Shown here piece after piece: positions 1 to 64,000 of a DNA stretch of 64,000 nucleotides (the stretch's first letter is position 1; each line of letters opens with the position of its first letter). The DNA comes from Lentzea fradiae (GTDB taxonomy: Bacteria > Actinomycetota > Actinomycetes > Mycobacteriales > Pseudonocardiaceae). The notes beneath the pieces were generated by a model that worked only from the letters and a program-made list of their open reading frames with translations, had not been told where the DNA came from and did no database searches. The DNA lies in contig NZ_FNCC01000001.1 of the NCBI RefSeq assembly GCF_900100955.1, positions 248,001 to 312,000 on the forward strand, written 5' to 3'. The position numbers and the translations under genes are program-made.

Positions 1-296
1 CGGTGCACGTCGAAGGTGTTGCCGACGACGCGGTCCCGCCGGTACCCGAGACCTTCCGCCTCGGCGAGCTCGGCGACCCCGGCGTCCATCCCGGCCGCCT
101 GCGGCCCGAACTTCGCGGTCAGCATCTCCGTCACCGGCACGACGTCGTCCGCGGCACGTCCCGGGTCGAGCTCGAACGAGCGGTGCACCACCTCGACCTC
201 GTCGCGGTGCTCGAAGCCCGCCAGCGCCTTGTCGAAGCGCGCTTTCCCGATGTAGCACCACGGGCAGACGACGTCGGCCCAGATCTCGACCTGCAT
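1..296 (-). CDS. DsbA-family (FrnE-like) oxidoreductase, partial
   Basis: This is the N-terminal 98 codons of a minus-strand gene that runs off the left edge. The protein opens with MQVEIWADVVCPWCYIGK, so a thioredoxin-fold CPWC active site lies at about residues 11-14, as in the FrnE/2-hydroxychromene-carboxylate-isomerase branch of the DsbA family. These are usually cytoplasmic proteins of 210-240 residues acting in thiol-disulfide exchange. No signal peptide is visible, which agrees. The ATG at 294-296 opens exactly at the family's first beta strand. It runs in the same direction as the lipase gene upstream, with 34 bp between. The C-terminal half is not visible, so the substrate cannot be judged. 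Confidence 0.85.
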   Translation of the reverse strand, partial: MQVEIWADVVCPWCYIGKARFDKALAGFEHRDEVEVVHRSFELDPGRAADDVVPVTEMLTAKFGPQAAGMDAGVAELAEAEGLGYRRDRVVGNTFDVH

Positions 297-330
297 GCCG
301 GAAACATACCCGTGGACGTACCTGTGCGGC

Positions 331-1569
331 TCAGTGCGCGAACCGGTGTGTGAGGAAGGCGACCGCGTCCGCGACCCCGACGGTCTGGGCGGAACTGTGG
401 CCCTGTCCCGCGTGCTCGGTCAGCACGACGTCGGCACCGCGTGCGCGGTACTGCGCCGCCAGTTCCCGTGCCGCCGACACGGGCAGCAGCTCGTCCTCCG
501 TGCCGTGGTACATCAGCACGGGCGCGGCCGGTGTGCCGCCGAAGCCGACCGGGCTGAGCCGGTGCAGCAGGTCGCGGAACGGGCCCGAGGTGAGCGAGCC
601 CGGCCACGCCTCGAACTCCCCGACCGCCGCGAAGTGCGGTCCGCCGAGGATGGGGGCACCGGCGCAGCCGTGCGCGTACCTGTCGGCGAGGGCGCGCCCG
701 TGCTCGTTGACGTACCGGTCGGCGCCGGCTCGGGGGACGGCGTTGCGCACCGCCGCGACCGCGAACGGGATCCAGCCGGAGAACGCCTGTCCGCTGACGC
801 TCGCGAGGGCCGCGTTCAGGTCGGCGGCCACACCGCCCAGGACCACGGCGCTGATGTCCAGCTCGGGGGCGAAGAGGGACTGCTTCTGCGCCGCGGAGGC
901 CGTGGCGAGACCGCCGCCCGAGTAGCCCCACATCCCCACGGGGGCGTCGCGGTGCACACGGGCCGGGGCGAACGACCGTGCCGCGCGGATGCCGTCGAGC
1001 ACGCCGTGAGCGGCGGCGTCCGCGCCGAGGAACTGCGAGCGGGGACCCTCGTAGTCCGGCACCATCACCGCCCAGCCGCGTCCGACCGCGTCCGCGACCT
1101 GCCCCCGGTCGAACCGGGCCTGACCCTCGGAGGCAGGGTCGTCGGTCTTCGAGCCCGCGCGCAGCAGGTACGACGGGGCGCAGAAGGTCGCGAGGCCGTC
1201 CTCGGGCGTCTGGTACGACAGCAGCGGCCGTTCACCGGGACCGGTCCAGCGTGCCGTGGGCACCAGCAGCGTGCCGACGGTGGCGGTGGCCTTCCCGGCG
1301 TTGTCGCGGGTCTTGTAGAGCAGCTGCCACACCTGTGCGGGTGCGGGGATCGCCAGCTCGTGCGCGGGTAGACGCCGCCAGCGCAGCACGGTGCCGTCGC
1401 GTTTGGCGTCCACATGCGACGGAACGTCGTAGAACGGGTCGTCGTCGGGAAGCACGACCGAGGGCGGTGAGGGGGTGGCGGTGGCGGCCGGAACCGTCGT
1501 CACGAGTGCCGCGACGGCGAACGCCACCGCGGCCGCGGGCCGGGCGGACTTCCGCAAGCGGGTGAGCAT
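331..1569 (-). CDS. Secreted lipase / alpha-beta hydrolase
   Basis: A 412-residue protein with a clear Sec signal: a basic N-terminus (MLTRLRKSARP), a hydrophobic Ala/Val stretch to about residue 27 and an ATATP cleavage region. The mature part resembles the secretory lipase family (LIP, PF03583). The nucleophile elbow is GYSGGG, and near the C-terminus there is an Asp in TEDELLP and a His in GQGHSS, completing a Ser-Asp-His triad. It probably hydrolyses extracellular esters or triglycerides. It is divergent from the XRE regulator at 1699 across 129 bp, and such regulators often control the adjacent gene; that link is inferred. The natural substrate is not predictable. Confidence 0.85.
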   Translation of the reverse strand: MLTRLRKSARPAAAVAFAVAALVTTVPAATATPSPPSVVLPDDDPFYDVPSHVDAKRDGTVLRWRRLPAHELAIPAPAQVWQLLYKTRDNAGKATATVGTLLVPTARWTGPGERPLLSYQTPEDGLATFCAPSYLLRAGSKTDDPASEGQARFDRGQVADAVGRGWAVMVPDYEGPRSQFLGADAAAHGVLDGIRAARSFAPARVHRDAPVGMWGYSGGGLATASAAQKQSLFAPELDISAVVLGGVAADLNAALASVSGQAFSGWIPFAVAAVRNAVPRAGADRYVNEHGRALADRYAHGCAGAPILGGPHFAAVGEFEAWPGSLTSGPFRDLLHRLSPVGFGGTPAAPVLMYHGTEDELLPVSAARELAAQYRARGADVVLTEHAGQGHSSAQTVGVADAVAFLTHRFAH

Positions 1570-1698
1570 CGCGCTCCTTCGTCCTGGGTGGATCGGTCAC
1601 CCCGAACGTAGGAAGGTTCTCGCGCGGCTCGGTCGTACCGCTTTCCCTGGGAACTCCAGTCCTACCCTGCGCGGAAGCGGCGCTGCGAGACTGGGCGC

Positions 1699-2553
1699 AT
1701 GGCCGCCAAACACCTGCACGCACGGGAACTCGGCATCTTCCTGCGCGCCCGGCGCAGCCGGCTGCGCCCCCAGGACGTGGGACTGGAACCCGGCGGCCGG
1801 CGCAAGGTGCCCGGTCTGCGCCGTGAGGAGCTGGCCCTGCTGGCCGGGCTGAGCACCGACTACTACCAGCGCATGGAGCAGGGCAGGGAGGTGCGGCCCT
1901 CGGACGACCTGCTCGGCGCGCTCGCGTCGGCGCTGAACCTCGACGACCAGGAGCGCCGCCACCTGTTCGCGCTCGCCGACGCGGTCCGCCGCGGAGCGCC
2001 CCGGCCGCCCGCCGACGAGCAGGTGCCCGCGAGCACCCGGCACCTGCTGCGGACGATGTCCACCCCGGCGTTCGTGCTGAGCCGCCACCTCGACGTGCTG
2101 GCGTGGAACGACCACGCGGAAGCCCTGCTGGGCAGCGCGGAGAACGTCCCACCGGCACAGCGGAACCTGTTGGTCTTGCTGTTCACGGACCCCGGCGCGC
2201 GTTCCCGGTGCGTGCACTGGGAGGGGTTCGCCACGCAGTACATCGGGATGTTGCGGGCCACCATCGCCGCCGACCCGTCACACCCGCGCGGCACCGCGAT
2301 CGTCGGTGAGCTGAGCATCCGCAGCGCGGAGTTCCGGCGGCTCTGGGAGAAGTACGACGTGCACGCGCCCGTGCGCGGCACCAAGGTGTTCCGCCGCCCC
2401 GAGGTCGGGGAGATCACCCTCGACTGGGCGATCTACCCGCTTCCCGGCAGTCCCGGTCCGGTGCTGATGGTCTACACCGCCGAACCGGGTTCCGTGCACG
2501 CCGAACGCCTGCGGGTCCTCGCGGAGCTGCACAGGCTCCGATCATCGCGCTGA
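1699..2553 (+). CDS. XRE-family regulator with MmyB-like ligand domain
   Basis: A 284-residue protein with an N-terminal helix-turn-helix: RREELALLAGLSTDYYQRMEQG at about residues 38-59 is the characteristic core of actinobacterial MmyB-type XRE regulators. The C-terminal two thirds (residues 110-280, including HLDVLAWN and the LYTDP-like LLFTDPGAR segment) match the MmyB-like sensor domain, which has a PAS-like fold and may bind a fatty-acid-like ligand. The gene is divergent from the secreted lipase and convergent with the MFS exporter, overlapping its 3' end by 12 bp. Control of one or both neighbours is likely but inferred. Confidence 0.88.
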   Translation: MAAKHLHARELGIFLRARRSRLRPQDVGLEPGGRRKVPGLRREELALLAGLSTDYYQRMEQGREVRPSDDLLGALASALNLDDQERRHLFALADAVRRGAPRPPADEQVPASTRHLLRTMSTPAFVLSRHLDVLAWNDHAEALLGSAENVPPAQRNLLVLLFTDPGARSRCVHWEGFATQYIGMLRATIAADPSHPRGTAIVGELSIRSAEFRRLWEKYDVHAPVRGTKVFRRPEVGEITLDWAIYPLPGSPGPVLMVYTAEPGSVHAERLRVLAELHRLRSSR

Positions 2554-3999
2554 CCGGAGGCGGCGGCGCAGGTCGACCACCACCACGGCGATGGCGGCGC
2601 ACAGGAACACGCAGGCTCCCGTGGTGGCCAGGTCGAGCGCGTCGAGGTGCAGCGCCGCGGGTGCGTCGGTCAGGGTGAAACCGGCCCCGTACACCGTGGA
2701 GTAGTAGGCCATCGACGCCGTCGCCACACCGACGCTGTTGCTGATGCGTTGCCCGAGCTGGCCGATGGAGCTGGCCGCGCTGCCCTGGTCGCTCGGCACG
2801 TCCATGAGCGTCATGGAGTGGTTGGGGGACACCACGAGCCCGCCGCCGAGGCCCTGGACCAGTTGCAGCAGTGGAATGGCGAGCAGGATGGCCGCTGTGC
2901 CCAGGTCCGCGTGCAGCACCGCGACCGTGCCCGCCGTGCTCGTGAGCACGAGCAGCATCCCGGTCCCGGTCAGCACCCTGCCCAGCCGCACCACGTACCG
3001 GCCGCCCAGCCACGCGCCGAGCACGGACGTGGCGGAGGACGGCAGCAGCACCAGCCCCGCGAGGAACGGGGTGAGCCCGCGGGCCTCCTGGAGGTACAGG
3101 GTCAGCGCGAGCGCGATGCCCGGCCCGGCGGCGAACCACGTGAGCGAGACGAGCACGCCGTTGCGGAAGGACGGGATGCGCAACAGGTTCGGGTCGATCA
3201 CGGCGGACCGCCCCGTCGCGACCCGGCTCCGGCTGCGCGCGACGAACAGACCGGCGAGCAGCACCGCCGGGACGAGGGCGAACCAGCGCAGTCCGGCGTC
3301 GCCCGGCCGTCCGGTGGTGAAGATGAACGGCGTCAGCAACCCGATCAGCGCGAGCCCGCCGAACACCAGGCCCAGCACGTCGATGTCGGGTCTGCGCGGC
3401 TCGCCCTGGTCGCGGCCGACCGCGGGCAGCAGGACGTGCGCGGCGACGAGGATCGCCACCGCCACCGGCAGGTTCATCACGAACACCCCGCGCCAGCCCA
3501 GAACCGGTGTGGTGACGAGCAGTCCGCCGACGCTCGGGCCGAGCGCGGTCGCGAGGCTGACGCACATGCCGTAGGTGCCGAACGCCTTCCCGCGTTCTCC
3601 CGGCGGGAAGAGCTGTTGCACGATGCCCATCATCTGCGGCATCAACATTCCCGCGGCGACACCGAGAAGCGCGCGTCCGACGACGACGAACTCCGCGGTC
3701 GGGGCGATGGCGCACAACACGCTCGCGGCCAGGTACAGCCACATGCCCGCGTACGTGAGGGTGAGCCGCCGCCCGGCGTCGCCGATGCGGCCCGCGGGCA
3801 CCAGCGTGACGGCGAAGCAGAAGACGTAGGCGGCCTGGATCAGCTGGATCCCGGTGGGACCGGGGTGCAGGGCGCGCTCGATCGACGGGATCGCGATGGA
3901 CACCTTGTGGATGTCCAGCAGGAGGAAACCCGCTGTGGTGCCGCACAACAGCAGTGCGGCCCCGCGGTTCACGGTGGCGGGCGCGGAGGTGGTCGTCAT
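2542..3999 (-). CDS. MFS drug exporter, DHA2 (EmrB/QacA) type, 14 TM
   Basis: A 485-residue, strongly hydrophobic protein. The first cytoplasmic loop motif (PAGRIGDAGRRLTLTYAG) and the motif C region (GPSVGGLL, about residue 155) identify the major facilitator superfamily; the length and helix number fit the 14-TM DHA2 drug:H+ antiporters. It probably exports a small hydrophobic compound or antibiotic from the cytoplasm. The ATG at 3997-3999 begins MTTTSAPATVNRG, just before TM1. The last codons overlap the convergent XRE gene. Substrate unknown. Confidence 0.9.
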   Translation of the reverse strand: MTTTSAPATVNRGAALLLCGTTAGFLLLDIHKVSIAIPSIERALHPGPTGIQLIQAAYVFCFAVTLVPAGRIGDAGRRLTLTYAGMWLYLAASVLCAIAPTAEFVVVGRALLGVAAGMLMPQMMGIVQQLFPPGERGKAFGTYGMCVSLATALGPSVGGLLVTTPVLGWRGVFVMNLPVAVAILVAAHVLLPAVGRDQGEPRRPDIDVLGLVFGGLALIGLLTPFIFTTGRPGDAGLRWFALVPAVLLAGLFVARSRSRVATGRSAVIDPNLLRIPSFRNGVLVSLTWFAAGPGIALALTLYLQEARGLTPFLAGLVLLPSSATSVLGAWLGGRYVVRLGRVLTGTGMLLVLTSTAGTVAVLHADLGTAAILLAIPLLQLVQGLGGGLVVSPNHSMTLMDVPSDQGSAASSIGQLGQRISNSVGVATASMAYYSTVYGAGFTLTDAPAALHLDALDLATTGACVFLCAAIAVVVVDLRRRLRSAR

Positions 4000-4059
4000 G
4001 GTGAGCTCACGCGGACGGCGGCGCGACCGGTGCCGCGCCGCCGTCCGGGTGTGGTGTCC

Positions 4060-4956
4060 TCACGCCTCCTGGAGGATCTTCGTCGTGTCGACGAGCTTGC
4101 CGAAGTCGTTGTCCGAGTCGATGAGACCCCAGCTCGCGACCCAGTCCAGCGTCCGGTTGAAGTGGTCCTCCGGGTACGGGCCGGGGTGGATGTAGCGCAG
4201 CCGGCCGAGGTTGAAGTCCTCCGGGTCCAGCTCCGCGACGGGCGCCGCCTGCTGGATGAAGTACTTGAGGTACGGGCGGACGTCCTCGTGGATCTTGTCG
4301 ACACCGCGCGTGACGGCACGGTTGATCTTGCTGAACGTCTCGGCGTCCAGGTCGTCGTTGGCGATCTCCGCGCCGAAGTAGTGGCCCTCGGCGAGGACCT
4401 TGTAGCCCTGCTTCTCGGCGACGGTGATCCACGGCTCCATCACCGCGACGGCGTCGATGTCGCCGTCGCGCAGGGCCTCGAAGCGCTCCTTGCCCTTGAT
4501 GCCCACCAGGTTGATGTCGTCGCGGCGGAGGAAGCCCTCCAGCAGCTGCAGCACGAGGTAGTGCGAGCCGTGGTGGAAGTTGACGCCGACCCGCACGCCG
4601 GCCAGGTCGCCGGGGACGTTGTAGGGGGAGTCGGGACGGACGATGATCGCCTGGCTGGCGACCGCGGCGCGGCGCGCCACGACCTTGCCGTTGACCTGGC
4701 TGTCCTGCGAGCGGCGCAGCTGGCCCCACTCGCACGCGTTGTAGAGCTGCGACGCGCCCGCCTCGAAGAGCTTGAAGCTGCTGAAGGACGACACCTTGCG
4801 CGGGTCCTCGATGAAGCGCAGGCCCGCCTCGTCCGCCGGACGCGAGCGGATGAGCTCGACGTCGAGCCCCTCGTCGGTGAAGTAGCCCTCTTCCTCCGCC
4901 ACGTAGTAGGGGAGGTAGAAGATGGCGCTGGTCGCCTCGATCTTGATCTTGGACAT
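4060..4956 (-). CDS. SsuA/THI5-like substrate-binding-fold protein without signal peptide
   Basis: A 298-residue protein of the SsuA/THI5 (NMT1-like, PF09084) periplasmic-binding fold: an N-terminal LPYYVAEEEGYF typical of sulfonate/pyrimidine binding proteins, then DLAGVRVGV at about 140 and DAVAVMEPW at about 195. It begins MSKIKIEATSAIFY with no signal peptide or lipobox, and no upstream in-frame extension supplies one. No permease or ATPase of its own is adjacent. It may be a cytoplasmic binding or sensor protein, or an enzyme on this fold. It is divergent from the peptide-type ABC operon at 5154, with repeated TAGAAGTT sequences between them, suggesting joint control. The ligand is unknown. 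Confidence 0.72.
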   Translation of the reverse strand: MSKIKIEATSAIFYLPYYVAEEEGYFTDEGLDVELIRSRPADEAGLRFIEDPRKVSSFSSFKLFEAGASQLYNACEWGQLRRSQDSQVNGKVVARRAAVASQAIIVRPDSPYNVPGDLAGVRVGVNFHHGSHYLVLQLLEGFLRRDDINLVGIKGKERFEALRDGDIDAVAVMEPWITVAEKQGYKVLAEGHYFGAEIANDDLDAETFSKINRAVTRGVDKIHEDVRPYLKYFIQQAAPVAELDPEDFNLGRLRYIHPGPYPEDHFNRTLDWVASWGLIDSDNDFGKLVDTTKILQEA

Positions 4957-4980
4957 TCGGGCCCCTTGGTGAGCGCATAC

Positions 4981-5042
4981 TAGAAGTTCTACGACGAACG
5001 TGGCTCAACCGTAGGTTCAATACGGGCCGCGCGGTAGAAGTT
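4981..5042. promoter_or_regulatory. Possible operator pair in divergent promoter region
   Basis: TAGAAGTT occurs at 4981-4988 and again at 5035-5042, 54 bp apart. The first copy is part of a perfect interrupted palindrome, TAGAA-G-TTCTA (4981-4991). The stretch is AT-richer than its surroundings and lies between the divergent binding-protein genes at 4956 and 5154. This looks like a regulator-binding region; no regulator gene is adjacent. Confidence 0.4.
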
Positions 5043-5153
5043 TCACATAGCGAGACGCCATCTACTACGACCCCTATTGGCCTTACGGTCTAGCGCAAGT
5101 GCTGTCACTGGACGGCGCGCAAGGGGCTAGAGAGACGAGAGCGAGTCGCCGAC

Positions 5154-6782
5154 ATGGAGCGCCACCTGACCGACGCGTCCGGACGCGTCCGACCCACCAG
5201 ACGCCTGCCCGCCGCGGTGATCCTCCTGGTGTCCGCGGGTCTGGCGCTGGCCGGCTGTGCCGCGAGCGCCGACGGCGGTGCGGGTTCCGGCCCGGACGCC
5301 ACTCCCGTGAAGGGAGGTGTCCTGCACTACCGCGCGGCCGGTGGCGGCAAGTCGATCGACCCCGCCGCGGCCACCGGCTACGGCCTCACCGTCCCGCTGC
5401 GCGCACTCGTGGACTCCTTGGTGTTCAACAACCAGGACGGCTCGTTCGCCCCGTGGCTCGCCACGAAGTGGGAGGTCAACGACAACGCGACGCGGTACAC
5501 CTTCACGCTGCGCGAGGACGTGACGTTCTCCAACGGCGAGAAGCTCGACGCGGCGGCGGTGAAGGCGAGCTACCAGGCACTGCGCGACAACGGCGCCAAG
5601 TACGCCGTGGCGAACCAGTGGATCGGCGCGCTCAAGGAGATCACCACCCCGAGCCCGTACACGGTCGTCTTCGACTTCTCCAAGCCGAACTCCTCGTTCC
5701 TGCAAGCGTCTTCCAGCTCCGTGCTCGGCATCGTCGCCCCGGCGACCTCCGCGCTGCCGTTCGAGAAGCGCCAGGAAGGCTTGGGCATCATCGGTTCCGG
5801 CGCGTTCGTCGCGGCGGAGAGCCGCGGCGAGGAGGGCTACACCCTCACCCGGCGCGAGGACTACAGGTGGCCGCCCGCCCCGGCGAAGAACCAAGGTCCC
5901 GCGCATCTCGACAAGATCGAGGTGCGCAACATCCAGGACAACAGCATCGCCGCGGCCGAGCTGCGCGCCGGTGGCCTGGACCTGTTGCACAACACCGAAC
6001 CCGCTGACAAGACCGAGTTCGCGAGCAGCTCCGAGATCACCATCCGGCGCGACCCGCTGCCCGGCTCCGCGCTCGGGTTCGCGGCCAACCTGAAGGTGCC
6101 CGGCCTCGACGACGTGAAGGTGCGCCGCGCGTTGTCGCTCGCGATCGACCGCGACGCCGTGCTCAAGCGGGCCTCCGCCATCGACGTCGCGCCCAAGAGC
6201 GCTTACACGGCAAGCAACCCGTACGCACCGGACCAGTCCGACAAGATCAGGACCGACGTGGCCGAGGCGAAGAAGCTGCTCGACGAGGCCGGGTGGAAGC
6301 CGGGCGCGAACGGCGTGCGGGAGAAGAACGGCGACAAGCTCTCGTTCACGCTCGTCTACAGCCCGTCCACGATCTCGCACGAGCCGAACATCGCCGTCGT
6401 GCAGTCGCAGTGGAAGGACATCGGCGTCGAGCTGAAGTTCGGCAGCCTCACCCAGGCCGAGCTGAACCAGCGCGTGCTGTCCGGCAACTACTCCTTCACG
6501 TGGGGCTCCGGCACCCGTCCCGACGCCGACGTGCTGCGGTCCACCTACGGCGGCAAGGACCCCGAGCTGGACAGGATCTTCGACGAGATCCTGGCGCAGC
6601 CCGACTTCGAGGCCCGCAAGGCGCTCGCGGCCAAGGCGTCGGAGATCGTGCTGACCGAGGCGTACTACCTCCCGCTCTACGACTTCATCCAGCCGCTGGC
6701 GTACCGCAACAGCACCCACCTCCCGCTGTTCGAGGCCACGCACGTCCCGTGGCTCGGCGACGCGTGGGTCGACCAGCAGTAG
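5154..6782 (+). CDS. ABC importer substrate-binding lipoprotein, family 5 (DppA/OppA-like)
   Basis: A 542-residue extracytoplasmic solute-binding protein. An n-region RPTRR is followed by a hydrophobic segment and the lipobox LAGC, with lipidated Cys35, so it is a membrane-anchored lipoprotein. The body is typical of SBP_bac_5 (PF00496): DGSFAPWLATKWEV, YTFTLREDVTFSNGE and, near 320, KVRRALSLAIDRD. The family delivers oligopeptides, nickel chelates or similar solutes to DppBC-type permeases. It is the first gene of an operon with two permeases and a fused ATPase; 49 bp separate it from the next gene. The substrate cannot be told from sequence. Confidence 0.92.
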   Translation: MERHLTDASGRVRPTRRLPAAVILLVSAGLALAGCAASADGGAGSGPDATPVKGGVLHYRAAGGGKSIDPAAATGYGLTVPLRALVDSLVFNNQDGSFAPWLATKWEVNDNATRYTFTLREDVTFSNGEKLDAAAVKASYQALRDNGAKYAVANQWIGALKEITTPSPYTVVFDFSKPNSSFLQASSSSVLGIVAPATSALPFEKRQEGLGIIGSGAFVAAESRGEEGYTLTRREDYRWPPAPAKNQGPAHLDKIEVRNIQDNSIAAAELRAGGLDLLHNTEPADKTEFASSSEITIRRDPLPGSALGFAANLKVPGLDDVKVRRALSLAIDRDAVLKRASAIDVAPKSAYTASNPYAPDQSDKIRTDVAEAKKLLDEAGWKPGANGVREKNGDKLSFTLVYSPSTISHEPNIAVVQSQWKDIGVELKFGSLTQAELNQRVLSGNYSFTWGSGTRPDADVLRSTYGGKDPELDRIFDEILAQPDFEARKALAAKASEIVLTEAYYLPLYDFIQPLAYRNSTHLPLFEATHVPWLGDAWVDQQ

Positions 6783-6831
6783 GCCAGGACGGGACCGGTC
6801 CTCGCGGTCCCCGACGAGTTCGGAGCTCCCG

Positions 6832-7848
6832 ATGACCGGTTCCCCTTCTTCCGCAAGCCTTCCCGCCCGGCTGGCCCGTGACGTCGCGACCAAGCTCGCT
6901 CATGCCGTCGCGGTGGTGTTCGCGGCCTACTCCGCCACGTTCTTCCTGCTGTTCGTGCTGCCCGGCGACGCCGTGCTGGCGCGGATCGGCACGACCGACG
7001 CGATCGGGTCCAACGACCTCGCCCAGCTGGACCTCGACGCGCTGCGGTCGGAGGTGGGCCTCGCCGACAGCCTGTGGTCGCAGTACCTCCACGGCGTCAC
7101 CGGCCTGCTGCGCGGCGACCTCGGCCGGTCGCTGATCACCGAGCAGCCCGTCACCACGCTGCTCGGGGAGGTGCTGCCGAACACCGTCACGCTCGGCGCG
7201 GTGTCGCTCGCCTTCTCGGTGCCGCTGGGTTTCCTGCTCGCCGTGCTCGCGGTCAACCCGAGGTCGAAGGCGGTCCGGTCGTTCGCCTCGATGGTGCCGT
7301 CCGCGTACGTGAGCCTGCCGGTGTTCTGGGTCGGCATCCTGTTCGTCTACCTATTCTCCATCACGCTCGGCTGGTTCCCGTCGAGCGGCAGCAGGGGCGC
7401 CGCGTCGCTGGTGCTGCCGGTCACCGTGCTGTCGTTGCTCGGCGCGGCTCAGTTCGCCCAGGTGCTGATCTCCAGCCTGCGCACCGAGCTGGGCACCACC
7501 TACGCGGCGGTCACGGCGCCCGCCAAGGGCGCGGGCCGGTTCCACACGCTCTACCGGCACTGCCTGCGCAACGCCTCGTTCCCGTTCCTCGCGGTGTTCG
7601 GCCTGCGGGTCGGGCAGCTGCTCGGCGGCGCCGTCGTGATCGAGATGGTGTTCTCCCGGGTCGGCCTCGGCAGGCTGATGGTCGACTCGGTCAAGGCGGT
7701 CGACCTGACCGTGGTGCTGGGCATCGTCGTCGTGCTCGCCGCCGTGTACGTCGCGATCAACGTCCTGGTCGACATCGGTTACGTGCTGCTCGACCCCCGT
7801 CTGCGCCGCCACCCGGCGAGCGCCACCCGGAAGGAGGCGGACGCGTGA
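6832..7848 (+). CDS. ABC importer permease, DppB-like
   Basis: A 338-residue inner-membrane permease with about six TM helices and the binding-protein-dependent transport signature in the C-terminal half (TLYRHCLRNASFPFLAVFGLRVGQLLGG). The N-terminal segment GDAVLARIGTTDA and the DLGRSLITEQPV motif after TM1 are typical of DppB/NikB subunits. It pairs with the DppC-like subunit, whose GTG start overlaps this stop codon (GTGA at 7845-7848), indicating translational coupling. The ATG at 6832 gives a short cytoplasmic N-terminus before TM1. Confidence 0.92.
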   Translation: MTGSPSSASLPARLARDVATKLAHAVAVVFAAYSATFFLLFVLPGDAVLARIGTTDAIGSNDLAQLDLDALRSEVGLADSLWSQYLHGVTGLLRGDLGRSLITEQPVTTLLGEVLPNTVTLGAVSLAFSVPLGFLLAVLAVNPRSKAVRSFASMVPSAYVSLPVFWVGILFVYLFSITLGWFPSSGSRGAASLVLPVTVLSLLGAAQFAQVLISSLRTELGTTYAAVTAPAKGAGRFHTLYRHCLRNASFPFLAVFGLRVGQLLGGAVVIEMVFSRVGLGRLMVDSVKAVDLTVVLGIVVVLAAVYVAINVLVDIGYVLLDPRLRRHPASATRKEADA

Positions 7849-8705
7849 CCGACACGATCACGAGGGCCGTCGTCGAACCCGCGCCACCGCCCACCCCGGT
7901 CCGGCGCAGGCGCGGGCGTGTGCGCGAGCTGCACGTCCTGCTGGCACTGGTGGTGGTCCTGGTCGTGGTCGCCGTCTTCCCCGGACTGGTGACGTGGCAC
8001 GACCCGTACGAGCTGGACGGCCTGCCGTTCACCGCGCCGAACGGCGACTTCCCGTTCGGCACCGACGAGATCGGCCGCGACCTGTACTCCCGGGTCGTGC
8101 ACGGTCTGCGCGTCTCGCTGTTCTCGGCGGTGCTCGCGGTGGTCGTCGCACTGGCCGGGGGAGCGGTGATCGGCGTGCTGTCCGGCCTGCGTCCCGGCGG
8201 CCTGCTCGACCGCGCGCTCGGCATCCTCACCGAGGCCGTCATGGCCATCCCCGGTGTGCTGCTGGCCCTCGCCGTCATCACGACGTACGGCCGCGGCGCG
8301 TTCGTGGCGGCGGTGGCCATCGGCATCGGTGAGGCCACCGGGTTCGCCCGGCTCATCCGGGGCTGCGTGATCCAGGCGGGCACCCTGACGTACGTCGAGG
8401 CCGCGCGCACGTGCGGTGCCGGCCCGTTGCGCGTGGTCTTCCGGCACGTCGTGCCGAGCATCCACCACCCGGTGCTGTCCTACACGGCACTGCACTTCGG
8501 GCTCGCGATGCTCGCCATCGGCTCGTTGAGCTACCTCGGGTTCGGCGAGGCACCGCCGTCCGCGGAGTGGGGCGTCCTGATCGCGGGAGGCCAGAAGTAC
8601 CTGGCGCACGCGTGGTGGGTCGCCGTCGTCCCCGGCCTCGCGCTGACCGCCGTGGTCGTGCTGTTCAGCCGTATCGCCTACCTGTCGCAGAAGGACAACC
8701 GATGA
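7845..8705 (+). CDS. ABC importer permease, DppC-like
   Basis: A 286-residue permease starting at the GTG overlapping the upstream stop. After a basic tail (RRRRGRVREL) comes TM1, then the family hallmark FGTDEIGRDLYSRVVHGLRVSL at residues 66-87 that defines DppC/OppC subunits. The EAAxxxGA-type coupling loop EAARTCGAGPLRVVFRHVVP at about 180-200 contacts the ATPase. It forms the heterodimeric channel with the preceding gene. Its stop overlaps the start of the ATPase gene (ATGA at 8702-8705). Confidence 0.92.
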   Translation: MTDTITRAVVEPAPPPTPVRRRRGRVRELHVLLALVVVLVVVAVFPGLVTWHDPYELDGLPFTAPNGDFPFGTDEIGRDLYSRVVHGLRVSLFSAVLAVVVALAGGAVIGVLSGLRPGGLLDRALGILTEAVMAIPGVLLALAVITTYGRGAFVAAVAIGIGEATGFARLIRGCVIQAGTLTYVEAARTCGAGPLRVVFRHVVPSIHHPVLSYTALHFGLAMLAIGSLSYLGFGEAPPSAEWGVLIAGGQKYLAHAWWVAVVPGLALTAVVVLFSRIAYLSQKDNR

Positions 8706-10315
8706 CCCCGCTCGTCTGGATCACCGGCCTCACCGTCGCCTACCGCCGCGCGCACGACGACGTCGAGGACACCGCACTGGAGTCGGTCTCGCTGGACGTC
8801 CCGGCCGGACAGGTGACCGCGGTCATCGGCGAGTCCGGCTCCGGCAAGAGCACCCTCGCGCACGCCGTCGTGAGGTTGTTGCCGCACAACGGGCACATCA
8901 GGTCCGGCCGGATCGAGCTCGGCGGCGAGGACGTGCTCCTGCGCGGCGACCGGGAGTTCCGGGCGTTGCGCGGCAGGCACATCGGGTTCGTGCCGCAGGA
9001 CCCGGTCGCGTCGCTCAACCCGACCAAGACCGTCGGCGCGCAGCTCAAGGAGGCGTTCAGCCTCGCGAGGTCGCCGCTGTCGCCGCAGGCCGTCGAGGAG
9101 CGGATCCACCAGGACCTGCTCGACGTCGGGTTCGCCGACCCGGCCGCGTTGCTCGCCCGCTACCCGCACGAGCTGTCCGGCGGGATGCGGCAACGCGTGC
9201 TGGTCACCATCGCGTTCTCCCAGCGCCCCCGCCTGGTCATCGCCGACGAACCGACCAGTGCGCTGGACGTGCTGGTGGGCAAGGAGGTCCTGACGGCGAT
9301 CCACGCCGCACGCGTCCGCCACGACACCACGGTCGTGCTGATCACCCACGACCTCGCGGTGGCGAGCCGCAACGCCCAGCACGTGGTCGTGATGGAACGC
9401 GGCGTCGTCGTCGAGACGGGGCCCGTCGAGCAGGTGTTCGCCCACCCCGAGCACCCCTACACCCGGGCCCTGCTGGCCAGCTCCGCGCGCGTGGCCCAGG
9501 GCCGCGTCCTCAGCATCGCCGAGGCCCACCTGCGCCGCGCCGTCCAGCCGGTGCGCGAGACCGGGCAGCCGGTCGTGGAGCTGGAGGCCGTGTCCAAGCG
9601 GTTCGGGACGGCGCGGCGCGGCACGCTGGCCGTCGACGGCGTCTCGCTCACCGTGCCGCGCGGCTCGACGTTCGCGCTCGTCGGCGAGTCCGGCTCGGGG
9701 AAGACCACCACCAGCAGGCTCGTCCTCGGCCTCGAACGCCCGGACGCCGGAAGCGTGCGGGTGCTCGGCCGCTCGGTGCCGGACCTGCGCCGCGGCGAGC
9801 TGCGGGACCTGCGCCGGCGGATGCAGGTGGTCTACCAGAGCCCGTTCGAGTCGTTGAACCCCAGGCTTTCCCTGCGCGGCATCATCAGCGAGCCCCTGGA
9901 CGCGTACCGGATCGGCAGCCGCGCGGAACGTCTGGCCCGCGTGGACGAGCTGCTCGACCTGGTGCGGCTGCCGCGTTCCTACCGCGACCGCAGGCCCACC
10001 GAACTGTCCGGCGGCCAGCGCCAACGGGTGGCCATCGCCCGCGCCCTGGCGTTGCGCCCGGAGCTGCTGGTGCTGGACGAACCGGTGTCCGCCCTCGACG
10101 CGACGGTCCAGGCGAGGGTGCTGGAGCTGCTCACCGAGCTGCAACGCGAGCTGGACCTGACGTACTTCCTGATCACCCACGACCTCGCGGTGGTCTCGGA
10201 CGTCGCCCAGCGGGTGGCGGTCATGCGCGCCGGGCGCATCGTCGAGCACGGCACCACGTCCGACGTGATCCTCACCCCGCACGACGACTACACGCAGGCA
10301 CTGCTGGCCGTCTGA
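8702..10315 (+). CDS. Fused DppD-DppF ABC ATPase
   Basis: A 537-residue protein with two complete ABC domains in tandem. Domain 1 has Walker A GESGSGKST at about residue 44, signature LSGGMRQR and Walker B LVIADEPTSALD. Domain 2 repeats GESGSGKTT at about 333, LSGGQRQR and LLVLDEPVSALD. In many bacteria these are separate DppD and DppF subunits; here they are fused, as is common in actinomycetes. It energises the DppB/DppC channel at the inner face of the membrane. It is the last gene of the four-gene operon and is immediately followed by the convergent OsmC-like gene. Confidence 0.93.
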   Translation: MTPLVWITGLTVAYRRAHDDVEDTALESVSLDVPAGQVTAVIGESGSGKSTLAHAVVRLLPHNGHIRSGRIELGGEDVLLRGDREFRALRGRHIGFVPQDPVASLNPTKTVGAQLKEAFSLARSPLSPQAVEERIHQDLLDVGFADPAALLARYPHELSGGMRQRVLVTIAFSQRPRLVIADEPTSALDVLVGKEVLTAIHAARVRHDTTVVLITHDLAVASRNAQHVVVMERGVVVETGPVEQVFAHPEHPYTRALLASSARVAQGRVLSIAEAHLRRAVQPVRETGQPVVELEAVSKRFGTARRGTLAVDGVSLTVPRGSTFALVGESGSGKTTTSRLVLGLERPDAGSVRVLGRSVPDLRRGELRDLRRRMQVVYQSPFESLNPRLSLRGIISEPLDAYRIGSRAERLARVDELLDLVRLPRSYRDRRPTELSGGQRQRVAIARALALRPELLVLDEPVSALDATVQARVLELLTELQRELDLTYFLITHDLAVVSDVAQRVAVMRAGRIVEHGTTSDVILTPHDDYTQALLAV

Positions 10316-10318
10316 GGC

Positions 10319-10756
10319 TCAAACGGCGGCGGGCACGACCGGGTGGATCTCCACGTCGAGGACGGTCGACACCGCGGGCAGCACCCGGCACCCGCCGCGG
10401 TACTGCTCCAGCAGCTCCTCGACCTCCTGCTCGGTCAGCCCGTCGACCATGACCTCCACCCGCACCCTGCCGACCTTGAGCCGGCCGGGCGTGTACCGCG
10501 ACGTCCGCGCCCGCACGTGCACGGCGCGGGAGTCCGGGTTGTCCACGCCCGGCTCGCCGCCGGTGCGCAGCACGTTGAGGAGGTTGACGACGAGCGCGGA
10601 CACCAGCAGGTCCAGCGGGCCGGGAGCCCGTCCGGGACCACCCGAGGCGACCGAGCCGTCCGCCAGCAGCTCGAAGGCGGGCCCGCGCACGGCGAACCGG
10701 CCGCCGACGTCGGTCGTGCAGCCCGTGATGGCGCTGATGTAGTCGTACCCGCTCAT
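10319..10756 (-). CDS. OsmC-like protein lacking one catalytic cysteine
   Basis: A 145-residue protein. The segment GRAPGPLDLLVSALVVNLLNVLR matches the central OsmC/Ohr helix, where peroxiredoxin members carry the first catalytic Cys; here that helix has no Cys. A Cys remains at YRGGCRVLPAVS, where the second is expected, and another occurs near the N-terminus (ITGCTTD). It therefore has the OsmC fold but may not be a thiol peroxidase. The ATG at 10754-10756 is preceded by a purine-rich AGGAGGGC on the minus strand. The gene is convergent with the ABC operon. Confidence 0.75.
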   Translation of the reverse strand: MSGYDYISAITGCTTDVGGRFAVRGPAFELLADGSVASGGPGRAPGPLDLLVSALVVNLLNVLRTGGEPGVDNPDSRAVHVRARTSRYTPGRLKVGRVRVEVMVDGLTEQEVEELLEQYRGGCRVLPAVSTVLDVEIHPVVPAAV

Positions 10757-10833
10757 CTGCCCTCCTGCCTCGAGACGCTCCCAGTGTGCGCCAGACGGAG
10801 GGCGATTCACGCGGTGTACCGCGATGTGGACGG

Positions 10834-11187
10834 TCAGCGCTTGGCGAGCTCCGCCGCGAAGATCGCGGACGCCTTCTTCAGCACCTCGATCTCCTCCCGC
10901 AGCGTCTCGATGAGCTGCTGCGACGACTCCAGCTCCGACTCCAGCTCCGCGATGCGGGTCAGCAGCCGCTCGCGGGGAGCCTGCCGCAGCTGCGCGGCGC
11001 CGCCGGTGCTGAACATGCCGTCGTCGAGCCGCTTCACCCAGATCCGCAGGGACTGCTCGCCGACGCCGAACTCCTCGGCCACCTCGCGCAGGATCGACCG
11101 GTTGCCGGGCTCGGCCTGGCGGCGCTCCACGGCACGGCGGACAGCGGCGTCGCGCACCTCGTCGCTGTACTTCCGCTCGAACGCCAT
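10834..11187 (-). CDS. Orphan IS3-type transposase OrfA (HTH) protein
   Basis: A 117-residue protein: an N-terminal helix-turn-helix (EVAEEFGVGEQSLRIWVKR, about residues 36-54) of the Tnp_1/IS3 OrfA type, followed by a leucine-zipper-like coiled coil (ELESELESSQQLIETLREEI). The protein looks full length for an OrfA. However, no OrfB integrase, frameshift site or terminal inverted repeats could be seen on either side: the flanking genes are an intact OsmC-like gene and an SDR. It is therefore either the last remnant of an insertion sequence or an OrfA retained as a DNA-binding protein. Confidence 0.7.
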   Translation of the reverse strand: MAFERKYSDEVRDAAVRRAVERRQAEPGNRSILREVAEEFGVGEQSLRIWVKRLDDGMFSTGGAAQLRQAPRERLLTRIAELESELESSQQLIETLREEIEVLKKASAIFAAELAKR

Positions 11188-11455
11188 GACCTGCCCTTCC
11201 GTCCACGGTTCCCGACACAGAGTAACGACTGGCGCGGTGCCGTGGTGACCGGACGTACCGGGCGCGGGCGGAAACTGCCGCTGATGCGTCCACTGTGGAC
11301 TTGGGGCTCCGGGTGGGACGGGGAGTCCCAGGTTGCCGAGTCCGAGGCCGCGCAGGGCCCGTGATGACCCCCGAAACGCCCTTCCGGTCCTCCAGCATTG
11401 AGTCATACCGGAAACGGGACCAAGAGCCCGGACCACAACGGAGAGAAGGAAGACG

Positions 11456-12316
11456 ATGACCTTCCCAGCGGACCGCCCCGCCACCTGGTTCGTCACGGGT
11501 ACCTCGCGCGGCCTCGGACTCGAGCTGGTCAGGCAGCTGCTGGACCGCGGGGACAACGTCGCGGCCACCACCCGCTCCGCGGACCGCCTGCTGTCCGCGC
11601 TGGGGGAGAGCACCGGCACGGAGCGCCTGCTGCCGCTGACCGTCGACCTGCGGGACGAGACGGCCGTCGCCGAGGCCGTCCGGCAGACCACCGAGCGCTT
11701 CGGCGGCCTCGACGTCGTCGTGAACAACGCCGGCTACGGCTTCCTGGCCGCGGTCGAGGAGACCAGCGCCGACGACGTCCGCGACATGCTGGACGTGCAG
11801 GTCGCCGGGGTGTGGAACGTCCTGCGCGCCACGCTGCCGATCCTGCGCGAGCAGCGCGCGGGCCACGTCGTCAACGTGTCGTCCGTGCTGGGCCTGACGT
11901 CGGTCCCCGGCTGGGGCCTGTACTGCGCGGGCAAGTACGCGCTGGAGGGCCTGACCGAGGCGCTCGCCGGTGAGGTCGCCGAGTTCGGCGTCAAGGTCAC
12001 GATCGTCGAGCCGGGCTACTTCCGCACGGACTTCCTGACGACCGACTCGCTCGCGCTGCCGCGGGACACCACGGACGCCTACCCGGCGATCCGCGAGATG
12101 GTCGAGAACCACCTCAAGCTCCAGGGCAGCCAGCTCGGCGACCCGGTGAAGGGCGCGCGGGTCATGATCGAGCGGGTCGTGAGCGGCGAGGGCCCGTTGC
12201 GCCAGATCCTCGGTTCCGACTCGCACGCCTACGCCACCGCCAAGGTCCAGGCGTTGCGGGAGAACCTCGACGCCGCCGCCGGGACCGCCGGCGTCACCGA
12301 CTTCGCGTCCGCCTGA
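11456..12316 (+). CDS. Short-chain dehydrogenase/reductase (classical SDR)
   Basis: A 286-residue classical SDR with every signature visible: cofactor loop TGTSRGLG at 14-21, NNAG at 90-93, catalytic Ser143 in VVNVSS, and YCAGK giving Tyr156 and Lys160. Arg at position 40 after the second beta strand suggests NADPH preference, which is an inference. The length and the C-terminal EPGYFRTDF match the group often annotated as oxidoreductases acting on ketones or aldehydes. A good ribosome-binding site (AGAAGGAAG) precedes the ATG. It is probably co-transcribed with the DJ-1-like gene 26 bp downstream. Confidence 0.9.
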   Translation: MTFPADRPATWFVTGTSRGLGLELVRQLLDRGDNVAATTRSADRLLSALGESTGTERLLPLTVDLRDETAVAEAVRQTTERFGGLDVVVNNAGYGFLAAVEETSADDVRDMLDVQVAGVWNVLRATLPILREQRAGHVVNVSSVLGLTSVPGWGLYCAGKYALEGLTEALAGEVAEFGVKVTIVEPGYFRTDFLTTDSLALPRDTTDAYPAIREMVENHLKLQGSQLGDPVKGARVMIERVVSGEGPLRQILGSDSHAYATAKVQALRENLDAAAGTAGVTDFASA

Positions 12317-12342
12317 CCTTCCACCAGAAACGGGGAACCGTC

Positions 12343-13041
12343 GTGAGCAAGAAGATCCTGATCGTCATGTCCGCGGCCGACACCTGGGAGCGCACGGACG
12401 GGTCGAAGTACCCGACCGGCTACTGGGCCGAGGAGGTCGCCGCACCGCACGAGAAGTTCGCCGAGGCGGGGTTCACCGTCGACTTCGCCTCGCCCGGCGG
12501 GGTGTTGCAGCCGCTCGACCGGCACAGCGCCGACCCGGAGATCGCGGGCCCGGACGCCGCGCACCACGTCGAGCACGCCGAGCGCGCGCTGCGGGAGTTC
12601 GGTCCGCTGTTCAAGCTGGAGGACGTCGACCTCGGCGACTACGCCGCGATCGTCCTGCCCGGCGGCCACGGCCCGGTGGTCGACCTCCACCAGGACGCCG
12701 ACCTCGGCCGCCTGCTCGTCGAGGCCGACGCGCAGGGCAAGGTCATCGGCGCGGTGTGCCACGGACCGGCCGCCCTGCTGTCCGCTGTGGACACGAGCGG
12801 CAGGTGGGTGTTCGAGGGCAGGAAGATGGCCGCCTTCACCGACGAGGAGGAGCAGCTGTTCGGCACCGCCGACAACGCTCCGTGGCTGCTCGCCGGCACG
12901 CTGCGGGAGAAGGGCGCGCTGCACTCGGGCGGACCGGCCTACCAGGCGTACACCGTCCGCGACGGCAACCTGTTCACCGGCCAGAACCCCGCCTCCAGCG
13001 CCCCGATGGCCGAGGCCATGATCGCCGCCCTCGCGGAGTAG
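12343..13041 (+). CDS. DJ-1/PfpI-family protein (Hsp31-like glyoxalase/chaperone type)
   Basis: A 232-residue protein of the type-1 glutamine-amidotransferase-like superfamily, beginning at a GTG. The nucleophile elbow GAVCHGPAALL contains the conserved Cys-His pair, and a Glu is present in the N-terminal EEVAAPHEKFAEAG. Length and the lid segment GSKYPTGYWAEE resemble Hsp31-type members, which can act as glutathione-independent glyoxalases, deglycases or holdases. Pairing with an SDR suggests reactive-carbonyl detoxification; this is inference. The operon ends about 37 bp before the strong inverted repeat of the next unit. Confidence 0.87.
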   Translation: MSKKILIVMSAADTWERTDGSKYPTGYWAEEVAAPHEKFAEAGFTVDFASPGGVLQPLDRHSADPEIAGPDAAHHVEHAERALREFGPLFKLEDVDLGDYAAIVLPGGHGPVVDLHQDADLGRLLVEADAQGKVIGAVCHGPAALLSAVDTSGRWVFEGRKMAAFTDEEEQLFGTADNAPWLLAGTLREKGALHSGGPAYQAYTVRDGNLFTGQNPASSAPMAEAMIAALAE

Positions 13042-13058
13042 CCCCTCTCGAAGACCGC

Positions 13059-13088
13059 TTGACGATGGAGACCACATCCGATTACGTT
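13059..13088 (+). promoter_or_regulatory. Promoter of quinone oxidoreductase-TetR operon
   Basis: A -35 hexamer TTGACG (13059-13064) and a -10 hexamer TACGTT (13083-13088) are separated by 18 bp. The -10 lies inside the left arm of the palindrome at 13071-13120, so a bound repressor would block RNA polymerase. The predicted start site falls about 13095, giving a leader of roughly 30 nt. Confidence 0.6.
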
Positions 13089-13120
13089 CTGATCCGGAAC
13101 GAAACGTAATCGGAGGTGGT
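13071..13120. promoter_or_regulatory. Large palindromic operator, likely for the adjacent TetR
   Basis: ACCACATCCGATTACGTT (13071-13088) and AACGTAATCGGAGGTGGT (13103-13120) are inverted repeats that match at 17 of 18 positions, with a 14-bp centre; the inner 11 bp are perfect. There is no U-tract, so it is not a convincing terminator. Its position over the -10 element of an operon ending in a tetR gene fits an autoregulatory operator. Confidence 0.7.
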
Positions 13121-13125
13121 CGTTC

Positions 13126-14064
13126 GTGCAGGCACTCGTCGTGCAGTCGTCGGGAGAGGTCGAGGTCAACGAGGTCCCGGACCCGGAACCGGGGCCGGGA
13201 CAGGTCCTCGTCGAGACCGAGGTGGCGGGCGCGGGGTTCGTGGACGTGATGCTCCGGCGCGGCCAGTACGCGGGTTCCGCCGCGGGCATGGTGCCGGGCG
13301 TGGAGGTCGTCGGCCGCGTGCGTGCGGCAGGTGCGGACGTCCCGGCTGACCTGGTCGGGCAGCGGGTGCTGGCCCAGCCGTCCCTCGGCGGCTACGCGGA
13401 GCTGGTGGCCGTCGACGCCGGCCGGGTCCTGCCGCTGCCGGAGGACACCGACGCGGCGAGCGCCGTCGCACTGGGCGTGAACGCGCTGGTCGCCGAGGTC
13501 TCGCTGAGCCGGGCGGGCGTGCGGAACGGCACCAGGGTCCTGGTCCGCGGCGCGAGCGGCGGCGTCGGCCTCCTCGCGACCCAGGTCGCGGCGGCCAGGG
13601 GTGCCGAGGTCACCGCGGTCACCTCGTCGGCGGAGAGAGCCGACCGCCTGCGGGCGTTGGGCGCGACGACCGTCGTCGACCGCACCACGGCCACCGTCTC
13701 CGGCGGGCCCTACGACGTGGTGGTCGACCCGGTGGCGGGCCCGGACATGCCGTCGTTCCTGGAGCTGCTCGACGCCAACGGCCACTACGTGGCGTGCGGT
13801 GCCGCCGCCGGGACCCCGCCGGACGCCTTCTTCCACGCCCTGCTGGCGGCCTTCTTCCGGTCGCCGACGCTGATGGCGTTCAGCCTGAGCTCCGTCACGC
13901 AGGACGAGCTTCGCGCGTCGTGGCGGGAGATCACGACGCTGTGGGCGAAGGGCGCGCTCGAACCCGTTGTGGACGAACGCCTGCCCCTGGCCGAGGCCGA
14001 GAAAGCGCTCGTGGCGCTGGAGGCCGGGACGCCGTTCGGCAAGGTGGTGCTGACGTGCGGCTAA
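13126..14064 (+). CDS. NADPH:quinone oxidoreductase-like MDR enzyme
   Basis: A 312-residue zinc-independent medium-chain dehydrogenase/reductase. The N-terminal GroES-like domain includes EVAGAGFVDVMLRRGQY and GVEVVGRV; the Rossmann nucleotide-binding motif is RGASGGVGLLATQVA at about residues 140-154. No structural or catalytic zinc cysteines are present, as expected for QOR/crotonyl-reductase-like members. It probably reduces quinones or enones with NADPH in the cytoplasm. Start GTG at 13126 lies just after the palindromic operator. The tetR gene 21 bp downstream suggests induction by a reactive small molecule. Confidence 0.88.
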   Translation: MQALVVQSSGEVEVNEVPDPEPGPGQVLVETEVAGAGFVDVMLRRGQYAGSAAGMVPGVEVVGRVRAAGADVPADLVGQRVLAQPSLGGYAELVAVDAGRVLPLPEDTDAASAVALGVNALVAEVSLSRAGVRNGTRVLVRGASGGVGLLATQVAAARGAEVTAVTSSAERADRLRALGATTVVDRTTATVSGGPYDVVVDPVAGPDMPSFLELLDANGHYVACGAAAGTPPDAFFHALLAAFFRSPTLMAFSLSSVTQDELRASWREITTLWAKGALEPVVDERLPLAEAEKALVALEAGTPFGKVVLTCG

Positions 14065-14085
14065 GGTGACGCCAGGGAGGGAGCC

Positions 14086-14673
14086 ATGCCACGCCAGCGG
14101 GACGAGCGCATCGACGACTCGGTGCTCACCGCCGTCTCGGCCCTGATGCGCGAGGTCGGCTACGCCGGGCTGACCATGGAGGCCATCGCCACGCGGGCGG
14201 GCACCACCAAACCGGCGGTCCGCCGCCGCTGGCAGACCCGCCAGCAGCTGGTGCTCGCCGCGATGGCCCGCGACCAGGTCGGCCTCGTCGAGCTGGACAC
14301 CGGGTGCCTGCACTGCGACCTCATCGGCCAGCTGGAGGCGCTGCGGATCGGCATGGAGGACCCGGCGATGTACCGGGTCGTCCCCGGCCTGCTGGCCGAC
14401 CTGGTCGACGACCCGGTGCTGCGGCAGGACTTCCTCGACACGGTGTGGGAACCGCGCCGCGCATCCTGTGTCATCGCCCTGCGGAACGCGGAGCAGCGCG
14501 GCGAGATCAAGTTCGACGACGTCGACCTCGTCCTGGACCTCTTCGTCGCGCCGGTCGTGTTCCGCGCGCTGTTCCGCCACGCGCCCTCGGGGCCGGACCT
14601 CTCCGAGCGCGTGGCGCTCGCGGTGCTGGCGGGCATCGGCAACCCCGGCCCGTACCGGTGCGGCCAGGGGTGA
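14086..14673 (+). CDS. TetR/AcrR-family regulator
   Basis: A 195-residue regulator. The N-terminal DNA-binding domain has a canonical HTH, LTMEAIATRAGTTKPAVRRRWQTRQQLVLAA (in two parts, about residues 29-58). The C-terminal domain resembles TetR_C_16-like actinobacterial members (DLVDDPVLRQDFLDTVWEPRR). It follows the quinone oxidoreductase by 21 bp and is preceded by GGAGGGAGCC as a ribosome-binding site. The large palindrome at 13071-13120 is its most likely operator, so the pair would be an autoregulated, ligand-inducible unit. Confidence 0.88.
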   Translation: MPRQRDERIDDSVLTAVSALMREVGYAGLTMEAIATRAGTTKPAVRRRWQTRQQLVLAAMARDQVGLVELDTGCLHCDLIGQLEALRIGMEDPAMYRVVPGLLADLVDDPVLRQDFLDTVWEPRRASCVIALRNAEQRGEIKFDDVDLVLDLFVAPVVFRALFRHAPSGPDLSERVALAVLAGIGNPGPYRCGQG

Positions 14674-14688
14674 GTTCCGGTCCGGCGC

Positions 14689-15039
14689 TCAGACCGCGAT
14701 GGCCAGGACCAGCAGGACCGAGGACACGAGGATCATCGGCACGTACCGGACGAGCTTGCCGAGCGGCTCGCGGATCCGGGTGTGCAGCAGCAGCGACATG
14801 ACCGACTCCAGCACGACCATGACCGCTCCGGCGACCGCGACCGGCCCGAACTTCAGCCCTGCCGCCAAGGCCGCCGCGGCGACGATCTCGAACGCGCCCA
14901 TGACGCGGAACCACGTGTATGACAGGCGCAGCGTCTCCGCGTTGGAGCGGAACACGGCGATTCCGCCGATCCGCAGCGTCCCCGCCACGAACATCAAGAC
15001 GCCGAAGAAGATCGACAGAACGACGAACAACAAGTCCAT
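14689..15039 (-). CDS. DoxX-like small membrane protein
   Basis: A 116-residue protein with four predicted TM segments (about 3-22, 44-62, 66-86 and 97-115). The arrangement and the WFRVMGAFEIVAAAAL segment resemble DoxX-like (PF13564) membrane proteins, whose biochemical role in actinomycetes is mostly unknown. The ATG at 15037-15039 is preceded by a GGAGAAACC-type purine-rich site on the minus strand. It is divergent from the tetR gene at 15123 with only 83 bp between, so control by that TetR is likely. Confidence 0.72.
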   Translation of the reverse strand: MDLLFVVLSIFFGVLMFVAGTLRIGGIAVFRSNAETLRLSYTWFRVMGAFEIVAAAALAAGLKFGPVAVAGAVMVVLESVMSLLLHTRIREPLGKLVRYVPMILVSSVLLVLAIAV

Positions 15040-15122
15040 TGTGGTTTCTCCGCTGAGCTGGATTCTCGTGGTGCCAGCGGAAGGTAGCGATGCGCACCCG
15101 GCGGAATGGCTAAAGTGAGAGC

Positions 15123-15752
15123 ATGGCCGACGGTTTGCCTCACTCCCTGCGGTCGGACGCCCGCGACAACCGGGACCGCATCCTGGAGGCGGCGCGGGAG
15201 CTGTTCTCGGCCGAAGGACTGGACGTGTCGACGCAGCGGATCGCCCGGCACGCCGGAGTGGGCCCGGCGACGCTCTACCGGCGGTTCCCGACCAAGGAGG
15301 CGCTCGTCGCCGAGGCGTTCGCCGAGCAGATGTGGCACTGCGGCACCGTTCTCGACGAGGCGCTCGCCGATCCCGATCCCTGGCGGGGCTTCTGCTCCGT
15401 GATCGTCCGGCTGTTCGAGCTGCACGTCCGCGACCGCGGCTTCACCGCCGCGTTCCTGTCGGCCTACCCCAAGGTGCTGACGCTCGAGAACACCCGCGCG
15501 GAGCTGATGGCGAAGGCCGGTGAGCTGGCCCGCCGGGCGAAGGAGTGCGGGAAGCTCCGTCCCGACTTCGTCCCGCAGGACCTGGTCCTGGTCATCATGG
15601 CCAACAGCGGCATCCGGGCCGCCGAGGCGGACCAGGCCGTGCAGGCGTCGCGTCGGTTCGCGGCACTGGCCATCGAGGGGTTCCGGGCCACCCCCGGTGC
15701 CGCGCCACTCCCGCCCGCCTCCTGGACGCCCAGGCTGACGCCGGCCACCTGA
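15123..15752 (+). CDS. TetR/AcrR-family regulator
   Basis: A 209-residue regulator. Residues 12-60 form the TetR HTH domain (RILEAARELFSAEGLDVSTQ and AGVGPATLYRRFPTKEALV). The C-terminal region (FELHVRDRGFTAAFLSAYP and DLVLVIMANSGI) is the type common in Streptomyces and Pseudonocardiaceae TetRs. It is divergent from the DoxX-like gene, its most likely target. Start ATG at 15123. Confidence 0.87.
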   Translation: MADGLPHSLRSDARDNRDRILEAARELFSAEGLDVSTQRIARHAGVGPATLYRRFPTKEALVAEAFAEQMWHCGTVLDEALADPDPWRGFCSVIVRLFELHVRDRGFTAAFLSAYPKVLTLENTRAELMAKAGELARRAKECGKLRPDFVPQDLVLVIMANSGIRAAEADQAVQASRRFAALAIEGFRATPGAAPLPPASWTPRLTPAT

Positions 15753-15786
15753 CCCACCGGCTCGGCGACCGCGGGCGGACCGTTGA

Positions 15787-15811
15787 CTGACCAAGTGGCC
15801 AATCTGGTCAG
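15787..15811. promoter_or_regulatory. 25-bp operator upstream of FAD monooxygenase (copy 1 of 2)
   Basis: Arms CTGACCA (15787-15793) and TGGTCAG (15805-15811) flank AGTGGCCAATC. The same 25 bp, with one substitution, occurs upstream of the P450 gene at 19053-19077. TGGCCA inside it (15796-15801) is a plausible -35, 17 bp before TACAGT (15819-15824). The predicted start site coincides with the ATG at 15831, implying a leaderless mRNA. Confidence 0.72.
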
Positions 15812-15830
15812 TTGGTTCTACAGTGAGATC

Positions 15831-17072
15831 ATGACACACCTTCGAAACGACCGCCGAGCGCTGGTCGTGGGCCTGGGAATCGCGGGCATGTCCGCGGCCG
15901 TCGCACTGCGCCAAGCCGGTTGGACGCCGCTCATCGTCGAGAAAGCACCAGGTCGCAGACGTGGCGGCTACTTCATCGGCCTGTTCGGCGTCGGCCGCAA
16001 CGCCGCCGGGCGGCTGGGGGTGACGGGCGGGCTGGAGGACCGTTCCCCCGCGAACGCCGCGAGCTTCGAGATCGACCGCAACGGCGTCAAGCGGCCCAGC
16101 CCCGGGTTCGCGGACCAGCCGGGCAGCCCGGCCCTCATGCTGCGCGGCGACGCGGAGGAGGTGCTCTTCTCCGCTCTCGCGGACGACATCGAGGTCCGCT
16201 TCTCGACCACCCCCGTCGCCATCCGCCAGGACGACGACGGTGCCGAGGTCACCTTGCGCGACACGGCGGACGGCTCCGAGAGCGTCGAGCGGTTCGACCT
16301 GGTCGTCGGCGCGGACGGCCTGCGCTCCACCGTCCGCAAGCTCGTCTTCGGGCCGGACGGCGACTACCTGAAGCGCCTCGACTACATGATCGCGGCCTTC
16401 CACCTGCCCGGCGACCTGCCGGGGGTCGCCGAGGGGGAGGCGGTGACGCTGGCCGAACCCGGCCGCTCCTTCTGGGTGTTCCCGTTCGCCGGCAAGCCCA
16501 GCTCGGTGCTCTTCTCCTACCGCACGGACGACGTCGACGCCGAGTTCACGGCACCGCCGGCGCAGCGCATCCGCGCGGCCTATGGACCGGAACCGCTGGG
16601 AGCGGTCATGGAACACGCGGTCCGCGCACTGGAGACGGCGGACGAGTACCTGTTCGACTCCGTCGAGCAGGTGCACCTCGACTCGTGGCACCGGGGCCGG
16701 GTCGTCCTGGTCGGCGACGCGGCGTGGTGCACCACCCTGTACTCCGGAATGGGCGCGTCGAACGGCATCGCCGGCGCGGAGCTGCTCGGGACCATGCTCT
16801 CCCGCCACCCCGAGGACCTCGAACTGGCGTTGGGCCAGTGGGAACGGACCGTGCGCCCGTTCGTCAGCTACTTCGCGGAGTTCGCGAACCGCGGGCGAAT
16901 CCTGTTCACGCCCGCCAACCGTCGCGAGTACTTCGGCAGGAAGGCGTTGATGCGCGTCGTGGGCTCACCGGTGGCCTCGGTGGCGCAACGCCTGCTCGGC
17001 GCGGACCAGAAGAACTTCCGGCTGCGCAACGCGGATCTCGAAGCCGCGTACCACCTCCTCGCGGAGAAGTGA
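15831..17072 (+). CDS. FAD-dependent monooxygenase
   Basis: A 413-residue flavoprotein of the PHBH/FAD_binding_3 fold. The start at ATG 15831 is chosen because the upstream in-frame codons overlap the operator, and it puts the dinucleotide-binding motif VVGLGIAGMSAAVALRQAG at residues 12-30. The second signature is VVGADGLRSTVR (about 160), and the FAD-ribityl motif GDAAWCTTLYSGMGA follows at about 300. Such enzymes hydroxylate aromatics, polyketides or antibiotics. A convergent tetR gene ends 8 bp away, and an almost identical operator lies in front of a P450, so the two oxygenases may form one regulon. Confidence 0.9.
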   Translation: MTHLRNDRRALVVGLGIAGMSAAVALRQAGWTPLIVEKAPGRRRGGYFIGLFGVGRNAAGRLGVTGGLEDRSPANAASFEIDRNGVKRPSPGFADQPGSPALMLRGDAEEVLFSALADDIEVRFSTTPVAIRQDDDGAEVTLRDTADGSESVERFDLVVGADGLRSTVRKLVFGPDGDYLKRLDYMIAAFHLPGDLPGVAEGEAVTLAEPGRSFWVFPFAGKPSSVLFSYRTDDVDAEFTAPPAQRIRAAYGPEPLGAVMEHAVRALETADEYLFDSVEQVHLDSWHRGRVVLVGDAAWCTTLYSGMGASNGIAGAELLGTMLSRHPEDLELALGQWERTVRPFVSYFAEFANRGRILFTPANRREYFGRKALMRVVGSPVASVAQRLLGADQKNFRLRNADLEAAYHLLAEK

Positions 17073-17080
17073 CCCCGCGG

Positions 17081-17791
17081 CTACCGGTCCGACGGCAGCA
17101 GGAACTCCCGCACGGACTTCGCCGAGTCGCCGAGAAAGGCCAGCACGTCGCTCGACAGTGCTTGCAGCCCACCGGGTTTGACGTCCGTGACGCCGAGCAG
17201 GGCCTCCGTCGCGGCGGACAGCACCTCGTCGGGTGACGTCGCCGTCTCCAGCCTGTCGATCTCGGGGTGGGTCTGCATCTGCAGGTGCCCGACCGTGAGG
17301 ACCTGCAACGCGTACGCCTGGTCGTCGAGCTGCCAGTCCGCGCGGATCACGCCGTGCTCGCGCCAGATCGGGAGCAGTCCGGTGATCAGCGCGGAGGCCC
17401 CGTGCCGGTGCAGGAGGTCCTGGCTGCGCGGGTGGTCGATGATGATGCCGAGCAGCTCGGCGTCGTGCGTCTGCAGCGCGCGGGCGAGGGGCCGGTCCAG
17501 TGCGGCACGGACGATGTGCGCGCAGAACCGGTGCGGCAGCGTGAGTTCCGGCTGCCGCCTCGCTTCGGCGAGGTAGACCTCGATGACGGTCAGGATCTCG
17601 TTCGCCAGCAGCTCGACGAAGATGTCCTCTTTGGTCTGCCAGTACAGGTAGACCGTGCCCTTGCCGATGTGCGCCCGTTCCGCGATGTCGGAGATCGTGA
17701 CGCCCTTGTAGCCCCGCTTCAGGATCAGCTCCTGGGCGGCGGACAGGATGCGTGCGGCCTTCTGCTCGTCGTGACGCGCTGGTGAGGGCAT
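17081..17791 (-). CDS. TetR/AcrR-family regulator, candidate controller of the monooxygenase/P450 regulon
   Basis: A 236-residue TetR. The HTH domain at residues 10-58 includes LKRGYKGVTISDIAERAHIGKGTVYLYW (in two halves), and the ligand-binding domain contains RFCAHIVRAALDRPLARALQTHDAELLG. It lies tail to tail with the FAD monooxygenase. It is the nearest regulator to the operator copies at 15787 and 19053, which makes it the main candidate for binding them; AraC at 17859 is the alternative. Its own upstream region has no copy of that operator. Start ATG at 17789-17791. Confidence 0.87.
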   Translation of the reverse strand: MPSPARHDEQKAARILSAAQELILKRGYKGVTISDIAERAHIGKGTVYLYWQTKEDIFVELLANEILTVIEVYLAEARRQPELTLPHRFCAHIVRAALDRPLARALQTHDAELLGIIIDHPRSQDLLHRHGASALITGLLPIWREHGVIRADWQLDDQAYALQVLTVGHLQMQTHPEIDRLETATSPDEVLSAATEALLGVTDVKPGGLQALSSDVLAFLGDSAKSVREFLLPSDR

Positions 17792-17858
17792 GGCGTGGCG
17801 ACTCCCGATCCGGTCCGGTGCTGAGCGTGCCCAGTCTGCCCGTCCCGGCGAGCGGGTC

Positions 17859-18629
17859 TCAACTCGCTCGCCGCCGTGCCGGGCGTGGCGGGGCGGACGG
17901 TGGCCCGAACTCCGAGAACGTGCGGCCGATCAGGCCCCGCGCCGTCCGGGTGAGGTGGGCCTGGTCGGCGAAACCCGTCGCCGCGGCCACGGCGGCGACC
18001 GAGCTCGCGGGCAGACCGGCCACGGCGGCGTTCAGCCTGGCCCACAGCCGGAGCCGGGCCAGGGGAACAGGAACCTGGCCGCGGACGAGTGCGCGCAGCC
18101 GCGGCGCGGACAGGGTCAGGTCCTGTGCGATGGAGGCGATCGAAGCATCATGATCCGCGGCTATCGCCCGCAACGCCCGTACAACGCGCTCGTCCTTGAC
18201 AGTGCTCCTGGGCGCGACGCGGTACAGCTCGGCGCGGACCGCCTCGACGTCCACCTCGTCGTCGCTTCTCGGCAGGGCAGCCGATCGCATCCGCCGGGCC
18301 GCGTCCGCTTCGATGCGGGACGGCGTGGAACCCGCTGCGAGAGCCCAGGAATCCACCGTCAACGCGACGTACTCGGACGACACCTCGCACGTGTGCGAGA
18401 CCTGGGGCGGCACGATGACGCCGCCGTCGCTCTCCAGGCCGCGGCCGTCGCCAAAGCGGATCGCGACGGTTCCACCGAGCGGCAGGACGATCTTCCACGC
18501 GGGTTGCCGATGCGGCGTGACGCGGAACGGGCCGGACTCGTGGAGCACCGCGACCGACTCGCCGGCCGCGAAACGCAGGCGCCGATCGTTTCGTTCAAGC
18601 GTCCACGACGCCGCGGGCGACACCCTCAC
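17859..18629 (-). CDS. AraC-family transcriptional regulator
   Basis: About 256 residues from the GTG at 18627-18629. The N-terminal half is a cupin-like sensor (RLRFAAGESVAVLHESGPFRV, then GGVIVPPQVSHTCEV). The C-terminal half has two AraC HTH motifs (SIASIAQDLTLSAPRLRALVRG, then VAAVAAATGFADQAHLTRTARG). The start is uncertain: the divergent DoxX-like gene begins at 18633, only 3 bp away, leaving no room for separate promoters unless they lie inside each other's coding sequence. A second GTG at 18621-18623 is also possible. Confidence 0.78.
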   Translation of the reverse strand: MRVSPAASWTLERNDRRLRFAAGESVAVLHESGPFRVTPHRQPAWKIVLPLGGTVAIRFGDGRGLESDGGVIVPPQVSHTCEVSSEYVALTVDSWALAAGSTPSRIEADAARRMRSAALPRSDDEVDVEAVRAELYRVAPRSTVKDERVVRALRAIAADHDASIASIAQDLTLSAPRLRALVRGQVPVPLARLRLWARLNAAVAGLPASSVAAVAAATGFADQAHLTRTARGLIGRTFSEFGPPSAPPRPARRRAS

Positions 18630-18632
18630 GGC

Positions 18633-18998
18633 ATGAACGCGATCGCCGTTGCGCTTGCCATCTTCCTCATCGTCCACAGTGCCGTGCACTTCGTCGCACC
18701 GAGATTCGTCAGGGCGATGGTACCGGCGTGGGTGCCCCGCCCTGAGCTGCCGGTCGCCCTCGGAGGAGCGGCCCTGCTCGTCGACGGCCTGCTGCTCCTG
18801 CTCCCGGCAACCCGTGCGGCGGCGGGCTGGGGTGCGGCGGGGCTGATCCTCGTCTTCATGGTGGCGCACCTGGACTCGCTCGCCCGAGCCCTTCGCGAGC
18901 GGCCGCGGCGGCTCCGCGCGCAGGTGGCCGCGACCGTCAAGGTGCTGCTGAACCTCGGCTACGCCGGTGTTGCCGTCGCGGTCGCCGTGCTGGCGTGA
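18633..18998 (+). CDS. DoxX-like / small integral membrane protein
   Basis: A 121-residue protein with four hydrophobic segments (about 3-20, 34-55, 61-80 and 98-118). The first, beginning MNAIAVALAIFLIVHSAVH, requires the ATG at 18633. Overall size and topology resemble DoxX-like proteins. It is divergent from the AraC gene with only 3 bp between start codons. Function unknown; regulation by AraC is likely from the arrangement. Confidence 0.68.
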   Translation: MNAIAVALAIFLIVHSAVHFVAPRFVRAMVPAWVPRPELPVALGGAALLVDGLLLLLPATRAAAGWGAAGLILVFMVAHLDSLARALRERPRRLRAQVAATVKVLLNLGYAGVAVAVAVLA

Positions 18999-19052
18999 AC
19001 GCCCCGGCTCACCGGCGGGACCGGCAGCCGAGGACGAGTCTCATCCGGCTGT

Positions 19053-19077
19053 CTGACCAAGTGGCCAATCCGGTCAG
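19053..19077. promoter_or_regulatory. 25-bp operator upstream of P450 (copy 2 of 2)
   Basis: This is identical to 15787-15811 except for one T-to-C change in the right arm (CTGACCA ... CGGTCAG). TGGCCA (19062-19067) can serve as -35, 18 bp before TACGGT (19086-19091). The predicted start site near 19098 gives a leader of about 75 nt to the GTG at 19173, unlike the leaderless copy 1. Confidence 0.72.
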
Positions 19078-19172
19078 TAAGTCGGTACGGTGGGTGGTGG
19101 GTCCGGCCGGCCCCTCACTCCCCGCACCACGCCACCCGCTCGGGACCGAGCGAGTTCGAAGGAGACCGCAGA

Positions 19173-20357
19173 GTGTCGATGGAAGTCCGAGACCTGTTCG
19201 CCGCACTGCCCACCGAACGCGACGGCTTCGGCCCCTCCGCCGCGTTGACCGCCGCCCGCGAGCAGACCCGCGTGACACCGCTCGGCGGGACGGCGAACCC
19301 GGCCGCCTGGCTGGTGTCCAGGTACGAGGACGTGAAGACCGTGCTGTCCAACGCCGACCTGTTCGGCAACGAGGAGGCGGCACCGAAGTTCCCGGGGGCG
19401 AACGGCCAGGAAGAGGTGATGGCGGGCAGCTTCCTGTCCTACGACCCGCCGAAGCACACCAGGCTGCGGCGCATGCTGGGCGGCGTGTTCACGCACCGCC
19501 GCGTCCAGGACCTGCGTCCCCGCGTCGCCGAGATCGTCGACGCGCACCTCGACGCGATGGCGCGCACCGGCCCGCCGGCGGACCTGGTCGCCGACTTCGC
19601 GCTGCCCGTGCCGTCACTGGTGATCTGCGAGCTGCTCGGCGTTCCCTGGGAGGAGCGCGAGGAGTTCCAGGACCGCAGTGCCCGGATGCTCAACGGCGAC
19701 CTCGGCAAGGAGGAGCAGGACAGGGCCACCCTGGAGCTGTACCAGTACCTGGGCGGCCTGGTCGTGCGCACCCGCGCCAAGCCGGGCGACGACGTCCTCG
19801 GCATGCTGGTGACCGTCCACGGCGACGAGCTGAGCGACGCGGAACTGACGGGAATGGCGCTGCTGCTCCTGGTGGCGGGCCACGAGACGACCGCGAACAT
19901 GCTGAGCCTCGGCACGGTGGGGCTCCTGACCCACCCCGACCAGCTCACCCTGCTCCGCCAGGACCCGGCCGCCGCGGTCGAGGAGCTCCTGCGCTGGCTC
20001 TCCGTCGTCTCCACCAGCCTCGTCCGGACGGCCGCCCGTGACACCGAGATCGCCGGCACGACCGTCCACAAGGGAGACCTGGTCGTCGTGTCGCTGACCG
20101 CGGCCAACCGCGACCCCCGGCACTTCGGCGACCCCGACGTGCTGGACATGACCCGCGAACGCAAGCCGCACCTGGCGTTCGGCCACGGCATCCACCACTG
20201 CCTCGGCGCACCCCTGGCACGGCTGGAGATGCAGATCGCCTTCCCGGCCCTGTTCGACCGTTTCCCGGCCCTGGCCCTCGCGCAACCGGCCCACGAGATC
20301 CAGTACCGCCCGAAGAGCGCCGTCTTCGGACCCCTCGCCCTCGCCGTCGAGTGGTGA
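19173..20357 (+). CDS. Cytochrome P450
   Basis: A 394-residue soluble bacterial P450. The I-helix oxygen-binding motif is AGHETTANML (about 230-239), followed by a K-helix VEELLRW. The heme-binding loop FGHGIHHCLGAPLAR contains the axial ligand Cys343. The GTG at 19173 is preferred over the ATG at 19179 because GGAGA at 19161-19165 lies 7-8 bases before it. No ferredoxin gene is adjacent, so electrons must come from elsewhere. The shared operator suggests it acts in the same pathway as the FAD monooxygenase at 15831. The substrate is unknown. Confidence 0.93.
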   Translation: MSMEVRDLFAALPTERDGFGPSAALTAAREQTRVTPLGGTANPAAWLVSRYEDVKTVLSNADLFGNEEAAPKFPGANGQEEVMAGSFLSYDPPKHTRLRRMLGGVFTHRRVQDLRPRVAEIVDAHLDAMARTGPPADLVADFALPVPSLVICELLGVPWEEREEFQDRSARMLNGDLGKEEQDRATLELYQYLGGLVVRTRAKPGDDVLGMLVTVHGDELSDAELTGMALLLLVAGHETTANMLSLGTVGLLTHPDQLTLLRQDPAAAVEELLRWLSVVSTSLVRTAARDTEIAGTTVHKGDLVVVSLTAANRDPRHFGDPDVLDMTRERKPHLAFGHGIHHCLGAPLARLEMQIAFPALFDRFPALALAQPAHEIQYRPKSAVFGPLALAVEW

Positions 20358-20487
20358 CCGGACAGGTCCTTTCCGGACGGTGAACCAGGTCACCCTCCCC
20401 CGAAGAAGTAGCGGACCGAAGCTGTCCTCTTCTGCCGCCACAGTGGCCGCCTGCACGGCACCGGCTCTTCTTCAAAGGAAAGTGACC

Positions 20488-20910
20488 ATGACTGTCTTCA
20501 CCGCACTGGCGTCCGTCAACTGGATCGCCGTGCTGCTCTCCGTCGTCGCGTACACCGTGCTCGGCGGCCTCTGGTTCGCGGGACTGTTCGCCAAGCACTA
20601 CGCCGCCTCGCTCGGCCGGGAGAGCACGCCGAAGCCGGAGCAGCCCGCGCTGTTCTTCGGCGGCCCGGCCGTCGCGACGCTGTTCGTCGTGACCACGACC
20701 GCCGCACTGATGCGGGCACTGGACATCAACGCCGTCGGCGACGCCCTCGTGTTCGCGTTGGTCATCGGGATCGGCTTCCTGGCGGCGAACACGGTGATCA
20801 TCGCGATCAACCCGAACATGCCGCGGCCGTTGTTCTACAGCCTGATCTCGGGCTCTTACCACCTCGTCGGCATCGTCATCACGGCGCTGATCCTGGTGGC
20901 GTTCGGCTAA
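20488..20910 (+). CDS. DUF1761 membrane protein
   Basis: A 140-residue protein with four TM segments and the DUF1761 pattern: NWIAVLLSVVAYTVLGGLWFAGLFAKHY at the N-terminus and AANTVIIAINPNMPRPLFYSLISGSYHLVGI near the end (each read in parts). The ATG at 20488 is preceded by AAAGGAAAG. The family has no established function. It lies 130 bp after the P450 and ends before a strong bidirectional hairpin. Confidence 0.82.
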   Translation: MTVFTALASVNWIAVLLSVVAYTVLGGLWFAGLFAKHYAASLGRESTPKPEQPALFFGGPAVATLFVVTTTAALMRALDINAVGDALVFALVIGIGFLAANTVIIAINPNMPRPLFYSLISGSYHLVGIVITALILVAFG

Positions 20911-20980
20911 GCACGCTTCCAGCACTGCTGTCCGTAACACCCCTCCCGCTCGCGACTCTCTTTCGTGTTTCCCGTGTAGT

Positions 20981-21027
20981 ACGCGGGGGCCCTACGTCCC
21001 ATGTAGGGAAACGTAGGGCCCCCGCGT
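20981..21027. terminator. Strong bidirectional hairpin terminator
   Basis: ACGCGGGGGCCCTACGT (20981-20997) and ACGTAGGGCCCCCGCGT (21011-21027) are perfect 17-bp inverted repeats around a 13-base loop. The hairpin sits between the convergent genes ending at 20910 and 21139, where a shared terminator is expected. There is no long U-tract, which is common in actinomycetes. Confidence 0.85.
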
Positions 21028-21138
21028 TCCCAAGCCACGTCACGCAGCGCAGGCGGGACCGCCTGGGTGGGTGACGCGCGGGCGGGTGTGGGGCGGGAAA
21101 GGGGACAGCAACTCTGGCGGCTTGGGAAAGCGGTTCGG

Positions 21139-22824
21139 CTAGGGCAGGCGCCGCACCGAGATCTCGAACCCCTGCGCGGACAGCCGGTCGGCGAGGTGGT
21201 GGTCCATGGCGACGGATGGTGTCAGCACGCCGCCGTCCGACGTCAGCGGATCGGTCGCCAGCGAGAGCACGCTCTGCCCGAGCATGATCGACGTGGCGCG
21301 GTACCCCGGGTCGACCGAGGCTCCCACGGTCGCCACGTACCGCGCCCCGGTCGTGGTGCGGGTGTGGATCGCCACCCGGAAGAGGCCGTTCTCCTGCGTC
21401 TTCTCCGACGGACCGGACCCCGGCGGCAGCAGCCGGGTCATGATCGGCCGGGTGAGGCGGGACGTGAGCACGAACTTCATGAACGACAACCCGAACGTGA
21501 GCCCCACGGCCTGCAGGCGCGCCAACGGCGACGTTCCGACGCCCATGCCCTCGCGGTAGCGGAAGCCGGGACCGTACCCGCCTTCGGTGAGCGAGGCGCT
21601 GCGGCGGACGAACCTGCTGTTGAACGGGCCTCCCATCGCCGGGGCGAGCCACCGGCCGGTCAGGGGGTCGCGGAACGCGGACACCGGATCGGAGTCCACT
21701 GTGGACCCGGTGGGAACGGCGAGGGCGAACGGGTCGGCGATCGCGGCCCGCAGGGCGGGATCGGCTTTGAGGGCGGCGCTCAGCGCCTGGTTGGAGTCGA
21801 AGTTGCCCGCGCTGAAGCCACCTTTGAACTCATCGAGGATGCTGACGGTCTCCGTCAGGCCGCCTTCGCCGTCGGCGCGGGCCCGGTCGGCGAGCAGGAA
21901 CGTGCCGAGGTCCGACGGGATCGCCTCGAACCCGCACGCGTGGACGATCCGGGCACCCGACCGCACGGCGAGGTCGTGCAGTTCGGTGATGCTGCGGCGG
22001 ACGAACGGCACCTCGCCGCTCAGGTCGGCGTAGGAGGTGCCCTGGCGGGCGCAGGCCGCGGCGAGGGGGAAGCCGTGGCGCCCGATGGTCGACGCGACCG
22101 CGCGGGTGGACGCCGCGAGCTCCTTCGCACCCTCGTCGTCGCGGATGTCCAGCGCGATCACCGGCCACTGCACACCGAGGTCCTTCCGCAGCGCCATGAG
22201 CTTGCGCGCGTCACGCCCCGCGAGCGCGATCTTGGCGTCCGGTGCGGCTGCCGCCAGGTGCTTCGCGGTGAGACGGCCGACGAACCCGGTCGCGCCGTGC
22301 AGGACGATGTCGAACCTCCGGTGCGGGCCCGACACGGACTCGACCGCGGACTCTTCCGGCGACACGTGTTCGTTCACGGTGCGGACTGCCTTGCTGGTGA
22401 CGGGAGCACGGCCGCGGGAGGCGAAGAACCACACGACGGCCGCGGTGGCGGACGCGGGAACCGTGCCCAGCGCGAGGAACCACGCGATGGGGTCGGGCAG
22501 GGGAGTGCTCGCGGTGGGGTGCGCGATGAGGTGCGCGGCGATCACGGACGAGGCCCACACGGTGCCGGTGATGGCTCCGCGCGCGACGGCTCCGGGCAGC
22601 GTGCGGTGCTGGGCTCCCGCGGGCAGGCCGCCGATCATGGACACGGCCGTGGCGAGGACGTACGCCGTGAGGCTGATGCCGGCGGCGAGCCCGACGAGCG
22701 CGCCTCCCAGGACCGGGCCCACGGCCAGCTCCCAGACCTGACGGGCTCCGCGCATGTCCGCGAGACGCGGCTGGGTGCGCAGGAAGCCCTTGGCGGGCAC
22801 GGCCTTCACTGGAACTGCGGTCAT
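21139..22824 (-). CDS. Membrane-domain fusion with saccharopine-dehydrogenase-like / trans-acting enoyl reductase
   Basis: A 561-residue two-part protein. Residues 30-145 hold three or more hydrophobic helices (for example VLGGALVGLAAGISLTAYVL and PIAWFLALGTVPASATAAVV). Residues 168-561 are a soluble saccharopine-dehydrogenase-like domain with the NADP-binding motif VLHGATGFVGRLTAKHL. They continue with RHGFPLAAACARQGTSYADL and ACGFEAIPSDLG, as in mycobacterial trans-acting enoyl reductases (Rv2953 type). Those are normally about 400-420 residues without this membrane part. The reading frame is continuous, so this is a real fusion. It is divergent from the PucR-type regulator at 22960. Confidence 0.8.
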   Translation of the reverse strand: MTAVPVKAVPAKGFLRTQPRLADMRGARQVWELAVGPVLGGALVGLAAGISLTAYVLATAVSMIGGLPAGAQHRTLPGAVARGAITGTVWASSVIAAHLIAHPTASTPLPDPIAWFLALGTVPASATAAVVWFFASRGRAPVTSKAVRTVNEHVSPEESAVESVSGPHRRFDIVLHGATGFVGRLTAKHLAAAAPDAKIALAGRDARKLMALRKDLGVQWPVIALDIRDDEGAKELAASTRAVASTIGRHGFPLAAACARQGTSYADLSGEVPFVRRSITELHDLAVRSGARIVHACGFEAIPSDLGTFLLADRARADGEGGLTETVSILDEFKGGFSAGNFDSNQALSAALKADPALRAAIADPFALAVPTGSTVDSDPVSAFRDPLTGRWLAPAMGGPFNSRFVRRSASLTEGGYGPGFRYREGMGVGTSPLARLQAVGLTFGLSFMKFVLTSRLTRPIMTRLLPPGSGPSEKTQENGLFRVAIHTRTTTGARYVATVGASVDPGYRATSIMLGQSVLSLATDPLTSDGGVLTPSVAMDHHLADRLSAQGFEISVRRLP

Positions 22825-22902
22825 GGGGGAGGACTCCTGGCGGGTGAGCAGACGCTACGACTCCATCGTGTTGATCAGCGAAGTCCTCCGGCAATGTCAA
22901 AC

Positions 22903-22930
22903 TGCACCAGAATCCACGGAAACTGGTGCA
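22903..22930. promoter_or_regulatory. Inverted repeat between enoyl-reductase fusion and PucR-type gene
   Basis: TGCACCAG (22903-22910) and CTGGTGCA (22923-22930) are perfect 8-bp inverted repeats with a 12-bp spacer. The site lies in the 135-bp divergent intergenic region, 29 bp before the regulator's start, as expected for an operator bound by that regulator. Confidence 0.55.
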
Positions 22931-22959
22931 CTTTGTGCGCTCGTGGATAGGGTCGGCCC

Positions 22960-24150
22960 ATGTCCTGGACGTTGCCGCCCGCCCCGATCCGCGCCCTGAT
23001 CCGCACCGGGGCGGAGATCGCGCTCGCCGAGCTGGACGACTGGCTGGCCGAGCTGGGCGAGGCGGCCCTGCGGGGACCGAACATGGCCGCGGTCGCGGTC
23101 GACCCGGTGCTGGCGGCCTCGGCCAGGCGCACCATCCGGTCCAACGTCGTGCAGTGGGCGTCCGCCAACGTCCGCGACCCGGGAGCGCGGGTGCCCGCCG
23201 ACGTGGCCGACGACCCGGTGAGGGCGGTCCGCGACCTGGTCCGGCGGGGCCTGACCGAGTCGTCGCTGGACGCCTACCGCGTCGGCCAGGCCGTCGTGCT
23301 GCGGCGGTGGTCCACCATCGCGTTCTCGCTGACGTCGGACCCCGGCGAGCTGCGGGAGCTGCTCGACTTCGCGCACCGGTCGATCGGGGCGTTCATCGAC
23401 GACACGGTCGAGGCCGTCTTCGCGCAGGTGCACAGGGAACGCGCGAACCTGACCAGCGGCACCCAGGCCGAACGCCGCGAGGTCGTCACCCTGCTCCTGG
23501 ACGGCTCACGTCTCCCGCGGCGCCGAGCGGAGGCCCGCCTCGGGTACCGGCTGTCCGGCGAGCACGTCGCCGCGATCGTGTGGAGCGACGACCGGACGTC
23601 CGGCCCCGACGACCTGGACCGGGCAGCCGAGGCGCTGGCGGGGGAGTCCCGCCCGTTGACGGTCGTCGCGGACTCGGCCACCCGCTGGCTGTGGCTGCCC
23701 GCGATGCCGGACACCAGCCGGGTCACCGTCGCCCCGTCCGTCCGGATCGCGCTCGGCACACCCGCGTCCGGCCTGGACGGGTTCCGCCGCAGCCACTGGG
23801 AAGCGCTGACCACGCAACGGATGCTGGCCCGCCTCTCCGCGTCCCGGCAGATCGCCACCCACGACGAGATCGAGCTGGTCTCCCTCGTCACCCGCGAACC
23901 GGAGCGGGCCGAACGGTTCGTGAAACGCACCCTCGGCGACCTCGAACACGCACCTGCGGACGTCCTCGACGCCGTCCGTGCCTACCTCGCGGAGGAATGC
24001 AACGCCTCCAGGGCCGCCGCCCGCCTTTTCACCCACCGCAACACGGTCGTCCGCAGGCTGGCACGCGCCGACGAACTGCTCCCGATCCCGTTGGCGGACA
24101 ACGTGCTGCGCGTCGGCGTGGCGCTGGAGATCACCCGCTGGACGCCGTGA
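22960..24150 (+). CDS. PucR-type helix-turn-helix regulator
   Basis: A 396-residue protein. The C-terminal HTH_30 (PucR) domain is clear: AEECNASRAAARLFTHRNTVVRRLARADELL (in parts, about residues 346-376). The central region (REVVTLLLDGSRLPRRRAEARLGY) is the GGDEF-like/CdaR linker, and the N-terminal 150 residues form a helical domain seen in actinobacterial members. The divergent membrane-linked reductase at 21139 is the likely target through the inverted repeat at 22903. Start ATG at 22960. Confidence 0.84.
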   Translation: MSWTLPPAPIRALIRTGAEIALAELDDWLAELGEAALRGPNMAAVAVDPVLAASARRTIRSNVVQWASANVRDPGARVPADVADDPVRAVRDLVRRGLTESSLDAYRVGQAVVLRRWSTIAFSLTSDPGELRELLDFAHRSIGAFIDDTVEAVFAQVHRERANLTSGTQAERREVVTLLLDGSRLPRRRAEARLGYRLSGEHVAAIVWSDDRTSGPDDLDRAAEALAGESRPLTVVADSATRWLWLPAMPDTSRVTVAPSVRIALGTPASGLDGFRRSHWEALTTQRMLARLSASRQIATHDEIELVSLVTREPERAERFVKRTLGDLEHAPADVLDAVRAYLAEECNASRAAARLFTHRNTVVRRLARADELLPIPLADNVLRVGVALEITRWTP

Positions 24151-24224
24151 CTCCGGCGCGGGCCTGAGGCAGGACCTCGAGCTTCCGGCGGGAACCACCG
24201 CGCGGCCGGTCGGCGACGAGCCGG

Positions 24225-24321
24225 TCAGAAGCTGTGCGGACCGAAGCGGCCCCAAGCCGCGAAGACGGCCAGGGCGAACAGGACGGCGTTGACGACGACG
24301 CCGGAGAACTCCTCGCTCGGC
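24225..24321 (-). pseudogene. C-terminal fragment of a small membrane protein
   Basis: The minus strand ends in an open frame reading FSGVVVNAVLFALAVFAAWG plus a short tail before the stop at 24225-24227, a typical last TM helix of a small membrane protein. The similarity to a coherent gene stops at about 24321, where a TetR-like fragment of the opposite strand begins. No start or upstream helices are present, so this is a remnant. Confidence 0.5.
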
Positions 24322-24456
24322 GTCTCGATGGCGGCCGTCGCCCGCGAGGCGGGGGTCGGCAAGGGCACCCTGTCCCACCGGTTCCCGAGCCGCCAGGACC
24401 TCGTCGCCGCCGTCTTCGCCGACCGCATGGACGCCTACGCGGACGCCGCCCCCGCG
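24322..24456 (+). pseudogene. TetR helix-turn-helix fragment
   Basis: A short stretch encodes an unmistakable TetR recognition segment (MAAVAREAGVGKGTLSHRFP, then SRQDLVAAVFADRMDAYADA) but has neither the first helix nor any ligand-binding domain. After 24456 the frame loses family similarity. Together with the membrane fragment on the other strand it looks like the scar of a deletion that joined a divergent tetR/target pair. Confidence 0.65.
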
Positions 24457-24605
24457 GCTAAAAGCAAACGCCGGACCGCGATTCGTTCCGGCCCGAGCGC
24501 GGCGGCGAGACAGTCCGTTGATTGCGGGACCTTGTTCCATTCCTCCCACGCCTCCTGACGCGAAACGGACTGCATCGGCTCATTTCCTCCGGCGACGTCG
24601 TGGAA

Positions 24606-24648
24606 GAGGGCCGCGGCCGGCACCCCCCAGTGACCGGCCGCGGCCCTC
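24606..24648. terminator. Orphan hairpin terminator
   Basis: GAGGGCCGCGGCCGG (24606-24620) and CCGGCCGCGGCCCTC (24634-24648) are perfect 15-bp inverted repeats around a 13-base loop. The nearest intact gene ends 455 bp upstream, so this hairpin probably terminated a gene now lost; the TetR fragment lies just before it. Nothing else was recognised in 24457-24807. Confidence 0.7.
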
Positions 24649-24807
24649 GATCCCCCTCCGAACCCTGCCGGCACAGGGTGTGCCCGATCGGTTCCGCTCG
24701 GCAAGCGTGTCCCGGTTGCTTCAGCTCATTTGGGACCGCTAGCTTCCTGACCTGCTGGGACATGTCCGTCCCGGGACGGCACCCGCCGGTCGGAGCACAC
24801 CGCCGGC

Positions 24808-25620
24808 ATGAACGTGAACGAGGTCCTGATGGCGCCTGGCCGGTCGAACGAACCCGATCCGGTGCGCACCCTGGCCGACGCGCTCAGCACCCTGCAGCGC
24901 AATTCCGGTCGTCCGCTGCGGTCGCTGGAACCCGAGATCCACGTCAGCGATTCGTCGCTGTCGCGCTATTTGCGCGGACACTCGGTGCCACCTTGGGATG
25001 TCGTTCGCGCGTTGTGCGTGGCGTTGAAAGCGGACCCCGTCGAATACCGGGCGCGTTGGGAGGCCGCCAATGCGATTCAGTCGCGTGCGGTGCAGGAGAA
25101 ACCGGACGTCGCGCCGTCCAGGAAGGCGAGCAGGACGGAGTGGCGGTGGGCCGCCACCGGCGGGGGTGTGGGCGCGGTCCTCGGCAGCCTGGTCACCCTG
25201 GCGGTGATCCCCGCGCCGACGTCCGGTGAGAGCGATCCGGCCGGTCCGCTGCCCATCACGACGTCCGGGCGCATCTTCGTCAGCAGGGCGACCGGCGCCT
25301 GCCTGGACCACAGCATGGAGGGTGGGCTGCGCACGTTCCCCTGCAACGGCATGAGCTACCAGCGCTGGACGGTGCGGCCCTTCGGCGAGGGCACCTACCG
25401 GATCAGCAACCACGCCACCGGCGCCTGCCTCGACCGGGGGGCCACCGGACTGCGGAGCGCGGAATGCGCCGAGACGGCGTCTCAGCAGTGGATGGTCACG
25501 GTGTCTGACGCCGCCGCCGAGGTGCGCAGGGCGGACGACGACGAGTGCCTGCACGACGACGAGGTGGGCCTGCGGCTCATCGCCTGCGACGGCGGGTCCC
25601 GCAAGCAGCGGTGGGGATGA
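24808..25620 (+). CDS. Transmembrane HTH protein with extracytoplasmic ricin-B lectin domain
   Basis: A 270-residue protein with three parts. Residues 18-90 form an XRE-like HTH (VSDSSLSRYLRGHSVPPWDVV and LCVALKADPVEYRARW). Residues 111-132 are a single TM helix (WAATGGGVGAVLGSLVTLAVI). Residues 150-270 form a ricin-type beta-trefoil with three QxW repeats (YQRWTV, SQQWMV, KQRWG) and CLD/CLH motifs. The order places the DNA-binding part inside and the putative sugar-binding part outside the cell. An alternative start is ATG 24829 behind AACGAGG. It could couple a cell-wall or glycan signal to transcription; no target is visible nearby. Confidence 0.75.
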   Translation: MNVNEVLMAPGRSNEPDPVRTLADALSTLQRNSGRPLRSLEPEIHVSDSSLSRYLRGHSVPPWDVVRALCVALKADPVEYRARWEAANAIQSRAVQEKPDVAPSRKASRTEWRWAATGGGVGAVLGSLVTLAVIPAPTSGESDPAGPLPITTSGRIFVSRATGACLDHSMEGGLRTFPCNGMSYQRWTVRPFGEGTYRISNHATGACLDRGATGLRSAECAETASQQWMVTVSDAAAEVRRADDDECLHDDEVGLRLIACDGGSRKQRWG

Positions 25621-25636
25621 CCGGCTCGCCCGTCCA

Positions 25637-25800
25637 TCAGATGATGCCGTGCCTCATCGCGTAGGCGACGGCGTGCGCGCGGTCGAGCAGCCTGACCACC
25701 TCGGGCTCACGCTCGGTGAACCCGAGGTGGTCAGGCCCTTCGCGTCGAGGACGTCGTCGTGCAGCTGCCTCAGGCCGAGCAGAACGCCCGCGACCCGGCG
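25637..25800 (-). pseudogene. Remnant of a LuxR/NarL-type response regulator
   Basis: On the minus strand the region ends with a peptide reading DRAHAVAYAMRHGII and a stop at 25637-25639, the usual C-terminus of NarL-type regulators. Before it is the start of a LuxR HTH (FTEREPEVVRLL). The recognition helix between them is missing, so the HTH is internally deleted. No receiver domain remains upstream. Confidence 0.5.
25690..25736. terminator. Hairpin between convergent genes
   Basis: GCCTGACCACCTCGGG (25690-25705) and CCCGAGGTGGTCAGGC (25721-25736) form a perfect 16-bp inverted repeat with a 15-base loop. It lies between the genes ending at 25620 (+) and 25802 (-) and inside the LuxR remnant, whose decay may have created it. 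It could stop transcription from both sides. Confidence 0.55.
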
Positions 25801-25801
25801 C

Positions 25802-26368
25802 TCAGACGGGCTGGCCGACCTCGGCGATCCTGCCGAACAGGTGGGTGGCGGGAGCGTCCGGGTCGTCGCCGTAGAAGAACTCCAGGAGCGCCTGGTGGAA
25901 CTCGGCGCGGTCCAGCCCGCCGGAGCCGTCGAGGTCGAGGGCGTCGAAGACGGCGGAGCAGTCCTCCGGCGACACGTTGCCCGCCAGACCGAAGATCTCG
26001 CGGAACTCCTCCCGGTCGATCCGGTCGTCGCCGTCGAGGTCGATCAGGTCGAAGTAGCAGTCGGCGACCGGCCCGACCTGCTGCGAGTAGAGGGACGGGT
26101 CGGCCAGCGCGCGGTGGAAGCCCTCGGTCATCTCCCGCAGGTCGACCTTGCCGTCGCCGTCCACGTCCATCGGGGCGATCACGTTGGCCCAGAACGCCGC
26201 CAGCCCCTCCGTCAGCCGGTGGGCGGTCTCCGACGCCGACGCGGCACCGCGGGCCGTCGTGAAGCGCTCGCCCATCAGCCGGACGTCCTGCACGGTGATC
26301 ACGCCGTCGCCGTCGACGTCCGCGCCCCGGAACCACTGGCGGTACTTGAGATCCTGGACTGCGGTCAT
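25802..26368 (-). CDS. Four-EF-hand calcium-binding protein
   Basis: A 188-residue cytoplasmic protein with four EF-hand loops carrying acidic ligands at the canonical positions: DVDGDGVITVQD (17-28), DVDGDGKVDLRE (68-79), DLDGDDRIDREE (110-121) and DLDGSGGLDRAE (145-156). The spacing resembles sarcoplasmic-calcium-binding/CalD-type proteins of actinomycetes, which buffer or sense calcium. The ATG at 26366-26368 is chosen because it starts 16 residues before loop 1; longer in-frame extensions contribute nothing recognisable. It is adjacent to and in the same direction as the molybdoenzyme gene, 63 bp away. Confidence 0.9.
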   Translation of the reverse strand: MTAVQDLKYRQWFRGADVDGDGVITVQDVRLMGERFTTARGAASASETAHRLTEGLAAFWANVIAPMDVDGDGKVDLREMTEGFHRALADPSLYSQQVGPVADCYFDLIDLDGDDRIDREEFREIFGLAGNVSPEDCSAVFDALDLDGSGGLDRAEFHQALLEFFYGDDPDAPATHLFGRIAEVGQPV

Positions 26369-26431
26369 GGCACGGAAAGTAGGTACGCCGTCATGGGGTG
26401 TCCAGCGGTGTACCTCGGCCGGGAGCACGGA

Positions 26432-28750
26432 TCATTCGTTCGAGTGATCGTCCGGCCGCGCGAGGCCGGGCGGGGTGAAGGCCAGCACGTCGGGCAGGGG
26501 GCCGTCGTGGCGTTCGACGTCGACGAGCACGCTGTGGGCGCTCGGGCCCTGGGACAGCCGCGAGCACGGCCGGTCCGCTGTGAGGACGTTCGGGTTGCCG
26601 TGGCGGTCCAGCGTCCCGGTCTCGCCCGGCTGGACCGGGTCCCACCACGCTCCCGTGGACAGCTGCACGACGCCCGGCATCAGGTCGTCGGACACGATCG
26701 CGCCCGCGAGGCAGCTGCCCCGGTCGTTGTGGACGCGCACGACCATGCCGCTCTCGATGCCGCGCGCCGCGGCGTCGGAACGGTTGATCGTCACGGGTTC
26801 GCGGCCGTGGATCTTCGAGCCGAGGCTGTTGCCGCCGTTGTCGTACTGGCTGTGCAGGCGTGACGCGGGCTGGTTCGAGATCAGGTGCAACGGGAACCGC
26901 TCCGCCAGACCGGCCCGCAGCCACTCCGTCGGTTCGTACCACGTCGGGTGCCCGGCGCAGTCGTCGTAGCCGAACGAGTCGATCTCCTCGGAGAAGATCT
27001 CGATCCGGCCGGACGGCGTCGCCAGCGGGAAGCCCTCCGGATCGGCGCGGAGGGCCTCGAAGCTGCCGGGGAACGGCCCGGCCGGCGCGGGCAGCTCCAC
27101 CGCGGAGCGCCGCCAGAACTCGTCGAAGTCAGGCAGGACCGCCTCATCGCCGAGCTCGGCCCTGGTCACCTCGTACAGGTGCCGCACCCACTCGGTCTCG
27201 GAACGCCCCTCCGTGAACTCCTTCTCGAACCCGAGCCGGGACGCCAGCGCGGCGAAGATCCGATGATCGGTCCGCGACTCGCCCGCCGGTTCGCGGACCT
27301 TCGGCATGGCGACGACGTGCGGGTCCGAGAACCCGGCGGCGAAGTCGTCGCGCTCCAGGCTCGTCGCGACGGGCAGGACGATGTCCGCGAACTTGGCCGT
27401 GGTGTTCCACCACGCCTCGTGCACCACCACCGTGTCGGGCCTCTGCCAGGCGCGGGTCAGCCGGTGCAGGTCCTGGTGGTGGTGGAACGGGTTCCCGCCA
27501 CACCAGTAGACGAGCCGGAGGTCGGGCAGGGTGAGGCGCATGCCGTCGTAGTCGATGACCTCACCGGGGTTCAGCAGCGCGTCGGCGATCCGCGCGACGG
27601 GGATGAAGCCGGGAACGGGGTTGGGCACCTCGGGGATCGTCGCCACGAAAGCGCGGGCGGGTGCGACACCCGTCGCGTCCATCGTCGCGTAGCCGGCGCC
27701 CCAGCCGCATCCCGGAAGTCCCATCGACCCCGACATGGCGGCCAGCACCACGGACATCCAGATGGGTTGTTCGCCGTGGTCCGCCCGCTGCACCGCGTAG
27801 TTGACCATGACGACGGAACGCCGGGAGGTGAGCCGCCGAGCGAGGTCAACGAGCACCTCGCGGCCGATGCCCGTGATCCCCGCCGCCCAGGCGGCGTCCT
27901 TCGGCACACCGTCGAGCTCGCCGAGCAGGTAGGAGGCGAAGCGGTCGAACCCGGTGCAGCAGCGGCGCAGGAAGTCCTCGTCGTGCCACCCGTTGACCAG
28001 CATCGTGTGCGCGATGCCGAGCATCGCGGCGGTGTCGGTGTTGGGGACGATCGGCAGCCACTCGGCGTCGAGGAACCCGGCGGCGTCACCGCGGATCGGA
28101 CTGACGCTCACGAACCGCACCCCGGCCTCACGGCACCGGCGTTGCAGGTCCCGGGTCTGGTGCCGGGCGAGGCCGCCGGGGTTGATCTGGCTGTTCTTGA
28201 GGGCCAGCCCGCCGAACGCCACCACCAGCTCGCAGTGCTCGGCGATCTCGTCCCACATCGGCATCCGGCTCTGGTAGCTCCACGGATGACCGCCGATCAC
28301 GTGGGGGAGGATCACCTCCAGCGCCGCGGTGCTGTAGGTGTTGCGGGAGTCGGTGTAGCCCCCTCCCAGCGCCAGGAACCGGTGGAGCTGCCCCTGTGCG
28401 TGGTGGAACCTGCCCGCGCTCGCCCACCCGTAGGACCCGCCGAACACCGCGCTGTCCCCGTGCCGCGACCGAACCCGCCGCAGCTCGTCGCTGACCAACG
28501 TGATCGCTTCGTCCCAGCTCACCTCGACGAAGCTGTCCGCACCCCTGGCCGGGGGCCTGCCGTCCAGCCACCCCTTGCGCACCGCGGGACGCAGGATGCG
28601 AGCGCTGTCCTCGGCCGCCGTCACCATCCCGGGCCCGATGGGCGAAGGCGCGGGGTCGCCGGGCGCAGGCTCGATCCGCACCAGCCGATCGGAGTCGACC
28701 ACGGCGACGAAACTGCCCCAGTGCGTCGCGACCGGCAGGCGTCGTTCCAT
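26432..28750 (-). CDS. BisC/TorZ-type molybdopterin oxidoreductase
   Basis: A 772-residue enzyme of the DMSO-reductase superfamily. It lacks the N-terminal Cys motif for an Fe-S cluster. The segment GSYGWASAGRFHHAQGQLHRFL (in parts, about residue 115) supplies the serine molybdenum ligand and defines the biotin-sulfoxide/TMAO reductase branch. The C-terminal molybdopterin-dinucleotide-binding domain includes HLISNQPASRLHSQYD and PVTINRSDAAARGI. The N-terminus MERRLPVATHWGSF has no Tat signal, so it should be cytoplasmic, as BisC is; the likely role is reduction of S- or N-oxides. The ATG at 28748-28750 is chosen on family length. Confidence 0.87.
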   Translation of the reverse strand: MERRLPVATHWGSFVAVVDSDRLVRIEPAPGDPAPSPIGPGMVTAAEDSARILRPAVRKGWLDGRPPARGADSFVEVSWDEAITLVSDELRRVRSRHGDSAVFGGSYGWASAGRFHHAQGQLHRFLALGGGYTDSRNTYSTAALEVILPHVIGGHPWSYQSRMPMWDEIAEHCELVVAFGGLALKNSQINPGGLARHQTRDLQRRCREAGVRFVSVSPIRGDAAGFLDAEWLPIVPNTDTAAMLGIAHTMLVNGWHDEDFLRRCCTGFDRFASYLLGELDGVPKDAAWAAGITGIGREVLVDLARRLTSRRSVVMVNYAVQRADHGEQPIWMSVVLAAMSGSMGLPGCGWGAGYATMDATGVAPARAFVATIPEVPNPVPGFIPVARIADALLNPGEVIDYDGMRLTLPDLRLVYWCGGNPFHHHQDLHRLTRAWQRPDTVVVHEAWWNTTAKFADIVLPVATSLERDDFAAGFSDPHVVAMPKVREPAGESRTDHRIFAALASRLGFEKEFTEGRSETEWVRHLYEVTRAELGDEAVLPDFDEFWRRSAVELPAPAGPFPGSFEALRADPEGFPLATPSGRIEIFSEEIDSFGYDDCAGHPTWYEPTEWLRAGLAERFPLHLISNQPASRLHSQYDNGGNSLGSKIHGREPVTINRSDAAARGIESGMVVRVHNDRGSCLAGAIVSDDLMPGVVQLSTGAWWDPVQPGETGTLDRHGNPNVLTADRPCSRLSQGPSAHSVLVDVERHDGPLPDVLAFTPPGLARPDDHSNE

Positions 28751-28936
28751 CACGCACCCGCTTCCCTCGGGAGAAGTCCCAGCGGGCCATGGTGGCACGG
28801 GAGCGGGCGGGGTTTCCCCGCCTCGGCACGAGCTTCATCAGGTCGGCCTACCGCGGACGCGACGTTTCGCGGAGCCGCTGCCGGAAGCGCGCGAAAACGG
28901 GAGACTCCCGGACAAGACCGTTTCGGGGGAGGCGTT

Positions 28937-29506
28937 GTGTCCGACGACCTGGGTGTGCTGACCGCGATCTACCAGTCCGATCGCACCGACCGTTCGACGA
29001 CGCTGACCGTCAGCCTCGCCACGATGGGCGCCGCCGTCACCTACCTCGTCGGCACGATCGCCTTCTACGACAAGCTGGACCTCCTCGGCTGGACGATCTG
29101 CCTGCTCCCCTTCCCGCTCGTCTGCGTCGCCGCCTTCCACGCGGTGCTGCTGAACCTCGCCGCTGTCCGGGCCCGGTCGATCCTCACTCTCGAACGGGTG
29201 CTTCTCGACCGGGTGCCGGAGGGCTCGCCGCCGGACCGCCGTGAGATCGGCGTGACCGCGAGTGAACGAGCGGGCAACCTGCACACCGCCCATCCGAGCC
29301 AGCGCGCGGCGATACTCATCGCCTATGGCGGAGTCGCGGCCACCTACCTCGGGTACGTCGTCCTGATGCTCGTCAAGGCGGCACGGCACATGTCCGGGTG
29401 GATCGCGGTCCCGGTCGTGGCCTACGTGGTGCTGCTGGTGCCGGTGGCACTCGCCTGGCGGCACAGCACGGCGAACTTCGACCTGGAGCCTGCCCGCACC
29501 CCCTGA
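28937..29506 (+). CDS. Four-TM membrane protein of the ATPase-patatin cassette
   Basis: A 189-residue protein from GTG 28937, preceded by GGGGGAGG. It has two pairs of TM helices (about 27-47, 55-78, then 128-148 and 155-174) separated by a soluble loop with SILTLERVLLDRVPEG and TASERAGNLHTAHP. The layout recalls SLATT-like or other small multi-TM effectors found in bacterial conflict systems, but I cannot assign it to a family. It lies 95 bp before the P-loop ATPase in the same direction and is divergent from bisC, so it probably belongs to the cassette. Confidence 0.68.
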   Translation: MSDDLGVLTAIYQSDRTDRSTTLTVSLATMGAAVTYLVGTIAFYDKLDLLGWTICLLPFPLVCVAAFHAVLLNLAAVRARSILTLERVLLDRVPEGSPPDRREIGVTASERAGNLHTAHPSQRAAILIAYGGVAATYLGYVVLMLVKAARHMSGWIAVPVVAYVVLLVPVALAWRHSTANFDLEPARTP

Positions 29507-29601
29507 CCCGCCTGGAATTGTTCACACGTTCGGGTGGTGCCATAGCGATTCCGCATCTGTGCGCCGGCTGCGTGCACTTGTGTCGGGTACGGGGAGGCAC
29601 C

Positions 29602-31206
29602 GTGAACGCACTGAACCGAATCCTCACCACCCGGGAACCGTTCGGGCCCGCGGACAGCGAGAGCGTCTTCGAAGCCGGCCTCGCGGGTGTGGACGAGTTG
29701 CTCGACCGTTCCAACCTGATCTACGCGCAGACCATCAGCGCGAGCCGCCCGACCTACATCATCGGCCGCAAGGGCGCGGGCAAGACCGCGTTCCTCTTCG
29801 GCTCCGCGATGAACAACAGCGTGCGAGCGTTGCGCACCGCCACCGTCTACCAGTGGATGGCGAGCGTGATCCGCTGCTGGACGGAGGTGCGCGGGCCGCT
29901 CTTCGTCGACCAGGCCGCCGACATCTGGGAGGCGGTGTTCGAGCAGGTCGCCCTGTTCCACGTGCACGACACCGCGCAGAGCGACGACCCGGTGAACGAG
30001 CTGCAGGACGTCTGGGACCACCTCGACCACCCCGAGCACACCGACGCGACCAAGATCACCGAGCGGTTCCTCGCCGAGCTGCAGCGCCGCATCGGCAACC
30101 GGGAGCTGATCGGGCTGAACGAGATCATCGGCGACGTCTCGCACGGTGGCGTCACGTTCGACCAGGCGCGCCGGGCGATGCGGGTCATCCTGCGGAAGCG
30201 GCAACAGCCGCTGGTGATCGTGATGGACAACCTGGAGGACCTGCACGCACGGCTGCCCGAGCTGCGGGACGTGCTGTCGGGCATGTTCCGGTGCGTGGGC
30301 AGGGTGATCCTCGGCAACGACGCGTTCGGCGTGCAGATCTGCCTGCCCAGCGAGCTCTTCGACCAGATCCACGAGATCTCGACCGCGCCGGAGAAGGACT
30401 TCCGGGGCAGCTACCTCACGATCTACTGGACGGCGAAGGAGCTGCTCCGGCTCGCGGACAACCGCCTGGGCCTCTACCTGCGCACGCACCACCCCGACGA
30501 GTACGAGGTGCTGCTGGCGAAAGCGGCGGGCAGGGAGGAGCCGCGCCTGCTCAGAGCCGCGCTGCCGCACCGCATGACCAGCGGGCTCGGCGCGGAGGAG
30601 GACCCGCTCGCCTACCTGCTCCGGCACACCCAGCTGCTGCCGCGCCACCTGATCGAGATCCTGAACAGCGTGTTCACCGCACCGGTGAACGGCTCGGTGC
30701 CGTGGGCCGTCACCGAGGAGGCGATCCGCGGCGGAACCCGGCGCGCGGAACGCATGGTGGTCAACGGGATCTTCGCCGCCCACCAGGCGTCGTACCCGCT
30801 GGCGCGCGAGGCGCTGGTCCGGCTGTCGGACCGGCTGGAGATCTGCTTCGCCGCCAGGGAGCTGCACCGCGTGTTCAACCGCGAGGGCATCCGCAAGGCC
30901 ACCGGGATGGAGTTCGGTGAGTTCCTGCCGATGCTGTTCACGCTGGGAGCACTGGGAGTGCGGTTCGACGAGACGGCGCGCTACAACAAGGCGCACTTCC
31001 AGTACACGTTCGACTCCAGCCTCACCGGCGAGGAGGACACCGACTACCTGTGCTTCCACCCCCTGTTCACCCGCTACCTGCACGAGCGGTCGTTGCCGAA
31101 GCTGCGCAGGAAGAACGCGAAAGCCACCTACCCGCACGGCTGCGACCCGGCGGACGAGGACTACCGGGTGTCCCTCGGGTACACCGCCGCGGCGGTGCGA
31201 GGCTGA
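29602..31206 (+). CDS. P-loop ATPase (Sll1717-family-like)
   Basis: A 534-residue protein starting at GTG 29602 behind GGGGAGG. The Walker A motif is GRKGAGKT at residues 55-62, and the Walker B-like VIVMDNLED lies at 205-213. The N-terminal context REPFGPADSES and TYIIGRKGAGKTAF resembles the P-loop family named after Sll1717, members of which occur in suspected defence loci; this match is from memory and needs a profile search. Residues 320-534 are helical, with winged-helix-like character. Its stop is one base before the patatin gene start, so the two are tightly coupled. It is probably the sensor or switch of the cassette. Confidence 0.75.
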   Translation: MNALNRILTTREPFGPADSESVFEAGLAGVDELLDRSNLIYAQTISASRPTYIIGRKGAGKTAFLFGSAMNNSVRALRTATVYQWMASVIRCWTEVRGPLFVDQAADIWEAVFEQVALFHVHDTAQSDDPVNELQDVWDHLDHPEHTDATKITERFLAELQRRIGNRELIGLNEIIGDVSHGGVTFDQARRAMRVILRKRQQPLVIVMDNLEDLHARLPELRDVLSGMFRCVGRVILGNDAFGVQICLPSELFDQIHEISTAPEKDFRGSYLTIYWTAKELLRLADNRLGLYLRTHHPDEYEVLLAKAAGREEPRLLRAALPHRMTSGLGAEEDPLAYLLRHTQLLPRHLIEILNSVFTAPVNGSVPWAVTEEAIRGGTRRAERMVVNGIFAAHQASYPLAREALVRLSDRLEICFAARELHRVFNREGIRKATGMEFGEFLPMLFTLGALGVRFDETARYNKAHFQYTFDSSLTGEEDTDYLCFHPLFTRYLHERSLPKLRRKNAKATYPHGCDPADEDYRVSLGYTAAAVRG

Positions 31207-31207
31207 C

Positions 31208-33352
31208 ATGGCGCTGGGCTACGGAGGACGCAGCCTGCCGAACGTGGGGGCCGAGTACGTCGAGGACCCGCCGGAGGGGATACGGATCGGGATCGCGTTG
31301 TCCGGCGGGGGAATCCGCTCCGCCGCGTTCAACCTCGGTGCGATGCAGGCGTTGCAGCACCGGCACGTCCTGGAGCGCGCCGACTACCTGACCGGCGTGT
31401 CGGGCGGCAACTACGTCGCGAGCGCGCTGACGATCACCGGCGCCTACAGCAATCCCGGCACCGACAACGGGAAACCCCACTGGGGCAGCGGTTCCGTCGA
31501 AGAACGCCACCTGCGCCAGCACACGAACTACCTGGCACCCGGCCGGGTCGGCAGGTTGTGGCTCGGGCTGAGCATGGTCTACGGGTTCATCCTGAACTAC
31601 CTGCCGTTCGTGCTGTGCGCGTTCATCGGCGGAAAGCTCGCGGGATGGGCGCTGAACTGGCTCGGCCAGCCACTGGAACGCCTGCGGCTCAACGGTCTCG
31701 ACCTGCCCGCGGCGCTCCCGCTGAAGGTGCTGCTGATCGGCGCGGCCGCACTGGCGGTCGTCGCCGTGCTGCTGGTGGCGTACCGCAGGTTCATCGACAT
31801 CCGCCGGTCTCCCCGCAACTACGGGGAGACGCGGTCCGAGGGCGTCGCCGCGAACCTGGTGCTGCTGGTGGGCGTGATCGCGGTGCTGCTGGTGCTGCCA
31901 CCGCTGGCGTCGCTGTACGGCAAGGTCTCCACCGCGATGATCTCCTGGCTCTTCCACGAGCCGCCGGAGGCGTTCGACACCACGCAGGGCCGCGTCGTGA
32001 TGGCCGCGGTGTGGCTGGTGCTGTCGCTGGTGCTGGCCATCGCCGCGCTCGCGCTGAGCCGCCGGTTCCGCGCCCTGCGCCTGATGCTGGTGCTGTCCGG
32101 GCTCGGCAGCGCCGGCCTGCTGCTCGTACCCCTCCTGTCGTCGCTGGAGTTCGCCGCACGGCTCGGCGTCCGCGGGACCGGCGACCTGCTCGGCGTGCTC
32201 GCCGCGACCGCCGTGGTCGTCCTGATGTCGATCAAGGTGCACAACCGCCGCTACTCGATGCACCTGTTCTACCGAGAACGGCTCAACAGCGTGTTCGCCC
32301 TGCGGCGCAAGCTGAACGAGGACGGCGACGTCGTGTGCGAGCCCATCGGGTACGACGAACGCCTCTACTTCTCCAAGATCGGGTCCAAGCTCCGCGCGAG
32401 CGGGCGCAAGATGCCCAAGCTGATCGTGTGCTGCGCGGTCAACCTCACGAGCGACGAGGTGCCGGTCGGCAGGTTCGCGGAGTCGTTCACCTTCGAGCAC
32501 GACCAGAGCGGTGGCGGCCTGTTCGGCCGTCGCGGCACCGACTGGTACGAGGAGCAGACCGGCCTGCCGGGCACGCAGCTCACCCTGCCGTCGATCATGG
32601 CCGTGTCCGGCGCCGCCCTGTCGCCGCTGATGGGCAGGTTCACCTACCCGCCGCTGCGCTTCCTGATGGCACTGACGAACGTGCGCCTCGGCGTCTGGAT
32701 CAAGAATCCCCTGCACCCGCGCTGGGAGCGCAAGCCGGAGCCGCCCCGAGGCCGGCTGGCCCGCCTGTGGGCGTCCGTCCTGGACGGCTGGCACGAGCCG
32801 GGAGCCCTCTACGTGCTGCGCGAAGCGCTGGGCGCCACCAAGTCCACCCACCGCTTCATCTACCTGACCGACGGCGGCCACTGGGAGAACACGGGTCTGG
32901 TGGAGCTGCTGCGCAGGCGCTGCACGCACGTCCTGTGCTTCGACGCGAGCAGCGACCCCACCGGAGCCGGCCTGGACATCGGCCGTGCCATCGCGCTGGC
33001 GCGCAGCGAGCTCGGCGCGGACGTCGAGCTCGACCCGCGCCCGACGATGCCGGGGGAGGACGGCATGAGCGAGCTGATGGCCGTGCGAGGCCAGGTGAGG
33101 TATCCGGACCAGGGCGGCGAGGCCAAGCTGATCTACGGCAAGGCGGTGCTCACCCGGTCCGGCAGCTGGGACCTGCACGCGTTCAAGGCGCGCGAAGGCC
33201 GGTTCCCCAACCACTCGACCAGCAAGCAGATGTTCACCGACGAGCAGTTCGAGGCGTACCGGCGTCTCGGCTACGAGGCGGGGACGCAGGCGGTGGACCT
33301 GCTGAACATCCCGGACGCCTTGCTGAGCCCGGTGCGCATCGTGCTCAGCTGA
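31208..33352 (+). CDS. Membrane-embedded patatin-like phospholipase
   Basis: A 714-residue protein. The patatin oxyanion loop SGGGIRSAAF lies at 32-41 and the nucleophile elbow GVSGG gives Ser65. The catalytic Asp is Asp555 in TDGGHWENTG. Between Ser65 and Asp555 lies an insertion with about six TM helices (roughly residues 115-345), so the catalytic domain is split around a membrane block; ordinary bacterial patatins are 280-400 residues and soluble. It should hydrolyse acyl chains of membrane lipids at the inner face. With the coupled ATPase and a 4-TM protein it forms a possible membrane-targeting effector system. Start ATG at 31208. Confidence 0.85.
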   Translation: MALGYGGRSLPNVGAEYVEDPPEGIRIGIALSGGGIRSAAFNLGAMQALQHRHVLERADYLTGVSGGNYVASALTITGAYSNPGTDNGKPHWGSGSVEERHLRQHTNYLAPGRVGRLWLGLSMVYGFILNYLPFVLCAFIGGKLAGWALNWLGQPLERLRLNGLDLPAALPLKVLLIGAAALAVVAVLLVAYRRFIDIRRSPRNYGETRSEGVAANLVLLVGVIAVLLVLPPLASLYGKVSTAMISWLFHEPPEAFDTTQGRVVMAAVWLVLSLVLAIAALALSRRFRALRLMLVLSGLGSAGLLLVPLLSSLEFAARLGVRGTGDLLGVLAATAVVVLMSIKVHNRRYSMHLFYRERLNSVFALRRKLNEDGDVVCEPIGYDERLYFSKIGSKLRASGRKMPKLIVCCAVNLTSDEVPVGRFAESFTFEHDQSGGGLFGRRGTDWYEEQTGLPGTQLTLPSIMAVSGAALSPLMGRFTYPPLRFLMALTNVRLGVWIKNPLHPRWERKPEPPRGRLARLWASVLDGWHEPGALYVLREALGATKSTHRFIYLTDGGHWENTGLVELLRRRCTHVLCFDASSDPTGAGLDIGRAIALARSELGADVELDPRPTMPGEDGMSELMAVRGQVRYPDQGGEAKLIYGKAVLTRSGSWDLHAFKAREGRFPNHSTSKQMFTDEQFEAYRRLGYEAGTQAVDLLNIPDALLSPVRIVLS

Positions 33353-33465
33353 CGCGCGGACCAGCCGCCCCCGACCGCTGACGGCACAGCCATTCCACAC
33401 CGTTGGGCCATCCGGGTGCCCTGGTTGCCGCGGGTCCATTACCGCCCCCTTACGGGACGCGTCCG

Positions 33466-33491
33466 ACGACCGTATGTGGCCATACGGTCGT
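33466..33491. promoter_or_regulatory. Palindrome upstream of aquaporin gene
   Basis: ACGACCGTATG (33466-33476) and CATACGGTCGT (33481-33491) are perfect 11-bp inverted repeats separated by TGGC. The element ends 32 bp before the aquaporin ATG. It is more likely an operator than a terminator, since no U-tract follows and it lies in the promoter/leader region. Confidence 0.6.
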
Positions 33492-33523
33492 GTCGCCGCC
33501 GCCCGAGGAAAGGGGTTCACCTC

Positions 33524-34228
33524 ATGGACATCCCGTTGGCCCGCCGTCTGCTCGCGGAACTGGCCGGCACCGCCGTGCTGTGCCTGTTCGGCATCGGCGC
33601 GGCGGTCGCGGCCGGACCGGCAGGTCTGCTGGTCGTCGCACTGGCACACGGACTCGCGCTCGCCGTGGCGATCTACGCCTTCGGTGCGGTCTCAGGAGGT
33701 CACTTCAACCCGACCGTCACGGTCGCCCTGGCCGTGCGCGGACGGTTCGCCTGGCGGGAGGTGCCCGCCTACGTGGCGGCGCAGCTCGCCGGTGGCGTGC
33801 TCGGCGCCGCGGTGGTCTTCGCCGTCTACCGCTCCACCGCGGTGACGGCCGGCTTGGGTGCCACGACGTACGGTTCCGGTGTCTCGCCGGTGCAGGCGCT
33901 GATCGCGGAGTCGACCGGCGCGTTCATCCTCGTCACCGCCGTGTTCGCGTTCGCGGTCGCACCGGACGCACCAAAAGGCCTGCACGGCTTGGGAATCGGG
34001 CTCGCGCTGGCGACGCAGATCATGGTGTTCGGCCCGCTCAGCGGAGCCTCGGTGAACCTGGCCAGGACGGTCGGGCCCGACGTGCTGCTGTCGCTGACCG
34101 GCGGCACCGCCGCCTGGTCCCAGCTGCTCGTGTACCTCGTCGGGCCGCTGGTCGGTGGCGTCGCCGCGGCACTGCTGCACGGAGTGGCGAGGCGGGTCAC
34201 GCGAGTTCCAGTCGCGGAACATGCCTGA
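33524..34228 (+). CDS. MIP/aquaporin-family channel
   Basis: A 234-residue channel protein with six TM helices and the two half-helix motifs of the MIP family. The first is the normal NPT in GGHFNPTV (about residue 67). The second, normally NPA, is NLA in GASVNLARTVGPD, which is unusual and may alter selectivity toward neutral solutes such as glycerol or metalloids. The ATG at 33524 is preceded by GAGGAAAGGGG. The next small gene overlaps its stop by 8 bp, implying coupling. Confidence 0.88.
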   Translation: MDIPLARRLLAELAGTAVLCLFGIGAAVAAGPAGLLVVALAHGLALAVAIYAFGAVSGGHFNPTVTVALAVRGRFAWREVPAYVAAQLAGGVLGAAVVFAVYRSTAVTAGLGATTYGSGVSPVQALIAESTGAFILVTAVFAFAVAPDAPKGLHGLGIGLALATQIMVFGPLSGASVNLARTVGPDVLLSLTGGTAAWSQLLVYLVGPLVGGVAAALLHGVARRVTRVPVAEHA

Positions 34229-34412
34229 GCGCGGTGACGACCTGCCGGAGTGCTGCCGGGCGGCTGCCGAAGCCCACCACCGCTGCCTGGACGGCTTGAT
34301 CGCGGAGGGCTGGCAGATCGAGGGCATGTGCGTGCTGCCGCGGTGTGTGCGCCACGACGGGTGCGAGTGGTGGTCGCGGCCTCCGGCGGATGACCGTCCA
34401 CTTCAGACCTGA
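34221..34412 (+). CDS. Small Cys/His-rich protein overlapping the aquaporin gene
   Basis: A 63-residue protein whose ATG lies inside the end of the aquaporin gene (ATGCCTGA at 34221-34228). It contains six cysteines, in ECCRAAAEAHHRCLD, MCVLPRCV and DGCEWW, and several histidines, a pattern that suggests metal or metalloid binding or disulfides. There is no signal peptide. The overlap favours translation coupled to the channel. No family is recognised. Confidence 0.5.
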   Translation: MPERGDDLPECCRAAAEAHHRCLDGLIAEGWQIEGMCVLPRCVRHDGCEWWSRPPADDRPLQT

Positions 34413-34466
34413 AGCACCGACTCCATCCCGCCGCCCCTGCCGGGCGGCGGGATGTTGCAGCGTCAC

Positions 34467-34530
34467 CGGGGTCTCGTAGCAGGGCAGGTAACCCGTGATC
34501 GCCTGCCGCAGGACGTGCGACTCGGGTTTG
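34467..34530 (-). pseudogene. Short KamA-like remnant
   Basis: On the minus strand this stretch encodes ESHVLRQAITGYLPCYETPV, which aligns with ELQHAIMGYLPGYATPR near the C-terminus of the intact lysine 2,3-aminomutase encoded at 36417-37805. Nothing else of the radical SAM enzyme is seen around it. It may be a relic of a duplicated aminomutase gene; the short length keeps confidence low. The rest of 34413-34637 holds nothing recognised. Confidence 0.35.
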
Positions 34531-34637
34531 GCAGCCTTTGTAGGGGATGATCACGTGGCGACCAGTCGCGTCGATCACCAAGCAGGCCGGGCACCAGTCT
34601 CCGGCGATCCAGCGTAACTTAAGCACATATACTGACA

Positions 34638-35060
34638 ATGGATCATGCTCGACGCTCCGAGGCATCTGGTGCGACGCTGCTGCGCAACCCGATGGCCCGG
34701 CACCCGCGGCTGCCGCTGGTGCTGATGGGCGCGCTGATCGGCGGACTGCTGCTCGGCAGGCCGTACTCGTTGTTCCGGGTGATTTTCCGCGACACCGCGG
34801 CCAGCAACGACGTCGGGTACGCCGTCGCGGCGTTCGTGCTGCAGTCGCTCGGCAACATCGTGATCATGGTCCTGGTGTTCCTGGTGCTGATGCACGCCAC
34901 CGGCTGTCGGGTGCGGCGGTGGTTCGCCGCACGACCCGAACGGATCGCGCTGGTGACCGGTGCCGGGTTGCTCGTCGCGAGCAGCTTCACACTGGTGTAC
35001 TGGGATCTGCGCGTGCGCGGCAGAACCGGGATCATCCGGTATCCGATGATCTCCTGGTAG
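34638..35060 (+). CDS. Hypothetical membrane protein
   Basis: A 140-residue protein with three TM helices (about 26-41, 60-86 and 103-121) and a basic loop CRVRRWFAARPER. A TATACT -10 hexamer lies at 34628-34633, only 4 bases before the ATG at 34638, so the mRNA may be leaderless or the true start may be the ATG of NPMARHP at residue 19. No family recognised. It lies 129 bp before the HxlR-type gene in the same direction. Confidence 0.6.
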   Translation: MDHARRSEASGATLLRNPMARHPRLPLVLMGALIGGLLLGRPYSLFRVIFRDTAASNDVGYAVAAFVLQSLGNIVIMVLVFLVLMHATGCRVRRWFAARPERIALVTGAGLLVASSFTLVYWDLRVRGRTGIIRYPMISW

Positions 35061-35189
35061 CCCGCGCGGACGGCCTGTGCGGCTTGGAAAGCCCGGCCGC
35101 GGTTGTCCGTTGTGGACCCCGACCGAACGGAACAGGTCCTGCCGACGACTCGTTGTTACTATGTACACCGAGAGTGAAGGCAGGTGGAA

Positions 35190-35843
35190 GTGGCAGGCGG
35201 CAAGCGCGACTACGGTCAGTTCTGCGGACTGGCCGCCGGGTTGAACGTCATCGGCGAGCGGTGGACGCTCTTGATCGTGCGTGAGCTGCTCATCCGGCCC
35301 GCGAGGTTCAACGAACTGAGCGAGAACCTACCGGGCATCGGACCGAACCTGCTGTCCGAACGGCTGCGCATGCTCCTCGAGTGCGGCGTGGTGGAGCAGA
35401 CCTCGGTCGAGGGTGACGGCCGGGCGCGGCAGTACCACCTGACCGAGGTCGGCGAGCAGCTGCGTGGCGCGGTGCTCGCGCTCGCGCACTGGGGCCTCGG
35501 CTTCCTCTCCGAGGACGACCGCAAGGGCGCGATCAGGGCGGAATGGGGTTTCCTCGCCGTCCAGTCGATGATCGTGGAGGACGCGATCCCCGACGTCGAC
35601 GAGGTGTACGAGTTCCAGGTCGGCGACCAGACGTTCACCATCGAGGTCAGCGACGGCGCGATCACCTTCGGTCTTGGCCACGTCAAGGAAGCCGACCTGA
35701 CCATCGAGTGCGACGCCGACACGTTCATCCGGATCGGCGCGCACATGCTGTCCCCGTTCGAGGCGATCGCCACCGGTGACGTCCGCATAAAGGGCAAGCC
35801 GGACGCGGTGCGCCGCTGCACCCTCATGCTCGGCCTGAGCTGA
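35190..35843 (+). CDS. HxlR-family regulator with SCP2-like C-terminal domain
   Basis: About 217 residues from the GTG at 35190, preferred over the GTG at 35184 because GAAGGCAGG then lies at a normal distance. Residues 10-100 form the HxlR winged helix (ERWTLLIVRELLIRPARFNEL, then LPGIGPNLLSERLRMLLECGVVEQ, in parts). The C-terminal 100 residues (FTIEVSDGAITFGLGHVKEADLTIECD, in parts) are SCP2-like, a lipid-binding fold often fused to this HTH in actinomycetes. It may sense a hydrophobic ligand. No divergent target is present. Confidence 0.85.
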   Translation: MAGGKRDYGQFCGLAAGLNVIGERWTLLIVRELLIRPARFNELSENLPGIGPNLLSERLRMLLECGVVEQTSVEGDGRARQYHLTEVGEQLRGAVLALAHWGLGFLSEDDRKGAIRAEWGFLAVQSMIVEDAIPDVDEVYEFQVGDQTFTIEVSDGAITFGLGHVKEADLTIECDADTFIRIGAHMLSPFEAIATGDVRIKGKPDAVRRCTLMLGLS

Positions 35844-35934
35844 TCTCACTGCTATTAGCTATAGCGAGTTGGGCAGATGCTCGTGCGGCGCCGAGCGCCG
35901 CATCACGACCCGATGAGGCGGCGTCGCCCGCCCG

Positions 35935-36276
35935 TACCTCGACCTGTCGAGCTGGTGCAAGGCGCACGTCTGGTCCACCGTGGTGTCACCCGACCGCAGG
36001 CACGTGTACGTGTCGATGAGCGGCATGCGCGGCCCGGTCGCGAACATGGTCGGCATCGTCGTGTCACCCGACGGCGGGTTCATCTACGCCTGCGACTTCA
36101 ACAGCTGGCAGGGCAACGGCAAGGTCATCGCGATCGACCGGAAGACCCGCGAGGTCAGCGTGCTCGCCGACGGGCTCGACCAGCCGTCGACGCTCAGCCT
36201 CGACGGCCCCTACCACCTGCTGGTCGCCAACACCGGCAGCCGCACGGCAAGGCGAGCGGCGGGCAGGATGAAATGA
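35935..36276 (+). pseudogene. Fragment of a beta-propeller (SMP-30/NHL-like) protein
   Basis: An open frame without a credible start encodes propeller-blade repeats: WSTVVSPDRRHVYVSMSG, then IVVSPDGGFIYACDFNSW, then KVIAIDRKTREVSVLADGLDQP and LLVANTGS. These are two to three blades of a protein that should be 300 or more residues. The tail TARRAAGRMK is not propeller-like. It is therefore a truncated remnant. The flanking 35844-35934 and 36277-36366 hold nothing recognised. Confidence 0.6.
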
Positions 36277-36368
36277 GCGTCCTTTGTGGACTTACCGGGT
36301 CATGGTGGGGCCGTTGGGCGTCGAGACGAAACGAGACGCTATGGGGTCTGACCAGTCAAAACATGCCG

Positions 36369-36408
36369 ATGGGGCCGTCTTCGGGAGATGTCCCGAAAAT
36401 GGCCCCAT
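36369..36408 (-). terminator. Terminator of kamA
   Basis: A compound hairpin: TGGGGCC (36370-36376) pairs with GGCCCCA (36401-36407), and the inner TTCGGGA (36380-36386) pairs with TCCCGAA (36391-36397), with a GATG loop and 3-base internal bulges. On the minus strand it is followed within about a dozen bases by TTTT. It lies 9 bp after the kamA stop codon. Confidence 0.75.
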
Positions 36409-36416
36409 TGTGGCCG

Positions 36417-37805
36417 TCAGCTCTGGCCGGCCCACCACTTCTGGCCGGTCTCGCCGAGGGTGGAGATCGGGTCGTAGTAGGGGTAGCGGCGGTTCAACGC
36501 CTCCGGGTCCTCCAGTTCGATCCCGGTCCGGTAGTTCTTCGTCCAGTACGAGATCCCCAGCTCGCGGTCGTATTCCTCGAGCTGGTGCACCCACCGCTTT
36601 CCGACGTACGGCACGTCGCACACGATCCGCGGCGTCGCGTAGCCGGGCAGGTAGCCCATGATCGCGTGCTGGAGCTCCTGCGCCTCCCACACCGACACCC
36701 GCCAGTGCTCGGCGTTGGGGATCATGTCGCACATGTAGAAGTAGTACGGCAGGATGTTCGCTTCCCCTTGCAGGGCGAAGCAAAGGTCCAGCAGGTCGTC
36801 CGGCGTCGCGTTGACGCCCTTCATCAGCACGCCCTGGTTGCGCACGTCGCGGACGCCGACCTCCAGTGCCGTGCGCGCGGCCTCGGCGACCAGTGGTGTC
36901 ACGGACTGCGCGTGGTTGACGTGGGTGTGGATCGCCAGGTTCACGCCGCGGCGCGAGGCGGTGCGGGCGACTCGTTCGAGGCCCTCGACCACGCGCGGCT
37001 GGAGCCAGTGCTGGGGGAGGCCCGCCAGCGCCTTGGTGGCCAGGCGCACGTCGCGGACCGTGTCGATGTCGAGCACCCGCATCAGGAACGACTCGAGCTG
37101 CGGCCACGGCACGTTCGCCACGTCGCCGCCGGAGACGACCACGTCGCGCACGCCGGGGGTCTTCTTCAGGTACTCGATCATCTGGTCCTGGCGGTCGACC
37201 GGCTTGAGCGACAGCTTGTGCTTGTCGATCAGCGGCGTGGAGTTGCCGACCAGGTCCATGCGGGTGCAGTGGCCGCAGTACTGCGGGCAGGTCGACACCA
37301 TCTCGGCGAGGACCTTGGTGGGGTAGCGGTGCGTGAGGCCCTCGACGACCCACATCTCCGCCTCGTGCAGCGAGTCGCGCTGCGAGTGCGGGTGGGACGG
37401 CCAGCGCGGGTCGCGGTCGGAGCGGACCGGCAGCATGTAGCGGCGCACCGGGTCGGCGAGGAAGGCGTCGGTGAACTCCGCGGGGGACAGCGGCGCGTCG
37501 ACCGCCATCGTGTTGAGCATCTGCGGCGGGAGCAGCATCGACATCGTCGCGAAGTTCTCCTGGTCCGCGGCCAGGTCGTCGTAGAACTTCTCGGTCAGCA
37601 GGTCGCCCGCCACCTTGCGGAGCTGCTTGACGTTCTTGACGCAGTTCACCCGCTGCCACTGGGCGTCACGCCACTGCGCGTCGGTCACGTGGGCCCATCC
37701 GGGGAAGCGCCGCCAGTCGGGTTCGACCAGCTCACGCCGGACGTACGTGTACGGCTGGCGGTCCAGCCGCTCCAGCGCCGTGGGGGCGTCGTGCAGCGCG
37801 GTCAT
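36417..37805 (-). CDS. kamA: Lysine 2,3-aminomutase (radical SAM)
   Basis: A 462-residue radical SAM/PLP enzyme that converts L-lysine to beta-lysine. The cluster-binding motif is CPQYCGHC, giving Cys173, Cys177 and Cys180, and the surrounding STCPQYCGHCTRMDLVG is typical of KamA. The C-terminal half includes GYLPGYATPRIVCDVPYVGKRW (in parts), near the PLP region. The assignment to lysine rather than glutamate rests on the kdd-kamD-kamE-kal operon 4.2 kb away. A 14-bp motif 25-38 bp upstream of its ATG is repeated upstream of kdd. A terminator follows the stop. Confidence 0.92.
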   Translation of the reverse strand: MTALHDAPTALERLDRQPYTYVRRELVEPDWRRFPGWAHVTDAQWRDAQWQRVNCVKNVKQLRKVAGDLLTEKFYDDLAADQENFATMSMLLPPQMLNTMAVDAPLSPAEFTDAFLADPVRRYMLPVRSDRDPRWPSHPHSQRDSLHEAEMWVVEGLTHRYPTKVLAEMVSTCPQYCGHCTRMDLVGNSTPLIDKHKLSLKPVDRQDQMIEYLKKTPGVRDVVVSGGDVANVPWPQLESFLMRVLDIDTVRDVRLATKALAGLPQHWLQPRVVEGLERVARTASRRGVNLAIHTHVNHAQSVTPLVAEAARTALEVGVRDVRNQGVLMKGVNATPDDLLDLCFALQGEANILPYYFYMCDMIPNAEHWRVSVWEAQELQHAIMGYLPGYATPRIVCDVPYVGKRWVHQLEEYDRELGISYWTKNYRTGIELEDPEALNRRYPYYDPISTLGETGQKWWAGQS

Positions 37806-37829
37806 CCGTACTCCTCAAAGTCGAGGTCG

Positions 37830-37843
37830 CGTGAAGATATCCT
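37830..37843. promoter_or_regulatory. Shared lysine-catabolism motif, kamA copy
   Basis: CGTGAAGATATCCT occurs here, 25-38 bp upstream of kamA, and again, identically, at 41923-41936 upstream of kdd. It is AT-rich for this genome and partly palindromic. Relative to gene direction the two copies are in opposite orientation, which favours a protein-binding site over a core promoter element. The divergent fxsA gene also lies on the far side of this copy. Confidence 0.62.
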
Positions 37844-37909
37844 GTCACACGGTTCGACTGCCGTAAATATTTCAGCTCAAGCCCTGGTCGGGAGCATTTG
37901 GGGACTTCT

Positions 37910-38386
37910 GTGCGTTCAACCGGTATGCCTGTCTTCGCTCTGCTGCTGCTCGGCTTCTTCGCCGAGGTCGCGGTCATGATCACTGTCGGGAACGCCATCG
38001 GCGGGCTCTGGACGATCGCGCTGCTCCTGCTCGGCACCCTGGTCGGGTTGTCGCTGGTGCGCAGGCAGGGCGCGCAGACGATGGCGGCGTTCCGCGAGTC
38101 GGTGTTCCAGCGCCGCGAGCCGCACCAGGAGATGGCAGACGGCGTGCTGATCGCGGCCGCGGGCCTGCTGATCACGGTGCCGGGCTTCATCAGCGACGTG
38201 GTGGCGCTGTTCCTGCTGTTCCCGCCGACGCGCAGGCTCGTGAGCAGGCGGATCGCGCGCAAGGCCGAGGCCACGGCGCTGCGGCACCAGCACGAGCGGC
38301 GCTTCGGCGCCGGTCAGGTCGTCGAGGGTGAGGTGGTCGACGTCGACGAGCCGGTGGTCGTCATCGATCGCCGCGAACTGACGTGA
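37910..38386 (+). CDS. fxsA: FxsA-family membrane protein
   Basis: About 158 residues from the GTG at 37910 (GGGGA seven bases upstream); ATG 37925 is an alternative. It has the FxsA layout: a first TM with FALLLLGFFAEVAVMITVGNAIGG, a central ALLLLGTLVGLSLVRRQG, a loop with EMADGVLIAAAGLLITVPGFISD (in parts), then a charged tail. FxsA is an inner-membrane protein first known for suppressing F-plasmid exclusion of phage T7; its general role is unclear. Its GTGA stop/start overlap with the GNAT gene indicates coupling. It is divergent from kamA. Confidence 0.87.
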   Translation: MRSTGMPVFALLLLGFFAEVAVMITVGNAIGGLWTIALLLLGTLVGLSLVRRQGAQTMAAFRESVFQRREPHQEMADGVLIAAAGLLITVPGFISDVVALFLLFPPTRRLVSRRIARKAEATALRHQHERRFGAGQVVEGEVVDVDEPVVVIDRRELT

Positions 38387-38943
38387 TCCGCGCGTACCGG
38401 CCCTCGGACCTGGACGCGCTCCACGACATCTGCCTCGACACCGGCAACGGCGGTCAGGGCGTGCGGCACCTGTTCGACGACCCCAGGCTGCTGGGGCACG
38501 TCCACGTCGGCCCGTACGCGGCGTTCGAACCCGACCTGGTGCTGGTGGCCGAGGACGACGACGGCGTCTGCGGGTACGTCGCCGCGGCGTCGGACAGCGA
38601 GGCGTTCGAAGACCGCTGCGAGCGCGACTGGTGGCCTGACCTGCGGCTCCGGTACCCGTTGACGCCGGAGTCGAACCGGGTCGTGTGGCAGATCCACCAC
38701 CCGCCGCGCGTCGACCCGATGATGGTCCGCGACTACCCGGCGCACCTGCACGTGAACCTGCTGGCACGCGCCAGGGGCAAGGGGCTGGGCGGTTCGCTCG
38801 TCCGCACGGTGCTCGACCGCCTGGAGAAGGGCGTCCACGTGCACGTGCGGCGCCAGAACACGCACGCGATCGGCTTCTGGGAGCACCTGGGCTTCCGGGT
38901 GATCGACTCCGCCGACGGGCTGCTGCTGGGCCTGCGCCTGTGA
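38383..38943 (+). CDS. GNAT-family N-acetyltransferase
   Basis: A 186-residue acetyltransferase starting at the GTG that overlaps the fxsA stop. The acetyl-CoA loop is ARGKGLGGSLVRTVLDRLE (about 128-146), and the C-terminal HAIGFWEHLGFRV is the usual GNAT strand. The N-terminal half (RPSDLDALHDICLDTG, DLVLVAEDDDGVCGYV) resembles the acetyltransferase-like domain of O-GlcNAcase-type proteins. The acceptor is unknown. Because kamA is nearby, beta-lysine was considered as acceptor, but operon structure links the gene to fxsA. Confidence 0.82.
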   Translation: MIRAYRPSDLDALHDICLDTGNGGQGVRHLFDDPRLLGHVHVGPYAAFEPDLVLVAEDDDGVCGYVAAASDSEAFEDRCERDWWPDLRLRYPLTPESNRVVWQIHHPPRVDPMMVRDYPAHLHVNLLARARGKGLGGSLVRTVLDRLEKGVHVHVRRQNTHAIGFWEHLGFRVIDSADGLLLGLRL

Positions 38944-38950
38944 GGGTGGG

Positions 38951-39346
38951 TCAGGCGAGCAGGTCCTTGAGCAGCAGCTCGAAGTCGACGACCTCGCGCC
39001 CGGCGGGCACCGCCGAGTAGGTCGAGTCGAGGAACCGGCCCAGCTCGTCGGCCGACAGGTGGAACACCGCGTGCGAGTCCTCGGTGAACAGCTCCAGCAC
39101 GAGCACGTCGCCCTTGCCCGGCCGCAGCCGCACGTCGCCGATCCCGGCGGGGGACAGCAGCCCGTCGGACAGCAGCTCTCGGCCGACGAGCCAGGTCGAC
39201 TCCCGGTCCCGTGCGTGGAAGCGCATCGTGACGGCGTGCGGGTCGTCCGAGCGGTACTGGAGGTCGACGTTCATCGGCTCTATCGAGCCGTCCGGCCGGA
39301 CGAACTCGACGACGGTCATGGTGCCGACCCGTGTCTCGTTGAACAT
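38951..39346 (-). CDS. SsgA-like sporulation/cell-division regulator
   Basis: A 131-residue protein with the SsgA-family pattern: NVDLQYRSDDPHAVTMRFHA, then TWLVGRELLSDGLLSPAGIGDVRLRP, then FHLSADELGRFLDSTYSAVPAG (each read in parts). SsgA-like proteins (SALPs) occur only in morphologically complex actinomycetes, where SsgB helps position FtsZ in sporulation septa. The start could be ATG 39346 or the internal ATG ten codons later (MTVVEF). It is convergent with the GNAT gene, 7 bp apart. Confidence 0.85.
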   Translation of the reverse strand: MFNETRVGTMTVVEFVRPDGSIEPMNVDLQYRSDDPHAVTMRFHARDRESTWLVGRELLSDGLLSPAGIGDVRLRPGKGDVLVLELFTEDSHAVFHLSADELGRFLDSTYSAVPAGREVVDFELLLKDLLA

Positions 39347-39448
39347 CGTCGTTCCTCCTCCGCAGTGAGGGTGCTCCCATAGACACGCGCGCCGCGCCCG
39401 GAAGGTTCAAAGCTTTCTCGGACTGCCCGACTGGGTACTAGAAGGCGC

Positions 39449-40408
39449 ATGACGGTCTACGGCATCCACGCCTCACACGAGCAGATACACCCCGCCGGCC
39501 TCCTCGCCGCTGTGCGCAGGGCCGAGGAAGCGGGGTTCGCCGCGGCGATGTGCTCCGACCACTTCTCGCCGTGGAGCGCGCGTCAGGGCCAGTCGGGGTA
39601 CGCCTGGTCGTGGCTCGGGTCCGCGCTACAGGCGACCGACCTGCCGTTCGGCGTGGTCACGGCACCGGGGCAGCGCTACCACCCGGCGATCACCGCCCAG
39701 GCGATCGGCACGCTCGCCGCCATGTACCCCGGCCGGTTCTGGGCCGCGCTGGGCACCGGTGAGGCCAGCAACGAGCACATCACCGGCGACGTCTGGCCGC
39801 GCAAGGACGTCCGCACCGCCCGGCTGCGCGAGTGCGTGGACGTGATCCGCGCGCTGCTGGCCGGGGAGGAGGTCAGCCACGACGGCCTGGTCACCGTCGA
39901 CCGCGCCCGGCTGTGGACGCTGCCGGACGAGATGCCGCTGCTGGTCGGCGCCGCGGTGAGCCCGGAGACGGCGCGCTGGTGCGCCTCCTGGGCCGACGGC
40001 CTGATCACCGTCAACGCCGCTCCCGAGCGGCTGCGCGCGGTCGCCGACGCCTACCGCGACGCCGGCGGCAAGGGCAAGCTGCACCTCCAGGTGCACCTGA
40101 GCTGGGACCCCGACGAGGACGCGGCGATGGCGACGGCGCACGAGCAGTGGCGCAGCAACGTCTTCCAGCCACCCGTGTGCTGGGACCTGGAGATGGCGGA
40201 GCACTTCGACGTCGTGTCCGAACGCGTCACGCCCGAGCAGGTGGCCGAGGTCGTGAACGTCTCCTCGGACCTGAAGTGGCACGCGGAGCAGCTGAGCTCG
40301 TACGAGGAGATCGGGTTCGAGGAGATCTACCTGCATCACGTCGGCCAGGACCTGGACCCGTTCATCGACGCGTTCGGTGAGCACGTGCTGCCGGAGGTGA
40401 CAGCGTGA
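39449..40408 (+). CDS. LLM-class flavin-dependent oxidoreductase (TIGR03885-like)
   Basis: A 319-residue luciferase-like TIM-barrel flavoprotein: YGIHASHEQIHPAGLLAAVRRAEEAGFAAAMCSDHFSPW (in parts) at the N-terminus, and FWAALGTGEASNEHI in the centre. The sequence type resembles the TIGR03885 subfamily, thought to use a flavin other than F420; this is recalled, not searched. Its stop overlaps the GTG of the GH13 gene (40405-40408), and that fixed pairing suggests a shared pathway in carbohydrate metabolism. The substrate is unknown. Confidence 0.82.
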   Translation: MTVYGIHASHEQIHPAGLLAAVRRAEEAGFAAAMCSDHFSPWSARQGQSGYAWSWLGSALQATDLPFGVVTAPGQRYHPAITAQAIGTLAAMYPGRFWAALGTGEASNEHITGDVWPRKDVRTARLRECVDVIRALLAGEEVSHDGLVTVDRARLWTLPDEMPLLVGAAVSPETARWCASWADGLITVNAAPERLRAVADAYRDAGGKGKLHLQVHLSWDPDEDAAMATAHEQWRSNVFQPPVCWDLEMAEHFDVVSERVTPEQVAEVVNVSSDLKWHAEQLSSYEEIGFEEIYLHHVGQDLDPFIDAFGEHVLPEVTA

Positions 40409-41898
40409 TCCGTTCCTCCGACGTCTGGTGGAAGAACGCCGTCATCTACTGCCTCGACATCGAGACCTTCACCGACGACGGCTTCAGAGGCGCGACCGAA
40501 CACATCGACCACTTACACGCCCTTGGCGTCACGTGTGTGTGGTTGATGCCGTTCTACCCGACCCCCGATCTCGACGACGGCTACGACATCACCGACTTCT
40601 ACTCGGTCGACCCGCGCCTTGGTTCGCTCGGCGACTTCGTGGAGTTCGTGCGCGCCGCACGGGACCGCGGCATGCGCGTCATCGCCGACCTCGTCGTCAA
40701 CCACACGTCCGACCAGCACCCGTGGTTCCACGATCCCGAGAAACGCGACTGGTACGTCTGGGCCGACAAGCCCCAGGAGGACGGGCCGCAGGGCGTCACG
40801 TTCCCGGACAAGGAGGACAGCCTCTGGGAGTACTCGGAGGAGGTCGGCAAGTACTACCTGCACCGCTTCTACAAGCACCAGCCGGACCTGAACGTCGCCA
40901 ACCCCGCCGTCCGCGACGAGATCGCGCGGATCATGGGCTTCTGGATGGAGCTGGGCCTCAGCGGTTTCCGCGTGGACGCCGTCCCGTTCCTGCTGGAGCA
41001 CCAGGACCGCACCGACGCGATCGACCTGCCCGACCCGCACGACTACCTCGCCGATCTGCGCGCGTTCCTCAAGCGCCGCAACGGTGAGGCCGTGCTGCTC
41101 GGCGAGGTGAACCTGCCCTACAAGGACATGATGCCCTTCTACGGCCAAGGCGTCGGCGACGAGCTGACCATGTGCTTCGACTTCGTCGGCATGCAGGCGA
41201 TGTACCTGGCGCTGGCACGGCAGACGAGCGGGCCGCTGGCGAAGGCGCTGCAAGAGCGCCCGGCGCCGCCCCGCGACGGGCACTGGGCGACGTTCGTCCG
41301 CAACCACGACGAGCTGACGCTGGACAAGCTGCCCCTCGACGAACGCCAGGAGGTCTTCGACGCCTTCGGCCCCGACCCGGACATGCAGCTCTACGGCCGG
41401 GGCCTGCGCCGCCGCCTGCCGTCGATGCTCCAGGACGACTACCGGCGCATCCGCATGGTGTACAGCCTGCTCTTCACGCTGCCGGGCACGCCGGTGCTCT
41501 TCTACGGCGAGGAGATCGGCCTGGTCGAGGACCTGGCGCTGGAAGGCCGGATGGCGGTGCGGGTGCCGATGGACTGGGAGGCCGCGGGACGGCAGCGGCA
41601 CGCGCCGGACTCGCTGCTGTCGTTCATGCGACGGCTGGTCGAGTGCTACCGGGAGTGCCCCGAGCTGGCCTGGGGCACGGTCGAGGTGCTCGACGCCGGC
41701 GACCCCTGCGTGTTCGCCCACCGCGCCGACTGCGACGGCAGGACGGTGATCGCCCTGCACAACTTCGCCGACCGCGAGGTTCAGGTGCGCGTCCCCGTCG
41801 AGGGCACCCTCGTCAACGTGCTGAGCGGGGAGAAGAGCCCGGCCGAGTTCGACCTCGCGCCTTACGACTGCCGCTGGCTCCGACTGATTGCCGAGTGA
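40405..41898 (+). CDS. GH13 alpha-amylase-family protein, trehalose-synthase-like
   Basis: A 497-residue glycoside hydrolase family 13 enzyme starting at the overlapping GTG. The N-terminus (VWWKNAVIYCLDIETFTDDG) resembles TreS. Catalytic residues are all visible: nucleophile Asp191 in GFRVDAVPF, acid/base Glu234 in LLGEVNLP and Asp302 in RNHDELTLD, with DLVVNHTSDQHPWF forming region I. It is shorter than usual TreS and lacks a maltokinase fusion. It may isomerise or hydrolyse maltose or similar alpha-glucans in the cytoplasm; the exact reaction is uncertain. Confidence 0.87.
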   Translation: MIRSSDVWWKNAVIYCLDIETFTDDGFRGATEHIDHLHALGVTCVWLMPFYPTPDLDDGYDITDFYSVDPRLGSLGDFVEFVRAARDRGMRVIADLVVNHTSDQHPWFHDPEKRDWYVWADKPQEDGPQGVTFPDKEDSLWEYSEEVGKYYLHRFYKHQPDLNVANPAVRDEIARIMGFWMELGLSGFRVDAVPFLLEHQDRTDAIDLPDPHDYLADLRAFLKRRNGEAVLLGEVNLPYKDMMPFYGQGVGDELTMCFDFVGMQAMYLALARQTSGPLAKALQERPAPPRDGHWATFVRNHDELTLDKLPLDERQEVFDAFGPDPDMQLYGRGLRRRLPSMLQDDYRRIRMVYSLLFTLPGTPVLFYGEEIGLVEDLALEGRMAVRVPMDWEAAGRQRHAPDSLLSFMRRLVECYRECPELAWGTVEVLDAGDPCVFAHRADCDGRTVIALHNFADREVQVRVPVEGTLVNVLSGEKSPAEFDLAPYDCRWLRLIAE

Positions 41899-41917
41899 TG
41901 CTTGCGGTAAGTCCGTC

Positions 41918-41948
41918 CTTCACGTGAAGATATCCTTCGAGATAGCGT
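41918..41948 (+). promoter_or_regulatory. kdd operon control region with shared motif
   Basis: The 14-bp CGTGAAGATATCCT (41923-41936) is identical to the copy at 37830-37843. It overlaps a perfect 12-bp palindrome CTTCACGTGAAG (41918-41929) and the imperfect GAAGATATCCTTC (41926-41938). A possible promoter is TTCACG (41919-41924), 18 bp, TAGCGT (41943-41948), which puts the motif in the spacer. The GTG of kdd is at 41970. Confidence 0.6.
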
Positions 41949-41969
41949 CGTCGACCGAAGGATTTTCAG

Positions 41970-42980
41970 GTGAGCGCGTACGGACTGCACCGCGTCCTCG
42001 AACCCGCCGGTGTCCTGCCGCAGCAGGCGTGGCGGCTGGACGCGAGCCCGGTCCCGGCCGCTGACGAGGTCGTCGTCGCGGTCGAGCGCCTGAACCTGGA
42101 CGCGGCGTCGTTCCGCCAGCTCCGTGAGCAGCACGGCAGCGGCGCCGCGGTCCGGCAGGCGGTGCTCGGCATCGTCGCCGAGCGCGGCAAGATGCAGAAC
42201 CCGGTCACCGGGTCGGGCGGCATGCTGCTCGGCACCGTGCTGGAGGTGGGGCCCGAGTCGCCGCTTGGGCTGCGGGTGGGGGACAGGGTCGCGACGCTGG
42301 TCAGCCTCACCCTCACGCCGTTGCGGATCACCGACGGCCTGGAGGAGTGGGACGGCGAGGACGAGCAGGTGCCGTGCCGGGGGACCGCCGTGCTGTTCGG
42401 CCGGTCCATCGCGGCCGTGCTGCCGGACGACATGCCCAGCGAGCTGGCGTTGTCCGTGCTCGACGTGTGTGGCGCACCGGCACTGACGGACCGTGTGGTG
42501 CGCAAGCACCCCGGTGGGTCGGTGCTGGTGCTCGGCGGTGGCGGTAAGTCGGGTTCCCTCTCTCTTGCGGCCGCCCGTCAGGCCGGAGCGTCGCGCCTCG
42601 TGGCGTTGGTGCCGACCGAACGTGAGGCGGCGCAGGTCCGTGAGTCGGGCTTGGCGGACGAGGTCGTCATCGCGGACGCACGGAACCCCGTCGCCGTCGC
42701 CGAAGCGGTGGGCAAGCAGGTCGACGTCACGGTCGTGTGTGTGGACGTGCCGGGGTGCGAGCACGGCGCCATCCTCGCGACCGCCGACGGCGGCACCGTG
42801 ATCTTCTTCTCGATGGCGACCTCGTTCAGCGCCGCCGCTCTGGGAGCGGAGGGTCTGGCCGCCGACGTCGAGATGCTCGTCGGCAACGGGTATGTGCCTG
42901 GTCACGCCGCCTTCGCGCTCGACCTGGTCAGGAACCAGCCGGGTGTGCGGGCCCTGTTCGAGCAACGGCAGACTGCGTGA
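41970..42980 (+). CDS. kdd: L-erythro-3,5-diaminohexanoate dehydrogenase
   Basis: A 336-residue MDR-like dehydrogenase that oxidatively deaminates 3,5-diaminohexanoate to 5-amino-3-oxohexanoate with NAD. The N-terminal YGLHRVLEPAGVLPQQAWRLD, the FRQLREQHG segment, the RGKMQNPVTGSGGMLLGTV loop and the Rossmann motif SVLVLGGGGKSGSLSLAAARQ (in parts) are characteristic of Kdd. Its position as first gene of the kamDE-kal operon supports this strongly. The start is GTG 41970. The next gene starts one base after its stop. Confidence 0.9.
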   Translation: MSAYGLHRVLEPAGVLPQQAWRLDASPVPAADEVVVAVERLNLDAASFRQLREQHGSGAAVRQAVLGIVAERGKMQNPVTGSGGMLLGTVLEVGPESPLGLRVGDRVATLVSLTLTPLRITDGLEEWDGEDEQVPCRGTAVLFGRSIAAVLPDDMPSELALSVLDVCGAPALTDRVVRKHPGGSVLVLGGGGKSGSLSLAAARQAGASRLVALVPTEREAAQVRESGLADEVVIADARNPVAVAEAVGKQVDVTVVCVDVPGCEHGAILATADGGTVIFFSMATSFSAAALGAEGLAADVEMLVGNGYVPGHAAFALDLVRNQPGVRALFEQRQTA

Positions 42981-42981
42981 C

Positions 42982-44520
42982 GTGAGTACGCAACTTTTGG
43001 TCGGCGGACGCATCTACGCACCGGATGCGACGGCGATGGCCGTGACGGACGGCGTCGTCGTGTGGATCGGACAGGACTCGGTCGGCCGTGCGCTGCACCC
43101 CGACGCCGAGGTCATCGAGCTGAACGGCGCCTTCGTCGCGCCCGCGTTCGTCGACGCGCACGTGCACGCCACGTCCGCCGGCCTGCTCCTGACCGGCCTC
43201 GACCTGACCCGCACCGCCAGCGTCGCCGAACTGCTCCAGCAGGTGCGGGACGCCGAGGGCCTGCTGGTCTGGGGCCACGGCTGGGACGAGACGCGCTGGC
43301 CGGAGAACCGCCCGCCGACGCGCGCGGAGATCGACGAGGCCGCCGCGGGCAAGACGGTCTACCTGTCGCGCATCGACGTGCATTCCGCCGTCGTCTCCTC
43401 GGACCTGGTGACGGACGAGGTCCGTGCCGCAGACGGCTACACGGAGGACGGCCCTCTCGCGCGTGCCGCCCACCACCACGTGCGTGGCACGGCCAAAGCA
43501 GCCATCACGCCGGAACAGCGCGAAGCCGCGCAACGCGCGTTCCTCCGCCACGCCGCGTCGCAGGGCATCGCGTCCGTGCATGAGTGCGCGGGCCCGGACA
43601 TCTCCGGCGAGGACGACCTGCGCGACCTCCTCGCCGTGGACGAAGGCCCCGAGGTCGTCGCCTACTGGGGTTCCCACGACCTGCCGGACGTCCCCGTGCG
43701 TGGCCTGGCAGGCGACCACTTCGTGGACGGCGCGCTCGGCTCGCGCACGGCCGCCTTGGTCGAGCCCTACGCCGACGCCCCGACCTCCGGCGCGCTCTAC
43801 CTGACCGCCCAGCAGATCGCCGACCACCTGGTGAAGTGCACCGAGCAGGGCCTCCAGGCCGGCTTCCACGTCATCGGCGACGCGGGCATGGCCACCGTGG
43901 TCGAGGGCTTCACGATCGCCGAGAAAACCCTCGGCACCCCGGCACTCGCGTCGGCGCGCCACCGCCTCGAACACGTCGAGATGGTGACAGCGGAGCAGGC
44001 CGCCCAACTCGCCGGGTGGGGTGTCATCGCCTCGGTCCAGCCGTTGTTCGACGCCGAGTGGGGCGGGCCGACCGGCATGTACGCCCAGCGGCTCGGAACC
44101 GAGCGCGGTGTGGGGCTGAACCCCTTTTCCCGCCTCGCGGCAGCAGGCGTAGTCCTCGCGTTCGGCTCCGACACCCCCGTGACCGCCATCGACCCGTGGG
44201 CCGCCGTGCGCGCGGCGGTGCACCACCGGACCGAGGGCTTCGGCGTCTCCCCACGCGCCGCGTTCACCGCGCACACGCGTGGCGGCTGGCGTGCGGCGGG
44301 CGTGGACGACGGCCTGACCGGCACGCTCCAGCCCGGCGCCCCCGCGACGTACGCGGTGTGGGAGACCGGTGACCTGGTCGTCGCCGGGTCCGACGCCCGC
44401 GTGCAGCGCTGGTCCACCGACCCGCGCTCGGGCGTACCCGGCCTGCCCGACCTGACCGGTCCCGCGCCCGTGTGCGTGCGGACCGTGCTGAACGGCCGGA
44501 CGATCTACGAGAGGAAGTGA
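42982..44520 (+). CDS. Amidohydrolase family 3 (YtcJ-like) protein within the lysine operon
   Basis: A 512-residue metal-dependent hydrolase starting at GTG 42982, one base after the kdd stop. The metal-binding DAHVHA follows FVAPAFV near residue 55, HVIGDAGM and RHRLEHVEM lie in the C-terminal half, and the last metal ligand is Asp in FGSDTPV. It belongs to the YtcJ-like amidohydrolases, whose substrates are mostly unknown. It is embedded between kdd and kamD and translationally coupled, yet the classical lysine fermentation pathway has no such step. One guess is opening of a lactam formed from 5-amino-3-oxohexanoate. Confidence 0.85.
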   Translation: MSTQLLVGGRIYAPDATAMAVTDGVVVWIGQDSVGRALHPDAEVIELNGAFVAPAFVDAHVHATSAGLLLTGLDLTRTASVAELLQQVRDAEGLLVWGHGWDETRWPENRPPTRAEIDEAAAGKTVYLSRIDVHSAVVSSDLVTDEVRAADGYTEDGPLARAAHHHVRGTAKAAITPEQREAAQRAFLRHAASQGIASVHECAGPDISGEDDLRDLLAVDEGPEVVAYWGSHDLPDVPVRGLAGDHFVDGALGSRTAALVEPYADAPTSGALYLTAQQIADHLVKCTEQGLQAGFHVIGDAGMATVVEGFTIAEKTLGTPALASARHRLEHVEMVTAEQAAQLAGWGVIASVQPLFDAEWGGPTGMYAQRLGTERGVGLNPFSRLAAAGVVLAFGSDTPVTAIDPWAAVRAAVHHRTEGFGVSPRAAFTAHTRGGWRAAGVDDGLTGTLQPGAPATYAVWETGDLVVAGSDARVQRWSTDPRSGVPGLPDLTGPAPVCVRTVLNGRTIYERK

Positions 44521-44524
44521 CTTG

Positions 44525-46093
44525 ATGGCGTTGCTCGACCTCGACCCCAAGGTGGTCGCCACCGCGCGTGAGCTCGCGGCGCGGGCGGCCGAGCCGGTGG
44601 TGTCGCTCGCGAAGGCGCACACCACCGTCGCCGTCGAGCGCGCCACCCTCCGGCTGGCCGGCATCACCGGCGCGGACTCCACCCACCGCGCCGGTGACGT
44701 GCCGTGGGTCAACCGCGTGATCGACACCGTGCGCGAGCAGTGCGGGCTGGAGCACGGCGTGGCGCTTCCCGCGTTCCACGCGCTGCGGCAGCACGACCTC
44801 GGCACCCTCACCGAGCTCGCCGAGGCCACCGCCGCCGGCCAGGTCCAGTTCACGATCCCCACCGGCAAGGACCTGACGGCCGCGCGGAAGGCCGCCACGT
44901 CCGCGGTGGCCAAGGGCATCAGGACGGTCGACCGCAACCGGGCGCAGCGCGACAAGCTCGTCGCCAAGTGGGGCGACCCCGCGCAACGACCGTGGATCTA
45001 CCTGATCGTCGCGACCGGCGACATCGACGAGGACGTCGTGCAGGCGCAGAACGCGGCTCGTGCGGGCGCGGACATCATCGCCGTCATCCGGTCGACCGGG
45101 CAGTCGCTGCTCGACTACGTCCCGGAAGGCGCCACGCACCACGGGTTCGCGGGCACCTACGCCACGCAGGAGAACTTCCGGATCATGCGGGCGGCGCTCG
45201 ACGACGTGTCCAAGGAGGTCGGCCGGTACGTGCGGCTGACCAACTACGCGTCCGGCCTGTGCATGCCCGAGATCGCCGTCCTGGCCGGTCTCCAGCGTCT
45301 GGACATGATGTTGAACGACTCGATGTACGGCATCCTGTTCCGCGACATCAACCCGATCCGCACGTTCGTCGACCAGCGCTTCTCCCGCCAGGTCCACGCC
45401 CGTGCCGGCATCATCATCAACACCGGCGAGGACAACTACCTCACCACCGCGGACGCCGTCGAGGCCGCGCACACCGTCACCGTCTCGCAGCTGCTCAACG
45501 AGCACTTCGCCCACGAGGCGGGACTGCCCGACCACCTGCTGGGCCTCGGGCACGCGTTCGAGATCAACCCGGAGGTGCCCGACTCGTTCCGGCTGGAGCT
45601 CGCCCACGCGCTGCTCGCCCGCGAGCTGTTCCCGGACGCGCCGCTCAAGTGGATGCCGCCCACCAAGCACATGACCGGCGACGTGTTCAACGGCTACCTG
45701 CTCGACGGGTTCTTCAACCTCGCGGGCGTCCTGACCGGACAGTCGATCCTGCTCGTCGGCATGATGACCGAGGCCGTCGTGACGCCGTTCCTCTCCGACC
45801 GGGACCTGGCGCTGCGCAACGTCCGGTACGTCCTGAACGCGGCGGGCAGCCTCGCGGAGGACTTCCGCCCCGCGCCGGACGGGCTCATCGTCAAGCGGGC
45901 CCACCAGGTGCTCGGCGAGGCCGTCGACCTGCTCGCCCGCATCGTCGACGACGGTCTGCTGAACGCGATCGCGGACGGCACGTTCGGCCTGATGAAGCGC
46001 CCGGCGGACAAGGGCAAGGGCGCGGACGGCGTGGTCGAGAAGGCGCCCGAGTACTTCAACCCGGCGAGCGAGATGCTGGAGGCAGCTCAGTGA
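44525..46093 (+). CDS. kamD: Lysine 5,6-aminomutase alpha subunit
   Basis: A 522-residue alpha subunit, close to the normal family length. It works with KamE and adenosylcobalamin/PLP to turn beta-lysine into 3,5-diaminohexanoate. Typical segments are HRAGDVPWVNRVIDTVREQ, GADIIAVIRSTGQSLLDYVP, GTYATQENFRIMRAALDDVS and PPTKHMTGDVFNGYLLDG (each in parts). The ATG at 44525 is chosen over TTG 44522 because GAGAGGAAG ends eight bases before it. The stop overlaps the kamE start (GTGA). Confidence 0.95.
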   Translation: MALLDLDPKVVATARELAARAAEPVVSLAKAHTTVAVERATLRLAGITGADSTHRAGDVPWVNRVIDTVREQCGLEHGVALPAFHALRQHDLGTLTELAEATAAGQVQFTIPTGKDLTAARKAATSAVAKGIRTVDRNRAQRDKLVAKWGDPAQRPWIYLIVATGDIDEDVVQAQNAARAGADIIAVIRSTGQSLLDYVPEGATHHGFAGTYATQENFRIMRAALDDVSKEVGRYVRLTNYASGLCMPEIAVLAGLQRLDMMLNDSMYGILFRDINPIRTFVDQRFSRQVHARAGIIINTGEDNYLTTADAVEAAHTVTVSQLLNEHFAHEAGLPDHLLGLGHAFEINPEVPDSFRLELAHALLARELFPDAPLKWMPPTKHMTGDVFNGYLLDGFFNLAGVLTGQSILLVGMMTEAVVTPFLSDRDLALRNVRYVLNAAGSLAEDFRPAPDGLIVKRAHQVLGEAVDLLARIVDDGLLNAIADGTFGLMKRPADKGKGADGVVEKAPEYFNPASEMLEAAQ

Positions 46094-46851
46094 GCGAGGA
46101 CGTCACGACGAGCAGGTACGTGCGGCCGTACGGCGACACCACCGGCGACGGCATGGTCCAGACGTCGTTCACGCTGCCGATCCCGTTCGGTCCCAAGGCA
46201 GACGGCGCGGCGCAGCAGCTCGCGAACAAGATGGGCCTGGACCCCGCGATGGTGGTCCACTCGAACCCGATCGGCGACAACTTCACGTTCTTCGTCGTCT
46301 ACGGCTCGGTGAAGCACCTCGTCGACCTCGACGAGGTCAAGGTCGTCGAACGCGAGTACCCGCTGCTCTCGCCCGCCGAGGTCAACACGACGCTGAAGAA
46401 GCTGTTGCGGCGCAAGCTCGTCGTGGTCGGCGGCTGCATCGGCACCGACGCGCACACCGTCGGCATCGACGCGATCCTCAACATCAAGGGCTTCGCCGGT
46501 GAGAAGGGCCTGGAGTACTACCGCGAGCTGAAGGTCGTGAACCTCGGCGCGCAGGTGAGCGTCCCGGAGCTGGTCCGCAGCGCCCGTGCGGAGAAAGCCG
46601 ACGCCGTGCTGGTCTCCCAGGTCGTGACGCAGCGCGACGCGCACATCCTGAACACGCAGGAGATGTCCGCGGCGTTCCGCGAGGCGATGGGGGACAGGCG
46701 GCCCCTGCTCGTCGCCGGAGGCCCGCGCTTCGACCCGCTGATGGCGGGCGAGCTGGGGGTTGACCGAGTTTTCTCCCGGGGTACCACGCCGGGTGAGGTC
46801 GCGAGCTACCTGGTGCACGCGATCAAGGAGAAGAAGGGGGTCGCCGCGTGA
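46090..46851 (+). CDS. kamE: Lysine 5,6-aminomutase beta subunit (B12/PLP-binding)
   Basis: A 253-residue beta subunit beginning at the overlapping GTG. The cobalamin-binding signature DxHxxG is present as Asp120-Ala-His122-Thr-Val-Gly125 in [28 protein letters not shown] follows, in which Lys133 corresponds to the PLP-lysine of clostridial KamE. The C-terminal half completes the B12 Rossmann domain ([26 protein letters not shown]). It needs reactivation like other B12 mutases, but no reactivase gene is seen in the window. Its stop overlaps the next GTG. Confidence 0.95.
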
Positions 46852-47246
46852 GCGGGGCTTTGGTCGAAGGCTTTCAGGTGACGCACCGCCGTTACGTGCC
46901 GCACTCCCACGCGCACTACGGGGGCAGCCTCGTCGACGGCGCGTACGGGCTCGGCATGTTCGGCGACGTCGCCACGGAGCTGCTCATCCACACCGACGCC
47001 GACGAGGGCCTCTTCGCGGGCTACAGCTCCGTCGAGTTCGCCGCGCCGATCCAGACCGGTGACGTCGTCGAGGCCACCGCGACACTGGTCCGGATCGGAA
47101 AGCGCTCTCGCGAGATCGAGTTCGAGGCGCGCGTGGTCTGCCGTTCCGCACCGGAACGCGGCCCGTCGGCGGCGGGCGTGCTGCCAGAGCCGATCGTCGT
47201 GACGCGGGCGCGCGGCACCGTCGTGGCGCCGAAAGCCGCCGAATAA
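46848..47246 (+). CDS. kal: 3-aminobutyryl-CoA ammonia-lyase (hotdog fold)
   Basis: A 132-residue hotdog-fold protein that should eliminate ammonia from 3-aminobutyryl-CoA to give crotonyl-CoA. The conserved core [29 protein letters not shown] and [24 protein letters not shown] (in parts) match Kal rather than thioesterases. The GTG start overlaps the kamE stop. Kal needs the CoA ester made by Kce, yet no Kce gene is present here. A Pro/Ala-rich tail of about 35 residues follows the fold. Confidence 0.9.
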
Positions 47247-47315
47247 ACCCGAGATCGAGGTCGAACCGGCGGACGTCCTGCTCCGAACCCCTGACTGCGG
47301 GGAGGGGGCAGGACG

Positions 47316-47597
47316 ATGCCGTTGGGGAGCAGGCACCGGTTGCGCCGCGGCGCACTCGCCGCCTTCACCGCCGTGGAGCTGTTCGCGGCCTCCGCTTACC
47401 CGGCCCGCGCCGATCCGCCGTCCGTCGTGGACAGTGCCGCGATCCCCACCCTCCGGGACCGCGTCTCCGAAACCAGGCCCGCCAGTGGCGCAGGTCTGCC
47501 GACGATGCACCTGACCTGCGGTTACGTCCCGCCCCCTGTCGGAACCGAGGCCACCTTCGCCGGCTCTTGGCCCGGCAGATCGGCCTGCACTTCGTAG
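47316..47597 (+). CDS. Small putative secreted protein
   Basis: A 93-residue protein with a plausible signal peptide (SRHRLRRGALAAFTAVELFA followed by SAYPARA) and a good ribosome-binding site (GGAGGGGGCAGGACG). The mature part is Pro/Thr-rich with two cysteines (LTCGYVPPP, RSACTS). Codon third positions are mostly G/C, consistent with real coding. No family recognised; it could also be the 5' remnant of a longer secreted protein. Confidence 0.45.
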   Translation: MPLGSRHRLRRGALAAFTAVELFAASAYPARADPPSVVDSAAIPTLRDRVSETRPASGAGLPTMHLTCGYVPPPVGTEATFAGSWPGRSACTS

Positions 47598-47736
47598 GTG
47601 TCTCATTTCGAGCGACGTGCGCACCACGCACGGGTGAACGAGGACCAGACCAATCTCCGCTGATTCGACCGCAACCTCCCGGGCACTCCTCCGTTGGTCA
47701 ATACAGAGGTAGTGACATGCCGGGAGGATGGCCGCA

Positions 47737-48087
47737 GTGAAGATCGACCACCAAGGGGACCTTCCCCCGTACGAGCAGGTGCGCGTGCACTACGCACACG
47801 CCATCTCGAACCGAGAGCTGCCGGTGGGGGCCAAGCTGCCTACGGTGCGTGCCCTGGCGAAGGACCTGGGCCTGGCCGTCAACACGGTCGCGCGCGCCTA
47901 CCGCGAGCTGGAGGAGGCGGGCCTGGTCGAGACGCGGGGCCGCGCCGGAACCGTGGTCAGCGCGAACGGTGACAGCAACCGCGAACGCGTCCGCGCCGCC
48001 GCCGCCCAGTACGCGGCGATGTCCGCCGAGCTGGGCCTCAGCTCCGCCGAGGCGCTGGACATCGTCCGCGCTGCTCTGAACCGCTGA
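47737..48087 (+). CDS. GntR-family regulator, YtrA type
   Basis: About 116 residues from GTG 47737. The ATG at 47728 is less likely, because GGGAGG directly abuts it but sits nine bases before this GTG. The winged-helix domain (PPYEQVRVHYAHAISNRELPVGAKLPTVRALAKDLGLAVNTVARAY, in parts) is followed only by a short C-terminal helix pair, as in the YtrA subfamily, which lacks a ligand domain and often controls ABC transporters. None is adjacent. Whether it controls the lysine operon is unknown. Confidence 0.87.
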   Translation: MKIDHQGDLPPYEQVRVHYAHAISNRELPVGAKLPTVRALAKDLGLAVNTVARAYRELEEAGLVETRGRAGTVVSANGDSNRERVRAAAAQYAAMSAELGLSSAEALDIVRAALNR

Positions 48088-48100
48088 CGACGTTGTCCAA

Positions 48101-48128
48101 CCGCTGCCCGCGGGTGCGTGGGCAGCGG
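48101..48128 (+). terminator. Hairpin after gntR
   Basis: CCGCTGCCC (48101-48109) and GGGCAGCGG (48120-48128) are perfect 9-bp inverted repeats with a 10-base loop, 13 bp after the gntR stop codon. A U-tract is absent. Nothing further was recognised in 48129-48332. Confidence 0.6.
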
Positions 48129-48332
48129 AACCCTCGGCTCCTTCCACGCGGCGTCACCGCGTTCGTGCCCACCCCGAGCCGCCGAAAGCGGCTGTCAACC
48201 CACCGTTCGGCGATCAGTGGACAACTCCGCGTAGACCGCTCCACGAAAGGGTCGTCACACGCCGATCCATCACCCGTTCGCGACCTTCCAACCTGCTGAA
48301 ACGCCGCTAGGCTGCCCCGTGGACCGCGAATA

Positions 48333-48346
48333 ACTGACTCGTCAGT
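48333..48346. promoter_or_regulatory. Small palindromic operator before acyl-CoA dehydrogenase
   Basis: ACTGAC-TC-GTCAGT is a perfect 6-bp inverted repeat 17 bp before the start codon. Sites of this form upstream of acyl-CoA metabolism genes are often bound by TetR-type repressors. No regulator is adjacent, so the binder may be encoded elsewhere. Confidence 0.5.
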
Positions 48347-48363
48347 CAAATTGGGAGTGGGAG

Positions 48364-49530
48364 ATGGGGCGGACCGTCCGCGACGGCCTGCGGCTCACAG
48401 CCGACCAGCACCAGTTCGTCGAGCTCGCCCGTGAGTTCGCCGCCTGCGAGATCCGCCCGCGCGCGCGAGCCGTGGACGAGGCCGACGTCGAGTCGCCGCT
48501 CGACCTGTGGGAGAAGGCGGCGAAGCTCGGGCTGACGAGCTTCATGATCCCCGAGCGGTTCGGCGGCGGTGGCGTCACCGACCTGCTCACCCAGGTGCTC
48601 GTCCAGCAGGAGCTGTGCCACGGCGACATCGGCATCGGCAACCTGATCACCTCCAACGGCTTCTTCAGCGCCCCGGTCGAGCACCTCGGCACCGTCGAGC
48701 AGCAGGAACGCTTCCTCCGGCCGTTGGGGACCGACACGCCGCCGCTCACCGCCGTCGCGGTCACCGAACCCGGCAACGGCTCCGACGCGGCCGGCATCCA
48801 GACGTTCGCCAGGCGCGACGGCGACCACTACGTCCTCAACGGACAGAAGACCTGGATCTCCAACGCCCCCTACGCCGAGCACTTCGTCATCTTCGCGACC
48901 GTCGACCCGTCGAAGCGCGCCAAGGGCGTCACCGCGTTCGTCGTGCCGAGGGACACGCAGGGCCTCGAAGTCGGGCCGCCGTTCCGCAAAATGGGACAAC
49001 GCGCGATCGTGAACGCCGAGGTGTTCCTCGACGACGTGCGCGTGCCCGCGGAGAACCGGCTCGGCGAGGAGGGGCAGGGGTTCGTCGGGCTGATGCGCAC
49101 GTTCGACGCCTCGCGCATCCTCATCGGCGCCGCCACGACCGGACTCGCCCGCGCGGCGCTGGACTTCGCCAACGACTACGCGCGCACCAGGACCCAGTTC
49201 GGCGTGCCGATCATCCAGCACCAGGCCGTGGCGTTCCGGCTGGCCGACATGGCCACCCGCGTCGACACCGCGCACCTGCTCACCGTGCGCGCGGCGGCTC
49301 TGTACGACGACGGTTTCGAGGTCGCGCAGGAGTCCGCGATGGCGAAGCTCGTCGGGTCCGAGAACGCGATGTGGTGCACGCACGCGGCCGTGCAGACGTT
49401 GGGCGGCTACGGCTACTCGCGCGAGTACCCCGTCGAACGCTGGATGCGCGACGCGAAGCTCGAAGAGATCGAGGAAGGCACCTCGGACATCCAGCGCCTC
49501 ATCATCTCCCGGGGACTCGGTGCGAGATGA
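48364..49530 (+). CDS. Acyl-CoA dehydrogenase
   Basis: A 388-residue flavoprotein of the acyl-CoA dehydrogenase family. Visible signatures include VAVTEPGNGSDAAGIQTFA (FAD/substrate loop, about 135-153), GQKTWISNAPYAE, TLGGYGYSREYPVERWMRDA and the catalytic Glu region LEEIEEGTSDIQRLIISR near 370 (in parts). It oxidises an acyl-CoA to the enoyl-CoA and passes electrons to ETF. The ATGA overlap with the next gene suggests that the acyl-CoA ligase supplies its substrate. The acyl group cannot be deduced. Confidence 0.93.
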   Translation: MGRTVRDGLRLTADQHQFVELAREFAACEIRPRARAVDEADVESPLDLWEKAAKLGLTSFMIPERFGGGGVTDLLTQVLVQQELCHGDIGIGNLITSNGFFSAPVEHLGTVEQQERFLRPLGTDTPPLTAVAVTEPGNGSDAAGIQTFARRDGDHYVLNGQKTWISNAPYAEHFVIFATVDPSKRAKGVTAFVVPRDTQGLEVGPPFRKMGQRAIVNAEVFLDDVRVPAENRLGEEGQGFVGLMRTFDASRILIGAATTGLARAALDFANDYARTRTQFGVPIIQHQAVAFRLADMATRVDTAHLLTVRAAALYDDGFEVAQESAMAKLVGSENAMWCTHAAVQTLGGYGYSREYPVERWMRDAKLEEIEEGTSDIQRLIISRGLGAR

Positions 49531-51629
49531 TCTTCTCCGATCCCGCGTCCGTCGCCGTCGTCGGCGCCAGCGACGATCCCGCCAAATGGGGCCACTGGCT
49601 CGCCCGCGGAGCGCTGGTAGGACGTGACCGCCGCGCCGTGCACCTCGTGAACCGCGGCGGCGGCCCGGTGCTGTCCGAACCCACGGTCCGATCGTTGTCG
49701 GAACTGACAGAAGCCCCCGAACTGGTGGTGCTCGCCGTGCCCGCGGCCCACGTGCCGGCCGTCGTGGACGAGGCGCTCGCGGTGGGGGTGCGCGGGTTCG
49801 TCGGCATCACGTCCGGAATCGACGAGGCGGTCGTCCGCCGCATCCGTGCCGCGGGCGCCCGCATCCTCGGACCCAACTGCCTGGGCGTGTACGACGCCGC
49901 GACGTCGCTGCACCTCGCGTGGGGCCGGTTCCAGTCGGGCTCGCTCGGGATCGTGTCGCAGAGCGGCCAGGTAGGGCTGGAGATCGGCGGACTCGCAGCG
50001 ACGTCCGGACTCGGCGTCTCGCGGTTCGTCTCGGTCGGCAACCAGGCGGACGTGACGGCGACGGAAGCGTTGCTGGACCTGGTTTCCCACGACATGACGA
50101 CCGTCGTCGGCCTTTACCTGGAGAGCTTCGGACCCGGCATCGTGCCGGCGATGGCGGAGCTGCGCGCAGCCGGAAAACCGGTGGTACTGCTGACGGTCGG
50201 CTCTTCGGCGGCGGCCCAGGAAGCAGCTCTGACACACACGGGCGCACTGACGTCATCTTTGGACGTCGTCGACGCGGCTTGCCGTCGTGCGGGCGCGATC
50301 CGAGTCGCGACCCCGGCGGCACTGGTCGACCTGGCGGCCGTTCTGTCGGGCGGAATACCGCGCGGGCGCCGGATCGGGGTGATCTCGGACTCCGGCGGTC
50401 AGGGCGCGATCGCGGCCGATCTCGCCGTCGCCGCCGGTCTGTCCGTGCCTACGCTGACGTCCGTGGACGGCCTGCCCGAGGGTGCGTCCCGCCGGAACCC
50501 GATCGACCTGGCCGGGGCAGGCGAACGGGACCTGGCGAACTACGCCCGCGCCGTCGAAGTGCTGGCACGCGGGGGAGAAGTCGACACGGTCGTGTTGTCC
50601 GGGTACTTCGGTAGCTACGGGGAGGACACCCCTTCGCTGGAGTCCGCCGAGGTGGCCGTCGCCGAGCGGATCTGCCGTGCGGCAGCGGAAAGCGGCGTCA
50701 CCGTGGTGGTGCACAGCATGCGTCCCGACTCGGCGGCGGTGCGGGCGCTGCGGGCGGGCGGGGTGCCGGTGCAGCACACGATCGAGCGGGCCATGGCTGC
50801 GCTCGGTGACGCGACACGGCTCGCTTCGCTGGACGAACGGTCCACTCGCGCGGCGAGCAGGCCGGGAATGTCGGTGCCGGCTGAAAGAATGAAAGCAGGG
50901 GGACCCCCTGGAGGGGACCCCTGCGCGAGCTTGGCCGCCCGCGAGACCTCGACCGCCGGCGAAAGACAGGTCGCGCGAACAAACGCGCCCCCATCGTGCA
51001 GACCGGGCTACCTGACCGCCAGAACCCTGCTGGACTTCGTCCGCTTCCCCCGAGCCCACGCCGTGACCAGCGTCGCCGAGACAAGAGCCACGCCCCTCAG
51101 GGGCCCCTACGCGCTCAAAGCCGACTGGCTCGCCCACAAGAGCGAACACGACGGCGTGAAAACCAACGTCACCGACCCCGCCGCGGCGTTCGAGGAGATG
51201 CACGCCAGGCTCGGTCCCGGCACCTACGTTCTCGAAGAGATGGACACCCGCGAGAACGCCGTCGAACTGATCATCGGTGCCAGGCAGGACCACTCGTTCG
51301 GTCCGGTCGTCCTCGTCGGGGCGGGGGGCCTGCACGCGGAGCTGTTCAACGACACCGCGATCGAACTGGCCCCGGTCACTCCCGCCACAGCCCGTGAAAT
51401 GCTCGACCGGCTCGTCTGCGCGCCGTTGCTCAAGGGGTGGCGTGGGGCGCCCGCGCCGGACGTCGAGGCGTTGGCCGAGGTCATCGCCCGGATCTCCGAG
51501 ATGATCTCGGCACGGCCGGACCTCGCCGAGATCGAGCTGAACCCGGTACGGGTCGGGCCGGACGGGGTGGTGGCGGTCGACGCGCTCGTCATCCCCGACA
51601 GGCCACTGCAAGAGGAGTGCGCGGAATAA
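49527..51629 (+). CDS. NDP-forming acyl-CoA synthetase (ACD-type) with an internal insertion
   Basis: A 700-residue single-chain enzyme with a CoA-binding domain (VAVVGASDDPAKWG, residues 9-22), CoA-ligase domains (GIVSQSGQVGLE at 141-152 and the phospho-His237 in ALTHTGAL) and a C-terminal ATP-grasp domain (YALKADWLAHKSEHDGVK, EIELNPVRVGPDG). It ligates CoA to a carboxylic acid with nucleotide hydrolysis. Residues about 438-492, between the two halves, are low-complexity and unlike the family; the DNA there contains a GC-rich hairpin at 50895-50924. The frame stays open. It is coupled to the acyl-CoA dehydrogenase. Confidence 0.85.
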   Translation: MIFSDPASVAVVGASDDPAKWGHWLARGALVGRDRRAVHLVNRGGGPVLSEPTVRSLSELTEAPELVVLAVPAAHVPAVVDEALAVGVRGFVGITSGIDEAVVRRIRAAGARILGPNCLGVYDAATSLHLAWGRFQSGSLGIVSQSGQVGLEIGGLAATSGLGVSRFVSVGNQADVTATEALLDLVSHDMTTVVGLYLESFGPGIVPAMAELRAAGKPVVLLTVGSSAAAQEAALTHTGALTSSLDVVDAACRRAGAIRVATPAALVDLAAVLSGGIPRGRRIGVISDSGGQGAIAADLAVAAGLSVPTLTSVDGLPEGASRRNPIDLAGAGERDLANYARAVEVLARGGEVDTVVLSGYFGSYGEDTPSLESAEVAVAERICRAAAESGVTVVVHSMRPDSAAVRALRAGGVPVQHTIERAMAALGDATRLASLDERSTRAASRPGMSVPAERMKAGGPPGGDPCASLAARETSTAGERQVARTNAPPSCRPGYLTARTLLDFVRFPRAHAVTSVAETRATPLRGPYALKADWLAHKSEHDGVKTNVTDPAAAFEEMHARLGPGTYVLEEMDTRENAVELIIGARQDHSFGPVVLVGAGGLHAELFNDTAIELAPVTPATAREMLDRLVCAPLLKGWRGAPAPDVEALAEVIARISEMISARPDLAEIELNPVRVGPDGVVAVDALVIPDRPLQEECAE
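50895..50924. repeat. Intragenic GC-rich hairpin in acyl-CoA synthetase gene
   Basis: GCAGGGG (50895-50901) pairs with CCCCTGC (50918-50924), and further G/C runs between them can form alternative pairings. It lies inside a stretch encoding non-conserved sequence and resembles a small repetitive element inserted in frame. Confidence 0.4.
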
Positions 51630-51806
51630 CCGGCGCGCATCGGGCGTTGTCTGCTACAGTCCGTTCATACCGGCAGTGCGCCAGGCGCACGTAAGTTCCG
51701 GCCAGCCGCTGGAAGATCACACTCCGCGGCGACGAACCCCAGTTTCTGACGCTGGTGGATCGCATCCGACGCCCTCTCCGAACAGGGGGCATCGACGAGC
51801 GCTCTC

Positions 51807-51827
51807 CTCCGCACACGATGTGCGGAG
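51807..51827 (+). promoter_or_regulatory. Stem-loop in the leader of the short rho gene
   Basis: CTCCGCACA (51807-51815) and TGTGCGGAG (51819-51827) form a perfect 9-bp stem with a CGA loop, 45 bp before the Rho-like start. The whole region 51630-51872 (243 bp) is non-coding. A leader-mediated control (for example Rho autoregulation) is possible, but this hairpin alone does not prove it. Confidence 0.45.
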
Positions 51828-51872
51828 TCGATGAAGCGCACCTTCGAGCTACCCTCCTGAAAGGACAGACCC

Positions 51873-52898
51873 GTGAACGTCGGTCTACTCGACATACGCA
51901 ACAACAAGGCATTCCTCCCGGACGGGACGGTGGTGCCGCAAGGGCTGGTGCGTCAGCACGACCTGCGGCGCGGCGACCGGATCAGCGGTGAGGCGCACGA
52001 CGGCAAGCTCGTCAGCGTCGACACCGTCAACGGGCTCAAGCCGCACCGCAGGCCGAGGTTCGAGGACCTCACGCCGCTCTACCCCAACGAAAGGCTGCGG
52101 CTGGAGCACGACCCCCACGAGCTCACCAGCCGCACGATCGACCTGGTCATGCCGGTCGGCAAGGGGCAGCGGGCGTTGGTCGTGGCGCCGCCCAAAGCCG
52201 GTAAGACCGTTGTGCTGCAACAGATCGCTCAGGCGATCGCCAAGAACCACCCCGACGCGCACCTCATCGTCGCACTGGTCGGGGAACGGCCGGAGGAGGT
52301 GACGGACATGCGCGCCACCATTCCGGGCGAGATGTTCGCCTCCACGTTCGACGAGCACCCGAAGCACCACATCGCCGCCGCCGAGCTCGCGGTGGAGCGG
52401 GCCAAGCGGCTGGTCGAGGACGGGCGGGACGTCGTGGTGCTGCTCGACTCGCTCACGCGGCTCGGCAGGGCCTACAACCTGGCCGCGCCCAACGGCGGGC
52501 GCATCCTCAGCGGTGGTGTCGACGCGGGGGCGTTGACACCGCCGAAGAAGTTCCTCGGCGCCGCCAGGAACATCGAGGAGGGCGGCAGCCTCACGATCTT
52601 CGCGACCGCGCTCGTCGAGACCGGGTCCACGGCCGACACGGTGATCTTCGAAGAGCTCAAGAGCACCGGCAACGCCGAGCTGAAGCTCGACCGGAAGGCC
52701 GCGCAGAAGCGGATCTACCCCGCCGTCGACCTGCACCAGTCCAGCACCCGCAAGGCCGAGCTGCTGGTCTCGCCGCAGGAGCTGGCCATCACGGACGCGG
52801 TGCGGCGGGCGATGGCCGACCGCGAGATCGACGTGCTGCTGGAAGGGTTGCGCAAGACGAAGACGAACGCCGAGTTCCTCGTGCAGATGGCGCGCTGA
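51873..52898 (+). CDS. Short Rho transcription termination factor paralog
   Basis: A 341-residue Rho ATPase core: Walker A APPKAGKT (105-112), catalytic VGERPEEVTDM (136-146), Walker B VVVLLDSLTRLGRAYN, Q-loop SGGVDAGAL and the C-terminal helical KTNAEFLVQMAR. Housekeeping actinobacterial Rho is 600-700 residues with an Arg/Asp-rich N-terminal insertion. Here the N-terminal helix bundle is absent and only a shortened RNA-binding region (LLDIRNNKAFLPDGTVV) precedes the motor. It is probably a second, specialised Rho. The start is GTG 51873, preceded by GAAAGGACAG. Confidence 0.9.
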   Translation: MNVGLLDIRNNKAFLPDGTVVPQGLVRQHDLRRGDRISGEAHDGKLVSVDTVNGLKPHRRPRFEDLTPLYPNERLRLEHDPHELTSRTIDLVMPVGKGQRALVVAPPKAGKTVVLQQIAQAIAKNHPDAHLIVALVGERPEEVTDMRATIPGEMFASTFDEHPKHHIAAAELAVERAKRLVEDGRDVVVLLDSLTRLGRAYNLAAPNGGRILSGGVDAGALTPPKKFLGAARNIEEGGSLTIFATALVETGSTADTVIFEELKSTGNAELKLDRKAAQKRIYPAVDLHQSSTRKAELLVSPQELAITDAVRRAMADREIDVLLEGLRKTKTNAEFLVQMAR

Positions 52899-52918
52899 CC
52901 GACCCGTAGGGTTGGGCG

Positions 52919-54049
52919 GTGAGCTTTCTCGAAGTCACGTGGACGGACCCGGCGACGCGGGCGCGCGGGCACCTGGTCATCGACCGGCTGGTGCGCGGGG
53001 TCAGCAGCGGCGGACTGCGGATGCGGGCCGGCTGCACGCTCGACGAGGTGCGCGGGCTGGCACGGGGGATGACGGCCAAGGAAGCGCTGAACTACGAGCC
53101 CGGCGCGCGGTACGTGCCGCTCGGCGGTGCCAAGGGAGGCATCGACTTCGACCCTTCCGATCCGAGAGCCGACGAGGTTCTCACGAACTACCTGTACGCG
53201 ATGTCGCCCTACATCGAACGGTTCTGGACCATGGGGGAGGACCTGGGGTTGCGGCAGTCCACGATCGACGCGGCCATCGAGCGGATCGGGTTGCAGTCGT
53301 CGATCCAGGCCGTGTATCCGTTGCTGGACGACGAAAAGACGGCGCGCCAACGACTTGCGGACGCCTTCCGGGTCACTGTGGACGGTGTCGGGCTGGACGA
53401 GCTGGTCGGCGGCTACGGTGTCGCGCAGGCGGCGCTGATCGGTGTCGAGCACCTGAACCTGAAGAACCCCACCGCTTTCGTGCAGGGTTTCGGTTCGATG
53501 GGAGGCGCGACCGCACGCTATCTCCAGCGCAACGGCGTCAAGGTGGTCGGACTGGCGGACGTGCACGGCGTCATCGCCAACCCCCGCGGACTGGACGTCG
53601 AAACCCTTCTGCTGTCAAGAGATCCCAGCGGCGGCATCGACCGCACCAAGCTGACGGAGAACGACGTGCGGCTGGACGGGGAGCGGTGGCTCGACGTCGA
53701 GGCGGACGTGCTGGTTCCCGCCGCCACCAGCTACGCGATCCACGCCGGCAACGCGCACCGGGTGCAGGCGTCGCTGGTCGTCGAGGCGGCGAACATGCCG
53801 ATGACCGAGGACGCGGAAGCCGTGATCGACGCACTCGTCATCCCGGACGTCATCGCGAACTCCGCCACGAACTCCTGGTGGTGGTGGACCCTGTTCGGCG
53901 ACGTCGAACCGACTGCGGCCTCGGCGTTCGGCAAGATCGACACGAACATGCGGCGGCTCGTCGGACAGGTCATCGCGCGGCCCTCGCCCCGCGCCGCGGC
54001 CAGGGAGATCGCCGCCGACGCGGTCGAGGAGATCGACAAGCGGTTCTAG
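52919..54049 (+). CDS. Glu/Leu/Phe/Val dehydrogenase-family enzyme
   Basis: A 376-residue amino-acid-dehydrogenase fold. The N-terminal dimerisation domain carries the substrate/catalytic loop VPLGGAKGGIDFDPSD (about 60-75), and the Rossmann part has VQGFGSMGGATARYL (about 184-198) followed by GVIANPRGLD. The family deaminates L-amino acids with NAD(P); the specificity pocket cannot be read confidently. It starts at GTG 52919, 20 bp after the Rho-like gene, so the two may be co-transcribed. The C-terminus ends EIDKRF. Confidence 0.85.
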   Translation: MSFLEVTWTDPATRARGHLVIDRLVRGVSSGGLRMRAGCTLDEVRGLARGMTAKEALNYEPGARYVPLGGAKGGIDFDPSDPRADEVLTNYLYAMSPYIERFWTMGEDLGLRQSTIDAAIERIGLQSSIQAVYPLLDDEKTARQRLADAFRVTVDGVGLDELVGGYGVAQAALIGVEHLNLKNPTAFVQGFGSMGGATARYLQRNGVKVVGLADVHGVIANPRGLDVETLLLSRDPSGGIDRTKLTENDVRLDGERWLDVEADVLVPAATSYAIHAGNAHRVQASLVVEAANMPMTEDAEAVIDALVIPDVIANSATNSWWWWTLFGDVEPTAASAFGKIDTNMRRLVGQVIARPSPRAAAREIAADAVEEIDKRF

Positions 54050-54059
54050 ACTCGGGCCC

Positions 54060-54475
54060 ATGCCCGGTCTACAGCACTCCGTCACGATCGCGGCCCAGCC
54101 CGAACGGGTCTGGGCGGTCGTCACCGACGTCGAACGGTGGCCGGAACGCATCCCCACGGTGGACGAGGTGGAACGGCTGGAGCCGGGACCGCTGGCCGTC
54201 GGGTCGCGGACGCGGCTGAAGCAGCCGAAGCTGTCCGAGGCGATCTGGACGGTCACCGAGCTGACCGGCGGGACGTCGTTCACCTGGGTCTCGAGGTCGC
54301 CTGGCCTGTTGATCACGGCCGGGCACGTCGTGGAGCCGGACCCCGCCGGGGCCCGGCTCACGCTCACCCTGAAGCTCTCCGGACCGGTGGCGCCGCTCGG
54401 CTGGCTGATGACCAGAGCGCTGACCAGGCGGTACGTCGAGACCGAGGCGGCCTCCGTGAAGAAGGCCGCCGAGGA

Positions 54476-54479
<4 letters not shown>
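54060..54479 (+). CDS. SRPBCC-family protein (polyketide cyclase/dehydrase-like)
   Basis: A 139-residue START/SRPBCC fold: QHSVTIAAQPERVWAVVTDVERWPERIPTVDEVERL (in parts) is the typical first strand and helix pair, and the protein ends with the long C-terminal helix YVETEAASVKKAAED. These proteins bind hydrophobic ligands; enzymatic activity is not implied. It follows the dehydrogenase by 10 bp. Its stop overlaps that of the convergent UvrA-like gene by 4 bases. Confidence 0.82.
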
Positions 54480-56872
<2,393 letters not shown>

Positions 56873-56925
56873 GGCGCAGAACCTAGCCCGGACGACCTGG
56901 CCGTGCCTTCTCGATTCCTGACCGG

Positions 56926-57642
56926 TTACGCGCGGATCCGGTAGTGGTAGGCGCTCACCTCGCGGAACCCCGTCCGCTCGTACAGGCGGAACGCCCCCTG
57001 GTTCGTCCGCACCATCTGCAGGTACATGTGGTTCGCCTCGCGGGACGCGGCCCAGCTCGCGAGCGCCGCGAGCACCGACCGCGCCGCACCCTGCCCGCGG
57101 GCGTGCGGCAGCGTCGCCATCCCGAACACCCCGGCCCACCCGTCCTCGTCGACGGCCCTGCCCACGGCCACGATGTCGCCGTCGACCTCGGCGTACGCGT
57201 ACGCGCCGGGGTGCTCGATGCGGCTGAGCAGGTCGCGTTCGGCGCTCACGTCGCGGTTCGTCACGGCGTGCCACGCGGTCAGCCACTCGTCGGTGGGCCG
57301 GGAGCTGACCTCGCCCGCGTCCGCGTGGGACTGCCTCAGCACGTCGGCGGTCGACGCGATCTGCAACGACATGTCGTGGCTGCGCGCGTAACCCCGGTCG
57401 CCGAGCCGCTCGTCCAGGTCGTCCGCGCACACGCCCGGCGTGATCTGGAACCGCACCTCGGACCCGCGTGAGGTGCAGAACTCCTCCGCGAGGTCCACGC
57501 GGTCCTCGCGGTCGTGCGGCAGCACCGATCCCACCCACCAGGCGTCGCCGGGGGAGTGGCGCAACCACCAGCCGCCCGCTTCCTCGACGTGGGCGGCCGG
57601 CTGGGCGCGCGCCGCGTACTCCTGCAACGTCTTCAGCAGCAC
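56926..57642 (-). CDS. GNAT-family N-acetyltransferase
   Basis: A 238-residue protein starting at GTG 57642. The acetyl-CoA binding motif is LPHARGQGAARSVLAALASWA (about 175-195, in parts), followed by YLQMVRTNQGAFRLYERTGFREV. The N-terminal half (EEAGGWWLRHSPGDAWWVGSVLP) is the extension seen in many actinobacterial tandem-like GNATs, suggesting a degenerate first GNAT fold. The substrate is unknown. It lies 53 bp upstream of the UvrA-like gene in the same direction, so co-transcription is possible. Confidence 0.83.
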   Translation of the reverse strand: MLLKTLQEYAARAQPAAHVEEAGGWWLRHSPGDAWWVGSVLPHDREDRVDLAEEFCTSRGSEVRFQITPGVCADDLDERLGDRGYARSHDMSLQIASTADVLRQSHADAGEVSSRPTDEWLTAWHAVTNRDVSAERDLLSRIEHPGAYAYAEVDGDIVAVGRAVDEDGWAGVFGMATLPHARGQGAARSVLAALASWAASREANHMYLQMVRTNQGAFRLYERTGFREVSAYHYRIRA

Positions 57643-57717
57643 GCGGTGCTACCACCCCCGGGACGCGGTGATCTCCATGGATCCCTTCTACCGCATCCGG
57701 GCTCGGAACGACATGGA

Positions 57718-59826
57718 TCAGCGCCGGCCCAACCCCGCCAGAGCACTCGCCACGACCGCCATCCCGACGATGCTGATCACCGCCGCGGCGCCGCCCACCG
57801 CGGGTTTCGACAGCTGCCGCACCTCCGAGACCGGGCGCGGTGGCTGCGGCTCGGCCGGTGCGGGAGGGTCCGGTTCGTCCGGCGCCGGTGAGGACGGCGG
57901 CGGCGGTGTGACCGGCGGTGGCTGCACGGGCAGCGGCTCGGCCGTCACCGACTCGATCCGCACGACGGCGCTCTCGGTGACCGCCTGGCCCACTCCCCGC
58001 CCGGACACCGTCAGCCGGGCGTTCACCGGAACCGTGACCTGGCAGGTGTAGGTGATCCGCTCGAACGGCCGCAGCACCGGGAACACCCGGCGGCACGCGG
58101 CGGGCTCGCCCTCGACGCGGACGTTCTCGATCGTGTGCGGGGACGGGTTGCCGACCGTGATCGTCACCGTCACGACCTCGCCCTCGGGAGCACGGTCCGT
58201 CGACCACACCGCGGTGATGGTCAGCCGCGGGTAGATCACCTTCACCTGCACGGACGCCGTCGCCTCGACCGTGCCGCCGAGCTTGTCCGACGCCGTGACG
58301 GTGGCGGTCAGCGCGCCGCTCTCCTCCCCGGCGGGCGCCGTGCAGTCGACGGTGGCGCCGGCGCCGGGGTCGAGCCGGTCCTGCATGGGCTCGCACCCCG
58401 AAGCGGCGCGGGCGGTGAGGCCGTGCAGCGGCGTGTCCCCGGTGTTCGTGACGGTCGTGGTGAACGTGACGGCCTGGCCCGGCAACGCCGTCACCGGTTC
58501 GGCCGGCGCGGTGGCCCGCAGCGCCGGGTGCAGCACGTCGACGGTGGACGCCGCACCGGCGGTGAGCTGGTCGCCGGCGAGGCTCACGCCACCGGCCGTG
58601 ACGGTGGCCTGGTAGTCGTCCTGGGCCGCTGTCGACGAGCACGTGCGGGTGGCCGTGGCGTGTGGCGCGAGCGCACCGATCTGCTGGCCGCACACGGTCA
58701 CCTCCGCCGCCGGGGCGTCACCGGCGTTCGTGACCGTCGCCGTCTGCGTGACCGTGCCGCCGGGGTGCGCCTCCGCGTGTTCCGGCGACACCGCGAGGAC
58801 GAGCTCGGGCAGCGGGAACGACCAGGCGATGCTCTGCACCAGGAACGCGTCCTCGTCGCGCTGGAACGTCAGCTCGGCGCTCTTGGAACCGGGCTGCAGG
58901 ACGCCGTCGGGCACCGTCAGCGTGCGGGCGTCGACGCTCATGTTGTTGGGGTGCGCGGAACCCTGGGCCGACGACGCGAACACGTTGCGGCCGCCGACCG
59001 AGGTGCCGTTGACCAGCAACTGGTCGCCTTCGCCCGCCCAATCGCCCTCGTAGGCGGTGAAGCTGAGCCGGACGCTGCCGCCCGCCGGATGCGTCGGCGC
59101 GATCGGCGTGCGCAGGACCGGCACCCTCGTGGGGAGGCGGACGTGACCGCCGTGCACCGTGACGTGCCGTTTGGCCGGCGCCGCCGCCGTGGCGGCCGGG
59201 AACTTCCAGACGACGGTCAGCGACCAGCCGCCGAAGCAGTCGAAGCCCTGGGGCGTCCAGACGTTGCCGACCGTCACCGTCCCGCCGGTGACGTACCGGG
59301 TTACGTCGGCCTCGGCGCTGTAGAAGGCGTTGTCGGTGCCGCTGATCTCGCCCGGCGCGTCGGCGCGGAACGAGCCGGGGCTGATCGCGGTGCCGTTGAA
59401 CAGCACCGGGTCGCGCGGGCCGCCCGGCGGCGGGGTGGCGCGGTCGCACGCGGTGTTGCCCGCCCAGCCGAGCTTGGCGTAGGCGACGGAGGCACCCGGC
59501 GGGAGGGCGAGCTGGGCGCTGGAGGAGTTGAACGTCCGCGAGTCGCCGTCGGTGTCGGTCCACGACATGCGGTGCGCGTTGTTCTGCGCCGACGGCCCAC
59601 GCCCCTGCTGGTGCAGCGCGTCCACACAGGACTGCGGCGGATACCGGGGCAGCGGCCCGGCCTGCTCCCGCGTCGGGCACGTCACGACCGACTCGCCGAT
59701 GATCGCGACGTCCCCGTACACCGCCTCGTCGAACTGCGTGCGCCACACCTCGGCCGCGCCGACCGGCGGCCCTGGTGAGAGGAGGGCGACCAGCAGCGCC
59801 ACGGCGAGGAGGATCGGGACGCGCAT
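57718..59826 (-). CDS. Large cell-surface protein with DUF11/CARDB-like repeats
   Basis: A 702-residue exported protein. The ATG at 59824-59826 starts a clean signal peptide (MRVPILLAVALLVALLSPGP, cleavage near VGAAE). Residues 30-330 form a beta-rich DUF3344-like domain (VYGDVAIIGESVVTCP, LPPGASVAYAKLGWAG). Residues 330-620 are three or four immunoglobulin-like DUF11/CARDB repeats (TQTATVTNAGDAPAAEVTVC, TFTTTVTNTGDTPLHGL). A Pro-rich spacer and a C-terminal TM with a short basic tail (GLGRR) anchor it. There is no sortase motif. Likely an adhesion or envelope protein. Confidence 0.78.
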   Translation of the reverse strand: MRVPILLAVALLVALLSPGPPVGAAEVWRTQFDEAVYGDVAIIGESVVTCPTREQAGPLPRYPPQSCVDALHQQGRGPSAQNNAHRMSWTDTDGDSRTFNSSSAQLALPPGASVAYAKLGWAGNTACDRATPPPGGPRDPVLFNGTAISPGSFRADAPGEISGTDNAFYSAEADVTRYVTGGTVTVGNVWTPQGFDCFGGWSLTVVWKFPAATAAAPAKRHVTVHGGHVRLPTRVPVLRTPIAPTHPAGGSVRLSFTAYEGDWAGEGDQLLVNGTSVGGRNVFASSAQGSAHPNNMSVDARTLTVPDGVLQPGSKSAELTFQRDEDAFLVQSIAWSFPLPELVLAVSPEHAEAHPGGTVTQTATVTNAGDAPAAEVTVCGQQIGALAPHATATRTCSSTAAQDDYQATVTAGGVSLAGDQLTAGAASTVDVLHPALRATAPAEPVTALPGQAVTFTTTVTNTGDTPLHGLTARAASGCEPMQDRLDPGAGATVDCTAPAGEESGALTATVTASDKLGGTVEATASVQVKVIYPRLTITAVWSTDRAPEGEVVTVTITVGNPSPHTIENVRVEGEPAACRRVFPVLRPFERITYTCQVTVPVNARLTVSGRGVGQAVTESAVVRIESVTAEPLPVQPPPVTPPPPSSPAPDEPDPPAPAEPQPPRPVSEVRQLSKPAVGGAAAVISIVGMAVVASALAGLGRR

Positions 59827-59876
59827 GCAGGGCCTTCCGGTCGGGTCAGCCCAGGTTGGCACGCGTGGTCCGGCTT

Positions 59877-59892
59877 GTCAGCGCGCGCTGAC
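59877..59892. promoter_or_regulatory. Perfect 16-bp palindrome upstream of the surface-protein gene
   Basis: GTCAGCGCGCGCTGAC is a perfect palindrome 51 bp before the surface-protein start codon, in the divergent region shared with the DUF4239 gene. It could be an operator. Nothing else was recognised in 59893-60077. Confidence 0.4.
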
Positions 59893-60077
59893 CAGGGCGT
59901 CCTCACTCTCCGTCGAGGACGGTGGCGCCGCGGTTCTCCTGTTCGGGTAACGGGTGTTCCGCGCGGGGTCCGATGTGGACCGGCTGTGCACGGGTTCGGA
60001 CGAGGTTGGTCTCGTCGGGCGGGGAAGTGTGCCGGGAAGCGTGAAGTTGGTGGTCAACGGCGTCCGGCTGTGGGGAG

Positions 60078-60872
60078 ATGGGAGTCATGTGGACAGCTCT
60101 GCTCGTCGTACTCGTGTCGGTGGTCGTCGCCGCCGTCGCCTGCGTCCTGTTCGGGCGGGGGCGGGCACGGTCCCACGAGCAGGCCGACGACCGGGACGCG
60201 GACTCGCGCGGGTTCCTCGGTGCGGTGATCAGCGGGCTGTTCATCGTCGCGCTGGCGTTCTACGTGGTGATCGTGTGGGAGGAGAACGGCGCCGCCGAGG
60301 ACAACGCCGCACGGGAGGCCGCCGCCATCGCCGACATCTACTGGCAGACCCCGGTCCTGCCGCAGCCGCAGCGCGACGTGATCCGCGGGCTGCTCACCGA
60401 GTACCCGAGGCTGGTGGCGGAGAAGGAATGGCCGCAGCTGGCCGTCGGCGAGGCCGACCCGGCCACGACCGCGGCGCTGCACTCGCTGCACGCGGAGGTC
60501 GTGAGCCTGCCCGCCACGCCGGACGTCGTGAAGAGCGCGCGCGAACGCGCGGTGGAGCGGTTGCGGGAGATCACCGACCTGCGGCGCGAGCGGCTCGACT
60601 CGGCGGGCGGGCTCGACGCCACGGGCATGATGATGCTGGTCGGCACCATCGCCGGGTCCGTGGCGATGGTGGTGTACCCGTTCCTGATCGGGTTCACGGC
60701 GCGTGCGCGGCACGTCGTGCAGCTGTGCCTCACCACGGCCGTGCTGGCGCTGGTGTGCGTGCTGTGCCTGGGGATGATGCAGCCGTTCGACGGGTTGTTC
60801 CAGGTGGAGCCGGAGTCGTTCACGAGCCTCACGGAGGAGCTGGCGGAGATCCCCGTCGACCGGAGCCGATGA
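60078..60872 (+). CDS. DUF4239 (bestrophin-like) membrane protein
   Basis: A 264-residue protein. TM1 is at the N-terminus (TALLVVLVSVVVAAVACVLF), with further helices at about 52-70, 180-200 and 212-232. The sequence DSRGFLGAVISGLFIVALAFYVVIVWEE and the helical region PVLPQPQRDVIRGLLTEYPRL (in parts) match DUF4239, which is remotely related to bestrophin-type channels. The start may be ATG 60078 or ATG 60087, the latter with a better-placed GGGGAG. Function unknown. Confidence 0.78.
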   Translation: MGVMWTALLVVLVSVVVAAVACVLFGRGRARSHEQADDRDADSRGFLGAVISGLFIVALAFYVVIVWEENGAAEDNAAREAAAIADIYWQTPVLPQPQRDVIRGLLTEYPRLVAEKEWPQLAVGEADPATTAALHSLHAEVVSLPATPDVVKSARERAVERLREITDLRRERLDSAGGLDATGMMMLVGTIAGSVAMVVYPFLIGFTARARHVVQLCLTTAVLALVCVLCLGMMQPFDGLFQVEPESFTSLTEELAEIPVDRSR

Positions 60873-60923
60873 CACGCCACCGCCCACGCACGCCGTGGCG
60901 CACGTGGGCGGAGCCGCGGGCGG

Positions 60924-61118
60924 TCAGTAGCCGCGGTCGGGCATGATCACCCAGAGCACGAGGTAGACGACGAACTGCGGTCCGGGCAGAAGGCAGGACA
61001 GCAGGAACAGAAGGCGCACGGTGCCCGCCTTCATCCCCCAGCGCTGGGCCAGCCCCGCGCACACACCCGCGATCCTCCGGTTGGTCCTGGGCCTGCTCAA
61101 AGCAACTGTCGTGGTCAT
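60924..61118 (-). CDS. PspC-domain small membrane protein
   Basis: A 64-residue protein that is almost entirely a PspC domain: RRIAGVCAGLAQRWGMKAGTVRLLFLL, then FVVYLVLWVIMPDRGY (in parts). The ATG at 61116-61118 gives the usual short N-terminus. In enterobacteria PspC senses membrane stress; stand-alone domains in actinomycetes are of unknown function. It lies 67 bp from the TetR gene that shares its direction. Confidence 0.87.
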   Translation of the reverse strand: MTTTVALSRPRTNRRIAGVCAGLAQRWGMKAGTVRLLFLLSCLLPGPQFVVYLVLWVIMPDRGY

Positions 61119-61185
61119 GACTCCAGGGTGCCCAAAAATCACCGCTTGCCGCATCGGGGACGAACCCTGGTTGAACCCGGAGGCG

Positions 61186-61791
61186 TCATCCCACCGCGGC
61201 GGACGACAGCTGGTCGACGAACCGCAGGCAGGTCGCGCGCATCACGTCGACCGTCATCGCCCGCGAGCCCGCCAGGACCTGCAGCGCCAGGCCGTCGAGC
61301 ATGCTGACCAGCATGTTCGCCAGCTCGACCGGATCGCCGGGCGCGAGGATCTCGCCGGACGCCTGGCCGTCGCGGAAGATGCTCGCCACGATGTCGCGCC
61401 ACTCGCCGTAGAAGCGCTCGTTGAGGTCCTGCAGCTCGGGGCTGCGGATGGCCTCCACCCACAGCTCGGCCCAGACCTTCCACGCCTCGACGGTCTCCGC
61501 GCCTTCCGGCAGGTAGGACTCCACCACCATGCGCAGCCGGGAGAGAGGTGGCTCGTCGGACTCGAGGATCCAGCGGCGGCGGGTCACCGACTGCTCGAAG
61601 CAGTGCTCGAAGGCGGCGTCCGTCAGTTCGCGCTTGGTCTCGAAGTAGTAGTGCACCGTGCCGCCGGAGACGCCGGCGTCCTTGGCGACGTCGGAGACGC
61701 GCAGGTGCCGGAAGCCCTCGGCCGCGATGACCTTGCACGTGGACGCGAGGATCTGGGCCTTGCGTTCGGCTTCCACGCTTGGACGGGGCAT
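61186..61791 (-). CDS. TetR-family regulator (BetI-like)
   Basis: A 201-residue TetR with HTH LRVSDVAKDAGVSGGTVHYYFETKREL (in parts, about residues 29-55). Its C-terminal domain is of the BetI/TetR_C_6 type (EAWKVWAELWVEAIRSPELQDLNERFYGEWRDIV, in parts). No transporter or dehydrogenase target lies next to it. The start ATG is at 61789-61791, preceded on the minus strand by AGGAGGTGAC. Upstream, 61792-62241 (450 bp) contains no gene I can support. Confidence 0.88.
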   Translation of the reverse strand: MPRPSVEAERKAQILASTCKVIAAEGFRHLRVSDVAKDAGVSGGTVHYYFETKRELTDAAFEHCFEQSVTRRRWILESDEPPLSRLRMVVESYLPEGAETVEAWKVWAELWVEAIRSPELQDLNERFYGEWRDIVASIFRDGQASGEILAPGDPVELANMLVSMLDGLALQVLAGSRAMTVDVMRATCLRFVDQLSSAAVG

Positions 61792-62241
61792 CCGCCGTCA
61801 CCTCCTGATTTGTGGTGAACCTTACCGAAAGCGGGAACACGCCCGGTGCTCGTCAGGCGGTCCGGGTGGGGCCGGCGGCACGGTTTCGTCCGCTCGGTCC
61901 ACCGCTGCCTGCCGAATGCCGGGCGGGGAGTGGGACGTGCGCCGGGCGCTGCGCGTTCCACGGTGTTCCCGAGTCCGGGAGATGCCGTCGCGCCCTGACA
62001 TTTTCGTCAGGTGCCGGTGCGGGCGACAGCTCCTCGGGCAGGCGGCGCGCCAAGGTCGGAGGTGGAGGTTCCGTCACTCGGAAGGCTGGGCTCTTCGCCA
62101 CAGGTGCCCTGGTGGCGACGCCGCCGCGGGGGACGCAGACTACTCTGGCGACTTGGCTAGGAGCCTGGCCCGAGTGGGTGATGCCCGCTACGGGCCTTGT
62201 GGCGTTGGCGCTGGGCTTCACCCGACGACGGAAGGACTCGA

Positions 62242-63009
62242 ATGGCGCAGCAGCCTGACCAGGAACTCGGGCAGGTGCTGGTGGTGATCCCGACCTACAA
62301 CGAGCGGGACAACATCGGAAAGATCGTCAAGAGGCTGCACACGGCGGTGCCCGAGGTGCACGTGCTGGTGGTCGACGACGGCAGCCCCGATGGCACCGGC
62401 CAGCTCGCCGACGAGATGGCGGCCGCCGACGACCGGATCCACGTGATGCACCGCACCGAGAAGGCCGGTCTGGGCGCCGCGTACGTCGCGGGCTTCCAGT
62501 GGGCGCTCGACCGCGGCTACGGCGTCATCTGCGAGATGGACGCCGACGGGTCGCACGCCCCCGAGCAGCTGCACCGGCTGCTGGACGCGCTGCCGCAGGC
62601 CGACCTCGTGATCGGCTCGCGCTGGGTGCCCGGCGGCGAGGTCGTGAACTGGCCTGCGCAGCGCAAGGTGCTGTCGCTGGGCGGCTCGCTGTACTCCCGG
62701 CTGGCGCTGGGCGCGAACGTCCGCGACATGACCGGCGGCTACCGGGCGTTCCGCGCGGACACGCTGCGCAAGCTCAACCTCGCGTCGGTGGCCTCCGCCG
62801 GGTACTGCTTCCAGATCGACCTGCTCTGGCGCACGATCGAGCTCGGCTTCCGCGTCCGCGAGGTGCCGATCACGTTCCAGGAGCGCGAGTTCGGCGAGTC
62901 GAAGATGAGCGGCAACATCGTCCGCGAGGCCCTGGTCCGCGTGACGAAGTGGGGCCTGCGCCGCCGCGGCACGCAGCTCAAGGAGCTCTTCGGCGGCAAG
63001 AAGAAGTAA
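62242..63009 (+). CDS. Polyprenol-phosphate mannosyltransferase (DPM1-like GT2)
   Basis: A 255-residue GT2 glycosyltransferase. [21 protein letters not shown] (in parts) and [11 protein letters not shown] form the nucleotide-sugar site, [10 protein letters not shown] the metal-binding DXD region, and [17 protein letters not shown] and GESKMSG are typical of dolichol-/polyprenol-phosphate mannose synthases. It should make polyprenyl-phosphate-mannose from GDP-mannose for lipoglycan or protein mannosylation, comparable to the catalytic domain of mycobacterial Ppm1. The acyltransferase-like partner domain is not fused. The ATG at 62242 follows GAAGGA. Confidence 0.9.
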
Positions 63010-63098
63010 AGCGCCACGGCAACGCCGGACCGGCCCGACGCGGGCTGCTCCGGCGTCCGCGCATTACGATTCGAAATCGATGCAGCGGAGGTGACGCG

Positions 63099-63887
63099 GT
63101 GGAGTGGAGTGCTGGAGCGGTGGCGCGGATGCTCGGCATCGCGCCGACGACCCTGCGCACGTGGGACCGCCGGTACGGGCTCGGTCCCAGCACGCGCCAG
63201 GAGGGCAAGCACCGCCGCTACAACGACGACGACCTGGCGCGGCTGCGGCGCATGGTGGAGCTGACCGGCTCCGGTGTGGCGCCCGCGTCGGCCGCGGCGA
63301 CCCTGGTCGCGCCCGAGGGGCTCGACTTCGTGTCCGCCGCGGACCGGATGGACGCGGCGGGCATGCGGCGGGTGGCCGCCGACCTGATCGCGCGCCACGG
63401 CGTCGTGCACACGTGGGACGCGGTGCTGGTCCCGTTCCTGGTGGAGATCGGCGAACGGGTCGCGTCGACCGCGGCCGGCGTGGAGATCGAGCACGTCGCG
63501 AGCGGGAGCATCACCGACGCGATGCGGGCGTCCGGGGTGGTCGTCGGCACGCCGTCGGTGCTGCTGGCGTGCGCGCCGGACGAGCAGCACAGCCTGCCGC
63601 TGGACGTGCTGGCGGCGGCGCTGGCCGAGAAGGACTGCGTGGCCCGCAACCTGGGCGCCCGCGTGCCCGCCGACGCGCTGGTCAGTGCCGTGCGGCTGGT
63701 GCGGCCCGCGGTCGTGGTGATCTGGGCGCACGACCGGGTGTACGCCGACCAGGTGCCTCTCTCGGACCTGGGCGACGTTCCGGTGCTGGTCGCGGGCTCG
63801 GGATGGGCCGGTGTGGAGCTGCCGCCGGGGGTGGCGGTGGTCGACACGCTGCGCGGTGCGGTTGAAACGATTCTGAGTCGAATCTAG
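63099..63887 (+). CDS. MerR-family regulator with cobalamin-binding-like domain
   Basis: A 262-residue protein from GTG 63099. Residues 1-70 are a MerR HTH (SAGAVARMLGIAPTTLRTWDRRYGLGP, then HRRYNDDDLARLRRM). Residues 80-260 resemble the CarH/LitR cobalamin-binding region: the EH of the W-x9-EH motif is present in GVEIEH and a candidate lower-ligand His in DEQHSLP. The conserved Trp is Val and the Gly of ExHxxG is Pro. Binding of B12 is therefore possible but doubtful. Candidate sites sharing ACGATTC lie before it (63066) and before the next gene (63867). Confidence 0.8.
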   Translation: MEWSAGAVARMLGIAPTTLRTWDRRYGLGPSTRQEGKHRRYNDDDLARLRRMVELTGSGVAPASAAATLVAPEGLDFVSAADRMDAAGMRRVAADLIARHGVVHTWDAVLVPFLVEIGERVASTAAGVEIEHVASGSITDAMRASGVVVGTPSVLLACAPDEQHSLPLDVLAAALAEKDCVARNLGARVPADALVSAVRLVRPAVVVIWAHDRVYADQVPLSDLGDVPVLVAGSGWAGVELPPGVAVVDTLRGAVETILSRI

Positions 63888-63890
63888 ACT
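63862..63890 (+). promoter_or_regulatory. Promoter with inverted repeat in the spacer
   Basis: TTGAAA (63862-63867), 17 bp, TAGACT (63885-63890) is a strong promoter. The spacer carries GATTC-N6-GAATC (63869-63884). MerR-type regulators typically bind between -35 and -10, and the adjacent merR gene ends inside this region. The predicted transcription start coincides with the ATG at 63898. Confidence 0.65.
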
Positions 63891-63897
63891 TGGGGGC

Positions 63898-64000
63898 ATG
63901 AGCCTCGCCGACCGCATGATCCGCCTGCTGTGGGCGGCCGCGGGTGAGGACGTGGCCGAGCGCGTGCTGCGGTCGCACTGGAGGGTGCTGCCCTCCGACG
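63898..64000 (+). CDS. Unknown protein, 5' end only
   Basis: Thirty-four codons (beginning MSLADRMIRLLWAAAGEDVA) are visible before the window ends. No family can be named from this. The gene has a strong promoter whose predicted start site falls on its ATG, so it is probably translated from a leaderless mRNA, and the spacer palindrome suggests control by the MerR-type regulator encoded just upstream. Confidence 0.5.
   Translation, partial: MSLADRMIRLLWAAAGEDVAERVLRSHWRVLPSD

Follow-up and report, generated by a model that had tools for sequence, protein, structure and literature searches.

A sporadically distributed gene pair in Lentzea and other bacteria, encoding an Sll1717-type ATPase and a predicted membrane-embedded patatin-type phospholipase

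The nearest worked example for the gene pair described here is the fungal NLR PLP-1, in which an NB-ARC domain is joined to a patatin, and in which cell death occurs only when the patatin is active and the ATP motif of the NB-ARC is intact, as described in PMC12881547. Like PLP-1, the pair would combine an NTPase switch with a patatin effector, although PLP-1 is one fused protein with TPR repeats, whereas we find two proteins, an AAA+ ATPase of a different type and a lipase embedded in the membrane by transmembrane (TM) segments. The CBASS effectors CapV and CapE are also patatins, from which the present protein differs in having six TM segments inside its catalytic domain and an ATPase as partner. 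CBASS itself was rejected for this locus, as a PADLOC search with 103 neighbouring genes from 10 pair loci (of which 22 are genes of the window analysed here) gave matches to 22 families, none of them a CD-NTase. Human cytosolic phospholipase A2 (cPLA2, group IV) is docked on membranes by its C2 domain. Compared with that enzyme (1cjy), the bacterial protein carries a membrane insert in place of C2, and compared with Avs and other bacterial STAND systems, the pair is without a large sensor repeat region and its effector is a separate membrane protein.

A further group of described systems, the vWA-MoxR-VMAP conflict systems, was considered by Kaur et al. 2020 (PMC7159879), who report that VMAP caspases are always accompanied by a neighbouring alpha/beta-hydrolase gene; the word "patatin" occurs 0 times in that paper. 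These systems resemble certain loci of relatives of a third gene at our locus (g1, below), which hold an LCAT-type hydrolase together with VMAP-M2 and AAA genes, but differ from the pair itself, beside which no vWA, MoxR or VMAP gene was recognised in the gene lists, a minority of these neighbours having been Pfam-scanned. In the literature searched, which covered few subscription papers, we found neither a description of an ATPase–patatin pair nor the term Sll1717.

The locus lies in a 64-kb window of the Lentzea fradiae genome, this window being the whole stretch of DNA that was analysed. A preliminary description had reported three same-strand genes, the coordinates and sizes of which were upheld on re-reading:

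28937..29506, + strand, GTG start: g1, 189-aa four-TM membrane protein of no named family
29602..31206, + strand, GTG start: g2, 534-aa P-loop ATPase of the Sll1717 family
31208..33352, + strand, ATG start: g3, 714-aa predicted membrane-embedded cPLA2/patatin-type phospholipase, with Ser65 and Asp555
31574..32242, + strand: residues 123-345 of g3, with six hydrophobic segments between Ser65 and Asp555 (hydropathy scan)
28926..33352, + strand: block common to the Lentzea genomes G123 and G272 (DNA homology)

The stop of g2 and the start of g3 are one base apart. A codon model fitted to the window gave good scores to all three genes (g1, 70.5; g2, 262.6; g3, 300.4), indicating that they are more than chance reading frames, as does, for g2 and g3, their joint conservation in 10 of 297 Pseudonocardiaceae genomes. 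A promoter and terminator scan of the locus found no sigma-70-like promoter; it gave two terminator-like hits, both on the minus strand, a number that did not exceed that in shuffled sequences.

For g2, both motifs of the preliminary description were located, GRKGAGKT being the Walker A motif at residues 55-62 and DNLED lying at residue 209, and the proposed Sll1717-type identity was confirmed by the NCBIfam model NF047389 (Sll1717 P-loop ATPases), which scored 171.3 bits against a curated cut-off of 75. The structure model of g2 (pLDDT 90.7) had as its best fold matches the archaeal ATPases 2qen/2fna and Cdc6/ORC, as ranked, like all fold matches of our models, by VIA-align; a sequence search retrieved no relative with a solved structure. 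Of 396 actinobacterial genomes, 11 had a match above the NF047389 cut-off, the source genome being one of them, and a profile of g2 itself, run over 396 genomes of the phylum, recovered the source genome's own copy and four weak matches.

The relatives of g2 were found with more than one kind of partner. Among the matches listed, four relatives at 47-49% identity carry a TIR_2 domain, confirmed in both of the two that were scanned, and two distant Sll1717 family members are directly followed by an FRG-domain gene. The exchangeable outputs of these relatives suggest that the ATPase may act as a switch, and in the interpretation that we favour it would be a STAND/ORC-like AAA+ switch NTPase. No patatin was found by profile beside seven distant Sll1717 members, nor by eye beside six more (one, L232, belongs to both sets). 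The ATPase and FRG-domain genes, observed in two actinobacterial genomes (L234, 7265-9620; L271, 4839-7191), perhaps constitute another two-gene unit.

The patatin g3 contains GGGIR at residue 33, GVSGG at residue 63 (with Ser65) and DGG at residue 555 (with Asp555), and thus has the complete Patatin/cPLA2 motif set of GGGxR, a nucleophile Ser in xxSGG and an Asp in DGG. In Pfam, PLA2_B matched just above the cut-off and Patatin just below it, and the protein models as a cPLA2-type phospholipase in which the halves bearing Ser65 and Asp555 flank six TM segments. Pfam matches, hydropathy and structure model therefore agree with the earlier claim of a patatin split by a membrane block, and the protein is a putative phospholipase. 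Six segments were likewise counted in 33 of 34 patatins paired with an ATPase, these counts running from the glycine-rich motif (not the Ser elbow) to the DGG, and P0099 being without the motif. Stretches rich in Arg and Lys follow segments 2, 4 and 6 of g3, an arrangement that, judged from sequence, would fit a cytoplasmic position of both catalytic halves.

We investigated the distribution of the pair in 297 Pseudonocardiaceae genomes. Matches to g3 were identified in 52, comprising 10 close relatives (58-100% identity), 31 at 33-40% identity, two short remnants (G230 and G007) and nine short, weak matches, and the 11 matches to g2 fell in the same 10 genomes and, weakly, in G198. The g2 and g3 homologues are neighbours in 10 of 10 pair-bearing genomes of the family, with interruptions in the patatin of G272 and in both genes of G258, and the pair occurs in 5 of 24 Lentzea genomes. 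When patatins were sought more widely, in named genomes, 80 of 575 loci were examined, and an ATPase was found next door at four of the 80, in Umezawaea endophytica, Lentzea indica, Geodermatophilus poikilotrophus and a gammaproteobacterial MAG (Granulosicoccaceae), the first two of which appear to be the family genomes G089 and G156 again. In the Geodermatophilaceae, the pair was present in 3 of 112 genomes, each time near the same argC-like gene, with another gene between in one of them; genes in all comparison loci were called by a custom script, and the names argC, pheT, SDR and EF-Tu-side at the Geodermatophilaceae and MAG loci come from reading the sequences unless supported by Pfam. The adjacency of ATPase and patatin proposed for the window thus recurs within the family, in the Geodermatophilaceae and in a gammaproteobacterial MAG, and the two genes form one unit.

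The surroundings of individual copies vary. In the MAG, a tRNA-Val gene (L034, 4523-4599) lies 27 bases past the patatin stop and is a possible insertion site. A TMEM175-type potassium-channel gene (L118, 6835-7416) lies just upstream of the interrupted G258 ATPase, and in G100 a gene for an 1852-aa PDC-S37/Hhe-like helicase (L117, 13451-19009) lies upstream of the pair on the same strand, with one 118-aa reading frame between.

The association of the two genes is also visible in their phylogeny. In a FastTree tree of 34 paired and 65 unpaired patatins, all paired sequences fell on one side of a single branch (support 100), in a tree flagged for long branches and uneven composition; a smaller maximum-likelihood tree of 13 paired and 20 unpaired rows gave the same split (SH-aLRT 99). 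Neither tree includes the interrupted copies of G272 and G258. Of the 65 unpaired rows, 56 come from the wider search, being those among its 76 unpaired loci at which a patatin gene of at least 640 aa was called, and the other 9 come from the 31 family genomes. Distances between g2 and between g3 sequences correlated at 0.955 over 34 pairs and at 0.88 over the 31 closer pairs, correlations reached in 0 of 5000 permutations, 24 of the 34 pairs being deduced from a patatin and an ATPase on contigs of equal size, not read from DNA. Such a coincidence of contig size was seen for 37 of 120 listed patatins, against about 1 expected; the 24 were chosen from these 37, and the rows include near-copies (P0051 and L117). 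What the matching distances demonstrate is that the two genes are inherited together, and not that their products interact. That the genes are chance neighbours with unrelated roles is hardly credible in view of their co-occurrence and adjacency, the single group of paired patatins and these distances.

In a second explanation, the ATPase would act in the manner of a chaperone to regulate a membrane phospholipase with a housekeeping task, namely the remodelling or repair of envelope lipids under stress, without any role in conflict. Patatins with internal TM segments are indeed widespread without the ATPase, both among the 31 of 297 family genomes with matches at 33-40% identity and at 76 of the 80 wider loci, where no ATPase match was present in the DNA examined (some contigs being short), and the constant argC-like neighbour in the Geodermatophilaceae would also suit a housekeeping function. 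We nonetheless consider envelope maintenance unlikely, as only 5 of 24 genomes in Lentzea, and 10 of 297 in the family as a whole, have the pair, copies are interrupted (G272 and G258) or reduced to remnants (G230 and G007), and related ATPases have TIR and FRG partners.

The same patchy and decayed copies, together with the TIR-fused and FRG-paired relatives of the ATPase and the link of g1 to lipase and NTPase modules, instead favour a role in biological conflict, and the pair is probably a self-destruct or defence device. Against this stand the results of the defence searches, in which PADLOC matched neither g2 nor g3, and g1 only once at E 0.34, and in which no defence island was recognised within the 64-kb window. 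Searches of mobile elements did not find the ATPase in plasmid or phage records or g1 in plasmid records, and retrieved only distant g3 matches, on 40 plasmid records, and one weak ATPase relative and one weak patatin relative in viral contigs. A third explanation is a toxin-antitoxin or addiction pair in which the lipase is a constitutive toxin restrained by the ATPase or by g1, with no sensing of infection. The one-base gap between the genes, their sporadic distribution and the conserved catalytic motifs of the lipase would agree with such a pair; we regard it as improbable, however, since the ATPase, at 534 aa and with conserved Walker motifs, would make an unusual antitoxin, did not turn up in plasmid records and has TIR-fused relatives that resemble activators more than antitoxins.

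On balance we lean towards a STAND-like ATPase switch that would control a phospholipase already embedded in the membrane, with a conflict or abortive-infection role. The cPLA2-like lipase would be pre-anchored in the cytoplasmic membrane by the six TM helices inserted in its catalytic domain, and the Sll1717 ATPase would hold or trigger this partner. When triggered, most likely by infection or by some other attack inside the cell, the ATPase might change its nucleotide state or oligomerise and so activate the lipase, which would cut membrane phospholipids and stop or kill the cell; in some Lentzea, g1 would be added, perhaps as a membrane sensor, tether or protection. If this is correct, a function could be given to the unstudied Sll1717 ATPases, an integral-membrane relative of cPLA2 would join the bacterial suicide enzymes, and fungal NLR-patatin cell death would have a bacterial counterpart. 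More tentatively, and with somewhat less than an even chance in our estimation, the pair could be a two-protein, NLR-like bacterial immune switch in which the killer cPLA2-type phospholipase resides permanently in the membrane and is activated without recruitment, the four-TM accessory being exchangeable and common to unrelated LCAT and STAND/VMAP lipase conflict modules, and the Sll1717 ATPase serving generally as an immune switch whose output may be patatin, TIR or FRG.

At the DNA level, g1, g2 and g3 are found together as a block, which is 89% identical to G123 and, in two pieces, 87% and 91% identical to G272. Homology to both genomes begins just upstream of g1 (at 28926 for G123 and 28877 for G272) and stops exactly at the patatin stop (33352), and the neighbours of the trio differ among the three Lentzea genomes, which indicates that the block moves as a unit.

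The small membrane protein g1 has four hydrophobic segments (residues 25-43, 54-72, 126-144 and 155-173) and matched no Pfam or NCBIfam family above cut-off, the one Pfam match at E <= 1 being UNC-50 (E 0.12). The SLATT assignment suggested earlier was rejected, neither Pfam nor NCBIfam giving a SLATT match. In the Pseudonocardiaceae sample we identified 12 strong g1 loci, three beside the pair and nine elsewhere, and 14 further matches that are fragments or weak. The gene adjoins the pair in 3 of 10 pair-bearing family genomes, all three Lentzea, and G156 and G206 have the pair without an adjoining g1 yet carry g1 elsewhere; g1 was not seen beside the Geodermatophilaceae or MAG copies. The preliminary description of a three-gene cassette consequently does not extend to a general unit, and a strict three-gene unit was rejected.

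Six of the nine strong loci away from the pair adjoin a module of an LCAT-type lipase (above cut-off in 6 of 6) and an NTPase. The module includes VMAP-M2 and AAA genes at L167, L168 and L171 (the AAA gene of L171 by reading, without a profile scan), large NTPase genes at L165 and L164 (nSTAND_NTPase5 above and just below cut-off, respectively), and an AAA-TPR protein, with a caspase match well below cut-off, at L163. No such neighbour was seen at L166, L169 and L170. At L172, a more distant g1-like domain and a histidine-kinase ATPase domain form one fused protein; L176 resembles it, and L175 has a g1-like gene behind a kinase-like one (L176 and L175 by reading of the sequence). The varied contexts of g1 suggest that it is not a fixed third component; it seems to be a membrane part for repeated use, found next to different lipase modules, and is a candidate sensor or immunity part common to them. 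Within the favoured ATPase–lipase switch, g1 might in addition be a true third component, a sensor or immunity protein needed by the Lentzea version, for which the block common to three Lentzea genomes with different neighbours, the LCAT-associated loci and the kinase fusion at L172 could argue; we find this rather doubtful, given its absence from the pair locus in 7 of the 10 pair-bearing family genomes, its separate location in G156 and G206 and the Geodermatophilaceae and MAG copies. A full EF-Tu-like gene adjoins the lone g1 relative in G277 (L169, 8647-9828).

Downstream of the trio, a kamA-like radical SAM gene (36417-37805, minus strand) looks like a Lentzea integration site (region 36279-36736). 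Partial copies of the kamA 3' end share the same stop point (window positions 36732-36736) in six compared fragments and differ in others, such as L204. Two of the fragments (L203 and L205; 91% identical) have a tyrosine recombinase gene no more than about 160 bases away. The trio is 3 kb from kamA in the window and about 35 kb from it in G123, with fragments between; in G272 it is not near kamA. In G007, the patatin remnant lies about 60 bases from a kamA fragment.
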